Positions 1-64,000 of a stretch of 64,000 bases of DNA are shown here, in pieces; position 1 is the stretch's first letter; each line of letters starts with the position of its first letter. The DNA is from Roseibium aggregatum IAM 12614. Its GTDB lineage: Bacteria; Pseudomonadota; Alphaproteobacteria; Rhizobiales; Stappiaceae. The notes beneath the pieces were generated by a model, which saw only the letters and a list, made by a program, of their open reading frames with translations, had not been told where the DNA came from and made no database searches. The translations under genes and the position numbers were made by a program. Location: assembly GCF_000168975.1 (NCBI RefSeq), contig NZ_AAUW01000012.1:1-64000 (forward strand). Reading direction: 5' to 3'.

Positions 1-1
1 C

Positions 2-432
2 TACCTCGACAAGATCGCTGTCCTTCTGGCCGGACACGCGGCAGAAGAACTTTTTTCGATGAGGCGTCAGACGGAGCCGGTTTGGTTGCAGGCTCAGATC
101 TGGAGCAGGCAACGATGGTTGCTGCCCAGCTGGTGGCCTGCTCAGGCCTGTCGAGCAATCTGGTTTTCAAGGCCAATTTGACAGGAGCAGAGCTCAAGAG
201 AATGGTTCGGGACAATGACAGGTTTTCCAGAGAGTGCGATCTGATCTTGAAAACACAGATGCAGCGGGTACGAGAAATCCTGGAAGCGAACAAGCCGACT
301 ATTCAATCAATTGCAGTGGATCTGAAAAAATCAGCGAAGCTCGAACGGCATCAGCTTTCAGAGCATTTGGGTAAAAATACAGAGATTTCGCCATCCGTAG
401 ATTCAACAATCATAAAATTGGCGAGAACCTAA
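2..432 (+). pseudogene. C-terminal part of FtsH-like M41 zinc metalloprotease, frameshifted
   Basis: Frame 2 from base 2 reads YLDKIAVLLAGHAAEELF and then frame 1 continues FFDEASDGAG and SDLEQATMVAAQ up to the stop at 430-432. Joined, this matches the post-active-site helices of the FtsH/M41 family (AGxxAEE, then SDLExAT). The two frames meet in the six-T run at 51-56; a seventh T, or a -1 slip there, would restore one frame. Without it, frame 2 stops near base 180. The N-terminal part, including any AAA+ domain and the HEXXH site, lies outside the window. It could be a pseudogene, a sequencing error in a homopolymer or programmed frameshifting. The tail after about residue 110 is not FtsH-like. 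Confidence 0.65.
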
Positions 433-1023
433 ATGCTGCTTCTTATCGTTAATCTCGGTTCACTCTTCCCCAGGGCTCCCCTAGTTCGAAAAAACCTGGT
501 AGTAGCTCTCTCCCCGAAACGCCGGTCGCAAATGGGTTGCGATGCGTGTTTCGACTTCGGCTTCACCCACCAGCTCAGTCTGGCAGGAAATAGGAGGTAG
601 CCGACCATGACTTTCATGCACAACAATTCGGCTCTCCGCGAAGCCGCACAAGATCTCCCGATACACAACGCTTGAGTTGGGTAACCGACCGCCTGCGTGA
701 TGTCTGACATTCGACATCCGCCGGAGTTGGTTCCCTTCTGCTGTCTCGTCGTGACCTCACCGGTCATGGCGCGCAGTTTCTGTTGCTGATGTCGGGAAAC
801 GATACCCACTGATTGTCGTTTTAACCGGCACAGCAACTCTCCCCTCAAGTGTTCGAGTTTCGAACCCGCCACTGCGCGGGAACAGGAGAATTGTGCCATG
901 TGGAATGCATTGAACCGTATCTGCTCGCTTGCCCAGTCCGGGCTCTGCCGATGCCGGTGGTTCCGCCTGCTGAATTGCTGCCGTGAACAGTCACGTCAGG
1001 ACCAAGTAGGAAAGGAAACCACC
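433..1023. other. Non-coding leader region upstream of tnsA
   Basis: Nearly 600 bp with no convincing gene on either strand. This is where one end of the Tn7-like element and the tnsA promoter should lie. Short inverted repeats are visible: GATGTC/GACATC around 700-719 and GTTCGA/TCGAAC around 851-865. I did not find a clear TGT...ACA terminus or an array of similar TnsB sites. A good ribosome-binding site, AGGAG at 884-888, precedes an ATG at 898 that is in frame with tnsA. Confidence 0.45.
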
Positions 1024-1698
1024 ATGTCCAACGACAACTTTAATTTCTTCAAGTCTCGCAAGCCGTCCAAGCGTTCTCGCAGGGGAACCCTGAAGTCCTC
1101 TGCCTCGTCCCGGAGCTTTTACCCGAACGACACCCTGGACAGCTGGGCCTTCTGCGAAAGCACCTTGGAGCGAGAACTCCTGACCATCGTGCTTGTGCAC
1201 CCCAGCGTCGTCGGGGTTCAGGAACAGCCTGAGGCTGTCACCTACATCGACGACGACGGCAAGGAGCGGACGCATACGTTCGACTTTCGGATCCGTCTCT
1301 GCGACGGCCGGACGATCGTTGTCGACGTCAAGGCTGACAGCCGGCGCTTGAAGAGCGGGATCGATGAGGTTCACCGGCTCATCCAGGAGCAGCACCCCGG
1401 CTATGCGGACAAGTTCATTGTCCGCACCGATCGCGAGATCTCTCGCGACGGTGTCCGGAACGCAGAGCTGATCCTGCGGGCACGCACCCTCTGGGATGAG
1501 GAAGCCATCGAAGAGCTGCGCCGGCACCTCGCCTCGATGCACGGGGTTTTCCGGTTGGCTTCTCTCGTCGCCCTCTTCGACAGCGAAGCCGCCGGTTTCA
1601 ACGCCGTCCTCAACCTCATCGACGCCCAGGAGCTGAAGCCGGTGACCCGCGGTCGGATCAACGACAACACCGAGCTTGAGATCTGCAAGGCCGCTTAA
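1024..1698 (+). CDS. tnsA: TnsA-like transposon endonuclease
   Basis: In Tn7-type transposition TnsA cuts the 5' strands at the element ends, as partner of TnsB. The 224-residue protein has the restriction-endonuclease-like pattern of TnsA: glutamates in ESTLERELL (E45, E49, E51), QEQPEAV, then D87 in HTFDFRI and K103 in VDVKAD. Downstream is a winged-helix-like C-terminal part. The ATG at 1024 is preceded by AGGAAAGGA at 1008-1016, the same site used by the next two genes. An in-frame ATG at 898 with its own AGGAG would add 42 residues containing five cysteines, so a longer form is possible. It starts the operon, 18 nt before the next gene. Fairly sure of family. Confidence 0.85.
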   Translation: MSNDNFNFFKSRKPSKRSRRGTLKSSASSRSFYPNDTLDSWAFCESTLERELLTIVLVHPSVVGVQEQPEAVTYIDDDGKERTHTFDFRIRLCDGRTIVVDVKADSRRLKSGIDEVHRLIQEQHPGYADKFIVRTDREISRDGVRNAELILRARTLWDEEAIEELRRHLASMHGVFRLASLVALFDSEAAGFNAVLNLIDAQELKPVTRGRINDNTELEICKAA

Positions 1699-1716
1699 CA
1701 GGAAAGGAATTGGAAC

Positions 1717-2313
1717 ATGACTGAACTCACCGGCAACAACCAGATCGCAGATGTGGCCTCCGGATCCGATACTCGGATCCGGCTCGATCCCGAAGCAAGG
1801 ATCTGGATCAATGGACGCCCGTACGTCGTGGTGACGTTGGATGAAACGACCAACGTGCTGCGGCGTGTGGACCTCCCTCGCGTCTTCGCGCGTTTCACCG
1901 ACGCCGACCTCAGGAAGCTGATTGCCCGAGGTCGCTTGATCCAGGACTACGGAGCGCTTTCCCCGTTCGAGCGTAGCCTCCGGTACAATCCGGAAGTTAC
2001 GTTCTGGCACCTGGACCCGGATGTTGCCGATAGCGTGATTTTCCGGATGTACTTCTGCTTTGGGCTTCTTGAACTGGACCGGAAGGGGAAGCTCCCGCGA
2101 GGCGATGCCTCCATGGAAGTCGCGATCAGCCAAATCTACGAACGCTGGATGCGCCGGATTTCAAAGTGGGAAGGTTCCTGCCGGCGTCTCCCCACCAACA
2201 AATGTCCGAAACCTAGAACCGTCCGGGATTGGCTTCGGAAATTCGAAGCCAGTGACTTTGAGCCCATGGCGCTCTGCCCGCAGCAACACAAGCGCATCAT
2301 CTGGAGCCGGTGA
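1717..2313 (+). CDS. Stand-alone paralog of the TnsB N-terminal DNA-binding region, no DDE domain
   Basis: This 198-residue protein lines up along nearly its whole length with residues 1-206 of the TnsB encoded just downstream. Shared blocks include MxELxxNQI, VLRRVDxPxV, the L(I/V)AxG segment and, near the C-terminus, a helix-turn-helix-like stretch (TVRDWLRKFEASDF here, TVRRWLQKYEAANF in TnsB) followed by MALCPxxHK. It stops where TnsB goes on to its RNase H-like catalytic domain, so it should bind DNA but not cut or join it. The leader AACAGGAAAGGAATT and the first codons are also repeated before tnsB, which points to a tandem duplication. It could modulate end binding, repress the operon or bridge TnsA and TnsB; no function is shown. 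Confidence 0.85.
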   Translation: MTELTGNNQIADVASGSDTRIRLDPEARIWINGRPYVVVTLDETTNVLRRVDLPRVFARFTDADLRKLIARGRLIQDYGALSPFERSLRYNPEVTFWHLDPDVADSVIFRMYFCFGLLELDRKGKLPRGDASMEVAISQIYERWMRRISKWEGSCRRLPTNKCPKPRTVRDWLRKFEASDFEPMALCPQQHKRIIWSR

Positions 2314-2378
2314 CGCGCCGCCCCTCACGAACTCTCCCCGATATCCGGAATGCATCCCAACAGGAAAGGAATTTGAAC

Positions 2379-4562
2379 ATGCTTGAACTCAACACGAACC
2401 AGATCGTCGCCTCCACGTCCGCCTCGCGGATCCGCTTCGCTCCCCATTCCGAAGTCATCATCAAGGGAGTTTCGTATACCGAAGTTCTCTCTGATAAAGA
2501 GTTCTGCGTTCTGCGGCGCGTCGACAACCCGGACGTCCACAAGAAGTTCACTTACGTTGAGCTGAACGACCTTGTCGCGCAGGGACTCCTTACTGAGGAA
2601 CGAGGCGCATTTGACCTCTCCAAGCAGGCTCTCAAGATCGGTCCCAACGTCAGGCTTTCCGACCTGAAGCCGGAAGTCGCGGAACTCGTTCATTTCCGCC
2701 AGTTCATCTGCGATGAATTTCTCAAGATGGAAGCGGCCAGTGAGGCGTCGCGCAGTGACGCAGCGCTGGAGCTGGCGATCGCGATCCTCCATGGCAAGTG
2801 GAGCACTCTGCTTGCGCAGCGTGCTCCTGGGACCCGGTTCAGCAGCCAGCAGACGAAGGGATCTTTCGGGATTCCGAGACCCAGCACCGTCCGCCGGTGG
2901 CTTCAGAAGTACGAAGCGGCAAACTTCAATGTGATGGCGCTATGTCCCATGAAGCACAAGTGCGGCAACCGGTCGGATCGCCTTCATCCGGACGTCCGGG
3001 CGCTTCTGCGCAATGGCGCTTTGGAATATGCCAGCCTCCTGAAGCCGACCATGGAGAAGGTCTATGACAAATTTGTCGAACATTTCGACGGGCTGAATGA
3101 AGCCCGCGCCGAAAAAGGGCTGCCGGCCCTGCCGCTGCCGAGCAAGGCGGCAATGCGTGCGGAAATTCGCAAGCTGGCGCCCTATCACGTCGATGCCGGT
3201 CGGCATGGCGTCCCGTTTGCGAAGAAGAAATACGCCTACATTCAGGGCAAGCATGACCCGGAATGGCCCTTGCAGCTCGTCGAGATGGACGAGTGGCAGG
3301 TCTCGCTTCAAGCGCTGCTCCAGGGCGATCCCGTTTGGGAAGGGTTGGGCATCACTGCAAAGAAGGAATTGGACGAAGAAGTCGGGCGCATGCAGCTCTC
3401 AGCGGCCATCGATGTTCGAACCAAGTGCATCCTGGCGATGCAGCTGGCTCGTACGGCGACTGCTGATCTCGCCATCGCCACTTTGAAAATGGCAATGACC
3501 GACAAAGGCGATATCGCTATGGCCTCAGGTTGCGACACCCCCTGGGATATGGCCGGTCGCATCCAAATGGTCCGCGTGGACAACGGTTCGGCTTATCTTG
3601 CCGATGCATTCAGCACCTCAGCGATCAATGCCGGGATTGCCGTCGACTACGCCGTTGCCGGCGCGCCCCATCTACGCGGCTCAATCGAGCGTGTGTTCAG
3701 CAGCTTCCACACCGGTGTCATTTCGCTCTTTGAAGGACGCACCTTCACCAATGTCGTGGACAGGGGAGAGTACCAGGCAGAGGCTCGAGCGACTCTCACG
3801 ATTGATAAGCTCAGTGAGGCGCTCGTGCGGTGGGTCGTCGATGTCTACCACAATACTCCCCATGGCGGCCTGGGCGGCCGCTCGCCAAGGGAGGTCTGGC
3901 TTGAACTCAAAAACAAGGTCGGTGTCCCTCTGTCGCCCCGGGAGGACGAAATGCGTGCCTGCTTCGGGATCACCGTTGAGCGCGATCTCCGCAGTGAAGG
4001 TATCCAGCTTTACTGCAACAAGTACCAGTCCACGGAGCTTCAACGCATTCGTCGGGAGTTTCGTCTCCGGAAGAAGTTGAGGGTTCGCTTCGATCCGGAC
4101 GATATCGGACACATCTCCGTCGAAACGCCCAAGGGCTGGCTCAAGGTCCCGTGCACCACGCCGGAGATGCATGGAATTCCGCTGGAAGCGCATGTCGAAA
4201 ACCGGCAGCGCATGCTGGCAAGATACGGTGAAGAAGCCGCCCGCTCTGCCCCGATTGTCAAAAAGGCCCTCGCCGACCTTCGTCGTCTTGCAGATGAATC
4301 CCGCGCCCGCCGCGGCATCGCATCGCCGGTCTTCACCGCCACCAACCTCGCCCATCTCGAAGCCCATTTCTCTGACGACCGTGTGCGGGTCGATGAGGCG
4401 TTCGACGGCGACATCCTGGGGCTCGATGAACCCGATGACGCCGGAGTGGCAGGTGATCCGGGAGCTGCCGGTGAGACCACCGCGTCACTGGTCAGGGACT
4501 CCATGCCGTTCCTGGGCGACGACGATGATGACGATGACTTCGAATATGTTCTGGAGGACTGA
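2379..4562 (+). CDS. tnsB: TnsB-like DDE transposase
   Basis: TnsB binds the element ends, makes the 3'-strand cuts and joins them to target DNA. The 727-residue protein has an N-terminal DNA-binding region (about 1-210), a linker, an RNase H-fold integrase core with D304 in EMDEWQ, D401 in VDNGSAY and E437 in SIERVFSSF (35 residues between the last two), and a Mu-transposase-type C-terminal beta region. The protein ends in an acidic tail with seven aspartates in a row, fitting a TnsC-contacting tail. An ATG at 2310 is in frame, but the 2379 start has AGGAAAGGA at 2362-2370 and matches the start of the upstream paralog. It is followed 1 nt later by tnsC. Confidence 0.9.
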   Translation: MLELNTNQIVASTSASRIRFAPHSEVIIKGVSYTEVLSDKEFCVLRRVDNPDVHKKFTYVELNDLVAQGLLTEERGAFDLSKQALKIGPNVRLSDLKPEVAELVHFRQFICDEFLKMEAASEASRSDAALELAIAILHGKWSTLLAQRAPGTRFSSQQTKGSFGIPRPSTVRRWLQKYEAANFNVMALCPMKHKCGNRSDRLHPDVRALLRNGALEYASLLKPTMEKVYDKFVEHFDGLNEARAEKGLPALPLPSKAAMRAEIRKLAPYHVDAGRHGVPFAKKKYAYIQGKHDPEWPLQLVEMDEWQVSLQALLQGDPVWEGLGITAKKELDEEVGRMQLSAAIDVRTKCILAMQLARTATADLAIATLKMAMTDKGDIAMASGCDTPWDMAGRIQMVRVDNGSAYLADAFSTSAINAGIAVDYAVAGAPHLRGSIERVFSSFHTGVISLFEGRTFTNVVDRGEYQAEARATLTIDKLSEALVRWVVDVYHNTPHGGLGGRSPREVWLELKNKVGVPLSPREDEMRACFGITVERDLRSEGIQLYCNKYQSTELQRIRREFRLRKKLRVRFDPDDIGHISVETPKGWLKVPCTTPEMHGIPLEAHVENRQRMLARYGEEAARSAPIVKKALADLRRLADESRARRGIASPVFTATNLAHLEAHFSDDRVRVDEAFDGDILGLDEPDDAGVAGDPGAAGETTASLVRDSMPFLGDDDDDDDFEYVLED

Positions 4563-4563
4563 G

Positions 4564-5658
4564 ATGCAGACTGAAATGACCCACGATGAAACTGCCGCGG
4601 CTGAAGCGCCGGCACAAAATGAAGGAACCCACCATCGACGAAAGCGCAATTCGGAAGTCGCGGTCCTTCAGGCGCAGCTGAAGCACACGTACTACCCGCA
4701 CGCCCGTGACCGTGCGCTTCTCGACCAGCTCAACAAGCTCTTGGACGATTTCGAGGATTTTGATGAAATTGCCGACCAGGCGGGTCTCAGCCGCGTTGGT
4801 CGGCTGAACGAAGGCCGGGCCGTCGTCGTCGTTGGCGAATCCGGTGCCGGCAAGTCCCGCTCTCTGGAGCGCGCCTTTGCCAAACTCGGGATGACCGACC
4901 GATCGGACAAGACCTTTGTCGTCTCCGTCCGGGCTCCCTCTCCGTGCAACCTCAAGCAGCTTGGCATCGAGATCCTGGATGGCCTGCGCTATCCGGTTGA
5001 ACGTGACCTTCGGGAAAACGTCGTTTGGCGCCTGGTCCGGGAACAGCTTGCCATGCGTAAGATCAGCTTCCTGCACATTGATGAATTGCAGCATCTGACA
5101 CAGCTGAACAACCCGGCCGAAGCCCTCAAGGTGTGCGATACCCTCAAGGGCCTGATGCAGAATTCGGATTGGCCGATGTGGCTGATCCTGTCCGGCATGC
5201 CCAAACTCGCGCACATCATCGAGAGTGACTTCCAGCTGCGCCGCCGCAGCACCTTTGTTCGCCTTGACCAGCTAACCACCTGCAAGGAAGACCTGAAGGA
5301 AATCCGAAACGTTCTCGGCAATATTGGTCAAAAAGCGGAATTGACCCTCGACGACCTTCCAATTCAGGAACTCGCCAGCCGTCTGCTCCATGGCACTGAG
5401 GGTCGCCTGGGATATCTCATTGAGGTCGTCCAGGAAGCTTTTTCCCTGACGCTGCAAGAGGGGCGGAAGACCCCCCTCATGGGTGATTTCGAGCGAGCCT
5501 ATGAGGCCAAGACCGGTTGCCGCCCGGAGCACAACGTCTTCGCCGACGGCGTCGAGTGGCAGAACGTTGACGTCCGCAACACGCTCTTTCCCGACCAGGA
5601 CATCGAGGAAAAACCGAACCCCGGCAATCGACGTCGTAACGCCGTGCGAGGCGCATGA
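4564..5658 (+). CDS. tnsC: TnsC-like AAA+ transposition regulator
   Basis: TnsC is the ATPase that links the target selector (TniQ/TnsD) to the TnsAB transposase. The 364-residue protein has Walker A GESGAGKS at 91-98 and Walker B FLHIDELQHL with D173/E174. Sensor-type segments (ILSGMPKLAHII) and an arginine-rich RRRSTFVRL follow, typical of the TnsC/TniB family. The ATG at 4564 follows the tnsB stop by 1 nt, with GGAGG at 4553-4557 inside the tnsB tail, so the two are probably translationally coupled. The long upstream extension of the frame is only tnsB in another phase. The basic C-terminus (GNRRRNAVRGA) overlaps the tniQ start. Confidence 0.9.
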   Translation: MQTEMTHDETAAAEAPAQNEGTHHRRKRNSEVAVLQAQLKHTYYPHARDRALLDQLNKLLDDFEDFDEIADQAGLSRVGRLNEGRAVVVVGESGAGKSRSLERAFAKLGMTDRSDKTFVVSVRAPSPCNLKQLGIEILDGLRYPVERDLRENVVWRLVREQLAMRKISFLHIDELQHLTQLNNPAEALKVCDTLKGLMQNSDWPMWLILSGMPKLAHIIESDFQLRRRSTFVRLDQLTTCKEDLKEIRNVLGNIGQKAELTLDDLPIQELASRLLHGTEGRLGYLIEVVQEAFSLTLQEGRKTPLMGDFERAYEAKTGCRPEHNVFADGVEWQNVDVRNTLFPDQDIEEKPNPGNRRRNAVRGA

Positions 5659-7520
5659 GCATGAAACTCGATCCCTTCTACGTCCCCACCTGTCACCCGG
5701 AAGAAACCCTCACGAGCTTCGTGTCGCGCGTCGCCGCCATGGCATCTCGCAGTGCCCGCGACTTCTGCCTCGACATGGGCCTGAACTTCCAGTCCCTGTG
5801 CGATGGCGACCAGAACGCGGTTGGCGCCTTCGCCGAGCTTGCCGGCTTCGATAACGGAAGTTTCCCGGGCGCCATTCTTGAGCGCACCGGCGACCGTTCT
5901 TTCAAGATGAACGCCGAACCCCTTCCCAGGGCGTCGCTTCGCCGCTCGACGGTTCGCGTCTGTCCTCACTGCATCAAGGCAGATCTGGAGTGCAGCGCTG
6001 ACCATGAGAGGGTTCGGCCATATGGCCGCTGGTCCTGGATGATTGCATCCGTCCGGACCTGCTCGAAACACAATACGCCTCTGATCGTGGCCGCGAACGA
6101 CGATAACCCTCAGATGCTGCACGACTTCTCGCAGCATCTTCAACCCTTTGCGGAGGAGATCGACCGGCATGTTGCCGAGGCACGTGACCGGATGCCGTCG
6201 GACTTCGAGACCTATGTCCAAAGCCGCATCAAAGGCCAACCGTCCAAGTTCTGGCTCTCGTCCCTCCCCGCCTACGCCGCCGCCCGGTTCTGCGAAATCA
6301 TCGGAGCCACCAAGATCCATGGCGCCCAGGTGATGGCGGAGAGCCTGTCGGAGGACCAATGGTACGACGCCGGCCAGGCCGGCTTTGAGATTGCCGCACA
6401 TGGCCCCGAGAGCATCCGGGTGCACCTCAACGACATGCAGCGGGCATTCATGCAGACGCGACACGCGTGGGGCCCCAAGCAGATCTATGGACGTCTCTAT
6501 GAATGGTTGGCGCATGAAACCGGCGACACCGCTTACGACGCTCTCCGCGAGATCATCACCGAGCATGCTTTCAACACGCTGCCCATGGGACCTGACGACG
6601 AAATCTTCGGCAAACGACCGGTCAAACGGATCATTCACTCCATCCACTCCGCCCACCTTGAAACCGGCGCCCATCCAAAGCGGCTTCGAAAGGTTCTCCA
6701 TGCGGTCGGTTTGATTGCTGATGAACAGATTGCCCTGTCAAACGAACGAACCCTGTTCCGTGCCGACGACGCCAAGTTCTATCTGGACCGGATCGAAGAG
6801 AGCATGTCCCTCAAGCAGGCCCGGGCCTACATCAACGCGCCTCGTCCCGTTGACCGGCGACTGTTCGAGGCAGGTATTCTGAAGCCCTGGCTCCAAGGCG
6901 GAACAGATGTCTTCAAGAACCATGCCTTCGCAAAACGCGATCTCGACGAATTCCTGTCAGCGTTGGCTGCTGGAACAGCGCCAGTAACGGATGAAGAAAA
7001 GTCCTTGGAGCCAATCCTGCGTGCAGCGAAGATGGCGAACTGCTCCACACTGGAAGTCGTGCAACTGATCCTGGACAATCGCCTGGGCACGATCCGAACG
7101 GATCCGGACCTGACTGGCTTTCTTGCCGTACTCGTCGATCCGGAGGAAGTGAAGTCACTTGTCCGTCGGGAGGACCACGGCGGATATTCGCTTCGCGAAG
7201 TCGAGCAGAAGCTGAAGACCACGACATGGGTGATCAAGGCGCTCATCGAGCAAAATCACCTTGAGGCTGAAATCGCGGTCAACCCGATCAACCGCTGCCC
7301 GCAGACCATCGTGAAGCGAGACGTCCTGACCGCCTTTATGGACAAGTTCGAGACCGCCAGTTCCCTTGCCCGCAGATCGGGGTCTCATCTCCAGACCATG
7401 ATGAAACGCCTTGATGGTTTGGGCGTCGGCCCCGCCTTTCCCAAGGACCAGATCCCGGCAACCTTCTATGCGTTGGACCAGGTCCGGTTAGCCGATCCGG
7501 ATCTCATTCCGGCGCCCTGA
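5655..7520 (+). CDS. tniQ: TniQ/TnsD-family target-selection protein
   Basis: TniQ-family proteins recognise the attachment site, or a guide complex, and recruit TnsC. The 621-residue protein opens with the family hallmark PxPxxxETLTSFVSR-like segment (HPEETLTSFVSRVA). It carries a zinc finger with C103-P-H-C106 and C136-S-K-H139. The remaining 480 residues lack Walker or nuclease motifs and include several helix-turn-helix-like stretches, for example SLRKVEQKL-type and SLKQARAYINAP. Its size fits TnsD-like rather than short Cascade-linked TniQ proteins. The ATG overlaps the tnsC stop (ATGA). It is the last gene of the operon and is followed by a strong terminator. Confidence 0.85.
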   Translation: MSMKLDPFYVPTCHPEETLTSFVSRVAAMASRSARDFCLDMGLNFQSLCDGDQNAVGAFAELAGFDNGSFPGAILERTGDRSFKMNAEPLPRASLRRSTVRVCPHCIKADLECSADHERVRPYGRWSWMIASVRTCSKHNTPLIVAANDDNPQMLHDFSQHLQPFAEEIDRHVAEARDRMPSDFETYVQSRIKGQPSKFWLSSLPAYAAARFCEIIGATKIHGAQVMAESLSEDQWYDAGQAGFEIAAHGPESIRVHLNDMQRAFMQTRHAWGPKQIYGRLYEWLAHETGDTAYDALREIITEHAFNTLPMGPDDEIFGKRPVKRIIHSIHSAHLETGAHPKRLRKVLHAVGLIADEQIALSNERTLFRADDAKFYLDRIEESMSLKQARAYINAPRPVDRRLFEAGILKPWLQGGTDVFKNHAFAKRDLDEFLSALAAGTAPVTDEEKSLEPILRAAKMANCSTLEVVQLILDNRLGTIRTDPDLTGFLAVLVDPEEVKSLVRREDHGGYSLREVEQKLKTTTWVIKALIEQNHLEAEIAVNPINRCPQTIVKRDVLTAFMDKFETASSLARRSGSHLQTMMKRLDGLGVGPAFPKDQIPATFYALDQVRLADPDLIPAP

Positions 7521-7547
7521 ACCGGCAGCCTCGCGACCGTCGATGAC

Positions 7548-7573
7548 GCCTCCCACTCCGGGAGGCTTTTTTT
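7548..7573 (+). terminator. Rho-independent terminator of the tns operon
   Basis: A perfect 7-bp stem GCCTCCC/GGGAGGC with a 5-nt loop is followed by seven T residues. It lies 28 bp after the tniQ stop. Confidence 0.85.
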
Positions 7574-7611
7574 GTGCCTGCCGTCCAGATTTCAAGGACT
7601 TAGGCTTCTAT

Positions 7612-7733
7612 TGAGCCAGATTATTCATGTATTTGAGTACGACTTTGGCCGAAACCCGGGAATGACTGAGCCAAAATTGAAAATAAAGCTGTTTAATTTC
7701 AATGACTTATTTTCTCCATGAGCCATACTATGC
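7612..7733 (+). repeat. Three TGAGCCA-type direct repeats, possible TnsB sites
   Basis: TGAGCCA occurs at 7612-7618, 7667-7673 and 7719-7725, spaced 55 and 52 bp apart in an AT-rich stretch. The first and third copies agree further, TGAGCCAnnnTATnCAT. Repeated sites of this spacing are what a transposase-bound Tn7-like end looks like. The same motif was not found upstream of tnsA, so this is only suggestive. Confidence 0.35.
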
Positions 7734-7853
7734 ATTCACGTACACGGCCAGCACCGGCCGGAGGTTTGGATTTGATTGCTTTCAAAGCTTAGCCGGGAGT
7801 TCGCCCAGGCCGGTGTCCACCAGCCACAGCGCGGCTCCCGGCGCCCAGACGAA

Positions 7854-7888
7854 AAAACCCGCCCGTCGGAAACGATCGGGCGGGTTTT
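7854..7888. terminator. Bidirectional terminator-like hairpin
   Basis: AAAACCCGCCCG and CGGGCGGGTTTT form a 12-bp stem around an 11-nt loop, with A and T tracts on the outer sides, so it could stop transcription from either direction. No gene ends close by, which suggests a lost neighbour. Confidence 0.6.
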
Positions 7889-7911
7889 GTTGTTCAGCGA
7901 GTCTTCCTTAC

Positions 7912-7983
7912 AAGTGGCAAGACTTCTTCCAAGCTGCCACTTCGCATTGACCACCAATTGAACGGGCACTGCCCGTTCAATTG
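7912..7983. repeat. Two adjacent inverted repeats, one a perfect 29-bp palindrome
   Basis: AAGTGGCA at 7912-7919 pairs with TGCCACTT at 7935-7942. Just after it, CAATTGAACGGGCA at 7955-7968 and TGCCCGTTCAATTG at 7970-7983 form a perfect 14-bp inverted repeat around one base. Neither has a T run typical of a terminator. They could be protein-binding sites, a recombination site or a mobile-element trace. Confidence 0.6.
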
Positions 7984-8557
7984 TTTCACGCCCAGCGGGA
8001 TCGTCTGGGTCATATAGGCCGACGTCCCCTCCAGATGGTTTTCGGCAGCAAATTCGCGGCAAACCTTGACGCGTGTCGAGACAGGCCTCTGCCCGAGCTG
8101 GAAATTGTAGCCCGCTCCCGAGGGTTTGACGAATGGCCGGAAAACAGGTCCTGGGCAATCGGCCCGGCTCTTCGCCTGGTGAGCAAGTTCGTTGCCTCCT
8201 TCGAAGAACATCCGCCCCGTACCGCAAGTTTCTCCGCTTCGGATGACGATATGTCGACCCGGATCATGAGTGCCGCTTCGCCGCCTCAATAAACTCAGCC
8301 GTCCACAACCGGTTATTCCTAAAGTCCCAGTTATGATCTTCCGGGCCGTCGGATCTGGAACCATCGGTTCCGGCAACCCCAAAAAGACAAGTTCCTGCGT
8401 TCGGTCAGCAAAACTTTTTTCTCTCAATAGCGTGTCGGGTTGCCCGCCAGTCAACGCCATCACCTCGTTCCCATCTCCTCGAATCGGCCGATTGTCATCC
8501 GACTCCTTGTCAGGCGTCTTGAAATTGAGCTTGCAACCAATGAATGCAGGATGAACA
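7984..8557. other. Gene-poor stretch, possible gene remnant
   Basis: About 570 bp between the palindrome and the caspase-like gene. Open frames exist on both strands: 103 and 94 codons forward, and a 223-codon reverse frame spanning 7894-8565. None resembles a protein I recognise and none has a clear ribosome-binding site. It may hold a decayed gene and the promoter of the caspase/hydrolase pair. Confidence 0.35.
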
Positions 8558-10363
8558 ATGCCCAATCAAAACTGGAGGAGGAGGCCCCAGTTGGTGAAAC
8601 TTTGCTTGACCATCGGTGTGTCCAGAGCCCCACCGCTCTCCTATTTGCCTGGCGCTATTACAGCAGCGAAGGAAATGAAGGAATGGGCTGAGCGGTCGGG
8701 TTATAGGACGACGATCCTCACGGATGACGGGAAAGTATCCGTTACAGTCTCCCGCATTCGCACCGCGCTTCTGGAGCTCCTTCCGGAAAACGACATCGTG
8801 AATGCGTTCGTTTTGCATTTTGCCGGCCATGGCTACCGCGCCGGAGCAGAACAGAACATGTGGCTCCCAAGCGACTGGAACACCGAATTACGTGCAATAT
8901 CGGTAGAAGGTTTGAAAAAGCGCCTCTATGGCCATGGCATCGAGAACCTGACCATATTGAGTGACGCTTGCCGTTCGCTTCCATCCAGCGTGGATATCGC
9001 TGATCTCAGTCAGGATTCGGTTCTGCCACGGGGGCCATACGACCCTAGTTTTCCGATCATCGACCGCTTCAACGCCGTCACGGACGGTAGAGAGGCGTAT
9101 ATGTTGCCGGGCGATGAAAACGCCCCTGCCCGGTGTATCTTTTCTTCCGTTTTGCTCGAAGGCCTCTCTGGCCATCACGATGAAGCGTTCGACAAATACG
9201 TCAGTGACTGCGTTACCTCCGAGTCACTGGATCTTTTCAGCAAAACGAGAATGAAAGAGATTAGCGAACTTTATCGTCTCAAGTGCGCTCCCGAAAATAC
9301 AGTCGGCACCCCAAGGGATCATTTCATCTATTTCCGCCGCGACAATCCCGGAAACGGCGATGCCGCGACATTGCGGTGGCCCGCACCGCCGGAAACGCCA
9401 TCGGCACCAAGTGCCGGGGCCGAAATCTTGAAGCATGCGCCGCCTCTGAAAGATGAAGCGCTCTTTGAATTAGCGCCGGCTCCACCCAACGAGAGGCAGC
9501 CTCAAGACATCCGACAGAGCTTCCGTCTTGGAAGAGAATATACAAATGACGATGTTAATCTCGTCATCCTTGGGCCGACGCCGACAAGAATCTGGACAAC
9601 AGAACACGCAGCCGACACCGGAAATAAGGTACGCTCAAGCGAGTATAAGGTTGAAGTTTCACCTCAAAGCACGACCCAGATCCTGGTCGAGTTCAACGAC
9701 GGTATCTTTGCATCGGCTGTTGTCTACGATCAGCTTCTCACCGTCCTGAGCCGTGATGAACATGGGGTGATCGGTTGGGCTTGCGCCAGTCGTTGGACCG
9801 AGGCGCAGCCCCAGATCAACTCCTCAATTGACGCCATTTCCAACCTTCAGGCGGGAAGCCTTTCCGCCGACCAGGTCGATAACATCGCCGCCCAACTTAG
9901 AGAGATGAAGCACGTAAACCCAACGTTAGGGGCGATATCGAGCTATCTTTACGACTATAGCGGCGACATCGACAGCATTCGTCGGATGGCTTACTTCTAT
10001 TGCCTCTACGGTCAGGGCATCCCTTTCGATATTGCCTATATGGGACTGTTGCCCTTCCACAGGAACGCACCAGTCTACGCGACCGATGTCCCTCCAATAG
10101 CCGCGCGTAACGCCACTCCGGAAAACGATAGATTGCCTGAATGGGTCACGAGACGCACCGACCCGATTTCCGGTTTCGTTGCAGGCCTTTGGCCTTGGCT
10201 GCGCCAGGGCTGGGAGTTTGTCGAAGAGCCGGAAAATGAGGAAGCTATTCCTGCGGAACACATTCGAGACGCCATTCCTTATCTGCTCCCATCCCAGTTC
10301 ACGTCCTTTAGCCGAGATGGCGCGGAAATTTTGATCCGAAAGTTTCATATGGAGGGAAACTGA
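8558..10363 (+). CDS. Caspase-like (peptidase C14) protein with large unknown C-terminal region
   Basis: The N-terminal 230 residues have the caspase p20 fold signature: LTIGVSRAP and LPGA near the start, the catalytic histidine in HFAGHG (H91) and the catalytic cysteine in DACRS (C138), each after a hydrophobic strand. Bacterial relatives are regulated cysteine proteases, several in anti-phage systems. Residues about 310-601 form a second region I cannot name, containing SYLYDYSGDIDSIRRM and YGQGIPFDIAYMG, perhaps sensor or substrate. The ATG at 8558 has a weak site, while GGAGGAGGAGG at 8575-8585 would favour TTG 8591 or GTG 8594 and a protein 11-12 residues shorter. Its stop overlaps the start of the hydrolase gene, so the two are coupled. 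Confidence 0.8.
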   Translation: MPNQNWRRRPQLVKLCLTIGVSRAPPLSYLPGAITAAKEMKEWAERSGYRTTILTDDGKVSVTVSRIRTALLELLPENDIVNAFVLHFAGHGYRAGAEQNMWLPSDWNTELRAISVEGLKKRLYGHGIENLTILSDACRSLPSSVDIADLSQDSVLPRGPYDPSFPIIDRFNAVTDGREAYMLPGDENAPARCIFSSVLLEGLSGHHDEAFDKYVSDCVTSESLDLFSKTRMKEISELYRLKCAPENTVGTPRDHFIYFRRDNPGNGDAATLRWPAPPETPSAPSAGAEILKHAPPLKDEALFELAPAPPNERQPQDIRQSFRLGREYTNDDVNLVILGPTPTRIWTTEHAADTGNKVRSSEYKVEVSPQSTTQILVEFNDGIFASAVVYDQLLTVLSRDEHGVIGWACASRWTEAQPQINSSIDAISNLQAGSLSADQVDNIAAQLREMKHVNPTLGAISSYLYDYSGDIDSIRRMAYFYCLYGQGIPFDIAYMGLLPFHRNAPVYATDVPPIAARNATPENDRLPEWVTRRTDPISGFVAGLWPWLRQGWEFVEEPENEEAIPAEHIRDAIPYLLPSQFTSFSRDGAEILIRKFHMEGN

Positions 10364-11223
10364 TGAAGGTCTTGATGATACACGGCATTGGGCAGGAAAG
10401 TTCAACCCAAAAAGAGCTTCTCGAAAAGTGGACTGAGAGCCTTCACAAGGTTTCGCCCGGGCTTCTTGCGAATGCAGAAACACGGATGGCCTACTACGGC
10501 ACGACACTGGCGAACTGGGCCAATGGTGATACGGCCGTGGGAATGGGGACAGGTGCAACCGATGTGAACATCGGCGACGCAGACGAGGTTGCCTTTCTTA
10601 CATCCGCACTTCGAGAAGCGGCAGAAGTTCAAAATCTGACGGATGCAGACATTGCCTCGGCGGAACAAGACGCTGCTGAGGCCGTTGCAATGGACAGCAT
10701 GACGGGCCGGTTTCTTGTCGGCCTTGTGCGCGCACTGGAAAAGATTTCTCCGCTGAAGGGCTCCTTGTTGCTCCGCGTCGTAAAACAGGGACACACCTAC
10801 CTGTCCTCGCCTGGAGCCGGCACGGCGGTCGACAATCTTGTCAGGCCTTACCTGAAAGAAAGCCCGCAAGTTGTCATCACACATTCGCTGGGAACGGTGG
10901 TCGCGTTCAAACTGTTGCGAGAAATACAAAAGAGTGGCACGGACATCGAGATCCCGCTCCTGATAACAATGGGATCACCGCTAGGCTTGGAGGCATTCAA
11001 GAAGAAACTCGGTCCGCCCCGGTTGAAGCCGCAGTCCGTAAAAAGATGGATGAATTTCTACGATCCGTCGGACTTCGTCTCACTCGGCAAAGCTTTACAT
11101 AAGGAATTTGCAACAGGCATCGAGGACGATGGCACGGTCGACAACTTCACCGATAATGCCCATGGCATCATCGGTTATCTGCCGCATCAGGGTGTGGTGC
11201 AGGCGTTAAAAGCCGTACTTTGA
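10363..11223 (+). CDS. Alpha/beta hydrolase paired with the caspase-like protein
   Basis: The 286-residue protein begins with the oxyanion-strand motif MKVLMIHGIGQ. It has a nucleophile elbow THSLGT (S175), an acid in NFYDPSDF (D234 or D237) and a late histidine in DNAHGII (H267), a complete lipase/esterase-type triad. There is no signal peptide, so it should be cytoplasmic. An insertion of about 110 residues between the first strand and the nucleophile probably forms a lid; it includes an alanine- and glycine-rich part. The start codon shares one base with the caspase stop (TGATG) and uses GGAGGG just before. Substrate is unknown; it could be an effector released or cut by the caspase, or a peptidase. 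Confidence 0.75.
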   Translation: MKVLMIHGIGQESSTQKELLEKWTESLHKVSPGLLANAETRMAYYGTTLANWANGDTAVGMGTGATDVNIGDADEVAFLTSALREAAEVQNLTDADIASAEQDAAEAVAMDSMTGRFLVGLVRALEKISPLKGSLLLRVVKQGHTYLSSPGAGTAVDNLVRPYLKESPQVVITHSLGTVVAFKLLREIQKSGTDIEIPLLITMGSPLGLEAFKKKLGPPRLKPQSVKRWMNFYDPSDFVSLGKALHKEFATGIEDDGTVDNFTDNAHGIIGYLPHQGVVQALKAVL

Positions 11224-11284
11224 TCACAAAACAACGTCATCCACCAACCAAACCATGTCCGGCTACGTTTCCAATCGGACCTTT

Positions 11285-12844
11285 TTAGTGCCCACCACCA
11301 CCGCCGGCAGGTACCGGTTTCGGCCGTTCCACGAAATAAAGCGCGGCGACAAGGGCGACGAACATGCCTGTCAGGATCAGGAAAACATCCGAGAAAGACA
11401 GCAGAAACGCTTCCCGGCTGACGATGCCCGACAGGGTTTTCAAGGCGGCGGTTTCCGCGCTCTGACCAAGCTCCGAAAAGGCATGTGTCATGTTGGTCAA
11501 GGTCTCGTTGACGACGGGACGTGACCAGTTGACCGTTTCGGAAATTCGCTCGTAATGGAAATCCTGTCGATTGGTCAGCAGCGTGTTGATCACCGCAAGG
11601 CCTACTGCTCCGCCCAGGTTCCGCGTCAGGTTGAACAAGCCCGAAGCGTTCTTGATCATTTGCGGCGGCAGCATTCCAAGTGCGATGTTGTTGATCGGCA
11701 CCATGCACAGCATGAGCGAGCAGCCGCGCAGGATCTGCGGCACCAACAGTTCCCAGAAATCCCAGTCATGGGTGATACCTGTTACCATGTAAGTGCCAAT
11801 GGCGAAGCCGGAAAACCCGATTGCCATCATCACACGCGGATCGAGCAAGGACATCAGTCGGCCCGCAATCGGCGCCGTCAGAAACATGGCAAGACCGCTT
11901 ACGAACATGGTTTCGCCGATCTGCAACGACGTATAGTCGCGGACGCCGCTGAGATAGACCGGATAAAGATACGTCAGGCCGTAAAGACCAACGCCCATGA
12001 CAAAGCTGAACAGACTGCCCATCGCGAAGTTCTTGTCGGTGAACGCCCTGAGATCGACGATGGGTTCGCGTGCGGTAAACGCCCGCCAGAAGAAGATGGC
12101 GGCCCCCAGAGCGGTCACCGCGGAAAACAGGACGATCTCGCCACTCTGGAACCAGTCTTCACCTGAGCCTTCTTCCAGAACGAACTCCAGCGACCCGAGA
12201 AAAATCGCCATGGCCGCGAAGCCGTACCAGTCGAAATGGTCGAGCAGCGACAGATCCGGCTCGTCGAAATCGATCAGGGTGACCGCGGCAAGCGTTACGA
12301 AGATGCCCGGCACCACGTTGATAAGAAACAGCCAGTGCCAGGACCCGAATTCGGTGAGATAGCCACCAAGGGTCGGGCCGATGGTCGGCGCAAGCGTGGC
12401 CACCAGACCGATGACCGGAGAGATGACGTTGAATTTCTCGCGCGGAAAAATCAGATAGGCGGTCGCAAAAACCGTCGGGATCATGCCGCCGCCGAGAAAT
12501 CCCTGCAAGGCGCGGTAGATGATCATCTCCTCGATGGTGGAGGCCGTGGCGCACATCAGGCTCATTATGGTGAACCCGGCAGCCGACAAAGCGAACATCC
12601 AGCGGGTGGACAACATGCGCGAGAGATATCCGGACAGCGGGATCATGATGACCTCCGCGATCAGGTAACTTGTCTGCACCCAGGGAATATCGTCCTGGGA
12701 AGCGCCTAGGCCTGCCTGAATTTCAGACAGGGATGCGGACACGATCTGGATATCCAGGATCGCCATGAACATGCCAAACACCATGCAAAGAAAGGTGAAC
12801 AGCTTGCGTCCGTCGATGGATTCGCTTTGTGCCGTCTCGCTCAT
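11285..12844 (-). CDS. EmrB/QacA-type MFS multidrug efflux transporter
   Basis: This 519-residue inner-membrane proton antiporter belongs to the DHA2 (14-helix) group. Visible markers are helix 1 FGMFMAILDIQIVSASL, LSRMLSTRWMF (motif A region), RALQGFLGGGMIPTVF and PTIGPTLGGYLTE (antiporter motif C). The C-terminus is PVPAGGGGGH. The ATG at 12844 (MSETAQ) is preferred over the upstream MPAGP start, which lies in the leader. It follows the membrane-fusion gene by about 215 bp in the same direction. With that protein it would form an EmrAB-like tripartite pump with an outer-membrane TolC, under the divergent TetR regulator. Exact substrates cannot be told from sequence. Confidence 0.9.
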   Translation of the reverse strand: MSETAQSESIDGRKLFTFLCMVFGMFMAILDIQIVSASLSEIQAGLGASQDDIPWVQTSYLIAEVIMIPLSGYLSRMLSTRWMFALSAAGFTIMSLMCATASTIEEMIIYRALQGFLGGGMIPTVFATAYLIFPREKFNVISPVIGLVATLAPTIGPTLGGYLTEFGSWHWLFLINVVPGIFVTLAAVTLIDFDEPDLSLLDHFDWYGFAAMAIFLGSLEFVLEEGSGEDWFQSGEIVLFSAVTALGAAIFFWRAFTAREPIVDLRAFTDKNFAMGSLFSFVMGVGLYGLTYLYPVYLSGVRDYTSLQIGETMFVSGLAMFLTAPIAGRLMSLLDPRVMMAIGFSGFAIGTYMVTGITHDWDFWELLVPQILRGCSLMLCMVPINNIALGMLPPQMIKNASGLFNLTRNLGGAVGLAVINTLLTNRQDFHYERISETVNWSRPVVNETLTNMTHAFSELGQSAETAALKTLSGIVSREAFLLSFSDVFLILTGMFVALVAALYFVERPKPVPAGGGGGH

Positions 12845-13059
12845 GTGACGTAGCCTTGGACCGGCTGGCATTCTGTCGAAAGCGGCAGAAAAAACTCTTG
12901 GCCGGTCAGTCGAAAAAGTTGGAGCCCCCTACGGCATGCTGCCGACCAAGGTTACTCTTCAAAGGGGCGGTATCCGCCAGTGGCGGATACCGGGCGTGTG
13001 CGGTTGGAGGCCGCGGGGAAGACTTGATCTGGTGCGGATCCTTGTCCTGCACCGCAAAC

Positions 13060-14355
13060 CTAGTGAAGCGCTGAAACGGTGACATCGGCCTTTTGGCCGC
13101 CTGTCCTGGTGTCGACCGCGACCACCACCGACATGCCCGCCCGCAGATGGCCGCTCGTGATTTCCTCTTCCGGAACCTTGATCTTCACCGGGACGCGCTG
13201 AACCACCTTGGTGAAGTTGCCGGTCGCATTTTCCGCCGGCAGCAGGCTAAACACCGAACCGGTGGCAGGGGCAATGCTTTCGACAGTTCCGCGGATCGGC
13301 TGGTCCGGATAGGCGTCGACGGAAATTTCTACCTCTGCCCCGGGCTGAATGCCCTCAAGCTGGGTTTCCTTGAAATTCGCGTCGATATGCGTGTCGGCCA
13401 GCGGCACGATTGCCGCAATCCGGCTGCCCGGCTGCAGCAGGGAACCCACCTGGGCGGCCCTGTTGCCGACAATCCCGTCGACAGGTGCCCGAATGACCGT
13501 GAAGGCAAGATCGCGTTCGGCCTTTTCAAGCGCGGTTTTGGCAGCAACCACCGCCTGCTCGGCTTCCTTCTGTTGCCCGTTCAGCACATCGATGTTGGCT
13601 TTGGCAAGCGTTACCGCTGCCTGGGCATTTTCAAGATCCGCCTGAGCCCCTTTCAGCGCAGCGTCTGCGGTATCGAGTGTTGCCTGGCTGGCAAACTTGT
13701 TGTCCGCCAGCTTCTTCTGGCGGTCAAAATTGGCGGAAGCTTCGTCTTTTTTTGCCGTGGCTGCCGCAACAGACGCTTCAGCCTGTTGAACGGAGGCCTT
13801 GGCAGCCGTGATCTGGGTTGCGATGCGATTGACCGTCGCCCGGGCGCTGTCGATGGAGTCCTTGGCCGACTGAACGGCCAGCTTGTAGTCCCCGTCATCG
13901 ATCTTCAAAAGGACGTCGCCAGCCTTCACACGCTGGTTGTCGCCAACGGCAACCGATGCAACATAACCGGAAACCTTGGACAGGATCACGGTTATGTCGG
14001 CAGTCACATAGGCGTCGTCCGTGCTGGCGATAAATCTGCCTTCGGTCCACCAGTGATAGGCTTCATAACCACCGAAACCGAGGCCCGCGAGCAGGATCAG
14101 CGTAAAGACCCGCTTGGCCTTGCCCTTCTTTTTGGGCGGAGGTGTTTGCTCAGACGCTGTTGAAATCGACACCTGGGCCTTCGACGGCACAGCCACCTGC
14201 CCGCCCTTGGCCTCGCTCGCGTCTTTGGTATCGGACGGTGTTGCCTGCTTGCTTTCTGCGCTGTCGGCAGTCTTTCCGTCATCCTTCTGGGGGCTCGCGG
14301 TCTGCGGCCCGCCACCGATCGCACCGCTCTCGTTGCGGCCTTCTCTGAGTGCCAC
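13060..14355 (-). CDS. EmrA/HlyD-type membrane fusion protein
   Basis: This is the periplasmic adaptor that connects the MFS pump to the outer membrane. A hydrophilic N-terminus of about 90 residues, low-complexity and rich in K, S and T, precedes one membrane helix (FTLILLAGLGFGGYEAYHWW). After it come the biotinyl-lipoyl half motif (STDDAYVTAD, VSGYVASVAVGDNQRVKAGDVLLKID), a long alpha-hairpin rich in A, K and Q, and the second lipoyl half (IRAPVDGIVGNRAAQVG). The GTG at 14355 follows AAAGGA at a good distance; the longer frame reaches into the promoter and operator and is less likely. Length 431. The extended cytoplasmic N-terminus is longer than in E. coli EmrA. Confidence 0.88.
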   Translation of the reverse strand: MALREGRNESGAIGGGPQTASPQKDDGKTADSAESKQATPSDTKDASEAKGGQVAVPSKAQVSISTASEQTPPPKKKGKAKRVFTLILLAGLGFGGYEAYHWWTEGRFIASTDDAYVTADITVILSKVSGYVASVAVGDNQRVKAGDVLLKIDDGDYKLAVQSAKDSIDSARATVNRIATQITAAKASVQQAEASVAAATAKKDEASANFDRQKKLADNKFASQATLDTADAALKGAQADLENAQAAVTLAKANIDVLNGQQKEAEQAVVAAKTALEKAERDLAFTVIRAPVDGIVGNRAAQVGSLLQPGSRIAAIVPLADTHIDANFKETQLEGIQPGAEVEISVDAYPDQPIRGTVESIAPATGSVFSLLPAENATGNFTKVVQRVPVKIKVPEEEITSGHLRAGMSVVVAVDTRTGGQKADVTVSALH

Positions 14356-14392
14356 GATGGTATCCTTTGCCCAAATTCTTGACCGCTCAATC

Positions 14393-14415
14393 ATTGACTG
14401 AACGGTTCGGTCAAT
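14393..14415. promoter_or_regulatory. TetR-type operator upstream of the efflux pair
   Basis: ATTGACTGAAC and GTTCGGTCAAT form a 23-bp near-perfect palindrome around one G, with one mismatch. It lies 38 bp upstream of the membrane-fusion start. A related core, TGAACGGTTCGG, recurs at 14637-14648, nearer the divergent TetR gene, so one repressor could control both directions. Confidence 0.7.
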
Positions 14416-14636
14416 GGCATTTATATGTTCAATATCCCAGTCAGTGCAAGGGTTGCGGCAAATTTTTTGCGGCGCACACAAGCTCAAACCCATTGAGCAA
14501 CCGCGATAGACTGACAAGGAGAAAGGAATAAACGGCAGTGGCCTTTCATGATCGCCACCCGGGAGAATGGATTATGCTGGCCGGTCCCTCGTGGCTTTAC
14601 AACCAGCTTGCTGTTGCAGGTTCGAGCAGGAAAGAT

Positions 14637-14648
14637 TGAACGGTTCGG
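14637..14648. promoter_or_regulatory. Second copy of operator core TGAACGGTTCGG
   Basis: These twelve bases are identical to the centre of the palindrome at 14393-14415. They lie about 150 bp before the TetR start in a stretch without a gene, and could serve autoregulation. The flanks are less symmetrical. Confidence 0.45.
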
Positions 14649-14794
14649 ACTAATGGCCGATAGTAATGAGAATGATGAATCACCTGGCGGACAGTTGACT
14701 TCAGAACCGATAAGACAAATTCTGCAACACTGCATATATTTGACGAAATAACTTGTTATAACTGACTGAAAAACGGCAGAAATTCGAGATTGCG

Positions 14795-15442
14795 ATGACC
14801 ACCGACACACAGGAACTACCGGCGCTTTCCGAAGATCCGGCCCAGAAAACTGACAACGCCAAATACCAGCAGATTCTAGCCGGGGCGCGAAAAGTCTTTC
14901 GGGCGAAGGGCTTCGACGGTGCCAGTATGGAGGTGATCGCCAAGGAAGCTGGCGTCTCGAAAGGCACGCTCTACGTCTACTTCAACAGCAAGGAAGCGCT
15001 GTTTGAAGCTCTGATCCTGCAAGACCGCTACAGCCAGGCGGAAATCCTGCGAGAAGCTCTTGTGAGCAAGGCGGATGTCGAAACCGATCTGCGCCGGATC
15101 GGCCGCAGCTACCTGCAGAAAATGTCCAAGCCGGACAAATTGTCGACCCTTCGCATGGTGATCGGTGCCGCCGAAAAGTTCCCGCAATTCGGCATGCTTC
15201 TATATGAAGCCGGGCCCTGCCAGGGCCGGCGAGACCTCGGCGCTTTCATCCAGGAACGGATCAATCGCGGTGAGTTGAAGGCTTGCGACGCTGAACTGGC
15301 GGCCGGCCAGTTTTTTGACCTGTGCGTGGCGGGCGTGCTGAGACGCATGCTTCTAAACGCCAGTCCCAAGCCGAGCCAGGAGGAAATCGAGAACAACATC
15401 GATGCTGCGGTGAAGGTGTTCATGGCAGCCTACGCAGTGTAA
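14795..15442 (+). CDS. TetR-family regulator of the divergent efflux genes
   Basis: The 215-residue protein has a TetR N-terminal helix-turn-helix: ILAGARKVFRAKGFDGASMEVIAKEAGVSKGTLYVYF, read in two parts as helix 1 and the recognition unit. A divergent C-terminal ligand domain follows (AEKFPQFGMLLYE, typical of the AcrR_C type). The N-terminal 20 residues form a polar extension. It is divergent from the EmrA/EmrB-like genes, with about 440 bp between them that hold two copies of a palindromic operator core. Its effector is probably a compound exported by the pump. The gene ends 125 bp before selO. Confidence 0.85.
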   Translation: MTTDTQELPALSEDPAQKTDNAKYQQILAGARKVFRAKGFDGASMEVIAKEAGVSKGTLYVYFNSKEALFEALILQDRYSQAEILREALVSKADVETDLRRIGRSYLQKMSKPDKLSTLRMVIGAAEKFPQFGMLLYEAGPCQGRRDLGAFIQERINRGELKACDAELAAGQFFDLCVAGVLRRMLLNASPKPSQEEIENNIDAAVKVFMAAYAV

Positions 15443-15567
15443 CAGGCGACGCTTTGGCCGTCGTTGCTGCCCCTTCGATCAAAAATCCAGTCCGGCGGGG
15501 CGGACAGACTGTCTGCAGCTCCTATATTAGGCGGTAGAAACCAATCCCATAGATCACAGCAGGTTCC

Positions 15568-17049
15568 ATGACTGCCCGACCGCCCATTTTCCAGTTCGAC
15601 AATTCCTATGCCCGGGATCTGCCCGGTTTTTACGTGGCCTGGGAAGGTGCTAAAGTGCCTGCTCCCGAACTCGTGCTGTTCAACCGGGATCTCGCGACGG
15701 AACTCAACCTGGATGCTGACCTTCTGGAAACGCCGGAAGGCGCCGAGATCTTTGCCGGTGTCAGACAGCCTGACGGTGCCTCACCTCTCGCTCAGGTCTA
15801 TGCCGGCCACCAGTTCGGCGGCTTCTCGCCGCAACTCGGGGACGGTCGCGCGCTTCTTCTCGGCGAGATCATCGATAGCGCCGGCAATCGCAAGGACATT
15901 CAGTTGAAAGGGTCGGGCCCGACCCCTTTCTCCCGCGGTGGCGATGGCAAGGCGGTCGTAGGACCTGTTCTGCGCGAATACATCCTCGGCGAGGCCATGC
16001 ATGCGTTGGGCATCCCTACAACGCGGGCGCTGGCAGCGGTCACAACGGGAGAAACCATCTACCGGGACGGTCCGAAACCCGGCGCTGTGCTGACGCGCGT
16101 GGCGGCAAGCCATTTGCGCGTCGGAACATTCCAGTATTTCGCGGCGCGTGGTGAAACGGACAAACTGCGCCAGCTTGCAGATTATGCCATAGCCCGCCAT
16201 GCCCCGAATCTCGCCGGACAATCAGACAACTACCTCCGACTGTTCCGGGGTGTTGTCGAGCGACAGGCTGCACTCATGGCCAAATGGGTCCTGGTTGGCT
16301 TCGTTCACGGTGTGATGAACACCGACAACACCACGATCTCCGGCGAGACAATCGACTACGGACCCTGCGCCTTCATAGACGCATACGACCCGGCCGCCGT
16401 GTTCAGTTCCATCGACCATGGTGGGCGCTATGCGTTCGGTCGGCAGCCCGTCATCATGCAATGGAACCTTGCCCGCCTTGCCGAAACGCTGTTGCCTCTG
16501 ATCCAGCCCGACGATCAGGACAAGGCAGTCGATCTGGCAAGCACCGAACTCGCCCGCTTCCCTAACCTCTACCGCTCTGCGTGGCTAAGCGGCATGCGCT
16601 CGAAAACCGGCTTGCAGAGCGAAGCGGAAGACGATCAGGATCTCTTCGAGGCCATGCTTTCAGCGCTGCAGGAGCAATCGGTCGATTACACGCTGTTCTT
16701 CCGGCATCTCGCAGACGCTGCTGTCGGCACCCCACAAAAGCTGCGTGATCTTTTCATGAGCCCGGTACAGATTGATGGCTGGCTGGAGCGCTGGAGGCAA
16801 CGCCTTGAAAGGGAAGGCAAAGCCGTGGCTGAGATCAAGGCAGGAATGGACAGCGTCAATCCCGTCTACATTCCAAGAAACCATCTCGTGGAAGAGGCCC
16901 TCCAAAGCGCAGAGGTCGGAGAGTATCATTTGGTCAATAAGTTACTGGATGTTCTTCAATCTCCATACGAAGAAAAATCCGGCTTTGAGGCCTACGCACT
17001 CCCCGCACCTGCTGCATTTGGCCCCTACCAGACTTTTTGCGGCACGTGA
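15568..17049 (+). CDS. selO: SelO family pseudokinase AMPylase
   Basis: SelO transfers AMP from ATP to serine, threonine or tyrosine of target proteins and responds to redox stress. The 493-residue length fits the family. Recognisable segments are QVYAGHQFGGFSPQLGDGRA, LKGSGPTPFSRGGDGKA, PTTRALAAV, VASHLRVGTFQYF and NTDNTTISGETIDYGP, which holds the metal-binding N and D residues. The C-terminus ends TFCGT; the cysteine near the end corresponds to the redox cysteine or selenocysteine position. The ATG at 15568 begins MTARPPIFQFDNSYA, the usual start. No obvious operon partner; convergent with the TetR gene downstream. Confidence 0.93.
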   Translation: MTARPPIFQFDNSYARDLPGFYVAWEGAKVPAPELVLFNRDLATELNLDADLLETPEGAEIFAGVRQPDGASPLAQVYAGHQFGGFSPQLGDGRALLLGEIIDSAGNRKDIQLKGSGPTPFSRGGDGKAVVGPVLREYILGEAMHALGIPTTRALAAVTTGETIYRDGPKPGAVLTRVAASHLRVGTFQYFAARGETDKLRQLADYAIARHAPNLAGQSDNYLRLFRGVVERQAALMAKWVLVGFVHGVMNTDNTTISGETIDYGPCAFIDAYDPAAVFSSIDHGGRYAFGRQPVIMQWNLARLAETLLPLIQPDDQDKAVDLASTELARFPNLYRSAWLSGMRSKTGLQSEAEDDQDLFEAMLSALQEQSVDYTLFFRHLADAAVGTPQKLRDLFMSPVQIDGWLERWRQRLEREGKAVAEIKAGMDSVNPVYIPRNHLVEEALQSAEVGEYHLVNKLLDVLQSPYEEKSGFEAYALPAPAAFGPYQTFCGT

Positions 17050-17129
17050 CCAGAGATTTTCCGCTAACGGACGTTTTCCGGGGCTTGAAGCTCAGGCGAC
17101 GTTTGGCGCGATAAGCTGGCAATGTCTTT

Positions 17130-17717
17130 CTAGCCGGCCAGGCGCTCGACCAGAAAGTTCATTTCCTCTTCCAGCTTTTCGCCAGACAGGCCAACGAAGC
17201 GCGCTTCCAGGCTGATCGTGACGAGACCATGCACGGCGGCGAAGGCAGTGCGTGTGCGCGCGGCTAGGTCTTCATCCTGCATAGTGGGATCGAGCTCGCG
17301 CAGGGGCGCTGCAATAAAGCCGAGGAGCGCGATGTTTTCCTGTATATGCCACTCAGGCACCGCCTTGCCTTCAGGCAATTGGTGGCTGAACAGGGTCATC
17401 CAGAGATTACGGTTGTCACGCGCAAACCCCAGATAGGCCAGAGCCAGCACTTTCAGGCGCGCCAATGGCTCGTCCACGGTTTCGACTTTCGATGCCATCA
17501 GCTCCTTGATGCGCCCGAGGGTCACCGAGTTGACCGCAAGCAGCAACGCATCCTGATCCTCGAAATGCTTGTAGACCGACCCGACGGAATAGCCGGCATC
17601 GGCTGCGATTTTTCTGATGTTGACCGCTTCCATGCCCCCCGCTTCCACGGCGGCGATCGCCGCTTCCAGAACGCGCCGATGGGTTTCTTCGCTTTTAGCT
17701 TTTTGAACTCCGGCCAT
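17130..17717 (-). CDS. TetR-family regulator of the pspA-like/yiaA-like operon
   Basis: The 195-residue protein has a TetR HTH (RVLEAAIAAVEAGGMEAV, then IAADAGYSVGSVYKHF) and a C-terminal WHG-type ligand domain (TRTAFAAVHGLVTISLE). It is divergent from the coil-rich protein gene, with two matching palindromes in the 111-bp gap. One lies next to its own start, so it probably represses itself and the operon. Ligand unknown. Confidence 0.85.
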   Translation of the reverse strand: MAGVQKAKSEETHRRVLEAAIAAVEAGGMEAVNIRKIAADAGYSVGSVYKHFEDQDALLLAVNSVTLGRIKELMASKVETVDEPLARLKVLALAYLGFARDNRNLWMTLFSHQLPEGKAVPEWHIQENIALLGFIAAPLRELDPTMQDEDLAARTRTAFAAVHGLVTISLEARFVGLSGEKLEEEMNFLVERLAG

Positions 17718-17731
17718 TAACCGTATCGCAC

Positions 17732-17753
17732 CTCAAAAGTGAACATTGTTCAT
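17732..17753. promoter_or_regulatory. TetR operator 1 (CTCAAAAG-TGAACATTGTTCA)
   Basis: An imperfect palindrome TGAAC-ATT-GTTCA carries a CTCAAAAG flank. The copy at 17797-17819 is the same sequence in reverse orientation with the same flank, so the two form a symmetric pair 65 bp apart in the divergent promoter region. Confidence 0.7.
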
Positions 17754-17796
17754 TTTTCTTCTTGACCTAATCAAAATGATGTGGCTTTGTCAAATA

Positions 17797-17819
17797 GTGA
17801 ACAACGTTCACCTTTTGAG
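17797..17819. promoter_or_regulatory. TetR operator 2 (GTGAACAACGTTCAC)
   Basis: GTGAAC and GTTCAC form a perfect palindrome around AAC, with CTTTTGAG following. It lies 10 bp before the ATG of the coil-rich gene and overlaps its leader, so a bound repressor would block the operon. Confidence 0.75.
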
Positions 17820-17828
17820 AGAGGCACG

Positions 17829-18527
17829 ATGTTTGAGCCATTCATGAACCAACTGAAGGCGCTGTTTCTAGCCAGCGCAGAGGAAAGCCGGGACAGCCAG
17901 TCCCTTGCTCTCCTGTCGATCAACACCCGCACAGCCGCGGCATCCGTCCGCACTGCCCAGGTTGCTCTTGCCCGCGCAAAGGCAGAACAGCAGCAGGACC
18001 GCAAGCGGCTGTGGCAAATCAATGCATCCCTTGAAGATCTTGAAAACCGGGCTCGCAACGCCCTGCTTAAAGGTCTTGAGCCCCTTGCTCGAGAAGCAGC
18101 GGAAGCCATTGCGCTGCTGGAAGACGAAAAGACGGCTCTCGAAGAAGCAATCCACTCCTTCGACGGCGAGCTTTCAAGTCTCACCGAAACCCTGCACCGC
18201 GCCCAGAGCCGTCTGCGCGCCCTGAAGCGCGGCGAACGCACGGTGGAAGTTCGAGACCAGATCCAGAAAGCACAGTCTTTCGGCACAACGACCGGCCAGT
18301 CGGCCCTCGCAGTTGCCGAAGAAAAGCTGGAGGAGATCCGCCGGCGTCAGGAGCGCGATCACATAGCCGATCGGGAATTCAAGGCCCTGTCGGCAGCAGA
18401 TAATCCGAGCGCGGTTATCGAAAAGCTGGGCGACGCCGGATGCGGCGCGCCTGTGAAAACCAGAGCGGACGACGTGCTCGCCCGCCTGAGATCCGACCTA
18501 CCCCTTCTTCTGGAAAAAAGCAGCTAA
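17829..18527 (+). CDS. PspA/IM30-like coiled-coil protein
   Basis: The 232-residue protein is almost all charged alpha-helix with heptad-like spacing from about 25 to 190 and begins with an amphipathic MFEPFMNQLKALFL. The layout matches PspA/IM30 (ESCRT-III-like) membrane-guard proteins that bind stressed inner membranes. The downstream YiaA-type membrane protein and TetR control fit alphaproteobacterial envelope-stress loci. The ATG at 17829 lies right after the operator; an upstream TTG in frame would place the operator inside the gene. It lacks clear conserved PspA signature residues that I can recall, so the family name is moderately certain. Confidence 0.7.
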   Translation: MFEPFMNQLKALFLASAEESRDSQSLALLSINTRTAAASVRTAQVALARAKAEQQQDRKRLWQINASLEDLENRARNALLKGLEPLAREAAEAIALLEDEKTALEEAIHSFDGELSSLTETLHRAQSRLRALKRGERTVEVRDQIQKAQSFGTTTGQSALAVAEEKLEEIRRRQERDHIADREFKALSAADNPSAVIEKLGDAGCGAPVKTRADDVLARLRSDLPLLLEKSS

Positions 18528-18542
18528 CACGAGGACAAGACC

Positions 18543-18824
18543 ATGCAGGAAGCAACAATCAAACATTCCAACAACTGGACCATTTTTACCGCTGGCAGCT
18601 TTGCCATTGCCGCTATCATGATGGCCCTCGGTATCTGGAACCTTGAGGCGAGTTTCTCCGCCAAGGGTTTCTACACCATGGCCGCGATCATGCTTGTCCA
18701 TACTGCGGTAACATTGACCAAGACGCTGCGTGACCGCGAGGAAGCCAGCAAGTTTTACAACCGTCTGGAAGACGCAAAAACAGAAAAACTGCTGATGGAC
18801 ATCAGCAAACCGGAACACGCCTGA
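18543..18824 (+). CDS. YiaA/YiaB-type small inner membrane protein
   Basis: This 93-residue protein has two membrane helices, FAIAAIMMALGIWNLEASF and YTMAAIMLVHTAVTLTKTL, followed by RDREE and a charged tail. This is the layout of the YiaAB two-helix domain (helix, short loop with KG(F/Y)Y, helix, (T/V)RDR). It starts 15 bp after the PspA-like gene and shares its promoter. Function of the family is unknown; co-expression with the PspA-like protein suggests a membrane-stress role. Confidence 0.8.
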   Translation: MQEATIKHSNNWTIFTAGSFAIAAIMMALGIWNLEASFSAKGFYTMAAIMLVHTAVTLTKTLRDREEASKFYNRLEDAKTEKLLMDISKPEHA

Positions 18825-18835
18825 TCCCAATTTCA

Positions 18836-18872
18836 AACCGGACGGAGACCTTTTAGCTCCGTCCGGGTTTTT
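18836..18872 (+). terminator. Terminator after the yiaA-like gene
   Basis: ACCGGACGGAG and CTCCGTCCGGGT form a long stem around ACCTTTTAG and are followed by a T run. Confidence 0.85.
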
Positions 18873-18925
18873 ATACCGAAGGTTATAAAGCCGCCGAAAC
18901 ATCGGCAGCTACGAAGGAGGACCTT

Positions 18926-21900
18926 ATGAGCGCTCCACTGATGACATCCCGGCGTTTCGCTCCGCTCTTCTGGACGCAGTTCTTCTCCGCGTTCAACGAC
19001 AATTTCCTGAAAAACGCCCTGGTGTTCCTGATTTTGTTCCAGGTCGGGGGACAGGCTGCGGACGGTGGTAACACCGGCGTTCTGATCTCACTGGCCGGAG
19101 CAGTTTTCATCGCTCCCTTCCTGTTTCTGTCCGCGCTTGGGGGCGAGCTTGCCGACAAGTTCGACAAGAGACGGATCGCGCGGGCGACCAAACTGGCCGA
19201 AGTTGCCGGAGCCGGCCTGGCGGTTGCCGGCATGGCCCTCTCCTCCCTGCCCGTCCTCTTTGCCGCATTGTTCGTATTCGGCGCCATGTCAGCCCTGTTC
19301 AGCCCGGTCAAATACGGGCTGCTGCCGGATCATCTGCCGGCCGCCAGCCTGCCGCGCGCCAATGCCTGGATCGAGGCCGGCACGTTCCTGGCGATCCTGG
19401 GCGGCACGATTTCCGCCGGGCTTTTGTTCAGCACCGGCGCTCCTACCCTGATCTTCGCTCCGGTGATGATAGTGCTGGCGCTTGGCTGTTACGGGCTGAG
19501 CCGTCAGATCCCCTCCGCACCGGCCGCAGCTCCCGATCTGACGGTTGACTGGAACCTTGCCACCTCCACATGGCGCGTGGTGCGGGATCTGGCGTCCGAC
19601 CGCCGCCTCTTTCTGGCTGCCTTGATGAATGCCTGGTTCTGGCTCATCGGCGCCATGGTGCTCGCACTTCTGCCGTTGATGGTCAAAACGTTCCTGGGCG
19701 GTGAGGAAATCGCCGTCACCTATTTCCTGACGGTCTTCGCCGTATCGATCGGCATCGGGTCGGCGATTGCCGCCTGGCTTCTGGCTGGCCGTGTTGTTCT
19801 TCTGCCGGCCCCGGTCGGAACGTTCCTGCTGGCGCTCTTCTGCCTCGACGCCTCGCTGACCCTGGCCGGCCTGCCGGTCACAACAACCGCGTCAAGCCTG
19901 CGGGTATTCCTCACACATGAGGGTGTGATACGTCTCAGCATCGATATGGCAGGACTTGCCATTTCCGGTGCCCTGCTGGTTGTCCCCACCTTCACCGCGC
20001 TCCAGACCTGGGCAAAACCAGAGGTGCGGGCCCGCCGGATTGCAGCCTCCAACGCTCTTGGCGCAGCCCTGATGACGGTTGGCGGAATTCTGCTGGCAGG
20101 GGCTCAGAAACTCGGATTTTCCGTTCCCGCGATTTTTCTGGCGCTGGCCGGACTGAACCTCGTCACAGCACTGGTCATGTTGAAGGTCCTGCCGACCAAT
20201 CCGCTGCGCGATGCGATTTCGATCCTCTATCGCGCCATCTTCCGGATGGAAGTCAAGGGAATGGAGAATCTGGAAAAAGCCGGCGAAGCACCGATCCTGG
20301 CCTTGAACCATGTCAGCTTGCTGGACGCAGGCCTGGCCCTGACCCTGACAGACAAGAAGCCGTCTTTTGCCATCGATTATGACATCGCGCAGCGCTGGTG
20401 GGTTAAACCCTTCCTGCACCTGGCAAACGCTTTGCCGATCAACCCGACAAAACCCATGGCCACACGCGCACTGATCAAGGTCGTGAACTCCGGCGAACCG
20501 ATGGTGATCTTCCCGGAAGGCCGGCTGACGGTGACCGGCAGCTTGATGAAAGTCTACGACGGCGCGGCCATGGTGGCCGACAAGACCGGTGCCATGATCG
20601 TCCCGATCCGTATCGACGGCCTTGAGAAAACGCCGTTCTCCTATCTGAACCCCAGCCAGATCCGCAAACGTCTGTTCCCCAAAGTGAAGGTAACGATCAT
20701 GGAACCGACCCGCCTGGACCTCAATGACGACCTGAGGGGCCGTCAACGCCGCGCGGCAGCCGGTGCCAAGCTCTATGGCGTCATGTCGGAACTGATGTTT
20801 GAAACCAGCCTGACGGAAGACGTCACCATTCTGGAAAAGGTAATCGCCACAGCGGCAGAACACGGCCACGGCAAACTGGCGCTGGAAGATCCGGTATCCG
20901 GCAAGCTGAGTGCAGGCAAACTGCTGACAGGCGTTTCCGTGCTTGGCCGCAAGCTGATGCAACATACCAGCGGCGAAGAAACCCTCGGGATCATGCTGCC
21001 CAATGCCAATGGCGCTGCCGTGACCGTTCTGGCGACCATGTCCGCCGGCAAGGTGCCTGCCATGATCAATTTCACGGCCGGACAGGAAAACATTCTCGCC
21101 GCATGCCGTGCGGCCGAGGTTCGCACGCTGTTGTCGTCCCGTGCCTTCGTCAAGCAGGCGCGCCTGGAGCAACTGGCCTCAAACCTTGAGGACCACGTTC
21201 GCATCATCTGGATGGAGGACCTGCGCGCTGAAATCGGATTTGCTGACAAGATCCGCGGCCTCCTGACCAAAAGCCGTCCTCTGGTGCAACGGCACGCCGA
21301 CGATACGGCAGTGATCCTTTTCACCTCGGGATCGGAGGGAACACCCAAGGGCGTTGTTCTGACACACAGGAATATTCTGTCGAATGCCACACAGGCAGCA
21401 GCACGGGTCGATTTCACGCCGAACGACAAGGTGTTCAACGTCCTGCCGATGTTCCACTCCTTCGGCCTGACGGCAGGCACCATCCTGCCGCTGATTTCCG
21501 GCGTGCCGGTCTATCTCTATCCCTCGCCCCTGCACTACCGGATCGTTCCGGAGCTGATCTACACCTCCAACGCAACGATCCTGTTCGGCACCGACACCTT
21601 CCTGAACGGCTATGCCCGTGTCGCCCATGCCTATGACTTCCGCTCCCTGCGCTACTGTTTTGCCGGTGCGGAGCCCGTCAAACCGTCAACGCGTCAGATC
21701 TATCAGGAACGCTTCGGCCTGCGGGTTCTGGAAGGTTATGGCGTGACCGAAACCGCGCCGGTCATCGCGCTCAACACGCCGATGTACAACCGCCCGGGCA
21801 CGGTCGGCAAACTGATGCCGGGAATGAAGGCCCGCCTTGAACCTGTGCCTGGTGTGGAAGAAGGCGGCAGACTGCATGTTTCGGGGCCGAACGTCATGGT

Positions 21901-22345
21901 CGGCTATCTGAAGGCAGACAATCCGGGCGTCGTCGAGCCGCTGGTCGATGGCTGGCACGATACCGGCGACATCGTCGAGATCGACGCCGACGGCTACATC
22001 ATCATCAAGGGCCGCGCCAAGCGCTTTGCCAAGATTGCCGGTGAGATGGTGTCGCTCTCCGCCGTGGAAGCCTTGGCAGGCCAGATCTGGCCGCAGCACC
22101 TGTCAGCTGTCGCTGCCGTCAAGGATGCGCGCAAGGGCGAGAAGCTGGTGCTTGTGACGGAAAATCCGAACGCGGATCGTGCCGCCTTCATTGAAGGCGC
22201 AAAAGCCCGCGGCGCGCAGGACCTGATGATACCGGCAGAAGTTCGTGTCGTGTCCAAGGTCCCGGTCCTGGGCTCTGGCAAGCTGGACTTCGCAGCGGTT
22301 GCGAAACTGGTCAAGGACGGATCCGAACTGGGCGAAGCTGCCTGA
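18926..22345 (+). CDS. LplT-Aas fusion: lysophospholipid flippase, acyltransferase and acyl-ACP synthetase
   Basis: This 1139-residue protein recycles lysophospholipids at the inner membrane. Residues 1-410 are an MFS transporter like LplT (FWTQFFSAFNDNFLKNALVF at the start, 12 helices). Residues about 430-640 are a PlsC acyltransferase with the HX4D motif in NHVSLLD (near 460) and FPEGR. Residues about 650-1139 are an AMP-dependent acyl-ACP/CoA synthetase with FTSGSEGTPKGVVLTHRN (near 795), GYGVTETAP and WHDTGDI. E. coli encodes lplT and aas separately; the fusion is common in alphaproteobacteria. It stands alone: a terminator lies before it and a 229-bp gap after. AAGGAGG sits just before the ATG. 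Confidence 0.92.
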   Translation: MSAPLMTSRRFAPLFWTQFFSAFNDNFLKNALVFLILFQVGGQAADGGNTGVLISLAGAVFIAPFLFLSALGGELADKFDKRRIARATKLAEVAGAGLAVAGMALSSLPVLFAALFVFGAMSALFSPVKYGLLPDHLPAASLPRANAWIEAGTFLAILGGTISAGLLFSTGAPTLIFAPVMIVLALGCYGLSRQIPSAPAAAPDLTVDWNLATSTWRVVRDLASDRRLFLAALMNAWFWLIGAMVLALLPLMVKTFLGGEEIAVTYFLTVFAVSIGIGSAIAAWLLAGRVVLLPAPVGTFLLALFCLDASLTLAGLPVTTTASSLRVFLTHEGVIRLSIDMAGLAISGALLVVPTFTALQTWAKPEVRARRIAASNALGAALMTVGGILLAGAQKLGFSVPAIFLALAGLNLVTALVMLKVLPTNPLRDAISILYRAIFRMEVKGMENLEKAGEAPILALNHVSLLDAGLALTLTDKKPSFAIDYDIAQRWWVKPFLHLANALPINPTKPMATRALIKVVNSGEPMVIFPEGRLTVTGSLMKVYDGAAMVADKTGAMIVPIRIDGLEKTPFSYLNPSQIRKRLFPKVKVTIMEPTRLDLNDDLRGRQRRAAAGAKLYGVMSELMFETSLTEDVTILEKVIATAAEHGHGKLALEDPVSGKLSAGKLLTGVSVLGRKLMQHTSGEETLGIMLPNANGAAVTVLATMSAGKVPAMINFTAGQENILAACRAAEVRTLLSSRAFVKQARLEQLASNLEDHVRIIWMEDLRAEIGFADKIRGLLTKSRPLVQRHADDTAVILFTSGSEGTPKGVVLTHRNILSNATQAAARVDFTPNDKVFNVLPMFHSFGLTAGTILPLISGVPVYLYPSPLHYRIVPELIYTSNATILFGTDTFLNGYARVAHAYDFRSLRYCFAGAEPVKPSTRQIYQERFGLRVLEGYGVTETAPVIALNTPMYNRPGTVGKLMPGMKARLEPVPGVEEGGRLHVSGPNVMVGYLKADNPGVVEPLVDGWHDTGDIVEIDADGYIIIKGRAKRFAKIAGEMVSLSAVEALAGQIWPQHLSAVAAVKDARKGEKLVLVTENPNADRAAFIEGAKARGAQDLMIPAEVRVVSKVPVLGSGKLDFAAVAKLVKDGSELGEAA

Positions 22346-22574
22346 CATTACGCCCCGACCTCGCGCAAGCCGGGTCGGGGCGAATACTGATCACTACACC
22401 TCTTTATCTTATCTAAAGAGGTTTTTCGGCATCAACAACAAGACATCAGAAGAATTTTTTCCGACTTAAACCGCCGGAAACGCAGGAATTGCCCTCCCGG
22501 AGAAACTAAACCTTAAGACGAATGATACAACCTGTAAACGCATACCCAACGCCAGAGATCTCCGGAACTTACGG

Positions 22575-23636
22575 ATGCGTTTTAAAAAAGGATTTGCCGT
22601 GGCCTTGTGCTTCGGTCTGCTCGCTTGCTCGGATAACGTTCCATCCGGAGACCCGCAGTCCGGTCTGAAGCGCGACATGCGAGGCTACAAGGCATCACCC
22701 GGCGTCCTCGTAGCAGAAGATGGGACACCTCATTGGATCCAGTCCGCGGTGACTGGGTACAAGGAAACGACCTTGGACACCGACCTTCCTGCGAAGGTTG
22801 TCATGCAGCAACCCACTGCATTCTGCCGCTTCCGCAAACCAAACCTCGGGGAATATATCGGCAATGTGCATGTCGGCACAGGCAACATGCATGCGCCGAT
22901 CTACACCTGGTCGAAAACGAAAATTCGGGAACGGGCACAAAAGCTGGCTGAAAACGCCCAGAAACCAGCCGACGACCCCAGAAAGATTCGAGACGACACC
23001 ATGGTACTCAGTGCAAAGGACGACAGTTTTCCTGTTGTCGATGTCGTCGTTACTGAAACCGAAAAGCCTGTCTACCTGATCCTGCAAAACGAATTCGGCA
23101 AGATCCTGTGGAACATCCATCTGGCACCGGGCGCCCGCATCTCGCACGTGGTGGCACTCGGTGTCGGCGATATCGCTTTCGCCAATCTTGATCCTGACGT
23201 GCCTGTTGAAATGGTCGGGGCAAGAACCCTTCGTTCCTGCGGTGTTCAGCCTTGGCGACAGATGCAAGATCACTGGCTTTTCGTAAGAAACGCCAAGGAA
23301 AATCCGAGCCTTCATGAAGAGCCCGTCGCCAAGAACAAGGCGGCTTATCGCAAGTACGACAGCTGGTTCAAGAGCGCCTTTGGCATAAGAAGCGAGCAAA
23401 ATCTCGCTGGCGTGGAACGGTCAACTCACGTGCTCGTTGGGCCGCTCCCGGAAACTCTTGATGACCGGGTTCCTTTCCGGCCATTGGGGGGATCACTCGT
23501 CATCATGACGCCGGTCGAGAACATCGCAGTAGCTGGCAAGTCCGGCTACGAGGACAAGGCGATGGCGCAGATCAGGCCGTTGGTCGACAAGGCTCTCGGA
23601 CGTGACAGCACCGCCAATACCAATTCCGGTTCATAA
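22575..23636 (+). CDS. Putative lipoprotein, unknown function
   Basis: This 353-residue protein begins with a signal peptide ending in a lipobox (LLACS), giving a lipid-anchored cysteine at residue 18. The body is mostly soluble with no family I recognise; it contains VEMVGARTLRSCG and an ending rich in S, T and N. Its stop lies 19 bp before the next gene, a single-helix envelope protein, so the two are probably an operon and may work together. The ATG at 22575 gives the shortest sensible signal peptide. Confidence 0.75.
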   Translation: MRFKKGFAVALCFGLLACSDNVPSGDPQSGLKRDMRGYKASPGVLVAEDGTPHWIQSAVTGYKETTLDTDLPAKVVMQQPTAFCRFRKPNLGEYIGNVHVGTGNMHAPIYTWSKTKIRERAQKLAENAQKPADDPRKIRDDTMVLSAKDDSFPVVDVVVTETEKPVYLILQNEFGKILWNIHLAPGARISHVVALGVGDIAFANLDPDVPVEMVGARTLRSCGVQPWRQMQDHWLFVRNAKENPSLHEEPVAKNKAAYRKYDSWFKSAFGIRSEQNLAGVERSTHVLVGPLPETLDDRVPFRPLGGSLVIMTPVENIAVAGKSGYEDKAMAQIRPLVDKALGRDSTANTNSGS

Positions 23637-23655
23637 GCAACAGGGAACAGTCTTG

Positions 23656-24411
23656 ATGCGTATCCTTCAAATCGCCTGCGGAGTGATCTTTTTCGCAGTG
23701 ACGCTCTACTACGGCTACATCATGTTCAGTGCTGCCAACGTCGCGAACACTGTCTTCGGCTTCAAGAACGACCCGCTGAAAGGACAAGCGACGGTCCACA
23801 ACGCCAGGCACGGCTCGAACGGTTCCCTGAAAGATGGCTACGTCGCCCTCACGGACTTCAAGAACCTTGATGCCGGACGGGTGGTCAATATCGTCATGCC
23901 CGTATCGGTGAAAGAGCTCTTGAAGGAAACAGGAGCTCCTGCCGACATGGACATGATCGAGGTCTTCATCTCCGGACAGGCCCCCAGGATCGCGGAAGCC
24001 GAATGCAAGCTCCTGGTGAAGACAATTGCATCGAATTGCCGGGTAAAGCTGACAAAAGCCAAGCAATTCAAGGATGATCCGAAATTTGCCGAGATCAGGA
24101 TGCAGCTTGAGTTCGTAGAGAAGCAAGTTCCCGGTACCTTCAAGACAGAGAAACCTCTCAACTACCAGGAAGTGGACGTCGATCTGGTGGATAGTGCCGG
24201 TATCTACGCCGAAGCCTGGCTGAACGAATTCAAGAGCCGACGGGCGAAACTCTATACTACGGCAGCCCGCGCCTGCGATCCCTTGCGGCGTCAGCACGGC
24301 AATTGTTCGGTGACTGAAATCAACGTTTTGGGACGATGGGAAAAACGCGAGGAATTCGTGGTCATACGCTCGAACGCGACCCTGTCATATCTGTGGCCCG
24401 AACGAACCTGA
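23656..24411 (+). CDS. Membrane-anchored envelope protein, unknown function
   Basis: This 251-residue protein has one N-terminal helix (MRILQIACGVIFFAVTLYYGYIMF, read as the anchor) followed by a periplasmic body. The body contains paired cysteines (ECKLLVKTIASNCRVK and ACDPLRRQHGNC) that could form disulfides. The ATG at 23656 has CAGGGA upstream; an in-frame ATG at 23602 would overlap the lipoprotein gene. I do not recognise the family. Confidence 0.7.
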   Translation: MRILQIACGVIFFAVTLYYGYIMFSAANVANTVFGFKNDPLKGQATVHNARHGSNGSLKDGYVALTDFKNLDAGRVVNIVMPVSVKELLKETGAPADMDMIEVFISGQAPRIAEAECKLLVKTIASNCRVKLTKAKQFKDDPKFAEIRMQLEFVEKQVPGTFKTEKPLNYQEVDVDLVDSAGIYAEAWLNEFKSRRAKLYTTAARACDPLRRQHGNCSVTEINVLGRWEKREEFVVIRSNATLSYLWPERT

Positions 24412-24494
24412 CCAGGGTCGCGTCTTCCGCAGCAGACTCATCCGAGCTGTTCTGTGGCATGTCGCGGCTTGTAGCTGCAAACAATCTCGGGCTA

Positions 24495-24515
24495 GATCAA
24501 GAGTAACTCTTGATC
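24495..24515. repeat. Perfect inverted repeat between two genes
   Basis: GATCAAGAG-TAA-CTCTTGATC is a 9-bp perfect stem with a 3-nt loop, 83 bp after the envelope protein gene. There is no T run, so it is a weak terminator at best or a binding site. Confidence 0.45.
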
Positions 24516-24617
24516 GGAATCGATTGATGGTCCTTTGATCACCCCTGAAGTGTCGAGGCAACTTGCCCAGTAACATCGTTTCGCGAAATCTTTTGCCTAT
24601 CAGACAGGAATTGAACC

Positions 24618-25046
24618 ATGTCCGCACCCGCTTATGACGACCAGAATGTCTTCGCCAAGATCCTGCGCGGCGAACTGCCGAGCCACAAGGTTTACGAAGA
24701 CGACAAGACACTGGTGATCATGGACATCATGCCACGCGGCGACGGTCATGTTCTGGTGATCCCCAAAGCCCCTTCCCGCAACATTCTGGACATCGCCCAG
24801 GACGATCTCAACGCGGTGATGGCAACGGTCCAGACCATGGCCAGAGCGGTGATCAAGGCCTTTGATGCCGACGGCACGACCATCCAGCAATTTTCGGAAC
24901 CGGCCGGTGGCCAGGTGGTGTTCCACACGCACGTCCATGTCATTCCGCGCTTCGAGGGCGTATCGCTGAAACCCCATACCGGCGCGATGGCCGACAACGA
25001 CCTTCTGGCGTCTCAAGCTGAAAAGATCCGGGCAGCGCTGGCCTGA
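24618..25046 (+). CDS. HIT-family nucleotide phosphoramidase/hydrolase
   Basis: This 142-residue cytoplasmic protein has the histidine triad HTHVHVIPRF (H103, H105, H107) and the N-terminal NVFAKILRGELPSHKVYED block typical of HinT-like proteins. These hydrolyse AMP-amine or other nucleoside phosphoramidates. Full length for the family, preceded by GACAGGAA and followed by a bidirectional terminator. Confidence 0.93.
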   Translation: MSAPAYDDQNVFAKILRGELPSHKVYEDDKTLVIMDIMPRGDGHVLVIPKAPSRNILDIAQDDLNAVMATVQTMARAVIKAFDADGTTIQQFSEPAGGQVVFHTHVHVIPRFEGVSLKPHTGAMADNDLLASQAEKIRAALA

Positions 25047-25085
25047 ACCGGGTTCGCCCCACAGACAGGCCAAAACACAACAAAA

Positions 25086-25118
25086 AACGCCCACCCGGCT
25101 TGAGACCGGGCGGGCGTT
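25086..25118. terminator. Bidirectional terminator between HIT and peptide-binding genes
   Basis: AACGCCCACCCGG pairs with CCGGGCGGGCGTT, one mismatch, around a 7-nt loop. The flanking A and T tracts let it serve both convergent genes. Confidence 0.85.
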
Positions 25119-25134
25119 CTTCATCGACCTTCGA

Positions 25135-26748
25135 TCAGCTGTCGAACCACCAGCGGCTACAGGCTCTGGCCCCATCGAGCTCCCAGCTCGATGCCAGTTG
25201 CTCGCCATGCTGGACGTTGCTTCGGCGGGCATAAACGAAGTTGCGGAAGAACGGGATGATCGTGCCGCCGTCGTCATGTGCCAGCAGTGCCATTTCCCGG
25301 TACATCTCCGCCCGCTTGGCGTCGTCCAGCTCGGCCTTGGCCATCAACAGCAACTCGTTGAAGCGTTCGTTCTGCCAATGGCTTTCGTTCCAGGCGGCGT
25401 CAGACTTGTAGGCCAGCGAATACATCACATCCGGCGTCGGCCGCGCACCCCAGGCCACCACACAGAATGGTTTCTTCAGCCAGACATCCGAATAATATCC
25501 GTCGTTGGGTTCGCGCACGACCTTGATGTCTATGCCCGCAGCCTTGGCATGTTCGGCATAAAGAACGCAGAGATCGACCGCTCCGGAATAGATGGATTCC
25601 GCCGAGGAAATGCTGATGGACAATCCTTCGGCCCCGGCCTTCTTCAACAGCGATTTAGCCTGATCCGGATCGTAGTCGTGCTGCGGAATGTCGTCCGGCC
25701 AATAGGGCATGGCCGGCGAATGGTGGAAATCATTCGCTTTGGTCGCCGCCCCGAAGGCGATTTTTTCGATGATCTCGTCGCGGTTCATCGCAAGCTTGAG
25801 CGCGTTACGCACATCCTTGTTGTCGAACGGAGCCGTATCGCAGAACATCGGCATCGTGAGCGTCGAGGCAGACGGCACGTTGTCGATCTCCAGGTTCGGA
25901 TTCCGCGCAAGCAGCCCCATGGTCTTCAGATCGATCAGCGAAACCGCATCCACGTCCCCAGTGACAAGGGCCGTCTGGCGGGCGTTCGGATCGGTCAGAA
26001 CGATCAGTTCCACACCATCGAAATGCGCCCCATCCAGATGCCAGCCGTCATGACGCGTCAGCGAGAACCTCACCCCGAAATCACCGTTCTCGATCTTGTA
26101 GGGACCTGTGCCGTCACCCGAGGCCCAATCGATGGTACCGTCCTCGTTGGCAGGGCAGATCACGAGATGGTAATCGGTCATCAGCCACGGCAGATCGGCA
26201 TTGCCCAAGGACAGCTTGAAGACAATTGCGTTGTCGCCGTCCTTGACGATATCCGTGACATCGGTCAGCAGCGCCTTGGCTGCCGAGGTCGTGCTTTCGC
26301 CGCGGTGATGGTTGATCGACGCAATGACGTCATCTGCGGTCATCTTGCGGCCGGAATGAAAGGTGACGTTCTCGTTGAGCTTGAAGGTCCATTCCGTCGC
26401 ATCCTCGTTCGCCGACCATTCGGTGGCAATATCCGGCCCCAGAGAGCCGTCCGGCTCGATCAGGGTCAGGTAACTGCGGTGAGTATGCGCCAGAACAATC
26501 ATGGCGATGGTGAGATAGGTGCCCGGATCGTGGGTGTCTGATGTGTTGCCGTCATGAATGCCGACCCGGAAGGTCCCGCCCGGCTTCGGTTGCGCCCTGG
26601 CGCTGGTGGTCCAAAGTCCCGTTGCGGCGGAAGCTGCAACACCGGCAGCCATGGAATAGTTCAGGAAATCGCGGCGGGAAATGCGGCCGGACTTTGCAGC
26701 GTCTGCCAGTCTTTCCAGCATTTCCGTATCTTTGAACTTGTCCTTCAT
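25135..26748 (-). CDS. ABC transporter substrate-binding protein, family 5 (peptide/nickel), Tat-exported
   Basis: This 537-residue periplasmic protein has a twin-arginine signal (RISRRDFLNYSMAAG) with cleavage near ARA-QPKPGG. The SBP_bac_5 body follows: FRVGIHDGNTSDTHDP, FKLNENVTFHSGRKMTADDV and LAMNRDEIIEK. It would bind oligopeptides or similar solutes for an ABC importer, but no permease or ATPase gene is adjacent, so it is an orphan here. The ATG at 26748 follows GGAGGTAAT; two upstream ATG codons in frame lack such a site. Confidence 0.9.
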   Translation of the reverse strand: MKDKFKDTEMLERLADAAKSGRISRRDFLNYSMAAGVAASAATGLWTTSARAQPKPGGTFRVGIHDGNTSDTHDPGTYLTIAMIVLAHTHRSYLTLIEPDGSLGPDIATEWSANEDATEWTFKLNENVTFHSGRKMTADDVIASINHHRGESTTSAAKALLTDVTDIVKDGDNAIVFKLSLGNADLPWLMTDYHLVICPANEDGTIDWASGDGTGPYKIENGDFGVRFSLTRHDGWHLDGAHFDGVELIVLTDPNARQTALVTGDVDAVSLIDLKTMGLLARNPNLEIDNVPSASTLTMPMFCDTAPFDNKDVRNALKLAMNRDEIIEKIAFGAATKANDFHHSPAMPYWPDDIPQHDYDPDQAKSLLKKAGAEGLSISISSAESIYSGAVDLCVLYAEHAKAAGIDIKVVREPNDGYYSDVWLKKPFCVVAWGARPTPDVMYSLAYKSDAAWNESHWQNERFNELLLMAKAELDDAKRAEMYREMALLAHDDGGTIIPFFRNFVYARRSNVQHGEQLASSWELDGARACSRWWFDS

Positions 26749-27084
26749 CGTCAGATTACCTCCAAGTTTATCATCATCCATTCGGCTTCGACCCGCTTTC
26801 AATCGTTAACTTTAGGTCGGTCACGTTTGATCCGATCATCCGCCATTCGAAGTTTAGTAACGCAAAAACGACGTTTCCTTAGATAGTGCGCAGCAATGGT
26901 TTGTCCGGTCAGGATTACGGATAGTTTTAGTGGCAACTGCTGACGAGGAGCGCACGACGGCAAACATCGCGGCAAGGCAAATTGCGGTAGTCGTTGAATT
27001 TGGCTGCACGTCGGCAGACCGGATTCTGGCAGGCTGACCCGGTATCCGGGATATCGTGGAAAGAACGCTGGCTCGACGACTAGC
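26749..27084. other. Intergenic region, no gene seen
   Basis: The 336 bp between the start of the peptide-binding gene and the end of the glutathione transferase gene carry only the leader of the former. No RNA gene or strong hairpin was noticed. Confidence 0.5.
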
Positions 27085-27735
27085 CTAGGCTACGCCGGCT
27101 TGAACAGCAGCGTCTTCTTGTTCCCTGGCCATGTTCTGGTCCTCCTGAAGCACCTTCACCACCGAAGGCCTCTCGGAGAACCACTCGACATATCTCGTGA
27201 ATTCTTCGAATTCCGGCACGATGCCGAACATCATGCCCCACCTTATCCCGACGCCCCAAAGGATGTCGACAGCCGTCATCCGCTCTCCAAGAACGAACGG
27301 GCCCTTGGAAAGCTGGATACGCATATTCCCCATAACCGTGTCGAAGGACCCGTAGGCCGACATCGAATGCGGCGGTTCTTCACGTTTCAGCGCACGGTCG
27401 ATCAGGGCTGGCTCGAAACAGGAGGCCATGTGGACAAACCAGCGCAGGTAAGGCCCTCGCAGCGGATCGTCCAGCGCGGGTGTCAGCCCTTTTTCGGGAA
27501 AAAGATCTGCCAGATAGAGATAGATCGCGACCTGTTCGGTAATCACGGCCTCGCCGACACGCAGCGCCGGAACTTTCCCTGCCGGGTTTACCTGAAGATA
27601 TTGGGGCGTCCGGTTTTCACCCAGTTTCAGGTTGAGCACGTTCAGCTTGTAAGGCGCTGCCAGCTCTTCCAGGAGAATGCGCACACCAGTGGCACGTGTC
27701 TGCGGTGCGTAAAAGAGTTCGACCTGATCCGTCAT
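27085..27735 (-). CDS. Glutathione S-transferase family protein
   Basis: This 216-residue protein has a thioredoxin-like N-terminal domain (ELFYAPQTRATGVRILLEE, NPAGKVPALRVGEAVITEQVAIYLYLAD with the cis-Pro and the ESxAI-like TEQVAI). An all-helical C-terminal domain follows. The glutathione-activating residue is probably in the YAPQTRA segment. The ATG at 27735 follows GGAGAG. Substrate unknown; single gene. Confidence 0.9.
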   Translation of the reverse strand: MTDQVELFYAPQTRATGVRILLEELAAPYKLNVLNLKLGENRTPQYLQVNPAGKVPALRVGEAVITEQVAIYLYLADLFPEKGLTPALDDPLRGPYLRWFVHMASCFEPALIDRALKREEPPHSMSAYGSFDTVMGNMRIQLSKGPFVLGERMTAVDILWGVGIRWGMMFGIVPEFEEFTRYVEWFSERPSVVKVLQEDQNMAREQEDAAVQAGVA

Positions 27736-27820
27736 TTCGCTCTCCCTGACCGAGTGCAATCACCGTTCTCTTCAACCTACCCCATCTGGCGGGCAAGTGA
27801 ACACGGGAATTCGATCTGGA

Positions 27821-28195
27821 TCAGGAAGCCATTGCGTCGAGGAGGAGCCAGCCGGCAACAAGGAAAACTTCGGCGGCAAGCACGCCCACAAAGACACGTT
27901 GACGGGCGGCAAAAAACGAGGCGAAACCGAAACTGGCAGCAGCCAGGCGCAGCCAGAGTGGCGTCTCGGCCAGCACGCCTTGCGGAAACAGGATCAGCTT
28001 TGAAATCACCCCGGCGACCAGGGCGGTCGCGACACAGCGCACCCAGATCAGCAGTTCGCCATCTTCACGCAGCCTGCCACCGGCAAAGACCCCCAGCCAG
28101 CGCCAGACGTCGGTTGCAAACCAGCCGGCGACTATGATCATCGCCAAGGGCCACCAGGTTTCGGAAAGCAATCCGCCTGCGGTCGATCCGTCCAT
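27821..28195 (-). CDS. azlD: AzlD-family small membrane subunit
   Basis: This 124-residue protein with four membrane helices (WWPLAMIIVAGWFATDVWRWLGV, WVRCVATALVAGVISKL, LAAASFGFASFF and a last helix) matches AzlD. AzlD partners AzlC in export of branched-chain amino acids. Its ATG shares one base with the AzlC stop (TGATG), so translation is coupled. Confidence 0.88.
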   Translation of the reverse strand: MDGSTAGGLLSETWWPLAMIIVAGWFATDVWRWLGVFAGGRLREDGELLIWVRCVATALVAGVISKLILFPQGVLAETPLWLRLAAASFGFASFFAARQRVFVGVLAAEVFLVAGWLLLDAMAS

Positions 28196-28956
28196 CACGA
28201 CAGCCCCCTGCGCACGATCCGCGTTCCGATATAGGCTATCGTCCCGCCGACAAGGCCGGTCCAAAGAAGATCAAGCCCGGGCAGATAGATGAAGAAAACC
28301 GGCCCGAGCAGCAGCCCCGCGACCATCGCCGCCCGGTCCGCATTGAGCCGCGCCGCTCCCCAGAGCGAACACAGGAAATAGACCGGCGTCAGCAGGAACA
28401 AGGCGCCCGCCACCATGCCCGGCATGCTTTCCACCAGCAGATAGGAGACACCGGTCATGCAGAAAACGAAACTGGTCACCGCTCCACCGAAACCGATGAA
28501 AAACGGCAATCGACCTTCCCTTGGCATATCCGGCAGGTGCTTCATCGCGAACACCCAGGCGGTCACCGCCACGAAATGAGACGCGATCAGCAACTGCCAT
28601 GTCCTGGTCTTGCCAGGCACCTTGATCAGCGGCATCAAGGCCATTGTCATCGGCATCAGACGGACAGAGGCAAGAGCCACGGCAATGCCCGCCGGAATCA
28701 TCCCCATTCCGGAAGAAATCGCCCCGGTCAGAACCACGATGGAAGGCAGCGCCCAGACGAGCCCGGTCATCGCCAGGGTCTCGACAAGCGTCAGTCCGCT
28801 CTCCCGGGCAAGCCCTGCATAGCCGACAAACGCCGCGGTCAGAATAAACGCAGGAATAGACACCGCCGCCCGCGCCCCACGCGCCATCCAGACCCGAGCA
28901 TGTTCCGGCGGGACTTGCAGGTTCTGGGTGGTTTCTGGCTGATCAGGAGCCGTCAT
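28195..28956 (-). CDS. azlC: AzlC-family branched-chain amino acid exporter
   Basis: This 253-residue multi-helix inner-membrane protein has the AzlC pattern: PAFILTAAFVGYAGLARESG, SSGMGMIPAGIAVALASVRLMPMTM and FIGFGGAVTSFVFCMTG. With AzlD it forms an amino-acid export complex. The ATG at 28956 is taken as start; a TTG precedes it. First gene of the azlCD operon. Confidence 0.9.
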   Translation of the reverse strand: MTAPDQPETTQNLQVPPEHARVWMARGARAAVSIPAFILTAAFVGYAGLARESGLTLVETLAMTGLVWALPSIVVLTGAISSGMGMIPAGIAVALASVRLMPMTMALMPLIKVPGKTRTWQLLIASHFVAVTAWVFAMKHLPDMPREGRLPFFIGFGGAVTSFVFCMTGVSYLLVESMPGMVAGALFLLTPVYFLCSLWGAARLNADRAAMVAGLLLGPVFFIYLPGLDLLWTGLVGGTIAYIGTRIVRRGLS

Positions 28957-29182
28957 CAAGCTGACTCATCTCTGGGCAGTTAGTAAGGTAGCCTTACCTT
29001 TTTGAAGATTTTCTGTCCAGAGCGCTTAAACGTGGATTGGTACGCCGGAGAACCGAACCGCCTAGCCTACTCATCGTCAGTGGCAACGAGACGAAGTCAC
29101 CAATCAATACAACCCACGACTGCATTTACGCCACAATTGAGGACGATCAGGGTCAGACCATTTTTGTTTCAGAGCGGCCTGA

Positions 29183-31066
29183 ATGTTTCACAAGCTAATT
29201 TTCCTTCCGACATGCCTCTTCGTGTTTCTGTTTTCAAACTCCCCGGGCATCGCTGACGTCTCAGACATTTCGTTCGGATGCGGCGGGCCGTTCGATCTCT
29301 GCGGCTATGTCGACAGAAAGTCGGGACAATCTCTGATCCCCTTCAAGTTTGAGGACGCACTACCTTTTAGCGAAGGACTGGCCGCAGTTAAGAGAGATGG
29401 CAAATGGGGATATATCGATAGCCTCGGCTCTATCGTTATCGAACCGCGCTTCGACCTTGCAGGCACTTTTACATCCGGCCATGCAGAAGTCGTTATCGAT
29501 AATCAGGCACGCGTCATTGACCGAAACGGAAAAGTCGTTGTTGAGACACAGTTCGCCCGTGCAATTCCGTTTACTGAAGACGTTGTTCTTGTGGCAGAAG
29601 GACAACGTCGCCTCGAAGACGGGTTCAGACTTGCCCCTTTAGACGAACTCAGCAGCATCTTCATCAAAAAACGATTGGGTCTGTATCGGATCGATCAGGG
29701 TTGGATTTCAAAAAAACAGTACAAGATTGCCTATTTTGACAAGCTGAGTCGCGGCCTGATTTGGGCGTCTGACGCAAAGGGTAAAGAGCCGCTCTTCGGC
29801 CTTCTGAGAGCTGATGGCTCGTGGCAAGTTACACCGCGCTACACAAGCGCGTATAGGCTCATTGGCGACTTTGCGACCGTGCAAGGCACTCCTGACGTGG
29901 CCGAGCCAAAGTCACCTCAGTCTAAGAAGATAATGTCAGGTGCAGTTGATAGAAACGGCAAGCTCGTCATTCCGCTCAAGTTTGAAGGTCTCAGTTACTG
30001 GATGGGTGGGTATGGGTTGGCGCGCAAATATGACAATCTTTCACAACTGGGTTTGGTAACCCGACACGGCGAGCTATTGACCGGCCGTTATTATGAAAAT
30101 GTTGACCGACCAACGGATGGCCGCTGGCCGCGAGTTCTGGAAAATGGGCTATGGCGCAGCGTTACGCCTGAAGGAGACCTGGTGCCTGATCAACGCAACG
30201 GTCACGTGCATGTTTCTTGCCCCAAAGGACTTCAGGTAATCGAACTGAACGGGTTCTACGCGATCCGCCATCCCAAGCTTGACACCTTAGTAAAGACAAA
30301 AGTTAGCGCAATAAACACGCGGTTTTCAGACGACTTCTGCTTGTCGCCCTACTTGGCCTCGATCGGCGACAAACGGTATAAGTTTGTCACGCAAGACGGT
30401 CGAACACTGCCGTCCAAAGGCTGGTATGACAACGTTCTCTACGTCAACGAAGGATTGTCTGCGGTTTCCTCCGCTGGAAAGTGGGGTGTGATTGACGACG
30501 ACGGACAATTTTTGGTTCCGCCACTTTACGACAAGCTCCAAATACACAGACACAACAAAACATGGTTTGCCGTTCGGTCTCAGACAGGCCTCAAAAAAGA
30601 ACCGGTTGTCTTAAAGGTCGAACAGAATGGAAGAGAATTCTGGATCGACACCCACAACAATGAAGTCGTAAAGCCCACAGGCCCAACCAAAGAAGAGAGC
30701 GAAGCAATACTGGCCTGCGGTGGCATGCTGACGCGCTTCGAAGAAAATGGGCTCTGGGGTATGATGGGCCCAAGCGGTAGAGTGATTATCGACCCAGATT
30801 ATCGGGCGCTGACGTGTTTCAGACGGGGCATCGCTTGGGGCGCACTCAAACAGAAAAAACTCTGGTGCCCAATCGATTCAGATGGTCGGCAGAAGGCTGC
30901 TTTCTCTTGCAGGAAATCTATCGACGTTGTGGGGCTTACTGACACTCGCCCCGAGGAACTGTCCCAGGATCCCCACGAAAGCAGCGTTCTCTGGCTTCGT
31001 GCATTGCTGGACTACGCCCAAGGAAAACGGCCAGAGCCGCCGGGCTTGCGAGGAATGACCTTCTAA
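29183..31066 (+). CDS. Secreted WG-repeat protein
   Basis: This 627-residue protein has an N-terminal signal peptide (MFHKLIFLPTCLFVFLFSNSPGIA) and then repeated WG units: GKWGYIDSLGSIVIEPRFD, GSWQVTPRYTSAYRL, GKWGVIDDDGQFLVPPLYD and GLWGMMGPSGRVIIDPDYRA, each about 40-50 residues. WG repeats fold as beta-rich solenoids and are often surface or effector proteins in accessory DNA. Base composition is clearly lower in GC than the neighbours and codon use is different, suggesting transfer. It stands alone, with 226 bp before it. Function is unknown. Confidence 0.82.
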   Translation: MFHKLIFLPTCLFVFLFSNSPGIADVSDISFGCGGPFDLCGYVDRKSGQSLIPFKFEDALPFSEGLAAVKRDGKWGYIDSLGSIVIEPRFDLAGTFTSGHAEVVIDNQARVIDRNGKVVVETQFARAIPFTEDVVLVAEGQRRLEDGFRLAPLDELSSIFIKKRLGLYRIDQGWISKKQYKIAYFDKLSRGLIWASDAKGKEPLFGLLRADGSWQVTPRYTSAYRLIGDFATVQGTPDVAEPKSPQSKKIMSGAVDRNGKLVIPLKFEGLSYWMGGYGLARKYDNLSQLGLVTRHGELLTGRYYENVDRPTDGRWPRVLENGLWRSVTPEGDLVPDQRNGHVHVSCPKGLQVIELNGFYAIRHPKLDTLVKTKVSAINTRFSDDFCLSPYLASIGDKRYKFVTQDGRTLPSKGWYDNVLYVNEGLSAVSSAGKWGVIDDDGQFLVPPLYDKLQIHRHNKTWFAVRSQTGLKKEPVVLKVEQNGREFWIDTHNNEVVKPTGPTKEESEAILACGGMLTRFEENGLWGMMGPSGRVIIDPDYRALTCFRRGIAWGALKQKKLWCPIDSDGRQKAAFSCRKSIDVVGLTDTRPEELSQDPHESSVLWLRALLDYAQGKRPEPPGLRGMTF

Positions 31067-31079
31067 CTCTCGAATTCCC

Positions 31080-31784
31080 TCACACCGACCGCGTCAGACC
31101 ACCATCAATGCGGATGTTCTGTCCCGTGATATAGGCCGCCGCCTCGCTGGCAAGATAGGAAACCAGACCGGAAATCTCGTCGGCGCGGCCATAGCGGCCC
31201 ATGGGGATCCGGGCGAGGTGGTCTTCCTTCTCCGGCAGGCTGTCGATGAAACCGGGCAGGATGTTGTTCATGCGCACGTTTTCGGCCGCGAATTTATCTG
31301 CAAAGAGCTTGGTGAAGCTGGCAAGTCCTGCCCGGAACACACCGGATGTCGGAAACAGCGGGTCTGGTTCGAAGGTGGCGAAGGTGGAGATGTTGATCAC
31401 CGTTCCCCCACCCTGTTCCGCCATGACCGGAGCGACGAGGCGCGCCGGGCGAATGACGTTCATCAGGTAATAGTCCATACCGAGGTGCCAGTCCTCGTCG
31501 GAGATTTCCAGAATGCCGCCTTTCGGACCGTGTCCGGACGAATTGACCAGAACATCAATCCGGCCAAGGGAGTCCAGGGTCTTTTTGACAAAAGAAGTCA
31601 GGTCGTCCGCAACAAGGTTGGAACCGGTGAAACCGACCCCGCCCAGCTCTTCCGCAAGCGCCTCGCCCTTGCCGGATGAAGACAGGATTGCGACCTGGAA
31701 CCCATCCGCGGCCAGCCGTCTTGCCGCGTCGGCGCCCATGCCGGACCCGCCTGCGGTGATCATGGCAACCTTGTTATCGCTCAT
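31080..31784 (-). CDS. Short-chain dehydrogenase/reductase
   Basis: This 234-residue classical SDR has the cofactor motif TAGGSGMGADAARRL, the NSSG segment (VLVNSSGHG) and the structural NVIRPA. The active-site tyrosine position is altered: the usual YxxxK reads SGVFRAGLASFTK, with phenylalanine and no YxxxK, so catalysis is doubtful. C-terminal GGLTRSV fits the family. It may be a non-catalytic or unusual member. Single gene, convergent with the WG-repeat gene 14 bp away. Confidence 0.85.
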   Translation of the reverse strand: MSDNKVAMITAGGSGMGADAARRLAADGFQVAILSSSGKGEALAEELGGVGFTGSNLVADDLTSFVKKTLDSLGRIDVLVNSSGHGPKGGILEISDEDWHLGMDYYLMNVIRPARLVAPVMAEQGGGTVINISTFATFEPDPLFPTSGVFRAGLASFTKLFADKFAAENVRMNNILPGFIDSLPEKEDHLARIPMGRYGRADEISGLVSYLASEAAAYITGQNIRIDGGLTRSV

Positions 31785-31977
31785 ATCCGTTCTCCCGAAA
31801 GTGTCTGCTTCTTAGCTAGGCGGGAGACCGGGTTGCTGCAAATGATTTTCCTGAATGGCTTCAATTCCAAACATGAATGAGACTAACCGCCACTCGCCTC
31901 ACCAACAGTGAGCTCAAGGCACGGGATCCCCTGCCCACTTCAAGCGTCATCAATCGTCTTCGCTGGCCAAAACAAAA

Positions 31978-32005
31978 AAAGGCCCCGGATCTCTCCGGGG
32001 CCTTT
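31978..32005 (-). terminator. Terminator after clpA
   Basis: AAAGGCCCCGG and CCGGGGCCTTT form a perfect stem around ATCTCT, with a long T tract when read on the clpA strand. It lies 22 bp past the clpA stop. Confidence 0.9.
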
Positions 32006-32026
32006 ACGATCTGATTTTGCCCGGCC

Positions 32027-34474
32027 TCAGTCAGCCAGGGGAACCTTGGGGACAAGGCTTTTCTTGGATGGACCGCTCTTGCCTGCCGGCGGCTTGGTAT
32101 CCTTGGCGCTCGCAGCCTTGGCAGCGGGCTTGCGACGGCGCTTCGGCTTGGCCTTGGCTTCGGTCTTTGCCTTGGCTTTGGGCGGCGTCGCCCGCTCCTC
32201 GATGCTTTCCAGAAGCAGACCCTTGCCGTCCTCGGACACGGTGACCTTGACCATCCCGCCTTTCTTCAGCTTGCCGAACAGCACCTCGTCGGCCAATGGC
32301 CGCTTGATGTGCTCCTGGATGATCCGCCCAAGCGGGCGAGCCCCCATCTGACTGTCATAGCCCTTGTCGGCAAGCCATTTGACGGCATCCTCTGTCAGCT
32401 CGAAGGTTACGCCGCGGTCAGCCAGCTGGACTTCCAGCTGCATGACGAACTTCTCGACCACCTTGTAGACGACTTCCATCGGCAGATTGCCGAACGGAAT
32501 GATCGCATCGAGACGGTTGCGGAATTCAGGCGTGAACAGCTTGTTGATCGCTTCCGCGTCGTCGCCTTCCCGCTTAATGCGGTTGAAGCCAACGGGCATC
32601 TTGGCCATGTCCGCAGCACCGGCGTTGGTGGTCATGATCAGGATGACATTGCGGAAGTCGACCTGCTTGCCGTTGTGGTCGGTCAGCTTGCCGTGGTCCA
32701 TCACCTGCAACAGGATGTTGAACAGGTCCGGATGGGCCTTTTCGATCTCGTCCAGCAGCAGCACGCAGTGCGGATGCTGGTCGACACCGTCGGTCAACAG
32801 ACCGCCCTGGTCGAAGCCGACATAACCCGGAGGTGCACCGATCAGGCGCGACACGGTGTGCCGTTCCATATATTCGGACATATCGAACCGGATCAGCTCG
32901 ACACCCAGCGAAGACGCGAGCTGCCGTGCAACTTCCGTCTTGCCGACGCCTGTCGGGCCGGAGAACAGATAGCTGCCGATCGGCTTGTCCGGTTCACGCA
33001 GGCCGGCACGCGCCAGCTTGATGGCCGACGCCAGCGTTCCGATGGCCTCATCCTGACCATAGACGACCCGCTTCAGATCCTTGCCGAGGTTCTCCAGAAC
33101 TTCCGCATCGTCCTTGGAAACGGACTTCGGCGGGATCCTGGCCATGGTGGCAATCGTGTTCTCGATTTCCTTCACACCGATGGTCTTGCGGCGGCGGGCT
33201 TCGGGAACCAGCATCTGCGAGGCACCGGTTTCATCCAGTACGTCGATCGCCTTGTCCGGCAGCTTGCGGTCGGAAATGTATTTCGCCGACAGCTCCACAG
33301 CCACCTTGATGGCATCGTTGGTATACCGAACCTTGTGGAAGTCCTCGAAATAGGGCTTCAGACCTTTCAGGATGTCGATCGCGTCCGGGATCGACGGCTC
33401 GTTGACGTCGATCTTCTGGAAGCGGCGGACCAGCGCCCGGTCCTTCTCGAAGAACTGGCGGTATTCCTTGTAGGTGGTCGAACCGATGCAGCGGATCGCA
33501 CCGGAAGCAAGTGCCGGCTTCAGGAGGTTGGATGCATCCATCGCCCCGCCCGACGTTGCACCGGCGCCGATCACCGTATGGATCTCGTCGATGAACATTA
33601 CCGCGCCCGGATAGTCCTCGATTTCCTTGACCACCTGCTTCAGCCGCTCCTCGAAATCGCCGCGATAGCGGGTACCCGCCAGCAACGAGCCCATATCGAG
33701 CGAAAAGATGGTGGCATCCTTCAGCACATCCGGCACATCGCCATTGACGATGCGATGCGCCAGACCTTCCGCGATGGCGGTCTTGCCAACACCCGGGTCG
33801 CCGACGAAGAGCGGATTGTTCTTCGACCTGCGGCACAGGATCTGGATCGTGCGCGAAATTTCGCTGTCGCGCCCGATCAGCGGGTCAATCTTGCCATTGG
33901 TGGCCTTGGTGTTGAGATTGACACAGTAAGCTTCAAGAGCGTCCGTCTTCTGACTGGACTTCTTCTCGGTTTCAGCTCCGGGCATCACATCTTCTTCATC
34001 CGCCCCTTCGACAGGACGAGCCTCGGACATGCCGGGACGTTTGGCGATGCCGTGGGAGATATAATTGACCGCGTCGTAACGGGTCATGTCCTGGTCCTGC
34101 AGGAAGTAGGCTGCATGGCTTTCGCGCTCGGCGAAGATCGCAACGAGCACGTTGGCGCCGGTCACTTCCTCCCGGCCGGACGACTGGACGTGGATAACCG
34201 CCCGTTGAATGACGCGCTGGAAGCCGGCGGTCGGCTTGGAATCCTCGTCACTGTCGGTGACAAGGTTGTCCAGCTCGGTTTCGATATATTCAACCAGGTT
34301 GCGGCGGATCGTATCCAGATCCACATTGCAAGCGCGCATGACCGCAGCCGCGTCCTGGTCGTCAAGCAAGGCCAGCAGAAGATGCTCTAGCGTTGCATAT
34401 TCCTGCTGCCGCTCATTGGCGAAGGCCAGAGCCTGGTGGAGTGCTTTTTCTAGACTGCGTGAGAAGGAAGGCAC
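32027..34474 (-). CDS. clpA: ClpA, ATP-dependent Clp protease unfoldase
   Basis: ClpA unfolds substrates, including N-degron proteins delivered by ClpS, and feeds them to ClpP. The 815-residue protein has the Clp-N domain ([21 protein letters not shown]), AAA module 1 with [12 protein letters not shown] and [12 protein letters not shown], and AAA module 2 with [13 protein letters not shown] and [12 protein letters not shown]. An IGF-like loop and a basic alanine- and lysine-rich tail complete it; the tail is longer than in E. coli. It starts 12 bp after clpS, so the two form an operon. Confidence 0.96.
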
Positions 34475-34486
34475 GTGCGTTTGTCC

Positions 34487-34852
34487 TCACTTTTTTTCCA
34501 TGACGCATTGCAACGGATGCTGATGCTTGCGCGCGAAATCCATCACCTGGGTGACTTTCGTCTCCGCGACTTCGTAGGAATAGATTCCACATTCCCCGAC
34601 GCCGTGATGGTGAACATGCAGCATAATGCGGGTCGCCTCTTCGCGGTTTTTTTGGAAGAAGTTCTCCACAACGTGAATAACGAACTCCATCGGAGTGTAG
34701 TCATCGTTCAACAGCAGCACTCGATAGAGATTTGGCCGCTTGGTTACTGTTTTGGTACGGGTGACTGTAACCGTTCCGGCGTCGCCACCGTCATTGTCAT
34801 AATCAGAGCCCGCCGACATTGCCGTTTCTTTTGCCTCTATCACTCCGGCCAT
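34487..34852 (-). CDS. clpS: ClpS adaptor for N-degron substrates
   Basis: ClpS hands N-end-rule substrates to ClpA. The conserved core is [20 protein letters not shown] (the [10 protein letters not shown] segment forms the binding pocket), then MLHVHHHG and the C-terminal AETKVTQVM. Two starts are possible: ATG at 34852 (121 residues, used here) or ATG at 34819 (110 residues); neither has a strong ribosome-binding site. The long frame above 34852 is not part of the family. Upstream of clpA in the same operon. Confidence 0.92.
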
Positions 34853-35153
34853 CACCAAATTTCGAATCCTGAACACTCTGCCCTGCGCAGCTGGTCCAGA
34901 GCTTTCCGCAGCACGGACTGCGCCGCGAATACGCATTCTCAGTGGTAATCCTGCCGCGCAAGCCGCTCTCGCGCAATGGTCGATTTCATCAACATAAAGG
35001 TCAACAGCGCATTTGTAGTCCCTGCGCTGCCAGTCAAGAGGAATGTAGGTTGCCTGACAATGAATAAAAGGTGGCAAGAGAACGCATTTCAAAATGCGTT
35101 CCAAAATGGCACCCTGCCCCGCGCGTCGCCGGTAAACCTGTGCATACACGAAA

Positions 35154-35179
35154 AAACCCGGCTCGAACGAGCCGGGTTT
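35154..35179. terminator. Bidirectional terminator-like hairpin after the phasin gene
   Basis: AAACCCGGCTCG and CGAGCCGGGTTT form a perfect 12-bp stem with a 2-nt loop and A/T flanks. It terminates the phasin transcript. Confidence 0.85.
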
Positions 35180-35217
35180 CAAACTTCAAACCGTTGTGAG
35201 ACGGCTAAAAGGGAACT

Positions 35218-35550
35218 TTATTTCGCAAGCTTGCCCATCACGCCTTCGTAAGGCTTGTAGGCATCTTTGGACATATCGGTGACCATTTCACCGATCTTCG
35301 TCATTTCGCCGACAAAACCTTCGTAAGCGGTTTTGACGTAGTCGGCCTGCGCTTCGAAAGCCTTGTCGAGGGACTTGGAGGAAACGAGCTTCTCAACAGC
35401 TGCGGAACTTTCCTCGAAAGACTTCTTCTGGTAGTCGGCCATTTCAGCGGCGATGGCCTGGAAACCCTTGCTGACAGAACCGAAAGACGCCATGGCCATG
35501 TCCATGTTGTCTTTGCTCATCTTCTGCAGTTCATCAAAATTGTTCATCAT
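35218..35550 (-). CDS. Phasin-family protein
   Basis: This 110-residue helical protein has the phasin pattern: FDELQKMSKDNMDMAMASFGSVSKGFQAIAAEMADYQKKSFEESSAAVEKLVSSKSLDKAFEAQ, read in parts as two amphipathic helices. Phasins coat polyhydroxyalkanoate granules or serve as chaperone-like proteins. Start at 35550 follows AAAAGGG. Single gene. Confidence 0.88.
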   Translation of the reverse strand: MMNNFDELQKMSKDNMDMAMASFGSVSKGFQAIAAEMADYQKKSFEESSAAVEKLVSSKSLDKAFEAQADYVKTAYEGFVGEMTKIGEMVTDMSKDAYKPYEGVMGKLAK

Positions 35551-36156
35551 TTTTCTGCCCTTTTCCGGCGAACCGGTTACCAATCCCAAGCATCGGCCAT
35601 ATGGGGCGGTCCGGCGCGCGTATCGCGTTACCTAACGAGACTTTGTCGTAATGCACTGCACAATAAGTGTCAAGGTGATTTTGCATTGCAAAAACAACCA
35701 TTACGCGAATTTAACGCTCCTTTCATAACGTAAGCTGCCGCGCCAATGTCCGAAAAACAGCACCCTTGACGTGGACAGGCAACAGCAACCAGAAGAAGGC
35801 GACACACACCCCAAACCAACAAAGCGGGAAGATGCTTGCGCGTGACCAAATCCGGAACAAAAAAAGCCAAAAATAAACGGAACCTTAACCAGAAAATCAA
35901 GCAAGAAGAAGGTTTTACGAAAACAATACTTGCAAATACGAAAGAATGTGACTTTAACCAACGATTAACTCTAACAAAAAACTATTTTTTTAAGTGGTTT
36001 TTCGATCATTCATTTACCCATTCGTAACCGTAATTCCATCAAATGACATGGAGAACGACGGAGCAGCGGTTCTGAATCTCAGGGGGTTAAGATCCAAAAC
36101 GCGCCGCTCCAGAGACAAACCACGTGACCCGGAATGGGATAGTAATTGTGTTTGGG
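35551..36156. other. AT-rich intergenic region upstream of the D,D-carboxypeptidase gene
   Basis: About 600 bp with no gene. It is AT-rich for this genome and holds A tracts (35866-35940) and a CtrA-type box at 35954-35968, so it probably contains regulated promoters for both flanking genes. Confidence 0.5.
35954..35968. promoter_or_regulatory. CtrA-type box TTAA-N7-TTAA
   Basis: TTAA, CCAACGA, TTAA gives the exact spacing of the alphaproteobacterial cell-cycle regulator CtrA site. It lies about 190 bp before the cell-wall carboxypeptidase. Such a match arises by chance at modest frequency in AT-rich DNA. Confidence 0.5.
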
Positions 36157-37842
36157 ATGCGTATTTTTCGCAAGGGACGGGTTCTCGTCCGCACTGCAAA
36201 GTTCTTGACCCTCGGCCTTGTGCTTTTGGGGCTGCCTGCAACGGCGATGGCAAACCCGAAATATGCAGGGATCGTCGTCGACGCCAAAACCGGCAAGACA
36301 CTTTACTCCTCATCGGCAGATTCCTACAGGTATCCCGCCTCTCTCACCAAGATCATGACCCTGTATCTGGTGTTTGAAGAGCTGGAAGCCGGACGACTGT
36401 CGCTGGACTCCAACCTGAGTGTTTCCAGCTACGCATCCGCGCGGCCGCCCTCCAAGCTGGGCCTCAAGCCCGGTGGCACCATCAAGGTCAAGGATGCGAT
36501 CCTTGCGCTGGTCACCAAGTCAGCCAACGACGTTGCTTCCGTCATTGCGGAGAACCTTGGCGGCTCTGAAAAGAAATTCGCCGAACGCATGACCCGCACA
36601 GCGCGTCAGATCGGCATGTCGAAGACCACTTTCCGCAATCCGCATGGTCTGCCGGACAACGGACAGCGCACCACTGCCCGGGACATGGCAACGCTCGGCC
36701 GCGCCATTCAGGAACGGTTTCCGCAGTATTACGGTTACTTCAAAACCCGGGCCTACAAATACAAGGGCCGCACCTACGGCAACCACAACAAGCTGCTCGG
36801 CCGCGTGAAGGGTGTTGACGGGATCAAGACCGGTTATATCCGCGCCTCCGGCTTCAACCTTGTTACCTCGGTCAATCGGGACGGCAGGCACATTGTTGCT
36901 GTTGTCATGGGCGGCAAAACCGGCGCATCGCGCAATGCCCAGATGACGAAGCTCATCAACGCCTACCTGCCCAAGGCAAGCCGTGGTCCGAAAACAGCGC
37001 CGCTGATCGTCCAGAACACCTCTGAACCGACGTTCGTTGCCGTTGCGCTCAAGAACCCGCCCTTGCCGAACACCAAACCCGGTAGCGAACCGGCGCCGGC
37101 TGCGGGTGAGCCGATGGTGCTGGCCTTTACCGCGCCGACCAAAGCTTCAGCGATTCCGACACCGGCTCCCGCTCCTGTCCTGGTGACCGCCTCCAATGCG
37201 CCCGTCACGGCATCGGTCCAGACGCCCGCTCCGGTTCCGGGCTTCGGCAACGACGTACCTCTGCCGCCGAAGCTTGTGAAACAACGGTTCGACAGCACGT
37301 TTGCGGTTGCAACCGCCCTCCCGCCGATCCCGCCGTCAAGCCCGGACGAGCCGCTGAACACCAATTCGATTTCCAGAGCTGCTCTGCTCGAAGCCGCAAA
37401 GTCCGAAGGTGCGAAAGCAGGTGGCGCACAGCGCGCCGTTGGTTCCGCGCAGCCGGTCAAAACGGTCTCTGTTCAGACCATCGCGATCAACACCACACCG
37501 GTTGAGACCGTGGCAGCACCGGAAACCGCATCTGCCGACAACAGCAGCGACGATGACAGCGTCACGGTTGCGACAAGCGATACCCGCGATGTCGAGCCGG
37601 GCTGGCAGGTCCAGATCGCTGCGACCGAATCCGAAAGCCAGGCCATCACCATGCTGAAGGATGCCAAGGCCAGAACCGGAGCCGCCCTGCGGGGCCGGGT
37701 CCCCTACACCGAACCCGTCGACACCAACGGACAGACGCTCTACCGCGCCCGGTTCGTCGGCTTCGACACCAAAACAGCTGCGTGGAATGCCTGCAAAAGC
37801 TTGAAAAAGGCAAAATACGCATGCTTCGCCATCTACCAGTAA
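36157..37842 (+). CDS. D-alanyl-D-alanine carboxypeptidase with C-terminal SPOR domain
   Basis: This 561-residue low-molecular-weight penicillin-binding protein trims peptidoglycan stem peptides. It has a signal peptide (FLTLGLVLLGLPATAMA), the SxxK motif SLTK (S62, K65), SxN (S122-A-N124) and KTG (K224). A proline- and alanine-rich linker (about 290-480) and a C-terminal SPOR-type domain (GWQVQIAA) follow. SPOR domains bind denuded glycan at the septum, so it probably acts in division. Starts further upstream (GTG 36148, GTG 36124) are possible; the ATG gives a normal signal peptide. The CtrA-like box upstream would fit cell-cycle control. Confidence 0.9.
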   Translation: MRIFRKGRVLVRTAKFLTLGLVLLGLPATAMANPKYAGIVVDAKTGKTLYSSSADSYRYPASLTKIMTLYLVFEELEAGRLSLDSNLSVSSYASARPPSKLGLKPGGTIKVKDAILALVTKSANDVASVIAENLGGSEKKFAERMTRTARQIGMSKTTFRNPHGLPDNGQRTTARDMATLGRAIQERFPQYYGYFKTRAYKYKGRTYGNHNKLLGRVKGVDGIKTGYIRASGFNLVTSVNRDGRHIVAVVMGGKTGASRNAQMTKLINAYLPKASRGPKTAPLIVQNTSEPTFVAVALKNPPLPNTKPGSEPAPAAGEPMVLAFTAPTKASAIPTPAPAPVLVTASNAPVTASVQTPAPVPGFGNDVPLPPKLVKQRFDSTFAVATALPPIPPSSPDEPLNTNSISRAALLEAAKSEGAKAGGAQRAVGSAQPVKTVSVQTIAINTTPVETVAAPETASADNSSDDDSVTVATSDTRDVEPGWQVQIAATESESQAITMLKDAKARTGAALRGRVPYTEPVDTNGQTLYRARFVGFDTKTAAWNACKSLKKAKYACFAIYQ

Positions 37843-37859
37843 CCGCGTAACGGATGCCG

Positions 37860-38567
37860 TCAATGTCTTCTGAGAAGCGTGTCTTTAGCCTCGTTGATTT
37901 TCGCCGCGAGGAAACCGGAGCCTCCCTGGTCGGGGTGGACTCGCATCATAAGCCTGCGGTGCGCAGCTCGAATTTCCGCGTCCCCGGCATCGGGCGAAAG
38001 CCCCAGGATCTGGTAGGCCTCCTCATCTGTCATGGGGCCCGAGCTCGCCGGGCTTCCCTGCCGCTCTGCTCCATCCGCCTGGAAGTGTTCACGCCATCCG
38101 GGAAGCCTGCGGTCGAGATAAGCTTCGACTAGCTTCTGGCTCTGACCGTCCTGGGCCGTTTCCTGCCAAAAGGCTTCAAGGTCCGGTTCGGTCAGTTCAT
38201 CCAGCTCGCGCCCCTGAAAGGTGCCCGCAAGCACGGTTCCGGTCATGGCACCGGTATCGTGATCAAGTTCCATCTCTACCATGGCAGTTCGCACACGCGA
38301 GCGTTGCCCTGAGGTTTTCTGAGGCTTGTAGCCAGACGAAAGCCAAGGGAGACCGGACATCCCCAGAACGGATAAACCAAGCCCGAACAGGGGGATGGCA
38401 AACAGGAACCGGCCTGTCAGCGCAAAGATCAGCGCCACCACCATAAGAAGACCACCCGCGAACAGGCGTAATCCTCTGGCAAGCTTCGCCGGGTTGGCGT
38501 TCACGAACGTGTTGCCGAGGGTCAATAGGGCGGTCAGCGCTATCAAGCCGATAATCAGATAAATCAT
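37860..38567 (-). CDS. Membrane-anchored J-domain protein
   Basis: This 235-residue protein has an N-terminal pair of membrane helices ([42 protein letters not shown]) and a C-terminal J domain with [16 protein letters not shown] and the HPD motif (RVHPDQGG). J domains stimulate Hsp70, here probably at the membrane, as in DjlA- or TIM14-like proteins. It is convergent with the carboxypeptidase gene. Partner unknown. Confidence 0.88.
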
Positions 38568-38712
38568 GTGGCGGTGGGGTCCCCGTTCGCCGGCCCGGGC
38601 CCGTACCCTATGGATGCAGCGGCCCTATTCCAGTCACGTGTTGAATGTTTCCGGTTATGTAAACCTGTGGCAGAGGCAACAGCAAGGAAGAGCGGTCCCT
38701 TCCCTCCCAAGC

Positions 38713-39453
38713 CTAACGGACGGAGGGCAACTGCTGCAGCAAAAGCGTTGCGCCCTTGCCGCCTTGCTTTTCCAGCTTCTGCAACGCCGTTCGGCCGCCG
38801 CTGGCGTAAACGGCAACGGCTTTCAGGAGATCTGACAGCTGCTGAGCCGAGCCGGAATCAAAACGGCAAAACACGCCGTTGGTAAGCCTGGCCATTTCAC
38901 GAAACGCACGCTCTGCCACCGCGTCCCGACCTTCCTGAAACAGGAACATCGGCACGCCGAGCAGGCCCAGCTGGCCAGCCTTGTCACACAAGGCATCGAC
39001 GTCCTCTTCCATGCAGTCGCCCACGTAAACCAGGGCGGCGATCTTTTCGGTATTGGCGGCTGACAGCGCGGCCGAAAGCACCTTGCGGATTTGTGTACGC
39101 CCACCCTGGCAGGCAATGCGGCTCATGGCGTTTGCAAGCTCGGCTCCACTGTTAAGCCAGCGGGAGGCCCGGCACTCTCCAAATCCGCGAAAATAGACGA
39201 GTTTGATACTGAGACCCGAAATCTTGCCCGCTTCCCGAAACATCTCGGCCTGGATCTGGCAGGCCTGGTCCCACGTCGGCTGGCGGCTCATCGTCGCGTC
39301 GAGGGCGAACACAAGACGCCCTCCACTGCCAGGTTGCGGTGCGATTTCCTCGGCCTTGCGGAGAAAGGAGGCAACCTCGGAAGCGGCTGAAGGCACTCCG
39401 GCTTCCTTCCGGACCATCGGGTCTACCGTGCCTTTGCCGGTCTTCACGTTCAC
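38713..39453 (-). CDS. VWA-domain protein
   Basis: This 246-residue soluble protein has a von Willebrand A-type fold with a partly degenerate MIDAS motif (FALDATMSRQ, then later YVGDCMEED), and the Rossmann-like strands AALVYVGD and MFLFQEG. The GTG at 39453 follows AAGGAGG at a good distance; the longer frame starts with TTG. Close relatives in alphaproteobacteria are annotated only as VWA. Function unknown; downstream 145 bp lead to the J-domain gene. Confidence 0.75.
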   Translation of the reverse strand: MNVKTGKGTVDPMVRKEAGVPSAASEVASFLRKAEEIAPQPGSGGRLVFALDATMSRQPTWDQACQIQAEMFREAGKISGLSIKLVYFRGFGECRASRWLNSGAELANAMSRIACQGGRTQIRKVLSAALSAANTEKIAALVYVGDCMEEDVDALCDKAGQLGLLGVPMFLFQEGRDAVAERAFREMARLTNGVFCRFDSGSAQQLSDLLKAVAVYASGGRTALQKLEKQGGKGATLLLQQLPSVR

Positions 39454-39556
39454 GGCCGCCTCCTTGTGCCTGTTTATGACAGTCAAATTGGGTCCGGAAA
39501 CCCGTTTTGGCAAGTCTCAGTCCATGGGATGCGACACGGGTTAGCCCCTCCTGCCC

Positions 39557-40195
39557 TCAGGCAGCAGCCGAGACCAGGCGTGAGCTTTTGGGACGAACAA
39601 GAAGATACACTTCCATGAAAACCGCATTCGGGAGCCAGCACAGCCAGGCAATGAGAGGATAGGCAGTTTGAAAGTCGAGACCTGCCGCCATGCTGCTTCC
39701 CAGATAGACACGCAACGTTACAGCAGCAAAGGTAAGGGCGGCCGAACGCAGCATCCAGGCGCGGTGACGCGGGATGTTCCGCTGCAAGGCAAAGACCAGC
39801 GCGATACCGGTAGTTATCATCCACAGGACCGCCAGCAGCGCAAAGCCTGTTGCAGCGAAAATCCCTGCTGTTGTGTGAAAGGCGAGCTGCAGCCCCGCAA
39901 GACCGGAAACCAGGACTGCAGCGACGTAACCGCGGCCCAACCAGCGGTGCAGTTTCGGCCGGCGCGCTCGCAGCCGGGTCATGAACTGAAACGGCATCAA
40001 TGCAAGCGCAATCGGCGCAACACCGATGTGTGCGTAAAGCATCAGCGCATTCCCGTCGAGATTATGCGCCACGAAGTCCATCGACGCGGATACCCCCAGC
40101 GCCAAAAATCTCAACGAAGCCACCGCAACCAGGACAGCGCTAACCGCCGCTGTCCAGAAGGCTACACTTGCTGCAAACCTTGAAACCATCGACAT
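39557..40195 (-). CDS. DUF2306 membrane protein
   Basis: This 212-residue protein has about six membrane helices: FWTAAVSAVLVAVASLRFLALG, LYAHIGVAPIALALMPFQF, YVAAVLVSGLAGLQLAF and others. The RxxKLHRWLGR motif is characteristic of DUF2306. Function unknown. GGAGAGGCGGA precedes the ATG. It is divergent from a TetR regulator, with two operators between them, so it is probably its target. Confidence 0.8.
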   Translation of the reverse strand: MSMVSRFAASVAFWTAAVSAVLVAVASLRFLALGVSASMDFVAHNLDGNALMLYAHIGVAPIALALMPFQFMTRLRARRPKLHRWLGRGYVAAVLVSGLAGLQLAFHTTAGIFAATGFALLAVLWMITTGIALVFALQRNIPRHRAWMLRSAALTFAAVTLRVYLGSSMAAGLDFQTAYPLIAWLCWLPNAVFMEVYLLVRPKSSRLVSAAA

Positions 40196-40213
40196 TCCGC
40201 CTCTCCAGGTTAA

Positions 40214-40228
40214 CTTGACAGTGTCAAG
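40214..40228. promoter_or_regulatory. TetR operator A (CTTGACAGTGTCAAG)
   Basis: A perfect 15-bp palindrome (CTTGACA-G-TGTCAAG) lies 18 bp before the DUF2306 start. A second copy differing only at the centre is at 40240-40254. Confidence 0.8.
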
Positions 40229-40239
40229 ATAAAGCGAAA

Positions 40240-40254
40240 CTTGACACTGTCAAG
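40240..40254. promoter_or_regulatory. TetR operator B (CTTGACACTGTCAAG)
   Basis: A palindrome with the same half-sites as operator A, 26 bp away centre to centre and 21 bp before the TetR ATG. A bound pair could shut both divergent promoters. Confidence 0.8.
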
Positions 40255-40275
40255 CATATCGCCGATGAAGATCGC

Positions 40276-40881
40276 ATGACAGTTTCTCCCCCCTCCCGCC
40301 GCAAACGAGACGGCAGTCTGAGAAGGGCTCTGGTCGATGCTGGTGTGGCGCTGTTGCGCGAACGTGGTCCGGACAAGCTCTCCCTGCGCGAATGCGCTGC
40401 CAAGGCAGGTGTTTCACACGCGGCCCCTGGCTATCACTTCAAGAATATCACGGGCCTGTCGACAGCAATTGCCGCGCGTGGGTTTGCCCTGTTTTGTGAG
40501 GCTATGGAAAAACGGCTCGAGACCTGCGCTCCTGCCGCTGCCGAACGGCTGAGCGCCATCTGTCAGGGATACCTGGATTTTGCGACCGGACACCCGGAGC
40601 TGTTCCTGTTCATTTTTTCAGGACAGAAATTCAACGAGAACGATGAGGAATTTGCTCTTCACGCCTCAAGATCCTATGCGATCTTGCGCGAAACATGCGC
40701 ACCGCTGATCCCTGAAGGGACCGATCCGGAGGAAATCGAGATCCTCGTCTGGTCGCTGGTGCATGGCTACGCGCATCTTGCCATGACGCGCAAGAAGGAA
40801 AATCCCGGCCTTGGGCCAGGCTGGCCGGACTTCAGCACGATCATCGGACATCTTCACAAGGCGTTGCCGGTTTCCGGCTGA
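40276..40881 (+). CDS. TetR-family regulator
   Basis: This 201-residue protein has a TetR helix-turn-helix (LVDAGVALLRERGPDKLSLR, ECAAKAGVSHAAPGYHF) and a WHG-type C-terminal domain (ILVWSLVHGYAHLAMT). It is divergent from the DUF2306 gene, with two matching palindromes between. Ligand not deducible. Confidence 0.88.
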   Translation: MTVSPPSRRKRDGSLRRALVDAGVALLRERGPDKLSLRECAAKAGVSHAAPGYHFKNITGLSTAIAARGFALFCEAMEKRLETCAPAAAERLSAICQGYLDFATGHPELFLFIFSGQKFNENDEEFALHASRSYAILRETCAPLIPEGTDPEEIEILVWSLVHGYAHLAMTRKKENPGLGPGWPDFSTIIGHLHKALPVSG

Positions 40882-40891
40882 TGCCGGCAGA

Positions 40892-41326
40892 TCAAAGCAG
40901 GCAGAGCTCAGTAAGATCTCGCCGCATATCCTCCGGCATGGCCTGGGCCGCTCCGCCGGCCTTCAGGTCTGCCGGAGCGTCCTGCGCCTTCAGATAGCGC
41001 CAGCCCTGAAACGGACGCTTGGGCTGGAACTGAGTCAGGATCAGTCTTGGCTCCATAACCAGATCGCAGCGTTTGACGCCCGCCTGGTCCGTGAACGGCC
41101 GGATATCGATAAGGTGCTGGCGCACCTGGATCTTACCCTTGATCACCCAGTAGAGAGACCCGCCATCCAGAAGCTCGTCCTTGCGGGTTGGCACCATGCG
41201 CGTCGTATGGATCGTTTCTGCTGGAAGCCCGGTTTTGCGGGCATTGTCCATGCGAAAATCGATCCAGGCCTGAAGGGACTCGACGCTGTCCGCGCCGACG
41301 CACAGTTTTACCAGATGCAAGGTCAT
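40892..41326 (-). CDS. DUF1489-family protein
   Basis: This 144-residue cytoplasmic protein reads MTLHLVKLCVGADSVESLQAW and later GSLYWVIKGKIQVRQ, as in the DUF1489 family found across alphaproteobacteria. Function unknown. The ATG at 41326 matches the family start. Converges with the TetR gene 10 bp away. Confidence 0.85.
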   Translation of the reverse strand: MTLHLVKLCVGADSVESLQAWIDFRMDNARKTGLPAETIHTTRMVPTRKDELLDGGSLYWVIKGKIQVRQHLIDIRPFTDQAGVKRCDLVMEPRLILTQFQPKRPFQGWRYLKAQDAPADLKAGGAAQAMPEDMRRDLTELCLL

Positions 41327-41447
41327 GCTTCTCACCTATCAGGCTTCCGGCCAAGGTCAAGATTGTGGCAGAAAACGGCGGTGGATTGTCGCCCGTCCCG
41401 GGCAGCTTCAGCTTGCGCCGCTGGCCAGAACGGGGTTCTCTTTGCGC

Positions 41448-42332
41448 ATGGAAGTATTTGTAACGGGTGGAACCGGCGAGATCGGTTCTGCCGTGGTAAA
41501 GCGGCTGGTTCAGGACGGTGCCAGGGTAATCGGTCTGGCCCGCTCAGACGCGTCTTCAGCCAAGCTGCGTGCGTCTGGCGCAAGTGCCTATCCCGGAGAT
41601 CTGCGCGCACCGGAAAGCTGGGTATCGAGGGCAGCTTCATGCGATGCCGTCATCCACCTTGGCGCGACTTTTTCTGAAGATATGGGACGGGTCGACCGGC
41701 AGAGCATGCTCGCCCTGAAGCAGGCAGCCAAACACCGCAAACAGCCGCTCAAGATCATCTACACCGGAGGCATCTGGCTTTTCCCTGCAACGACAGGAAA
41801 CCAGCTGCTGAGCGAGAAAACCCAGTTCGCTCCCCTGCCCGCGTTTCGCTTCATGACCGAAACGATCAGGACCCTGTCGCATGGAACGGATCTCAATCTG
41901 ACGGTCATTCACCCGGCGCTCGCCTGCAGTCAGACAACCGGACCAATTGCCCTGATGACGGCAGCGCTCAAGGAAGGCAGGCCGTTCCAGACCCGTGCAA
42001 CAGCCCAAACAAGGTGGCCGTTGGTAGAAATAAACGACCTTGCCGCGCTTTATACGCTCGCCCTCAAGAACGCCCGGTTCCGGATGTCGCTGATTGCAAG
42101 CTGTATTGAAGGTATTTCCGTCGGTCACCTGGCTTCGCATATTTCAGCCCGACACGGATTGCCGCTGGAAATCGAGACGGTTCCCGCACCTGAGGCTGCC
42201 GAACCGCTCACCGATTGGGCTGCCGGCTATGCCCTGTCGCAATCCGTTGACGTCAGCCACGCCCAAAGAGCAACTGGCTGGCAGCCGGAACATTCTACAA
42301 TAGAAGATCTGGTGGTGTCCCTGTCAAAATAG
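41448..42332 (+). CDS. NAD-dependent epimerase/dehydratase-like protein
   Basis: This 294-residue extended SDR has GGTGEIGSAVVKRL (nucleotide site) and the strand segments DAVIHLGATF and LKIIYTGGIW. The usual YxxxK is not evident; the region reads FRFMTETIRTL, so the family is recognisable but catalysis is uncertain. The upstream part of the long frame lies in the divergent region next to the DUF1489 gene. Substrate unknown. Confidence 0.85.
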   Translation: MEVFVTGGTGEIGSAVVKRLVQDGARVIGLARSDASSAKLRASGASAYPGDLRAPESWVSRAASCDAVIHLGATFSEDMGRVDRQSMLALKQAAKHRKQPLKIIYTGGIWLFPATTGNQLLSEKTQFAPLPAFRFMTETIRTLSHGTDLNLTVIHPALACSQTTGPIALMTAALKEGRPFQTRATAQTRWPLVEINDLAALYTLALKNARFRMSLIASCIEGISVGHLASHISARHGLPLEIETVPAPEAAEPLTDWAAGYALSQSVDVSHAQRATGWQPEHSTIEDLVVSLSK

Positions 42333-42443
42333 ACGATGACCTTGAGTTTTCGCAGCAAAACGCGGCGACTCCGGTATTGGACAAAGACTTTCTAAAGTTT
42401 TGAAGATGTATGGTCGGGCCAAATTCCAAAACAGGGTCCGGGC

Positions 42444-42992
42444 GTGTTTCGTACACTCATTTCGTTGCTGGTCTTTCTCGCTTCCGTCGTGCCACTGCAG
42501 GCGGAAGTCGCCGTTCCCGTTGGCATCTTCAAGGTGGTCAACACGGAAGGCTTCGTCCAGAGCAACGGTGAGCGCGTTGCACTAGAAACGGACATGAGTG
42601 AAGGCACCGCGCTGATCGAAAGGGACGCTGCGAACCGCCTGAATGTCGAGATCAACGGAGCACAGCTCAATCTGTTTCCTCTGGACCGGGGTCTTGCCGC
42701 GCTCACCTGGGATGCCAATGGCACCGCCCTGCTCCACGACATCGACGTCCGTGCGCTTTTCGGAAAAGACGATCCGGAAGATGTTCCGGCCTGGGGCGCG
42801 GAACTTGAGTGGCCCGGATCCGGCACTGTCCAACTCGTGCTCCTGCCTCTGGGCGACCGCGCCTATACGGCGTTTCTCATCAGCCACCCCCGCGACAAGA
42901 CAGTGGTGCGGCAAATGGAATTCAGGCAGTTCTACGGACCGTCGGACAGGCCTGAAATTTCCTTTTCGTCCAGCCTGACCCCCGCCAACTAG
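42444..42992 (+). CDS. Secreted protein of unknown function
   Basis: This 182-residue protein starts with GTG and has a signal peptide (MFRTLISLLVFLASVVPLQA) followed by a beta-rich body. The family is not recognised. It stands alone before a terminator. Confidence 0.6.
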   Translation: MFRTLISLLVFLASVVPLQAEVAVPVGIFKVVNTEGFVQSNGERVALETDMSEGTALIERDAANRLNVEINGAQLNLFPLDRGLAALTWDANGTALLHDIDVRALFGKDDPEDVPAWGAELEWPGSGTVQLVLLPLGDRAYTAFLISHPRDKTVVRQMEFRQFYGPSDRPEISFSSSLTPAN

Positions 42993-43063
42993 GTGTGGAC
43001 AGGATCCGGCGAAGGCCTCTTGGGAAAGTTGCCAAAGAGCAAAAAAGAGCCCCTCAAACGACA

Positions 43064-43090
43064 AAAGGCGCAGCCTCACGCTGCGCCTTT
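43064..43090. terminator. Bidirectional terminator
   Basis: AAAGGCGCAGC and GCTGCGCCTTT form an 11-bp stem around a 5-nt loop. It lies between two convergent small genes. Confidence 0.75.
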
Positions 43091-43112
43091 GTGTTCCTTG
43101 CGTCCCGCTGGC

Positions 43113-43247
43113 TTATTTGGCGGCGGCGACGGCTTGTTGTGCACTTTCAACATCGTTGAACAGAAGAACCATCGTCAATGCTAGGCCCACTGCAGCGACA
43201 GTCCAGAGAGTGACGCTCCAACAAGATTTCTGCACGTTTTCGTCCAT
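43113..43247 (-). CDS. Small single-helix membrane protein, 44 aa
   Basis: MDENVQKSCWS is followed by one membrane helix (LWTVAAVGLALTMVLLF) and a short tail ending in AAAK. The ATG has AGGG at a suitable distance and the terminator follows downstream, so it looks like a real small gene. Function unknown. The upstream part of the frame has no start site. Confidence 0.6.
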   Translation of the reverse strand: MDENVQKSCWSVTLWTVAAVGLALTMVLLFNDVESAQQAVAAAK

Positions 43248-43507
43248 AAAAACCCTACATATTGTTGTGTGGCACCAGGTCCCACCGACCTCTAAATATG
43301 GCGCCATTGAGGCGACGAGGTAAACGATCCCTTACCATTTCGCAAGCGCAAAAAGAGAGCAGCAGATCCCGCATTTTTGCAAACCTCCTACAGCTACTGG
43401 AATTTCAGCTACTTAGGGTCCACAAGTCTGTCTGTCAGGGACACTGAAAAGTCTGCTAAGACAGGTGATGGTCGGATTCGGCCGCAAGAGAATCAGAAGG
43501 GATCACG

Positions 43508-44263
43508 ATGCACGCGCTCTCGACTCTGGACCTGGCAGCCGCGGCCTGGTTTCTGCTCGCCTGGCTCGGTTTTAATGTTCTGATCGATCTCAGCCCACTG
43601 CGTAAAAAGACCTTGTCCAGCGCGATGGAAAGCTACCGGCGCAACTGGATGCATGTCATGAGCCTGCGCGAGGTTCGCATCATGGACACCTCGATCATGT
43701 CCGGGTTGCAGCAGGGCACAGCCTTTTTCGCATCGACATCCCTTCTGGCCATCGGTGGTGGCTTTGCGCTTCTTGATGCAACGGAGCGCATCGTTCAGAT
43801 TGCTGGAGACCTGTCCATTCCGGTAGCCGACAACCGGGCACTCTGGGAGATCAAGGTGCTCGGCCTGATGCTGATCTTTGCCTATGGTTTCTTCAAGTTC
43901 GGCTGGGCGTATCGGCTTTTCAATTATGCCAGCATCATCATGGGCGCGGTCCCCCACAGAGGCCAGGCACCCGATGAGGTCATCACAAAGATGGCTGCAC
44001 AAGCCGGGGAACTGGGTGTTCTCGCCGGCCGCCACTTCAATCGCGGCCAGCGTGCCCTGTTTTTTTCAATCGGCTTTCTTGGGTGGTTCGCCGGCCCGTA
44101 TGTATTTGCCGCAACCACCCTCGCCGTTCTCTTGGTCCTGCTACGCCGTCAGTTCGTTTCCAAGGCCAGAGATGCGGTACTCTTGGGGCAATATCCAAAC
44201 TTGGGGTCGGCTGACAAGTCCGGCGAATACACCGACACGGGTTCATCAAACCCCTTCACCTGA
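43508..44263 (+). CDS. DUF599 membrane protein
   Basis: This 251-residue protein has about four membrane helices and the DUF599 hallmarks WMxxMxxREVRIMDTSIMSGL and FFKFGWAYRLFNYASIIMGAVP. Function unknown. GAAGGGATCACG precedes the ATG. Its last 115 bp overlap the end of the opposite-strand cyclase gene. Confidence 0.85.
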   Translation: MHALSTLDLAAAAWFLLAWLGFNVLIDLSPLRKKTLSSAMESYRRNWMHVMSLREVRIMDTSIMSGLQQGTAFFASTSLLAIGGGFALLDATERIVQIAGDLSIPVADNRALWEIKVLGLMLIFAYGFFKFGWAYRLFNYASIIMGAVPHRGQAPDEVITKMAAQAGELGVLAGRHFNRGQRALFFSIGFLGWFAGPYVFAATTLAVLLVLLRRQFVSKARDAVLLGQYPNLGSADKSGEYTDTGSSNPFT

Positions 44264-45432
44264 TAGCGACCATAAAGTCCCGATCTGCACCCCATGACCT
44301 CCGCCAGAGCGTCCGACACCAGAAGCTGGCGCTGCAGGTCCTTTGCAAGCTCGGCAATACGGGCCGCAAGATTGACCACAGGGCCGACGACGGTGAAGTC
44401 CAGCCGGGTTTCGCTGCCGACGTTGCCATAAAAGACATCGCCTGCGTGAAGGGCTATTCCGACACTCAGATCAGGTGTGACCGCGCAGGTTCGGGCCGTG
44501 TTGATCGCCTCGATCCGCGTCAGCGTCTCACGTGCAGCCATCAGGGCGCGCATGGAGGCGTCCCTGGCTTCCTCTGCGGTCTCGTAGGGAAAGATCGCCA
44601 TCACTTCATCGCCGATGAACTTCAGCACTTCGCCGCCATGGGCTTCGACGGCTGCCGTCATCGCTCCGAAATACTTGTTCAGGAACAAGACGATCTTGTC
44701 TGCAGGAAGCGTATTGGACAGGCGCGTGAAGCCACGGATGTCGGCAAAGCTGACAACCGCCTTGATCCACTCGCCTTCTCCTCGCCGGGTTGTGCCGTCC
44801 AGAACCTTCAGTCCTGCCCGCGGGCCGACATAGGTGTCCAGCACCGTTTCGGCGGTACGGCGCAGCGTCTTCAATTCACATACCAGCGCAAGCGGCTGGA
44901 TCAGCGAGTCGAACACACCGATGTGCGAGCCTGTAAAACCGCCCGGCGCCTTGGTCGCGAAACTGGCAACCTTCACCGTCCCGTCTGAAAACCGCATGGG
45001 CAGAGCGATATAGTCCGTATAACCTTCCCGGGCCAGCTCGGCGGTAATCGGAAATTCGTCGGCTGCACCCGGCGTCTTGCCGATCTCGACACGAACTGGT
45101 GTCTCGTCTTCGTGCACGCGTTTGATGGGGCTCTTCTGATATTCGTCCTGCGAAGTGTTGTCCGCAGTATGTAGGCGCAATTCCGGCGCCTCTCCGTTGA
45201 TCCAGATCGAGCTTTCCGCGCGCACGTTCGGATGCACCACCCAGATGCCGGTGGTGACACGGTCGACCGGAACTTTTCCGGCGCGCAAACGTTTCGCCAT
45301 CTCAGTGACGATTTCGAGTGTCCCCTTCAGTCGGGGCGCATCGCTATACAGCCATTGTACGACGTCTGCCGCAACGATAGGCGCTTCGAGGACCATCAGC
45401 CCACGTCCTTTCGAATCCCTGAATGAGCCCAT
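44149..45432 (-). CDS. Class III adenylate/guanylate cyclase with GAF-like N-terminal half
   Basis: Residues about 225-400 are a class III cyclase domain (SFADIRGFTRLSN and KFIGDEVMAIFP carry the two metal aspartates, then DFTVVGPVVNLAARI). The N-terminal half contains GIWVVHPN and is probably a ligand-binding region. Product is likely cAMP. The start is uncertain: ATG 45432 (427 residues, used) or ATG 45396 (415); neither has a strong ribosome-binding site. The gene tail runs 115 bp into the convergent DUF599 gene. Confidence 0.82.
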   Translation of the reverse strand: MGSFRDSKGRGLMVLEAPIVAADVVQWLYSDAPRLKGTLEIVTEMAKRLRAGKVPVDRVTTGIWVVHPNVRAESSIWINGEAPELRLHTADNTSQDEYQKSPIKRVHEDETPVRVEIGKTPGAADEFPITAELAREGYTDYIALPMRFSDGTVKVASFATKAPGGFTGSHIGVFDSLIQPLALVCELKTLRRTAETVLDTYVGPRAGLKVLDGTTRRGEGEWIKAVVSFADIRGFTRLSNTLPADKIVLFLNKYFGAMTAAVEAHGGEVLKFIGDEVMAIFPYETAEEARDASMRALMAARETLTRIEAINTARTCAVTPDLSVGIALHAGDVFYGNVGSETRLDFTVVGPVVNLAARIAELAKDLQRQLLVSDALAEVMGCRSGLYGRYQVKGFDEPVSVYSPDLSADPKFGYCPKSTASLALETN

Positions 45433-45508
45433 TATATGGGAACAGGCTCTTTGCAGTAAAAGAGGTTTGATTTCAAAAGTCGGCGTCAGCCGAACGTGTT
45501 TTGCAAGC

Positions 45509-46306
45509 TTAAGGACCGGGGAAGAATGCCGTGCTCCGTCCGAGCAGTTTGTAGACCGCAAGACCGACCCACTCCCGGAAGGCGATATCAAAGCGCCTGA
45601 GGCCCTTGGAGGCACCGTCAAAGCCGAGCATGCTGTCCTGCGGTCCCCGTGTTCGGAAATCCACCGGATAAGCTGTCACGCCTGTCCAGCCGGCCTTCTC
45701 GAAGACGCCCATCGAACGCGGCATATGATAGGCCGACGTGACGAGCAACCAGCGCTGGCCGGGCTGCGGCTGCACGATCTTCTTGGCGTAGACCGCGTTC
45801 TGCCATGTGTTCTGGGATTGGTCTTCAAGAATGATGCGCTCAGGCGCAATACCGAAGTCCCGGAACAGTCTCGCGGCTCCCTCCGCCTCTGTTGCCTGCG
45901 ACGACACAATCATGCCCTGCCCTCCGGTATGGATGATCTTCGCTGCCGGCAGCGCTTTGGCAAGACGCGCGGTGATGGTGACCCGTTCCGCGGACATGGT
46001 CAGCGCCGTATCGCCCCGGACACCGGTGACGACCGTGTCCACGGCACCGCCCAAAATGATGATGCCGTCATAGTTTTCCAAAGTGGCGGGACGCTGAAAG
46101 CGGTCCTCAAGCGGCACGATCAGCCAGTTTGCCGCAGGTGAGAAAGCACAAACCACCAGCCCGGCAAACCCGGCGAAGGTCAAGAGGCGGCCGCGCCGTC
46201 GCCACCTGGCCGACAGGCTGAGCAACAGGCCGGCAGCCATTAAAACAATGAGAAAGTTCGACGGCAGGATCAGAAAACCGCCGATCTTCGAGAAGAAAAC
46301 ATACAT
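45509..46306 (-). CDS. YdcF/ElyC-like DUF218 membrane protein
   Basis: This 265-residue protein has two N-terminal membrane helices and a DUF218 domain with DGIIILGGAVDT, HTGGQGM, ILEDQSQNTWQNAVYAKKI and LVTSAYHMPRSMGVFEKAGW. The family includes ElyC and SanA, linked to envelope polysaccharide or peptidoglycan. The gene is 76 bp upstream of the cyclase on the same strand. Confidence 0.9.
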   Translation of the reverse strand: MYVFFSKIGGFLILPSNFLIVLMAAGLLLSLSARWRRRGRLLTFAGFAGLVVCAFSPAANWLIVPLEDRFQRPATLENYDGIIILGGAVDTVVTGVRGDTALTMSAERVTITARLAKALPAAKIIHTGGQGMIVSSQATEAEGAARLFRDFGIAPERIILEDQSQNTWQNAVYAKKIVQPQPGQRWLLVTSAYHMPRSMGVFEKAGWTGVTAYPVDFRTRGPQDSMLGFDGASKGLRRFDIAFREWVGLAVYKLLGRSTAFFPGP

Positions 46307-46856
46307 ATGAAATTATCCGAGTCGTTTCGGCCCCTGCCCGTGACAAGCAATACATCCGTTCCGCCCGCGACAGCCATGCCTTTTGCGTCTGCCTGACCGA
46401 ACAATCCCATCAAACAGGCAAACGATCTGCATACTCATCGCCGTATTGCAGGAATCCCCAACCACTTTGCGGGAAAGCGAATCCCTTGTTTTCTGTCCAA
46501 AATCTCGTCTCGGCCGTAAGCAATGAGGAATTTGCTCAGATCCGGCGTGACGCCGATTGCGGCGCGCAACGATAGGTATCCAGCGGAATCACGGTCTACG
46601 CACCCTTGGTGCGATGCCCTTACGTCACTTGACCGTGACAAGATAAGCCGGCTTCACTTACGGCCCGATGCTGGCCTTTTTCGGCCCTTTCTAGCCCTTT
46701 GCGCGGCCAAAAGAGTGAATTTGCGGCTGACCTTGGCCATCTGCAGGCACTGGTGATTTTAACAAAGGCATTATCCGTGATCAGAGTCACAGGGCTGGCA
46801 CGCCTTTCGAGTCATCTTGTTGCCATCGTATTGAAGGCTCAATCGAGGGAAACCAG
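46307..46856. other. Intergenic region, no gene seen
   Basis: About 550 bp with no convincing coding frame on either strand and no RNA gene recognised. It holds promoters for the two divergent flanking genes; the 3' half has several GGCC/CTTT repeats but no clear hairpin. Confidence 0.5.
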
Positions 46857-47261
46857 ATGACACTCTATATGAAACTCGGCGGTCGCGAAGCGATCATGCA
46901 GGCAATGCCACACCTGAAGGCCAGGCTGGAACAGGATCCCTGTTTCGATGTGTCCAGCTTTCTGCCGGAATTCGAACACTCGGACGATCTGACAGAGTTC
47001 CTGATCTTTCTTGCAGGCGGAGCTCCGATTTACGACGGAAAGCCAGTCAGCGACCTGCTGGCGCCGATCTGCACCTGCAACAGCATCTATGAACGGTTCG
47101 TCGACCACCTGGTCGCGGTCATCTTCAACGGAGCTCCCGCTCCCGGAGACGAAGCAGACCTGCGGGACCTCATGGACCGGCTTCGTCCGCATGTGCTCGC
47201 CCGCAAACCGGTCGCTCGCGCACGAGACTATTCCATTCAACCCGAAGCGGTCTGCATCTGA
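46857..47261 (+). CDS. Degenerate truncated-globin-like protein
   Basis: This 134-residue protein follows the group I truncated globin layout: MTLYMKLGGREAIMQAM at the start, GGAPIYDGK in the loop that precedes the F helix, and FVDHLVAVI. The B-helix FY pair is absent (HLKARLEQD instead) and the position of the proximal histidine reads leucine (KPVSDLLAP). Heme binding is therefore unlikely, and it may be a non-heme globin-fold protein. The reading of these positions rests on hand alignment to cyanobacterial GlbN. Confidence 0.65.
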   Translation: MTLYMKLGGREAIMQAMPHLKARLEQDPCFDVSSFLPEFEHSDDLTEFLIFLAGGAPIYDGKPVSDLLAPICTCNSIYERFVDHLVAVIFNGAPAPGDEADLRDLMDRLRPHVLARKPVARARDYSIQPEAVCI

Positions 47262-47275
47262 CCGTTCTCAGAAAA

Positions 47276-47298
47276 AAACGCCGGCGAAGCCGGCGTTT
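47276..47298. terminator. Bidirectional terminator between globin-like and clpP genes
   Basis: AAACGCCGGC and GCCGGCGTTT form a perfect stem with a 3-nt loop and A/T tracts on both sides, serving the two convergent genes. Confidence 0.9.
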
Positions 47299-47325
47299 CT
47301 GCTTTTTTGTGAAGATCGTTAAAGA

Positions 47326-47940
47326 TCAGCCCAATTCGTCGACAGTGGTGACGATCTTGCCGACCAGACCGTAGTCGATCCCTTCTTCCGGGCTCATCCA
47401 GTAGTCGCGGTCGGTGTCTTTTTCGATACGCGCAATCGGCTGACCGGTTGCGTCCGCGAAAATCTTGTTCAGACGATCGCGCATCTTGATGATTTCCCTG
47501 GCCTGGATTTCGATGTCCGTAGCCATGCCGCCGGCGCCGCCGGACGGTTGGTGAAGCAGGAAGCGCGTGTTCGGAGTGCAGAACCGCTTGTCCTTGGGAA
47601 CCGACACGTAAATCAAAGCTCCGGCGCTGGCGACCCAGCCCATGCCGAGGATACGAACCTCAGGTGCGATGAATTTGATGGTGTCGTGAATCATGTCGCC
47701 GGATTCGACATGACCGCCCGGAGACGAAACGATGACCGTGATCGGGTCGTTGGAAACCTGCGCCAGCGCCAGAAGCCGGGCGCAAACGTCGCGGGCCATC
47801 TCCTGTGTCACCGGACCGGTGATCAGAACTGTACGCGCTTCGAACAGATGCTTGTCGACCTGGATCGACGGCTGGCTCTTGGGCTTGTCCTCGTCTTCAT
47901 CGTCGAGGCGTGCAGGCACCGTGGTCGAATAGTTTTTCAT
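47326..47940 (-). CDS. clpP: ClpP-type serine protease paralog
   Basis: This 204-residue protease has a catalytic triad: S105 in [11 protein letters not shown]130 in [12 protein letters not shown] and D179 in TDRDYW. The nucleophile motif is GWVASAG rather than the usual GQAASMG, and the N-terminus carries a charged extension ([14 protein letters not shown]). This looks like an accessory ClpP. It is not near clpX here. Full length for the family, with its own terminator. Confidence 0.9.
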
Positions 47941-48123
47941 GCGCAGGATTAAGCTCCCTTTGCTGTTGGGCCGGCCGGACCGGCATTTTCGATGGGCTGA
48001 CGGAAGGTTCCACCGCCCTGCGTTGGTCCATGTGTAAGCGAAGTCAGTTGCACTCGCAAATCATCAGACCCTGATTAGCGTGAAAAGAGTTATCAGATCG
48101 GCAACAGGCCAGGCCCCACGCCC

Positions 48124-48981
48124 TCAATCGCCTGTTCCTGTCGGCCTGCCGAGGCGTTTTTCCTGACGGCCAACGAGCAGGTGCCAGAACAGCATGGCCG
48201 CAAAAGGCAGCGAAGGCCAGACAAACCACAAAGTGGACAAACCGGAGGTCAGGAGATTGAGCAGGAAAAAGAGGCTTATCATGAAGACGCAGCCTCGGAC
48301 CCGTTTCGGCTGGGCTCTCAACCAGCGGCGTGCCTGTTCGAACCCTGAGGCGACAGCCTGGGTATCCCGTTCCCATTCCGGCCTTGGAATACCGTCCTGG
48401 CGCGGTGTCCCTGTGTGGTGTGTCTTTTGGCTGGCACTGGTGTCTGCAGGTGAATTTCGGCCCCCGATCCGTACCGAGTATGTTTCGACGGGCTCGGTGA
48501 CATTCTTGACGTGCTGGGGTCCAAGTGGATCGAAGCCCAGCGCCATTTTCGATTTTACCTGATCATAGACCGACTGAGACAACATGATGCCGCCCCGCGG
48601 TGCGAGTTCCTGCAATCGGGCGGCCACATTCACGCCGTCGCCATAGATGTCCTCGCCTTCGACCATGATGTCGCCGAGGTTGATGCCGATGCGAAACTCC
48701 ATCCGGTTCATGTCCGGCAGGTCCGCGTTGCGAACCGAAAGCTCGTTCTGGATGTCAACGGCACATTGCACGGCTTCCATGACCGACGCGAACTCGATGA
48801 TGACTGCATCACCCCAGGTGTTCACGATGCGTCCGTTATGACGCTCCGTCAGCGCCGACATCACCAACCGGTAGGCTTTGAGCCGGTCCAGAGTTCCGTC
48901 TTCATCCCGCTCCATGAGCTTGGAATATTGCGCAACGTCCGCGCACATAACTGCCGCCAGACGCCGCTTGACCCGTTGCAT
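48124..48981 (-). CDS. Class III adenylate cyclase with C-terminal 2TM region
   Basis: This 285-residue protein begins directly with the cyclase domain (LAAVMCADVAQYSKLM, VNTWGDAVIIEF and DIYGDGVNVAARLQ, with the metal and catalytic residues). A low-complexity linker and two membrane helices (VFMISLFFLLNLLTSG, FVWPSLPFAAMLFWHLLVG) follow. cAMP production at the inner membrane is expected. Alphaproteobacteria usually encode many of these. Signal sensed unknown. Confidence 0.88.
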   Translation of the reverse strand: MQRVKRRLAAVMCADVAQYSKLMERDEDGTLDRLKAYRLVMSALTERHNGRIVNTWGDAVIIEFASVMEAVQCAVDIQNELSVRNADLPDMNRMEFRIGINLGDIMVEGEDIYGDGVNVAARLQELAPRGGIMLSQSVYDQVKSKMALGFDPLGPQHVKNVTEPVETYSVRIGGRNSPADTSASQKTHHTGTPRQDGIPRPEWERDTQAVASGFEQARRWLRAQPKRVRGCVFMISLFFLLNLLTSGLSTLWFVWPSLPFAAMLFWHLLVGRQEKRLGRPTGTGD

Positions 48982-49096
48982 GCTCTTACCCCGCTTGCTC
49001 CCGCTTAGGAATGGGAAGGCACACCGGAAATTGCAAGGGAAAATCCACCGAATTCACCGTTGTGACGCATGTTCGGCACACCTGGAAAAAACGGGA

Positions 49097-49501
49097 TCAA
49101 ATGTCTCCGGCGAGATTGCGCAGTGCCGCCAGAGCATCTTCCGCGCGTTCTTCGGGCACAAAAACATGATCGTGAAAAAAGGCTGCAACCACATTCGCCG
49201 AAATTCCTTCGGCTGCCAGAGCCGCGGAAATGGATGCCGTCAGTCCAACGGCCTCCAGCGAGGAATGCACAGTCAGCGTTATCCGCCGGAACCACTCGGC
49301 CTCTGCCAATCCCAGTTCACGCGCCCGCTCAACCGGCAGAATGGCTGTCAGCCCTTCGGTTTCCGCAAACAGGCCGATCGGATCGTACTCTGCCAGATCC
49401 GTCATCGATTTCGATACAAATGTGCAGAATACATAAGGCTGCGGATCCAGCATCGGGCGCATCTGCGAGATCAGGGTGGCAAGGTCTGTTTCGCCGGTCA
49501 T
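49097..49501 (-). CDS. ACT-domain protein
   Basis: This 134-residue protein resembles the ACT_7 type (DUF2241): MRPMLDPQPYVFCTFVS at the start and ITLTVHSSLEAVGLTASISAALAAEGISANVVAAFFHDHVFVP in two parts as the ACT fold, ending with a conserved FVP-ERAEDAL. ACT domains bind amino acids. The ATG at 49501 is chosen. It follows the acetyltransferase gene by 13 bp on the same strand. Confidence 0.85.
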   Translation of the reverse strand: MTGETDLATLISQMRPMLDPQPYVFCTFVSKSMTDLAEYDPIGLFAETEGLTAILPVERARELGLAEAEWFRRITLTVHSSLEAVGLTASISAALAAEGISANVVAAFFHDHVFVPEERAEDALAALRNLAGDI

Positions 49502-49514
49502 CTGGAATTTCCGT

Positions 49515-50105
49515 TCATAGTGTCTTGCGCATGAGTGGCCGCTTGGGGCTTCTGCGTGCGATTTCGACAAAGCCTGCGCGGCGGAAGACGTCAGCAATGC
49601 CCACGAAGCCTTCGCCCCATTGCAGAGGCTTGTCCGTCTCCATGGGACATGCATCCATTTGTCGAGCCCCTTCTTCCCGCGCATGGGCAATGGCCGCATC
49701 CAGCAGAAGGGACATCAAACCGGTGCCGCGATGCCCTTTCCGGATATAGAAACAGGTGACCGCATGTGTTGTCTCTATCGCCTGTTCACTGTCTTCCGGC
49801 AGGGGTTGGCTGGTTTTGCCAAGCAGGAAGCGTAGATACTGACTGCGCGGTCCGAGCGCGATCCAGCCGACCGCGAGGCTGCCTCGATACGCCAGGAGCC
49901 CGGGGGCCGGGCCAGCGTCTACCTTCTGCTGAAAAGCATCGCGCCGTTCCTCACGGGTCATCGCTTTCCAGTCCTTGCCCCGCAAGAAAGGCCACATGCA
50001 CCAGCAACCGCCGGACGCACCTCGTTCCGGTCCGAACAGATCCACCAGATCGGCCCAGCGCTCCGGTGTCGCAACTTGAATGTGGACGAGATCGTTATGA
50101 GTCAT
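49515..50105 (-). CDS. GNAT-family acetyltransferase
   Basis: This 196-residue protein has a GNAT fold: TCFYIRKGHRGTGLMSLLLDAAIAHAREEGA, read as the acetyl-CoA loop RKGHRGTG plus helix. An N-terminal segment with CWCMWP is also visible. GGAAGGAG precedes the ATG at 50105. Upstream of the ACT gene in the same operon. Substrate unknown. Confidence 0.88.
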   Translation of the reverse strand: MTHNDLVHIQVATPERWADLVDLFGPERGASGGCWCMWPFLRGKDWKAMTREERRDAFQQKVDAGPAPGLLAYRGSLAVGWIALGPRSQYLRFLLGKTSQPLPEDSEQAIETTHAVTCFYIRKGHRGTGLMSLLLDAAIAHAREEGARQMDACPMETDKPLQWGEGFVGIADVFRRAGFVEIARRSPKRPLMRKTL

Positions 50106-50185
50106 ATCCACTCCTTCCGATTGCAAAGTTGCACGGAAAGAACGGGGACGGCAATCCCGGTGAAAGTGTCTGTTCCACAAAAGCA

Positions 50186-50210
50186 AAACGCCGCGGATCA
50201 GGCGGCGTTT
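50186..50210 (-). terminator. Terminator of the TetR/SRPBCC-VOC operon
   Basis: AAACGCCGC and GCGGCGTTT form a stem with a 7-nt loop, followed by T residues on the minus strand. It lies 67 bp after the fusion gene. Confidence 0.8.
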
Positions 50211-50276
50211 GAATTTTTGTTCTTCACTCAGGCCTTGCAAGCCGAACCAGACAACGAACCATGCGAATGCTGCTGT

Positions 50277-51239
50277 TCAGGCAGCAGCTTCCAAGCCGGC
50301 AATGTCTATCTTCTTCATCTTCATCAGGGCGGCACTGACACGTCCGGCGCTTTCCGGATCGTTGCCATGCATCAGCCGGGGCAATGCCTTGGGAACAATC
50401 TGCCAATAAACACCGTAGCGGTCTTTCAGCCAGCCGCACTGGCCCTCTTCCCCGCCATCGGCAAGAAGCGCCTGCCATAACTGATCTGTTTCCGCCTGAT
50501 CTTCGGTCAGTATGGAAATCGAGGTCAGATAGCTTGACTGCATATCCGGGTTGCCGTTCAGTATCATGAAGGGGGACCCCGCCAGGGTGAACTCGGCAAC
50601 CAGCACCGGCCCGTCTGGATCCGGCCGGAAGATCGACTCAATCTCGCTATTCGGCAAAAGGGACGTGTAGAAGCTGGCTGCTTCCTCTCCCTTTTCACGG
50701 AAGAACAGACAGGTGCGCACCTTGGCGGCAAACGCGGGTTCGGTTCGCAGCCCCTCGACAGCAATCGACCTTGCAAGTGCATCAAGCTGAGCGGAGGCTG
50801 CTTTCCAGCCCTCCTCAAAGCCCATCTCAAGATGCTTGTTCCTGTCTGCTTCGGTCGCGTGGCGCGCACCCCACGTCAGGCGCGTGCCGACGCCCGGGAC
50901 ATCGGCAAGTTGGACGTAGCCTGTCATGAACGGCGTCTCCCGCGGCACATAGCCTTCGGAGAAGGCATCCGTGAACATCAGCCTCTCGCCATCCACAACC
51001 TCCAGGAACATGCCCACATTCTCGAACTGCTCTCCTTGCGGACCGGCCATCACGGTGTTGAAACGGCCACCCGGACGAACGTCCATATCGGCCTGCTGCA
51101 CAAACCAGGGCTTCGGGCAGAACCACTGTTTCAGCAATTCGGTATTGGTCCAGCATTGCCACACGGCTTCACGCGGCGCGGCAATGACCCGGCTGAGTTC
51201 CAGTGTCAGATCTTCCTTGCGAATTTCAACTTCACTCAT
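50277..51239 (-). CDS. Fusion of SRPBCC (AHSA1-type) and VOC (PhnB-like) domains
   Basis: Residues about 1-150 form an AHSA1/SRPBCC ligand-binding domain (VIAAPREAVWQCWTNTELLKQWF). Residues about 165-310 form a PhnB-type VOC domain (KVRTCLFFREKGEEAASFYTSLLPNSEI, GWLKDRYGVYWQIVP). Both domains are more often encoded separately but side by side in such loci. Role unknown; small hydrophobic ligand binding or dehalogenation-like chemistry is possible. The ATG at 51239 follows GGGAGAG. It lies 14 bp after the TetR gene, so TetR probably regulates it. Confidence 0.85.
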   Translation of the reverse strand: MSEVEIRKEDLTLELSRVIAAPREAVWQCWTNTELLKQWFCPKPWFVQQADMDVRPGGRFNTVMAGPQGEQFENVGMFLEVVDGERLMFTDAFSEGYVPRETPFMTGYVQLADVPGVGTRLTWGARHATEADRNKHLEMGFEEGWKAASAQLDALARSIAVEGLRTEPAFAAKVRTCLFFREKGEEAASFYTSLLPNSEIESIFRPDPDGPVLVAEFTLAGSPFMILNGNPDMQSSYLTSISILTEDQAETDQLWQALLADGGEEGQCGWLKDRYGVYWQIVPKALPRLMHGNDPESAGRVSAALMKMKKIDIAGLEAAA

Positions 51240-51253
51240 TGCACTCTCCCTTG

Positions 51254-51871
51254 TCATGACCGGCCGAACAGCAGTTCGACGTAACGTTTCAGATGCTCGA
51301 TGCTGTCCGTCGCTATCGATGGCGCATTGCCTGCCTTTGCCAGCACGAAAGCCCCCTGAATGACGGCCTGTGTGTGCAGTGCCAGGCTTTCCGCTCCTCC
51401 AGGAACCTCAATACCCCGGGCCTTGGCCGCTTCTGCGATATCGGAAACCAGCGTTGCCGCGTGCCCGGTGATGCTTCGGTTGCAGGCATCGCGGATGGCA
51501 GGAATCGTGTCATAGACCTCCTGCACCATGGTCCCGACCAGACAGGTGAACTCCGGCACATCGCCCTGCACCAAGGCCTTGCGGAAATCGAGATAGCCGA
51601 TCACCCGGTCAAGCGGGTCTTCAGGATCGTGATACGCCGCCTGTTCGAAAAGCGCCCCGGTCGTTTCGGACCAGTAATCCGCCGCAGCCACCGCCAGATC
51701 GTCTTTCGAACGAAAGTGATGGAAGAAGGCTCCCTTCGTCACACCCGCTTCGCGGCACAGGTCATCCACGGTGGTGGCCGTGTAGCCTTTCATACGGATC
51801 ACACGCAGCGCAGAATCCAGCAGCTTTATCCGCGCGTCTGGCCGTTTTGTCTTTTGAGTTTTCTCTACCAT
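51254..51871 (-). CDS. TetR-family regulator of the SRPBCC-VOC gene
   Basis: This 205-residue protein has a TetR HTH (LLDSALRVIRMKGYTATTVDDLCREAGVTKGAFFHHF, read in two parts) and a C-terminal domain of the NemR/AcrR type with C residues. ATG at 51871 begins MVEKTQ. A matching palindrome just upstream suggests autoregulation. It is first in the operon with the fusion gene. Confidence 0.88.
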   Translation of the reverse strand: MVEKTQKTKRPDARIKLLDSALRVIRMKGYTATTVDDLCREAGVTKGAFFHHFRSKDDLAVAAADYWSETTGALFEQAAYHDPEDPLDRVIGYLDFRKALVQGDVPEFTCLVGTMVQEVYDTIPAIRDACNRSITGHAATLVSDIAEAAKARGIEVPGGAESLALHTQAVIQGAFVLAKAGNAPSIATDSIEHLKRYVELLFGRS

Positions 51872-51878
51872 GCCCCAT

Positions 51879-51900
51879 ACATACCGACCAGTTGGTATGT
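51879..51900. promoter_or_regulatory. TetR operator upstream of its own gene
   Basis: ACATACC and GGTATGT are inverted 7-bp arms around GACCAGTT, a pattern typical of TetR/NemR-type sites. It lies 7 bp before the TetR ATG. Confidence 0.8.
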
Positions 51901-52102
51901 TGTCAATCTGCTTAGATGGCGGACGCACAGCAACTGCCTTGCCGCCAATGGCACGCATTGGAGTAACCGCCTAATGAGACGGGCAGAATTTCAGGAATTG
52001 AGCGCCCAGGAGAATCGAAACGACGTCTCGCCAACATCCTGTGTTCACGGAAGAAAATCGAATAGTACCTGCAAGTTACCCGGCGTCGCCGCTTGGCTTC
52101 GC

Positions 52103-52792
52103 TTACCAGGGAATGGGCCTGCCGAGCTGATCGAAAAAACCTCCGGACTGTGCGGGCGTGAGACTGACCACAAAGTCGACAAGGCGTTCTGCCGCGATCG
52201 CTGGTTCCTGAACGTCGAGCCCGGTCTTTGCAAAATTCTCGGTCAGGGAGGTTCTCACCGTACCGGGATGAAGCGCAACACAGATTGCTTCGGGATTCTT
52301 GCGCGCGAGCTCAATCGATGCAGTGCGGACCAATTGGTTGAGCGCGGCCTTCGAGGCCCGGTACCCATACCATCCACCAAGGCTGTTATCGCCGATTGAA
52401 CCGACTCTTGCGGAAAGGGTTGCAAAAACACTCCGTCCCTCTCTCGGCAGCAGCGGCAAGAAGTGTTTCATCAACAGTGCCGGGCCGATGGCATTGATTG
52501 CAAACGAACGGGCAAGGACTTCAGGATCGAGTTCCCGCAGGCTCTTTTCGGGACGTGCTGTCCCCAGAGTGAGTGCACCGGTCGCGTCGAAGAGCAAACG
52601 CACTTCACCTTCAGCCTGCCGAACCTCTTCGGCACAGGCCTGGATCTTGCATTTATCGAGCAAATCGAGAGGTGGTGAAGACTTGCGATGAAGCGCGATG
52701 ACCCTGTCATAGCCACCGTCACTTTCAAGACGCGCCTTCACGGCTGAACCAATTCCGCCGCTGGCACCAAAGATCACCGCTACTGTCGTCAT
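52103..52792 (-). CDS. Short-chain dehydrogenase (C-factor-like)
   Basis: This 229-residue classical SDR has GASGGIGSAVKARL (NAD(P) binding), the INAIGPALLM helix and an intact YxxxK (YGYRASKAALNQ) with the active-site serine in LSARVGS. The fold matches the CsgA/C-factor-like group of small SDRs. Substrate unknown. GGCAGTGA precedes the ATG. Confidence 0.9.
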   Translation of the reverse strand: MTTVAVIFGASGGIGSAVKARLESDGGYDRVIALHRKSSPPLDLLDKCKIQACAEEVRQAEGEVRLLFDATGALTLGTARPEKSLRELDPEVLARSFAINAIGPALLMKHFLPLLPREGRSVFATLSARVGSIGDNSLGGWYGYRASKAALNQLVRTASIELARKNPEAICVALHPGTVRTSLTENFAKTGLDVQEPAIAAERLVDFVVSLTPAQSGGFFDQLGRPIPW

Positions 52793-52862
52793 TCACTGCC
52801 TCTCTTTCCTGATGACAGCGATACGCAGGAAAAGCCGGATCGGTTCGGTAACAGGATCGGCC

Positions 52863-53255
52863 CTAGTTTCCGCCGACCGTTGCCTCCCAGGGGCCATCGA
52901 CAAAGTCGGCTTCTTCATCTCCAGGCCAGGGAGGCATGGAGATACAAATGAACTGAAGCACGCTGTCACCGGTGTTCCGATACTGGAAAGCGGTGCCGGC
53001 CGGGATATCAATGGAGACACCGGTCTCCAGGTCGACAACGGTCTGGCAGGCATGGTCGGACCTCCAGATCTGTCCGCTGCCGGCAAGCACGTACCAGAAT
53101 TCATGCACGGTCTTGTGCCGTGTCGCACGGTTCGTCTGGCCGACAGGAACAGTCGAATGGATCATGTTTCCTGTCGGGCCATCCATGATGAAACGGATAT
53201 CGGCCCCCGCTGGAGATTTCGCATCAGGTTTGTCGGGAAGCCGCGTCTGTTTCAT
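52863..53255 (-). CDS. Cupin-domain protein
   Basis: This 130-residue protein has a single cupin fold: RHKTVHEFWYVLAGSGQIW with the metal-ligand H, H, E pattern partly kept, then GVSIDIPAGTAFQYRNTGD. It starts 18 bp after the isovaleryl-CoA dehydrogenase gene, so it belongs to that operon. Function is not deducible. Confidence 0.82.
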   Translation of the reverse strand: MKQTRLPDKPDAKSPAGADIRFIMDGPTGNMIHSTVPVGQTNRATRHKTVHEFWYVLAGSGQIWRSDHACQTVVDLETGVSIDIPAGTAFQYRNTGDSVLQFICISMPPWPGDEEADFVDGPWEATVGGN

Positions 53256-53273
53256 GCCATCCTCAGTATTCCG

Positions 53274-54449
53274 TCATCTGGCCGTCTTGTTGAAGATCTC
53301 CCGCCCAATCAGCATCCGGCGAATTTCCGAAGTTCCGGCACCAATCTCGTATAGCTTTGCGTCACGCAGCAGACGGCCGGTCGGATATTCGTTGATATAG
53401 CCGTTGCCACCAAGCAGCTGGATTGCATCGAGAGCCAGCTTGGTTGCGTTTTCAGCCGCATAGAGGATCGCACCAGCCGCGTCTTCACGGGTTGTCTCGC
53501 CTCTGTCACAGGCCTTGGCAACCGCATAGACGTAGGACTTGGTGGCATTCATGGTCACATACATGTCGGCCACCTTGCCCTGCACAAGCTGGAACGTGCC
53601 GATGGGCTGGCCGAACTGCTCGCGCTCGTGGATATAGGGGATGACTACATCCATGGCCGCCTGCATGATGCCGACGGCACCTGCTGCAAGAACGGCGCGC
53701 TCGTAGTCGAGACCCGACATCAGAACGTTGACGCCCTTGCCAACCTGGCCAAGGACGTTTTCCTCCGGCACTTCGCAATCCTGGAACACCAGTTCGCCGG
53801 TTTCGGACCCGCGCATGCCAAGCTTGTCCAGTTTCTGCGCCACGGAAAAGCCCGGAAAGCTCTTTTCGACCAGAAAGGCCGTGATGCCCTTCGGCCCGGC
53901 TTCCGGATCGGTCTTGGCGTAGATGATCATCGTATCGGCAGACGGGCCGTTGGTGATCCACATCTTGGATCCATTGAGGACGTAACGGTCGCCCTTCTTT
54001 TCTGCCCGCAGCTTCATGGACACGACGTCAGATCCGGCGCCCGGTTCCGACATGGCCAATGCTCCCAGGTGTTCACCGGTCACCAGCTTGTTCAGATAGC
54101 GCTTCTTCTGCTCGTCACTTCCCCAGCGTCGCAACTGGTTGACGCAAAGGTTGGAATGGGCACCATAGCTGAGGCCGATGGAGGCAGACGCCCGGCTGAC
54201 CTCTTCCATGGCAATGCAGTGCTCCAGATACCCGAGCCCCGAACCGCCCCATTCTTCCTCTACTGTGATCCCGTGAAGACCGAGCTCTCCCATTTCCGGC
54301 CAGAGCTCACGCGGGAACCAGTCTTCCCGGTCGATCTTTTCCGCCAAAGGCGCGATCCGGTCCTGACTGTAGGAGCGGACGGTATCGCGCAGCATGTCGG
54401 CGGTTTCGCCGAGATCGAAATTGAAACCCGGAAAATCGTTACGGATCAT
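53274..54449 (-). CDS. ivd: Isovaleryl-CoA dehydrogenase
   Basis: Ivd oxidises isovaleryl-CoA to 3-methylcrotonyl-CoA in leucine breakdown. The 391-residue acyl-CoA dehydrogenase has [35 protein letters not shown] and the catalytic glutamate in [14 protein letters not shown] (E250, matching the human position), which distinguishes it from short/medium-chain ACADs. No methylcrotonyl-CoA carboxylase genes are nearby in the window. The gene lies in a run with a MerR regulator, thioesterase, GNAT and cupin. Confidence 0.9.
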
Positions 54450-54470
54450 GTTGATTACCTCCCAGAGTTC

Positions 54471-54917
54471 TTAAGGCCTGTCGTATCGGACAAAATCGCT
54501 CAACACGCCGATCCGGTCGTAAAGCTGCCGGGCGCGCGTATTGTGATCATGGGTGTGCCAGTAGACCTTGCCGCTGGCGGACGGCTCATCCGTTGCGGCC
54601 TGATGGACTGCCTCGATCAACTTGCGGCCAGCCCCTCCACCGCGCAGGTTTTCGCTCACGAAAAGATCTTCCAGATAACAGGTCGATGACGTGGACCAGG
54701 TGCTGTCGTGAAACAGGTAATGAACCAGCCCGACAAGCTTATCTCCCTGCACCGCCACGCATGCGCTGTGGCCTGCATCGGACAGCAGACGCTCAAACAG
54801 GGTCTCCGTGACCTCCGGCGCCAGTTCCTGCTCGTAAAACGCAAGATAGGCTGCCCACAGCTCAAGCCAAGCAGGCTTGTCTGACCGCTTGAGAGGCCTG
54901 GTGGTGATATCCGTCAT
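54471..54917 (-). CDS. GNAT-family acetyltransferase
   Basis: This 148-residue protein has a GNAT fold with LEDLFVSENLRGGGAGRKLIEAV (the acetyl-CoA loop RGGGAG). It lies between the thioesterase (3 bp gap) and ivd (21 bp gap), all in one operon. Substrate unknown. Confidence 0.88.
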   Translation of the reverse strand: MTDITTRPLKRSDKPAWLELWAAYLAFYEQELAPEVTETLFERLLSDAGHSACVAVQGDKLVGLVHYLFHDSTWSTSSTCYLEDLFVSENLRGGGAGRKLIEAVHQAATDEPSASGKVYWHTHDHNTRARQLYDRIGVLSDFVRYDRP

Positions 54918-54920
54918 TCT

Positions 54921-55364
54921 TCAGTCCTTGACGCCTGCGACGCTCATGAGCGTGAACAGGCCCGTTGCGACATGCACCTGTGTGCCGTCGTCCAGTCCAT
55001 AAACATCTGCCTTGGCAATTGTCAGCGTGCGGCCGGGTTTGACCACACGCCCCCGTGCAAGAAGCACAGGCTGCCTTGCCGGGTTCAGCAGGTTGATCTT
55101 GTACTCGCTCGTCAGCACGCCGAAGCCTGCGGCAAACAGCGTCAAAGCCGCATATCCCACCGCACTGTCTGCAATGGACGAGGTCGCGCCCGCATGGAAA
55201 AAACCATGCTGCTGTGTCAGTTCGGGCCGCATCGTCAGTTCCAGATCGATAGCGCCTGGCGAGACGTGAACCATCTGCGCGCCCAGATGGGTCATGAATT
55301 TCTGCGCGGCAAAACTTGCTCGCACACGCGCTTCCCAGTTCTCGTCACGAGGAGAAAGATCCAT
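54921..55364 (-). CDS. PaaI-type hotdog thioesterase
   Basis: This 147-residue protein has the PaaI/DUF4442-type hotdog fold: QQHGFFHAGATSSIADSAVGYAAL is the conserved helix region, read in parts. It would hydrolyse acyl-CoA thioesters, fitting the catabolic operon. Its ATG overlaps the MerR stop by one base (TGATG). Confidence 0.88.
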   Translation of the reverse strand: MDLSPRDENWEARVRASFAAQKFMTHLGAQMVHVSPGAIDLELTMRPELTQQHGFFHAGATSSIADSAVGYAALTLFAAGFGVLTSEYKINLLNPARQPVLLARGRVVKPGRTLTIAKADVYGLDDGTQVHVATGLFTLMSVAGVKD

Positions 55365-55789
55365 CAGCTTTTCTCCGATGCAGCATCTGCGCCGGACATT
55401 TTGCCCGGACCTGTTTCCAGCACGGCCATACGCGCTTTCGCGCCAGCCTCGACATCATCGAGCTCCACAAGCGTCAATTCGATATCGCGCTGTTTTTCGA
55501 GAAGTTCCGCCCGGCGGGCGGCAATCCTGTCCAGCAGCAGCCGCAACTGGCCTGCCTCGCCCGGCGCACTGCCGTACATCTCGATCATTTCCTTGATTTC
55601 GTTCAGGGAAAATCCGAGACGCTTGCCGCGCAGGATCAACTTGATGCGGGTCCGGTCGCCTGGCGTGTAAAGGCGTTGGCGGCCACGGCGTGTCGGTGAC
55701 ACCAGCCCCTGCGCTTCATAGAATCGCAGCGTTCTGGTCGTTATGTCGAACTCCTGCGTCAGCTGGGTAATGGTGAAATAACGCTGCAT
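55364..55789 (-). CDS. MerR-family regulator, LiuR-like
   Basis: This 141-residue protein has a MerR winged helix (YFTITQLTQEFDITTRTLRFYEAQGL, then RRGRQRLYTPGDRTRI) and a coiled dimerisation helix, without cysteines for metal binding. LiuR-type MerR proteins control leucine/isovalerate genes in alphaproteobacteria; the ivd gene in the same operon fits. GGAGCGGGC precedes the ATG. It is the first gene of the operon and a candidate LiuR box lies upstream. Confidence 0.82.
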   Translation of the reverse strand: MQRYFTITQLTQEFDITTRTLRFYEAQGLVSPTRRGRQRLYTPGDRTRIKLILRGKRLGFSLNEIKEMIEMYGSAPGEAGQLRLLLDRIAARRAELLEKQRDIELTLVELDDVEAGAKARMAVLETGPGKMSGADAASEKS

Positions 55790-55825
55790 GCCCGCTCCTT
55801 GTTGGAGCGCACAGTTCCGTCTTTT

Positions 55826-55849
55826 TACGTTAAAGTCAACACGTCAATT
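55826..55849. promoter_or_regulatory. Candidate LiuR-type MerR binding site
   Basis: TTTACGTTAA followed by AGTCAACACGTCAA lies about 40 bp before the MerR start. The first half matches what I recall of the LiuR half-site TTTACGTTAA, and the rest is a weaker inverted copy. Rests on recall of the motif. Confidence 0.4.
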
Positions 55850-55879
55850 TTAAAGCTTATATTTCATAAGCTTGCCTGA

Positions 55880-56590
55880 TCAGGACTTGAGGTTATCCAG
55901 GCTCTTGTCCGGGTGCAGAACATTCAGGTCCACGTCACCTGAAACGCCTTTGATCGTTCCCCTGTCGTGGTACTGCCAGAGCGTCCAGTCTGACACATAA
56001 CCGGGCGAATGCCAGATCGACTGGGTCCAGAGCCTGCGGTTCAGACCCCTTCCCTTCAGATAGTCCAGATAGAAGTTCTCCGGCACATAGAGGATGACCT
56101 GTTTACCCCGCCCCTGTTCGACCAGCGCCGCAAAGTCACTGATCTCCTGCAGCACTTCCTCGGCCGGCGGACGGCGGGCACAGTTTCCGGTGTATTCCAG
56201 ATCCACCACCGGGGCCAGCATATCGCTGTCCTGAGGCAGGACGGACAGGAAGTTTTCGGCCTGCTCACGGCCTGATTTGCACAGGCTGAAGAAATGATAG
56301 GCCCCCCGCGCCAGACCGGCGCCACCGGCCCCGGCCCAATTTCGGGCAAAGGCGCGGTCCTTGAAGTCGCCCCCTTCAGTGGCCTTCATGTAGACGAAGG
56401 CAACATCATCCGCCGCCACCTGCGCCCAGTCGATGTCCCCCTGATGGTGCGAAATATCGATGCCGCGGATCGTGTAGTGGTTCCGGTCAGGCTCCCAATT
56501 CATGAAGAAAAACGCCGCTCCGACAATCGAAATCACCCCGCCGACGGCAACGTAGAACAATGTCCGCAGGACCGCTTGCAAGAAATTCAT
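55880..56590 (-). CDS. GH25-family lysozyme, membrane-anchored
   Basis: This 236-residue muramidase has an N-terminal membrane helix (LFYVAVGGVISIVGAAFFF) and the GH25 motifs GIDISHHQGDIDW, VAFVYMKATEGGDF, LAPVVDLEY and TLWQYHDRGTIKGVSGDVDLN (in parts), with the catalytic D and E residues in DLE. It would cut glycan strands in the periplasm. The ATG at 56590 gives a good signal anchor. Single gene. Confidence 0.92.
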   Translation of the reverse strand: MNFLQAVLRTLFYVAVGGVISIVGAAFFFMNWEPDRNHYTIRGIDISHHQGDIDWAQVAADDVAFVYMKATEGGDFKDRAFARNWAGAGGAGLARGAYHFFSLCKSGREQAENFLSVLPQDSDMLAPVVDLEYTGNCARRPPAEEVLQEISDFAALVEQGRGKQVILYVPENFYLDYLKGRGLNRRLWTQSIWHSPGYVSDWTLWQYHDRGTIKGVSGDVDLNVLHPDKSLDNLKS

Positions 56591-56646
56591 TGCGCCACCC
56601 GATATGACCTTCAAACACCGTCACCCTGCCGCAAAACCTTTAAAGT

Positions 56647-57069
56647 TTACGACTGATAATTTGGCCAAAGCGGCGCAGTTACCAGCTCCAGAACATTGCC
56701 GTCCGGATCGTTGAGATAAAGGCTCTGGCCACCTGCTGGCCATGTGACCTCGCTGATAATCTCCACCTTCATTTCGTTCAGGTAGTCTCTCCAGGGAGAT
56801 AACTGATCCGAGCTGATGCGAAATGCAAAATGACTGTGCCCGGTCGTATCGTGCCCCGGCACGACGCCGCCAGGCGTTTCGACGTCTTCTCTGGTATGGC
56901 CGCGATGAAACACCAGGAGAGTCTGGGCGGGACCGGCATCATAGGCAGAGAGCCTTTCGCCGGCGACCATGCACTTCAACCCCAAAATGTCTGTATAAAA
57001 CGAATGCGCCGCCTGCATGTCATCGACATAAACAGCGGTTTCCAGAATGCCATCAAGCTTCGGCCGCAT
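56647..57069 (-). CDS. VOC-family (glyoxalase-like) metalloprotein
   Basis: This 140-residue protein has two beta-alpha modules: ETAVYVDDMQAAHSFYTDILGLK near the start, and SHFAFRISS and LYLNDPDGNVLEL near the end. Metal-ligand histidine and glutamate positions are present. Substrate unknown. Single gene. Confidence 0.88.
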   Translation of the reverse strand: MRPKLDGILETAVYVDDMQAAHSFYTDILGLKCMVAGERLSAYDAGPAQTLLVFHRGHTREDVETPGGVVPGHDTTGHSHFAFRISSDQLSPWRDYLNEMKVEIISEVTWPAGGQSLYLNDPDGNVLELVTAPLWPNYQS

Positions 57070-57331
57070 ATTCTTTTTTACTCCGTTTGAAACCCCTCGC
57101 CCTTCTTATCACCCAACTGAGATGGATTGCAGGGCATGCGGCAACGTTTCCTGTTGAGCATCAGCTCGTGGGGGGAAACTTTCAAGAAGCTCCCGTCGCG
57201 AAAAAAAAATATCGGAAAGCATGCGCAGTCGGAGCCGAGGCCAAATAGCTTTTCGATCCCGGCGGGCCGGCGAAAAACAAAAGGAAGGCCATTCAAATCG
57301 GCCGCCTTGAAAAATTGAACCCTGAAAAAGG

Positions 57332-57367
57332 AAGTCCGGTTCTGCCGCAAGCGACAGAACCGGACTT
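57332..57367 (-). terminator. Terminator of ohr
   Basis: AAGTCCGGTTCTG and CAGAACCGGACTT form a perfect 13-bp stem around a 10-nt loop, with T residues on the minus strand just beyond. Confidence 0.9.
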
Positions 57368-57373
57368 TCAGCA

Positions 57374-57799
57374 TCAGGCGACCGTCAATTTGACGTCGAT
57401 ATTGTTCCGGGTCGCGTTGGAATAGGGGCAAACCTGGTGGGCCTTGGCAACAAGGTCTTCAGCCACAGCCTTGTCCATGCCAGGAAGAGAAACTTCCAGC
57501 GCAACTGTGAGACCGAAACCGCCCTCGGAGCGCGGTCCGATGCCAACCGTCGAGGTGATGGACGTATCTGCCGGGACCGAGATTTTCTCCTGTCCACCGA
57601 CGAATTTCATCGCACCGATAAAGCAGGCCGCATAACCGGCTGCGAACAGTTCTTCCGGGTTATTGCCTTCGCCGCCTGCACCACCGAGCTCCTTGGGCGT
57701 CGCCAGCTTCACCTTGAAGGACCCGCTCAGGGTTTCTGCCGCACCGTCGCGGCCACCGGTTGCCTTTGCACTGGTTTCATATTTCACGTCGACAGCCAT
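57374..57799 (-). CDS. ohr: Ohr, organic hydroperoxide reductase
   Basis: Ohr reduces organic hydroperoxides with two cysteines, C59 in AACFIGA and C124 in HQVCPYSNATRNN. The 141-residue length and GGAGGEGNNPEELFAAGYAACF are typical. It is divergent from ohrR, with candidate operator repeats between, and ends at a strong terminator. Confidence 0.95.
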   Translation of the reverse strand: MAVDVKYETSAKATGGRDGAAETLSGSFKVKLATPKELGGAGGEGNNPEELFAAGYAACFIGAMKFVGGQEKISVPADTSITSTVGIGPRSEGGFGLTVALEVSLPGMDKAVAEDLVAKAHQVCPYSNATRNNIDVKLTVA

Positions 57800-57839
57800 C
57801 TGAAGGCTCCTTCTCTACCTGTAAGATCATTTCATCCTT

Positions 57840-57878
57840 TTATATCGCGTCGCGTTTTATCGCGCACGATATAAATTA
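57840..57878. promoter_or_regulatory. OhrR operator region 1
   Basis: TATATCGCG and CGATATA half-sites with an internal ATCGCGCACGAT sit about 40 bp before ohr. Similar in core to the perfect palindrome at 57925-57936. Confidence 0.65.
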
Positions 57879-57920
57879 CCCACATATACGCACACCGGCA
57901 AATCGTCAACATGTTGCGAC

Positions 57921-57941
57921 CATATCGCGCGCGATTTATAA
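57921..57941. promoter_or_regulatory. OhrR operator region 2 (ATCGCGCGCGAT)
   Basis: ATATCGCGCGCGATTTATA contains a perfect 12-bp palindrome, only 8 bp before the ohrR ATG. It probably serves OhrR autoregulation. Confidence 0.65.
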
Positions 57942-57948
57942 GGGGCGA

Positions 57949-58752
57949 ATGAGCGAGACCACTGACCAGATGTCCCTGCTGGACGCGATTGGATTTTCCG
58001 CGCCGGAAGCGACCGAAAAACAGAAAAAAGACAAGCCGGCAAAAACCGGAAAGTCTGAGAAGAAACAGCGCAAGAAGGCTGCTGCCAAGCCTGAGGCAGA
58101 AGCAGAAACGGCCTCTGGCGCTGAAGGCGATGATGCGCGCGAAGCAGAAATTGTTGCTGCTGTCGCCGAAACGCCGATCCCCCTAGAAGAGCCCGACACC
58201 AGGGACACCCCGGACGTGGCTCCGGAAGCCGAAGCGGCAGAAGCTCCCGGCACCGGGCAGTCCGCCTCCGTTTCAGTTGAAAAAGACCTGGATGACGAAA
58301 TCCCGCCGGCTTTGGAGGGCGCCCTCACGCTCGATCGCTTCCTCTGCTTTGCGCTTTATTCCGCCAACCATGCGATGCACGGCGTCTACAAGGCCTTGCT
58401 CAAGGAAGTCGGCCTGACTTATCCGCAGTTCCTGGCGATGACCGTGCTCTGGGAGACAAACAACATTCCGGTCGGTGCAATCACGTCCAAACTGCAGCTC
58501 GACACCAACACGCTGACACCGCTCTTGAAGCGGCTAGAAGCCATGGGGCTGGTCACGCGTACACGCAATATCAAGGACGAGCGCCAGGTGATCCTGAAAC
58601 TGACCCGTAAGGGCCGCGCGCTTCAGAAGAAAACGGAACATTTCAGCTCCTGCATTCTGTCGTCCACGGGCCTGCAATTGGAAGAGGTCATGGACCTTCA
58701 GCAAAAGGTCATGCGCCTGCGCGACAATCTGCGTGAAGCTGGCCTGGAGTGA
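57949..58752 (+). CDS. ohrR: OhrR (MarR family) with long charged N-terminal extension
   Basis: OhrR represses ohr and is inactivated by organic hydroperoxides at a conserved cysteine. The core from about residue 125 is standard: LTLDRFLCFALYSANHAMHG (reactive C133), SKLQLDTNTLTPLLKRLEAMGLV (winged helix) and RNIKDERQV. The first 124 residues are extra: K/E/A/P-rich, low complexity and probably disordered; usual OhrR proteins are about 140-165 residues. ATG at 57949 follows AAGGGGCGA. In-frame starts near the core are not evident, so the extension appears genuine. Confidence 0.9.
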   Translation: MSETTDQMSLLDAIGFSAPEATEKQKKDKPAKTGKSEKKQRKKAAAKPEAEAETASGAEGDDAREAEIVAAVAETPIPLEEPDTRDTPDVAPEAEAAEAPGTGQSASVSVEKDLDDEIPPALEGALTLDRFLCFALYSANHAMHGVYKALLKEVGLTYPQFLAMTVLWETNNIPVGAITSKLQLDTNTLTPLLKRLEAMGLVTRTRNIKDERQVILKLTRKGRALQKKTEHFSSCILSSTGLQLEEVMDLQQKVMRLRDNLREAGLE

Positions 58753-58986
58753 CGCCTTGTATTGGCGCCGGGATAAATGAATTGCCATGTGACGGGCTTC
58801 GGGAAGTCGCTGTGTCAGCGCACCTCTCGAACCCGATCATTCTGACCATCTCCAGGGCATTTGCGTGATTTTTGGTGTTGCATCTGCCAGTGTTTCTCGG
58901 CTGGCAATTGCCTTTTCCTGTCCGGCTGTTCGCATTCGGACAGAAAGACGCACAAGGGCAATGAGATCGCGACGAAAGATTAGCGG

Positions 58987-60402
58987 TTAAAACGGCAGGC
59001 CGAACCAAAGCGCCGCGATGCCGAGAAAAGCGAAGAACCCGACCACATCGGTCACCGTCGTCACGAAAACGCTGGAGGCGATGGCCGGATCGACGTTGAT
59101 CTTGTCGAGCGCAATCGGGATCAAAAGGCCGGAAAGCCCCGCGAACAGAAGATTGATCACGATTGCACCGCCAATCACCACGCCGAGCCCGGGACTGCCA
59201 AACCACAGCCAGGCGGTCACGCCGATGAGGATTGCCAGGGCTATGCCGTTGAATACACTCACCAGGATTTCGCGGTTGAGAATGCGCAAAAGATTGCGTG
59301 CGCCCAATTCCTGGGTGGCAATACCTCGCACGGCAACTGTCATGGTCTGAGTGCCGGCATTGCCACCCATGGAAGCAACGATCGGCATCAGCACCGCAAG
59401 CGCCACCATGGCTTCGATCGTGTCCTCGAACAGCGCAATCACCACGGAGGCAAGCACGGCAGTGCCGAGATTGACCACCAGCCAGGTCAGGCGCGAGCGT
59501 GCAATGGTCATGACGTTATCGGAAATCTCTTCGTCACCGACACCGGCGAGCGCGCGCAGGTCTTCTTCCGCCTCTTCCTGAATGACGTCGACGATGTCAT
59601 CAACCGTCAGAACACCGACAAGCCGGTCGTTCTCATCGACAACGGCCGAGGAGACGAGGTTGTAGCGCTCGAACCGGCGGGCGACCTCTTCCTGATCTTC
59701 CGTTGCAAGCACTGCCTGGCGGGTTTCTTCCATGATGGAAGTGACCTTCTCGTCCCGCTTGGTGCGCAGGATCTTGTCCAGGTGCACGGAGCCCAGCAGC
59801 TTGAAGGTCGGATCGACAACATAGATTTCGTAGAAACTGTCCGGAAGATCGCGCGCCTCGCGCATGTAGTCGATGGTCTGGCCGATGGTCCAGAACGGTG
59901 CGACCGCGATGAACTCGGTCTGCATACGCCGGCCGGCGCTTTCTTCCGGATAGTCCAGCGCCTTCTGTAGCTGCGCCCTGTCCGCATAGGGCAATTCTTC
60001 CAGAATCGCGGCCTGGTCGTCCTCGTCGAGGTCTTCCAGAATGTAGACCGCATCATCCGAATCGAGTTCGCCAAGCCCCTCGGCGATGACCTCCGTCGGC
60101 AGATCTTCCAGAACCTGCAGACGCACCGCCTCGTCGATCTCGGTCAGGGCGGTATAGTCGAAATCCTCGCCCAGAAGCCGAATGAACGACGCCCGATCCT
60201 CGGGTTGCAGTGTCTCGAGAAGATCACCCGTGTCCGCTTCGTGAAGATCGGCGGCAAGGTGCCTCAGGCCATCCTGATCGTTTGTCTCGATCGCCGCTTC
60301 AACGGCTGCAATGAAGTCGCGATTGAGATGCTCATCCTCGTCGCGCACCGGAATAACCGGGACCGGAGAGGCGGCAACATCAAGCTCGGATGCTTCACTC
60401 AT
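58987..60402 (-). CDS. mgtE: MgtE magnesium transporter
   Basis: This 471-residue inner-membrane Mg2+ channel has the cytosolic N domain (DDAVYILEDLDEDDQAAILEELP and repeats), tandem CBS domains (IYVVDPTFKLLGSVHLDKIL, SSAVVDENDRLVGVLTVDDIVDVI in parts) and five C-terminal membrane helices with the family motif PIVASMGGNAGTQTMTVAVRG. ATG at 60402 follows GGGGAGG. Single gene. Confidence 0.95.
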   Translation of the reverse strand: MSEASELDVAASPVPVIPVRDEDEHLNRDFIAAVEAAIETNDQDGLRHLAADLHEADTGDLLETLQPEDRASFIRLLGEDFDYTALTEIDEAVRLQVLEDLPTEVIAEGLGELDSDDAVYILEDLDEDDQAAILEELPYADRAQLQKALDYPEESAGRRMQTEFIAVAPFWTIGQTIDYMREARDLPDSFYEIYVVDPTFKLLGSVHLDKILRTKRDEKVTSIMEETRQAVLATEDQEEVARRFERYNLVSSAVVDENDRLVGVLTVDDIVDVIQEEAEEDLRALAGVGDEEISDNVMTIARSRLTWLVVNLGTAVLASVVIALFEDTIEAMVALAVLMPIVASMGGNAGTQTMTVAVRGIATQELGARNLLRILNREILVSVFNGIALAILIGVTAWLWFGSPGLGVVIGGAIVINLLFAGLSGLLIPIALDKINVDPAIASSVFVTTVTDVVGFFAFLGIAALWFGLPF

Positions 60403-60576
60403 CAGGCGCCTCCCCTCACAACGCGCAGAAACTTTCCGGCAAAACGCACCGGACACTCACCACCAGATCTAGCGTTTGCCGTAGCAAAGCGCCACCGGAA
60501 AAACAAAACCGGTCCACAGACTTAACCCGGCAATGTGAAATTGCTCACGGCATCAGCAAGTGCGCCACGTGGCCCT

Positions 60577-60945
60577 TCAACGCAGCCTGGGGCCTTCACA
60601 ACCTTTGTCTTTTGCGACGCTTCGCAAGTGGTCGAGATAGTCACGGGTGTCCGGCGGGAGTATCGCCTCGTCGCTGGAAATACACCGCTCCGCACGCCGA
60701 AAGGCCCGGCGAGCCCGCTCGCTGGAAAGGCAGACCCTGCCCGCTGCCAGAACTTCCTGTTCGACGTACCAGAGCTGCTGGCACGTCATCGCACCGAACC
60801 GCCCCGGATCAACGGCCGGATTGACAAAAAGCGATTGCGCCAGCGCCGCAGCCGGCAGGCACACAAGGGCCATCACCGCAAATCCAACCCGGCACAGGTG
60901 TACCCATGGCTTTCCGTCGGAGCCTTGCTTCAGGGTCTCATGCAT
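60577..60945 (-). CDS. Secreted YARHG-like protein
   Basis: This 122-residue protein has a signal peptide (VGFAVMALVCLPAAALAQ) and a short domain with TCQQLWYVEQEVLAAGRVCLSSERARRAF, as in Hyphomicrobiales YARHG-like secreted proteins with two conserved cysteines. Function unknown. Confidence 0.7.
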   Translation of the reverse strand: MHETLKQGSDGKPWVHLCRVGFAVMALVCLPAAALAQSLFVNPAVDPGRFGAMTCQQLWYVEQEVLAAGRVCLSSERARRAFRRAERCISSDEAILPPDTRDYLDHLRSVAKDKGCEGPRLR

Positions 60946-61199
60946 CGGTGAAACATTTCCTCGAAAAAGGGGCGTCCATCAGAAAGAGTGCAGTGAGCGG
61001 TATCAGCGCGACACCATGGCGAACCCACGAGTAAAGACTGCCGATCTGGACCATGGGCGCTGCCCCCACCGGCTTTGCAGTTGCGGTCAAGCCATTGCCT
61101 CTTTTTTCTCGTGGGCGGACCCCGGCAGGCAAACGTGGCCTCAAGACAAGGTCGCGACCGGTATCTCGATGGATACTGGCTCCTGTCGCGGCACCAGGA

Positions 61200-61802
61200 T
61201 CATTCGACCTCGCACTCCGGTGGTCTGGTGTCCATCGTCCAGTCCTGGACAGGCAACGCTTTCAGAGAAGTCTTGAAGGTCTTTCCGTTCAAGACACCCT
61301 TGCCCGTCAGAAGGTTGACGTCGCATTGCCCGTTCGCATTCGGGTCCAGCGTATCGTAGTAGGAATAGGTGTAGCCGGCGACCCGGAAGACGCCATTGCG
61401 ATAGGCGATGGTCAGGACCTGATCCCATCGGTTGCGTCCGACAGCCGAATTTTCCGAATAGATTTTCAGCGAACCATGTTCGGTCGCCTCCATCCACGGT
61501 TCCTGGCCATACATGCCACCGCGCCATACCATGTCCCTTGCATGGGCAACCTGTTTCCAGCCCTCTCCCGCGTCCGTGAAGACATAGAGATCCCCACCCC
61601 CTTCCGTTTCAACGAGGACTGCACGGAAGCGATTTATGTCGCCATCGACGGGAGACGTCACAGCCCCGGCAATCGCGCCGGCCGGAACCATCGCCTCCTG
61701 CTGCGGCTGCTCCTGTTCCTGGGCCTGAACCGGCACGGACAGGACAATCGAGGACAGCACCACGGCACTGGCAAGGCTTGTGAGGGAACGGAAATTGGAC
61801 AC
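61200..61802 (-). CDS. Secreted protein of unknown function
   Basis: This 200-residue protein has a signal peptide (VSNFRSLTSLASAVVLSSIV up to VQAQ) and a beta-rich body with WRGGMYGQ, YYDTLDPNANGQCDVNLLTGKG and a C-terminal cysteine. Similar proteins occur in alphaproteobacteria without an assigned role. GTG at 61802 follows AAGGAAG; an ATG at 61826 is also possible. Confidence 0.7.
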   Translation of the reverse strand: MSNFRSLTSLASAVVLSSIVLSVPVQAQEQEQPQQEAMVPAGAIAGAVTSPVDGDINRFRAVLVETEGGGDLYVFTDAGEGWKQVAHARDMVWRGGMYGQEPWMEATEHGSLKIYSENSAVGRNRWDQVLTIAYRNGVFRVAGYTYSYYDTLDPNANGQCDVNLLTGKGVLNGKTFKTSLKALPVQDWTMDTRPPECEVE

Positions 61803-62024
61803 GTACGGCTTCCTTCGATTTCGCATCAATGTGCCGGCATATTTTCGCCAGCGACCCCTGAGGCCTGTTCCGGGCAGAAAAGCACATCGCAGGATCTCCC
61901 AAAAGCCGGTATCTGAATTTTCCCAGATCAATCAGGTATTTTGCAGGCACGCGCCCAAAAGCAAAAAGGCCGCCCTGAGGGGCAGCCTTTTGAGGAAGCA
62001 TCGGTAGGAATGCTTCGAATATGG

Positions 62025-62108
62025 TGCGGTCGAGAAGACTCGAACTTCCACGGGTTTTACCCCACAGCGACCTCAACGCTGCGCGTCTACCAATTCCGCC
62101 ACGACCGC
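62025..62108 (-). tRNA. tRNA-Leu (anticodon GAG)
   Basis: Read on the minus strand, GCGGTCG pairs with CGACCGC in the acceptor stem. The D-loop, a TTGAGGT anticodon loop giving anticodon GAG, a long class II variable arm and the TTCGAGTC T-arm follow. CCA is encoded at 62022-62024. The long variable arm and anticodon fit leucine. Confidence 0.95.
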
Positions 62109-62240
62109 ATATTCGATTGTTCCCGGCGCCTGTCAGCGTCGAGGCGCTCCATGTAGCAAAAGGATTTTGGGGGCGCAAGAGGCCTTTTTGCAATAATTCA
62201 CAGGCACGCGATTTTTCTTATGCAGAAATGTTTTAGCCGC

Positions 62241-62507
62241 TCACAGAGGGCCATCGGTGCGCATGGGGCGAATGTCCGGCGGACGCATCAGAACTTCCGT
62301 GATTGAAATGCCGATGCGTTCTCCCAGCAGAACCACCTGCCCCTTGGCGACAAGGGTATTGTTGGCATAGATCTTCACGTCCTCGTCTTCGGCCACATCC
62401 AGGTCGATCACGGCGCCGCGTCCCATGCGGAGCAACTGGTGGACAGGCATCTCGTTCTCGCCGAGAACGACGGAAATATCGACTTTGATTTCATCGAAGG
62501 TAGTCAT
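62241..62507 (-). CDS. fliN: FliN/SpoA-domain flagellar switch protein
   Basis: This 88-residue single SPOA (FliN) domain: VDISVVLGENEMPVHQLLRMGRGAVIDLD and VAKGQVVLLGERIGISITEVL in parts. FliN forms the flagellar C-ring switch with FliM and FliG. It is shorter than E. coli FliN, lacking the N-terminal part. No other flagellar gene lies in the window; a type III secretion homolog is also possible. AAGG precedes the ATG. Confidence 0.85.
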   Translation of the reverse strand: MTTFDEIKVDISVVLGENEMPVHQLLRMGRGAVIDLDVAEDEDVKIYANNTLVAKGQVVLLGERIGISITEVLMRPPDIRPMRTDGPL

Positions 62508-62605
62508 CGGACGCCTTGATCCTTAAATAGGGCAACTGACCCGCCAGCGCTTAACCATACCACGGCATGGCAAGCCAGCTCAAAAAACAATGAAGTGTCA
62601 TCCAC

Positions 62606-63313
62606 ATGTCACCCGCAGATAGAGACGCTCTTTCCCTTAGTTTTCTGCCAGTTTCCGGCTCCCGACCGGTCGAATGGCGGATTTCCGACGAACCGGTCGA
62701 TTACGAGACCGCTCTTCGGGAAATGGATGAAAGGGTCCAGAGAATCATTGCAGGCGAAGCGGACGAGCAGGTCTGGCTGCTGGAACACCCCCCGCTTTAT
62801 ACCGCCGGCACCAGCGCCAAGGACAGCGATCTGGTCGCTCCCGACCGGTTTCCAGTGTACCGGACCGGGCGCGGAGGACAGCACACCTATCACGGTCCCG
62901 GGCAGCGTGTTGCCTATGTCATGCTCGACCTGAAGCGCCGTCAGCAGGATGTGCGTGCCTTTGTTTCCGCTCTTGAAGCCTGGCTCATCAGCACGCTCTG
63001 GCACTATCACATCCGTGGAGAACGCCGGGAGGACCGCGTCGGCGTCTGGGTGCGCCGGTCGGACCGCGGCGCCACGGTCGAGGACAAGATCGCCGCAATA
63101 GGCATCCGACTGCGCAAATGGGTCACCTTCCACGGCATCAGCTTCAACGTGGAACCGGAACTGGATCATTTTGACGGTATCGTGCCTTGCGGCATCACCG
63201 AGCATGGCGTGACCAGCCTCGTCGACCTGGGCCTGCCCGTCACCATGGCCGAAAATGACAGTGTTCTGCGCGCGGAATTCGAGAAGATATTCGGTCCGAC
63301 GGTGTCGGTCTGA
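62606..63313 (+). CDS. lipB: LipB octanoyltransferase
   Basis: LipB transfers octanoyl from acyl carrier protein to lipoyl domains, the first step of lipoate synthesis. The 235-residue protein has [21 protein letters not shown], the catalytic lysine K161 ([10 protein letters not shown]) and the acyl-binding cysteine C195 (VPCGI). ATG at 62606 chosen. Divergent from the FliN-like gene; lipA is not in the window. Confidence 0.95.
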
Positions 63314-63435
63314 GGCCACCCTGCCGAGATGATCCGAGGCGTTTGCGTTGCCTTCGGGAAGAAGGCGTGAGGGAAGCAGAATCGGTGGACGGCTCCCCCG
63401 GTACGGCATCTAGCCTGACCAGCAAGTGCCGAAGG

Positions 63436-64000
63436 TCAGTTCCCAGCTTCATTCAGCCTTGCGAGCGATTGCACAAAAGCCTTCAGCCTTTCCCTGCCAC
63501 CGGGTGCCCAGCCAAGCGCACGCAGCCTGTCAGTTGTCATTTCGCCGGGTATTTTACCTGATGCTTCTGGCGCGTTGAGGCTCAAGCCGACTTCCCCTGC
63601 ATAGAGCGACAGCAGCTCTCGCCGGTCGAGCAGGAGATCGGAGACGTTATAGACTTGGAACGCCGCCCCCAAAGCGCCTCTTTTCTCCAGAACCAGGGCC
63701 ACCGCAGCGGCGAGATCTTCGCCATGAACTTCCGTAGCCTTGCGCGGTCCAATCGGAACGCCCGCCGCAAATTCCTGAAAGAGGCCGGACCATTTGTGGT
63801 CTGCCAGACCTGGGCTAAGGCCATAAACACCGGTCGCCCGCAAAACGATACCAGTGATATCCTGACCACACAGCGCCTCAAGCGCCTGCTCCCCTGCCAG
63901 TTTCACTTCGCCATACAGCGTGTCCGGTGTCGGCACATCCGCTTCGGTCAACGTCTCGCCTCGCCGATGATCGCCATAAACGGCCCGGCTGGACAGGAAG
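63436..64000 (-). CDS. NAD-dependent epimerase/dehydratase, 5' end cut by the window
   Basis: The frame continues past base 64000; the visible part is the C-terminal 188 codons or so. It contains SSRAVYGDH, then the YxxxK catalytic pair in LYGEVKLAGEQAL and RATGVYG, typical of extended SDRs. The N-terminal NAD-binding half is outside. Substrate unknown. Confidence 0.85.
   Translation of the reverse strand, partial: FLSSRAVYGDHRRGETLTEADVPTPDTLYGEVKLAGEQALEALCGQDITGIVLRATGVYGLSPGLADHKWSGLFQEFAAGVPIGPRKATEVHGEDLAAAVALVLEKRGALGAAFQVYNVSDLLLDRRELLSLYAGEVGLSLNAPEASGKIPGEMTTDRLRALGWAPGGRERLKAFVQSLARLNEAGN

Follow-up and report, generated by a model that had tools for sequence, protein, structure and literature searches.

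What role can be assigned to a gene that encodes the N-terminal part of the transposase TnsB and stands beside a complete tnsB in the same operon? We analyzed such a gene in the marine bacterium Roseibium aggregatum IAM 12614, in the first 64,000 nucleotides of contig NZ_AAUW01000012.1 (the window). It occupies positions 1717-2313, and we refer to gene and protein by the working name short. The host element is Tn7-like, with TnsA, the DDE transposase TnsB, TnsC and a TniQ/TnsD protein encoded in one operon, in the order tnsA, short, tnsB, tnsC, tniQ. Its features are as follows.

552-1023, plus strand: conserved leader upstream of tnsA, about 470 bp, without a TnsB-like site
1024-1698, plus strand: probable tnsA, endonuclease subunit, 224 residues (Pfam PF08722, NCBIfam TnsA_like, synteny with other tnsA genes)
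1717-2313, plus strand: short, stand-alone TnsB N-terminal paralogue, made up of the N-terminal beta domain plus DBD1 and ending in a conserved HKRIIW[SN]R tail
2379-4562, plus strand: tnsB, full-length DDE transposase, 727 residues (Pfam rve and Mu-transpos_C; DDE columns invariant)
4564-5658, plus strand: tnsC, AAA+ ATPase, 364 residues (Pfam AAA_22, 8e-17; TniB, 2e-13)
5655-7520, plus strand: tniQ/tnsD-like target selector, 621 residues (Pfam TniQ, 1e-17)
7607-7626, 7629-7648, 7662-7681 and 7714-7733, minus strand: four right-end TnsB-site-like repeats, core TGGCTCA
7722-7744, plus strand: right terminus ...GCCATACTATGCATTCACGTACA, repeated imperfectly and in inverted orientation at the left termini TGTCCGTGACGGCATAGGATGG of genomes G042 and G015

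The tnsA matches (E 3e-4 for PF08722, 2e-10 for TnsA_like) do not reach the curated cut-off of either library; similarity and synteny nevertheless agree on the assignment. The tnsB gene is intact in the window, starting with an ATG at 2379 behind its own Shine-Dalgarno sequence and running to 4562, and its product is probably active, because residues D304, D401 and E437 occupy invariant alignment columns. A gene for an AAA+/FtsH-like M41 protease lies directly upstream of the tns operon in element groups (8224-10371 of locus L015; its 3' part only at 1-432 of the window). Just beyond the right end of the transposon, two overlapping genes at 8558-11223 encode a protein with a caspase domain and another that resembles hydrolases; the pair may form a defence module. 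The fetched elements gave no Rfam match, and the single tRNA in the window is distant.

The short ORF encodes 198 residues. BLASTP aligns it to TnsB 1-194 with 38% identity and 57% positives (E 9e-39), and profile-profile comparison with hhalign gives a probability of 99.9% (E 9e-34, 183 columns), so that homology to TnsB is highly significant. The first-pass annotation had extended the alignment to TnsB residue 206; the homology holds, and its last residue is TnsB 194. There the sequences diverge, TnsB continuing HKCGNRSDRL and short ending HKRIIWSR, the final six residues of which (RIIWSR) have no TnsB counterpart. The annotation was right that the product stops before the DDE domain: it terminates after DBD1, and both the catalytic domain and the C-terminal region that contacts TnsC are absent. 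Judged by its sequence, short is a conserved stand-alone TnsB paralogue and no transposase. A sequencing artefact or a split tnsB can be dismissed, since the gene recurs in five genomes, ending at the same point in each, and a full tnsB follows it. We also considered a programmed -1 frameshift fusing short to TnsB, the two frames being in a -1 relation with a GTGA overlap. No slippery heptamer is visible near the stop codon, and the 23 open codons that lead up to the tnsB ATG are not conserved between lineages, which further disfavours a fusion.

We found short in 5 of 45 genomes of the genus, that of the window included, and its placement directly downstream of tnsA and upstream of tnsB is fixed throughout its clade. 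The proteins form two subfamilies, one from the window and Roseibium suaedae (G044; 95%), the closest relative by its tns locus, the other from G042, G015 and G009 (47-48% to the window protein), and all terminate in MALCPxxHKRIIW[SN]R. Between the subfamilies, dN/dS is about 0.32 for short and 0.10-0.15 for TnsB, rough values given a dS (about 1.3 for short) near saturation. None of 2000 neutrally simulated pairs kept both copies of short stop-free, and of the 503 stop-free simulations for the close pair, 5 gave a dN/dS as low as that of short. These comparisons argue clearly for purifying selection on short, weaker than that on TnsB. A non-functional relic of a tandem duplication would account for the faster evolution of short relative to TnsB, and for an in-frame TAG at a tryptophan codon of tnsB in two of the five elements (residue 320 in L018 of G044, residue 487 in L017 of G009). 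In both of these genomes short is intact, as is the remainder of tnsB. The ORF, end and spacing of short, however, are kept across about 50% protein divergence, and with the dN/dS of 0.32 and the simulations this makes a relic scarcely credible. In a decayed relative (L037 of G003, 12872-14462), a deletion has removed short and all of tnsB except its 3' third, which comes directly after tnsA.

In trees of the shared N-terminal region, the five short proteins form a single clade with support of 100/99. Its neighbours are the five Roseibium TnsBs (90/87, or 98/98 when further TnsB columns are included), and TnsB of the close relative G814, the nearest from a locus without short, branches outside both (98/96). 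The topology therefore indicates a single duplication, after the G814 split and before the two Roseibium subfamilies separated, and identifies short as a partial tandem duplicate of tnsB with one origin. Ribosome-binding leaders of the same kind (AACAGGAAAGGAATTTGAACATG-like) precede short and tnsB, and thus the duplicated unit apparently took in the start region. In G814 and ten other close relatives, tnsA lies immediately before tnsB, often overlapping it. Among 56 fetched loci with a TnsB-like ORF, a small ORF matching the N-terminal profile occurs in the four Roseibium loci only and in none of the 52 other Tn7-like loci. The sample comprised close relatives and TnsA-bearing loci from Alphaproteobacteria and Pseudomonadota genome samples, with one genome per species, and is limited enough for rarer occurrences to be compatible with this result. 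A profile-independent within-locus comparison of 62 of the 66 loci yielded no further TnsB N-terminal duplicate; its match in L123 is by eye a pair of TniQ-like proteins, and those in L033 are not part of the tns operon. A search of viral contigs gave no relative, the plasmids searched held only full TnsB N-termini (about 22%), and R. suaedae was the sole match in the genome contig search. Surveys of Tn7-like elements mention duplicated TniQ/TnsD and extra TnsC, and no stand-alone TnsB N-terminal gene, in the portions covered here (PMC10293859, PMC8649781; subscription papers and supplements were outside the scope). Within that range, the statement of the first-pass annotation that no described Tn7-like operon is known to carry such a gene stands, as we found none, described or sampled, outside the clade of short.

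How much of the DNA-binding apparatus does short retain? We mapped domain limits by aligning the TnsB profile with VchCAST TnsB (9y7b), in which DBD1 spans residues 37-113 and DBD2 residues 125-184 (PMC13370975). short covers the whole of DBD1 (Pro-113 of the Vch protein corresponds to its Pro-188) and terminates inside the linker. The earlier description of short as the DNA-binding half of TnsB was therefore too generous, only the beta domain and DBD1 being present, with the terminus at the DBD1/linker boundary. In ShTnsB, base-specific contacts come mostly from the linker and DBD2 (PMC9371665) and to some extent from DBD1 (PMC9527255). Because short lacks the linker and DBD2, its stand-alone DNA binding may be weak or non-specific, and the claim that it binds the same DNA as TnsB is unsupported as stated. 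An AlphaFold model of short from a five-row alignment is of middling quality (pLDDT 68, pTM 0.46) and places a small beta barrel at residues 28-77, together with helices and a helix-turn-helix (HTH). It was compared with solved TnsB structures, a model of full TnsB made without an alignment reaching a pLDDT of 37. The top three Foldseek matches are E. coli TnsB on Tn7 right-end DNA (7pik; E 0.0015-0.005), and VIA-align gives a modest Z of 7.1 over the barrel; MscS, Spindlin and Tudor entries were taken as common small-barrel matches. Between short and its cognate TnsB the HTH is the best-preserved stretch, with 18-21 of 30 residues identical (60-70%), followed by the barrel (26-30 of 63) and the middle (20-34 of 80-87, 25-39%). 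The preserved HTH is consistent with a retained DNA-facing surface.

We also mapped the element. Just past tniQ, at ...GCATTCACGTACA (window position 7744), the elements cease to be homologous to one another. The left end of the window copy lies off the contig and was read from relatives: in G042, G015 and G044 it starts with TGTCC... and lies 20-24 bp downstream of the stop codon of a gene that we take, from its C-terminus, to be the class II ribonucleotide reductase nrdJ. The element thus has TGT...ACA ends with arrays of TnsB-site-like repeats, two being visible on the left. A matrix scan of the window recovered the four right-end sites with scores of 11-22, which are not independent evidence since the matrix was trained on the end sites themselves, and a weaker match (10.8) inside tnsB at 4129. 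Target duplications of 5 bp were read from related insertions, not from the window copy: CCCAG (G015), ACCGC (G042) and, beside the end of a second element, TTGTC (G044). Elements L059 and L063 likewise adjoin annotated adenosylcobalamin-dependent reductases. This Tn7-like family, including elements of Paracoccus seriniphilus and Rhodobacter CZR27, apparently uses the 3' end of the B12-dependent ribonucleotide reductase gene nrdJ as its attachment site (L015 7427-18154 with flanks, L059, L063), a site that is not mentioned in the portions of the two surveys covered here (PMC10293859, PMC8649781).

In R. suaedae, the right end of the element is immediately followed by a second left end (at about L018:17687), and two related elements thus are, or were, in tandem at nrdJ. 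The shared nrdJ site and these adjoining ends could suggest a factor for target immunity or against competitors, marking or blocking the ends of related elements; the first-pass annotation had offered an immunity factor. The tandem array shows, however, that a resident end did not keep a further element from inserting beside it, and an active immunity role is unlikely because short lacks the C-terminus that contacts TnsC. We consider this reading very improbable.

The leader at 552-1023, common to all five elements, has a strong Shine-Dalgarno sequence and small ORFs (about 607, MTFMHNNSALREAAQDLPIHNA; 898, MWNALNRI...), and possibly exerts attenuation or leader-peptide control of the operon. 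A conserved leader of this length could also serve a transcriptional autorepressor of the tns operon, for which InsA (PMC12428005) and regulators carried by CASTs (PMC9938897) are precedents. Yet a matrix scan of 433-1023 detected no end-like site, the best score (2.0) lying below the background mean (5.1); a site for DBD1 alone could escape detection. Moreover, the ends are distant from the tnsA promoter in this layout. The earlier suggestion of a repressor is thereby weakened as far as the operon is concerned, and we regard autorepression as improbable, if less so than immunity.

Our preferred reading, to which we give a probability of about 0.4, is that short is a non-catalytic modulator that limits transposition to a low level by competing or mixing with TnsB at the element ends. 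It would be translated from the same operon as TnsB and would occupy the DBD1 half of TnsB sites, or join TnsB there through contacts of the N-terminal domain. Unable to cut or to recruit TnsC, which TnsB contacts through its C-terminal part (PMC9371665), it would dilute productive TnsB assemblies. It may thus resemble IS1 InsA or the P-element KP/66-kDa repressors in acting by end competition and not chiefly at its own promoter. InsA competes with InsAB' at IS1 ends (PMC12428005), and truncated P-element proteins (66-kDa/KP) repress transposition (PMC7776569); we favour competition because such N-terminal fragments are known to inhibit and because relatives manage without short. Homology with a conserved truncation point, purifying selection on a gene intact in 5 of 5 genomes, the HTH and Foldseek results and the four right-end repeats all fit a modulator. 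On the other hand, the main base-reading parts are missing, the model is middling, and the faster evolution of short would also fit a role unrelated to end binding.

The main rival is a positive, obligatory structural subunit, in which short would fill non-catalytic or inner TnsB sites, or contact TnsA or TnsB, and be required for, or improve, assembly of the paired-end complex, as part of a subfunctionalised, heteromeric TnsB. It stands close behind because, without the linker and DBD2, short may not bind the ends on its own. The fixed operon position, the purifying selection and the tail RIIW[SN]R, foreign to TnsB and kept by both subfamilies, would suit such a subunit, and Tn7-like ends hold several sites of which only some carry catalytic protomers (PMC13370975). 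Against it, DBD2, which makes inter-subunit contacts in VchCAST (PMC13370975), is absent, and short is no general need of such elements, as 52 sampled relatives lack it. We consider this reading possible but somewhat unlikely, and its heteromeric form, with a DBD1-only paralogue as obligatory architectural subunit on some TnsB sites, slightly more doubtful; were it true, end binding and catalysis would be divided between two genes. Whether brake, as in the preferred modulator reading, or helper, a conserved operon-encoded TnsB fragment would offer a built-in handle on the transposase of elements that are being developed as insertion tools and whose control is known mostly for target selection. 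It also makes testable how far the N-terminal domain and DBD1 alone carry end recognition by TnsB.

We compared the Roseibium element to known systems. With Tn7 and Tn7-like elements it shares the order tnsA-tnsB-tnsC-tniQ, TGT...ACA ends with repeated TnsB sites, a 5-bp target duplication and an insertion point that lies a fixed distance beyond a conserved gene. It differs in the additional TnsB N-terminal paralogue, in an operon pointing to the end beside tniQ, the cargo lying on the opposite side, and, from Tn7, in an attachment site at nrdJ rather than glmS. InsA of IS1 is likewise a stand-alone transposase DNA-binding region without catalysis (PMC12428005), but it is made from the same frame without frameshifting, whereas short is a separate, diverged paralogous gene that lacks part of the DNA-reading surface. 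The Drosophila P-element KP and 66-kDa repressors are also N-terminal transposase fragments (PMC7776569); these unrelated proteins arise by internal deletion or splicing and have no dedicated gene in the autonomous element. Finally, CvkR of type V-K CAST and RtaC/RtbC of I-F3 CAST are regulators carried by Tn7-like elements (PMC9938897, PMC11406308), but these are recruited MerR/Xre transcription factors, whereas short is a paralogue of TnsB itself.
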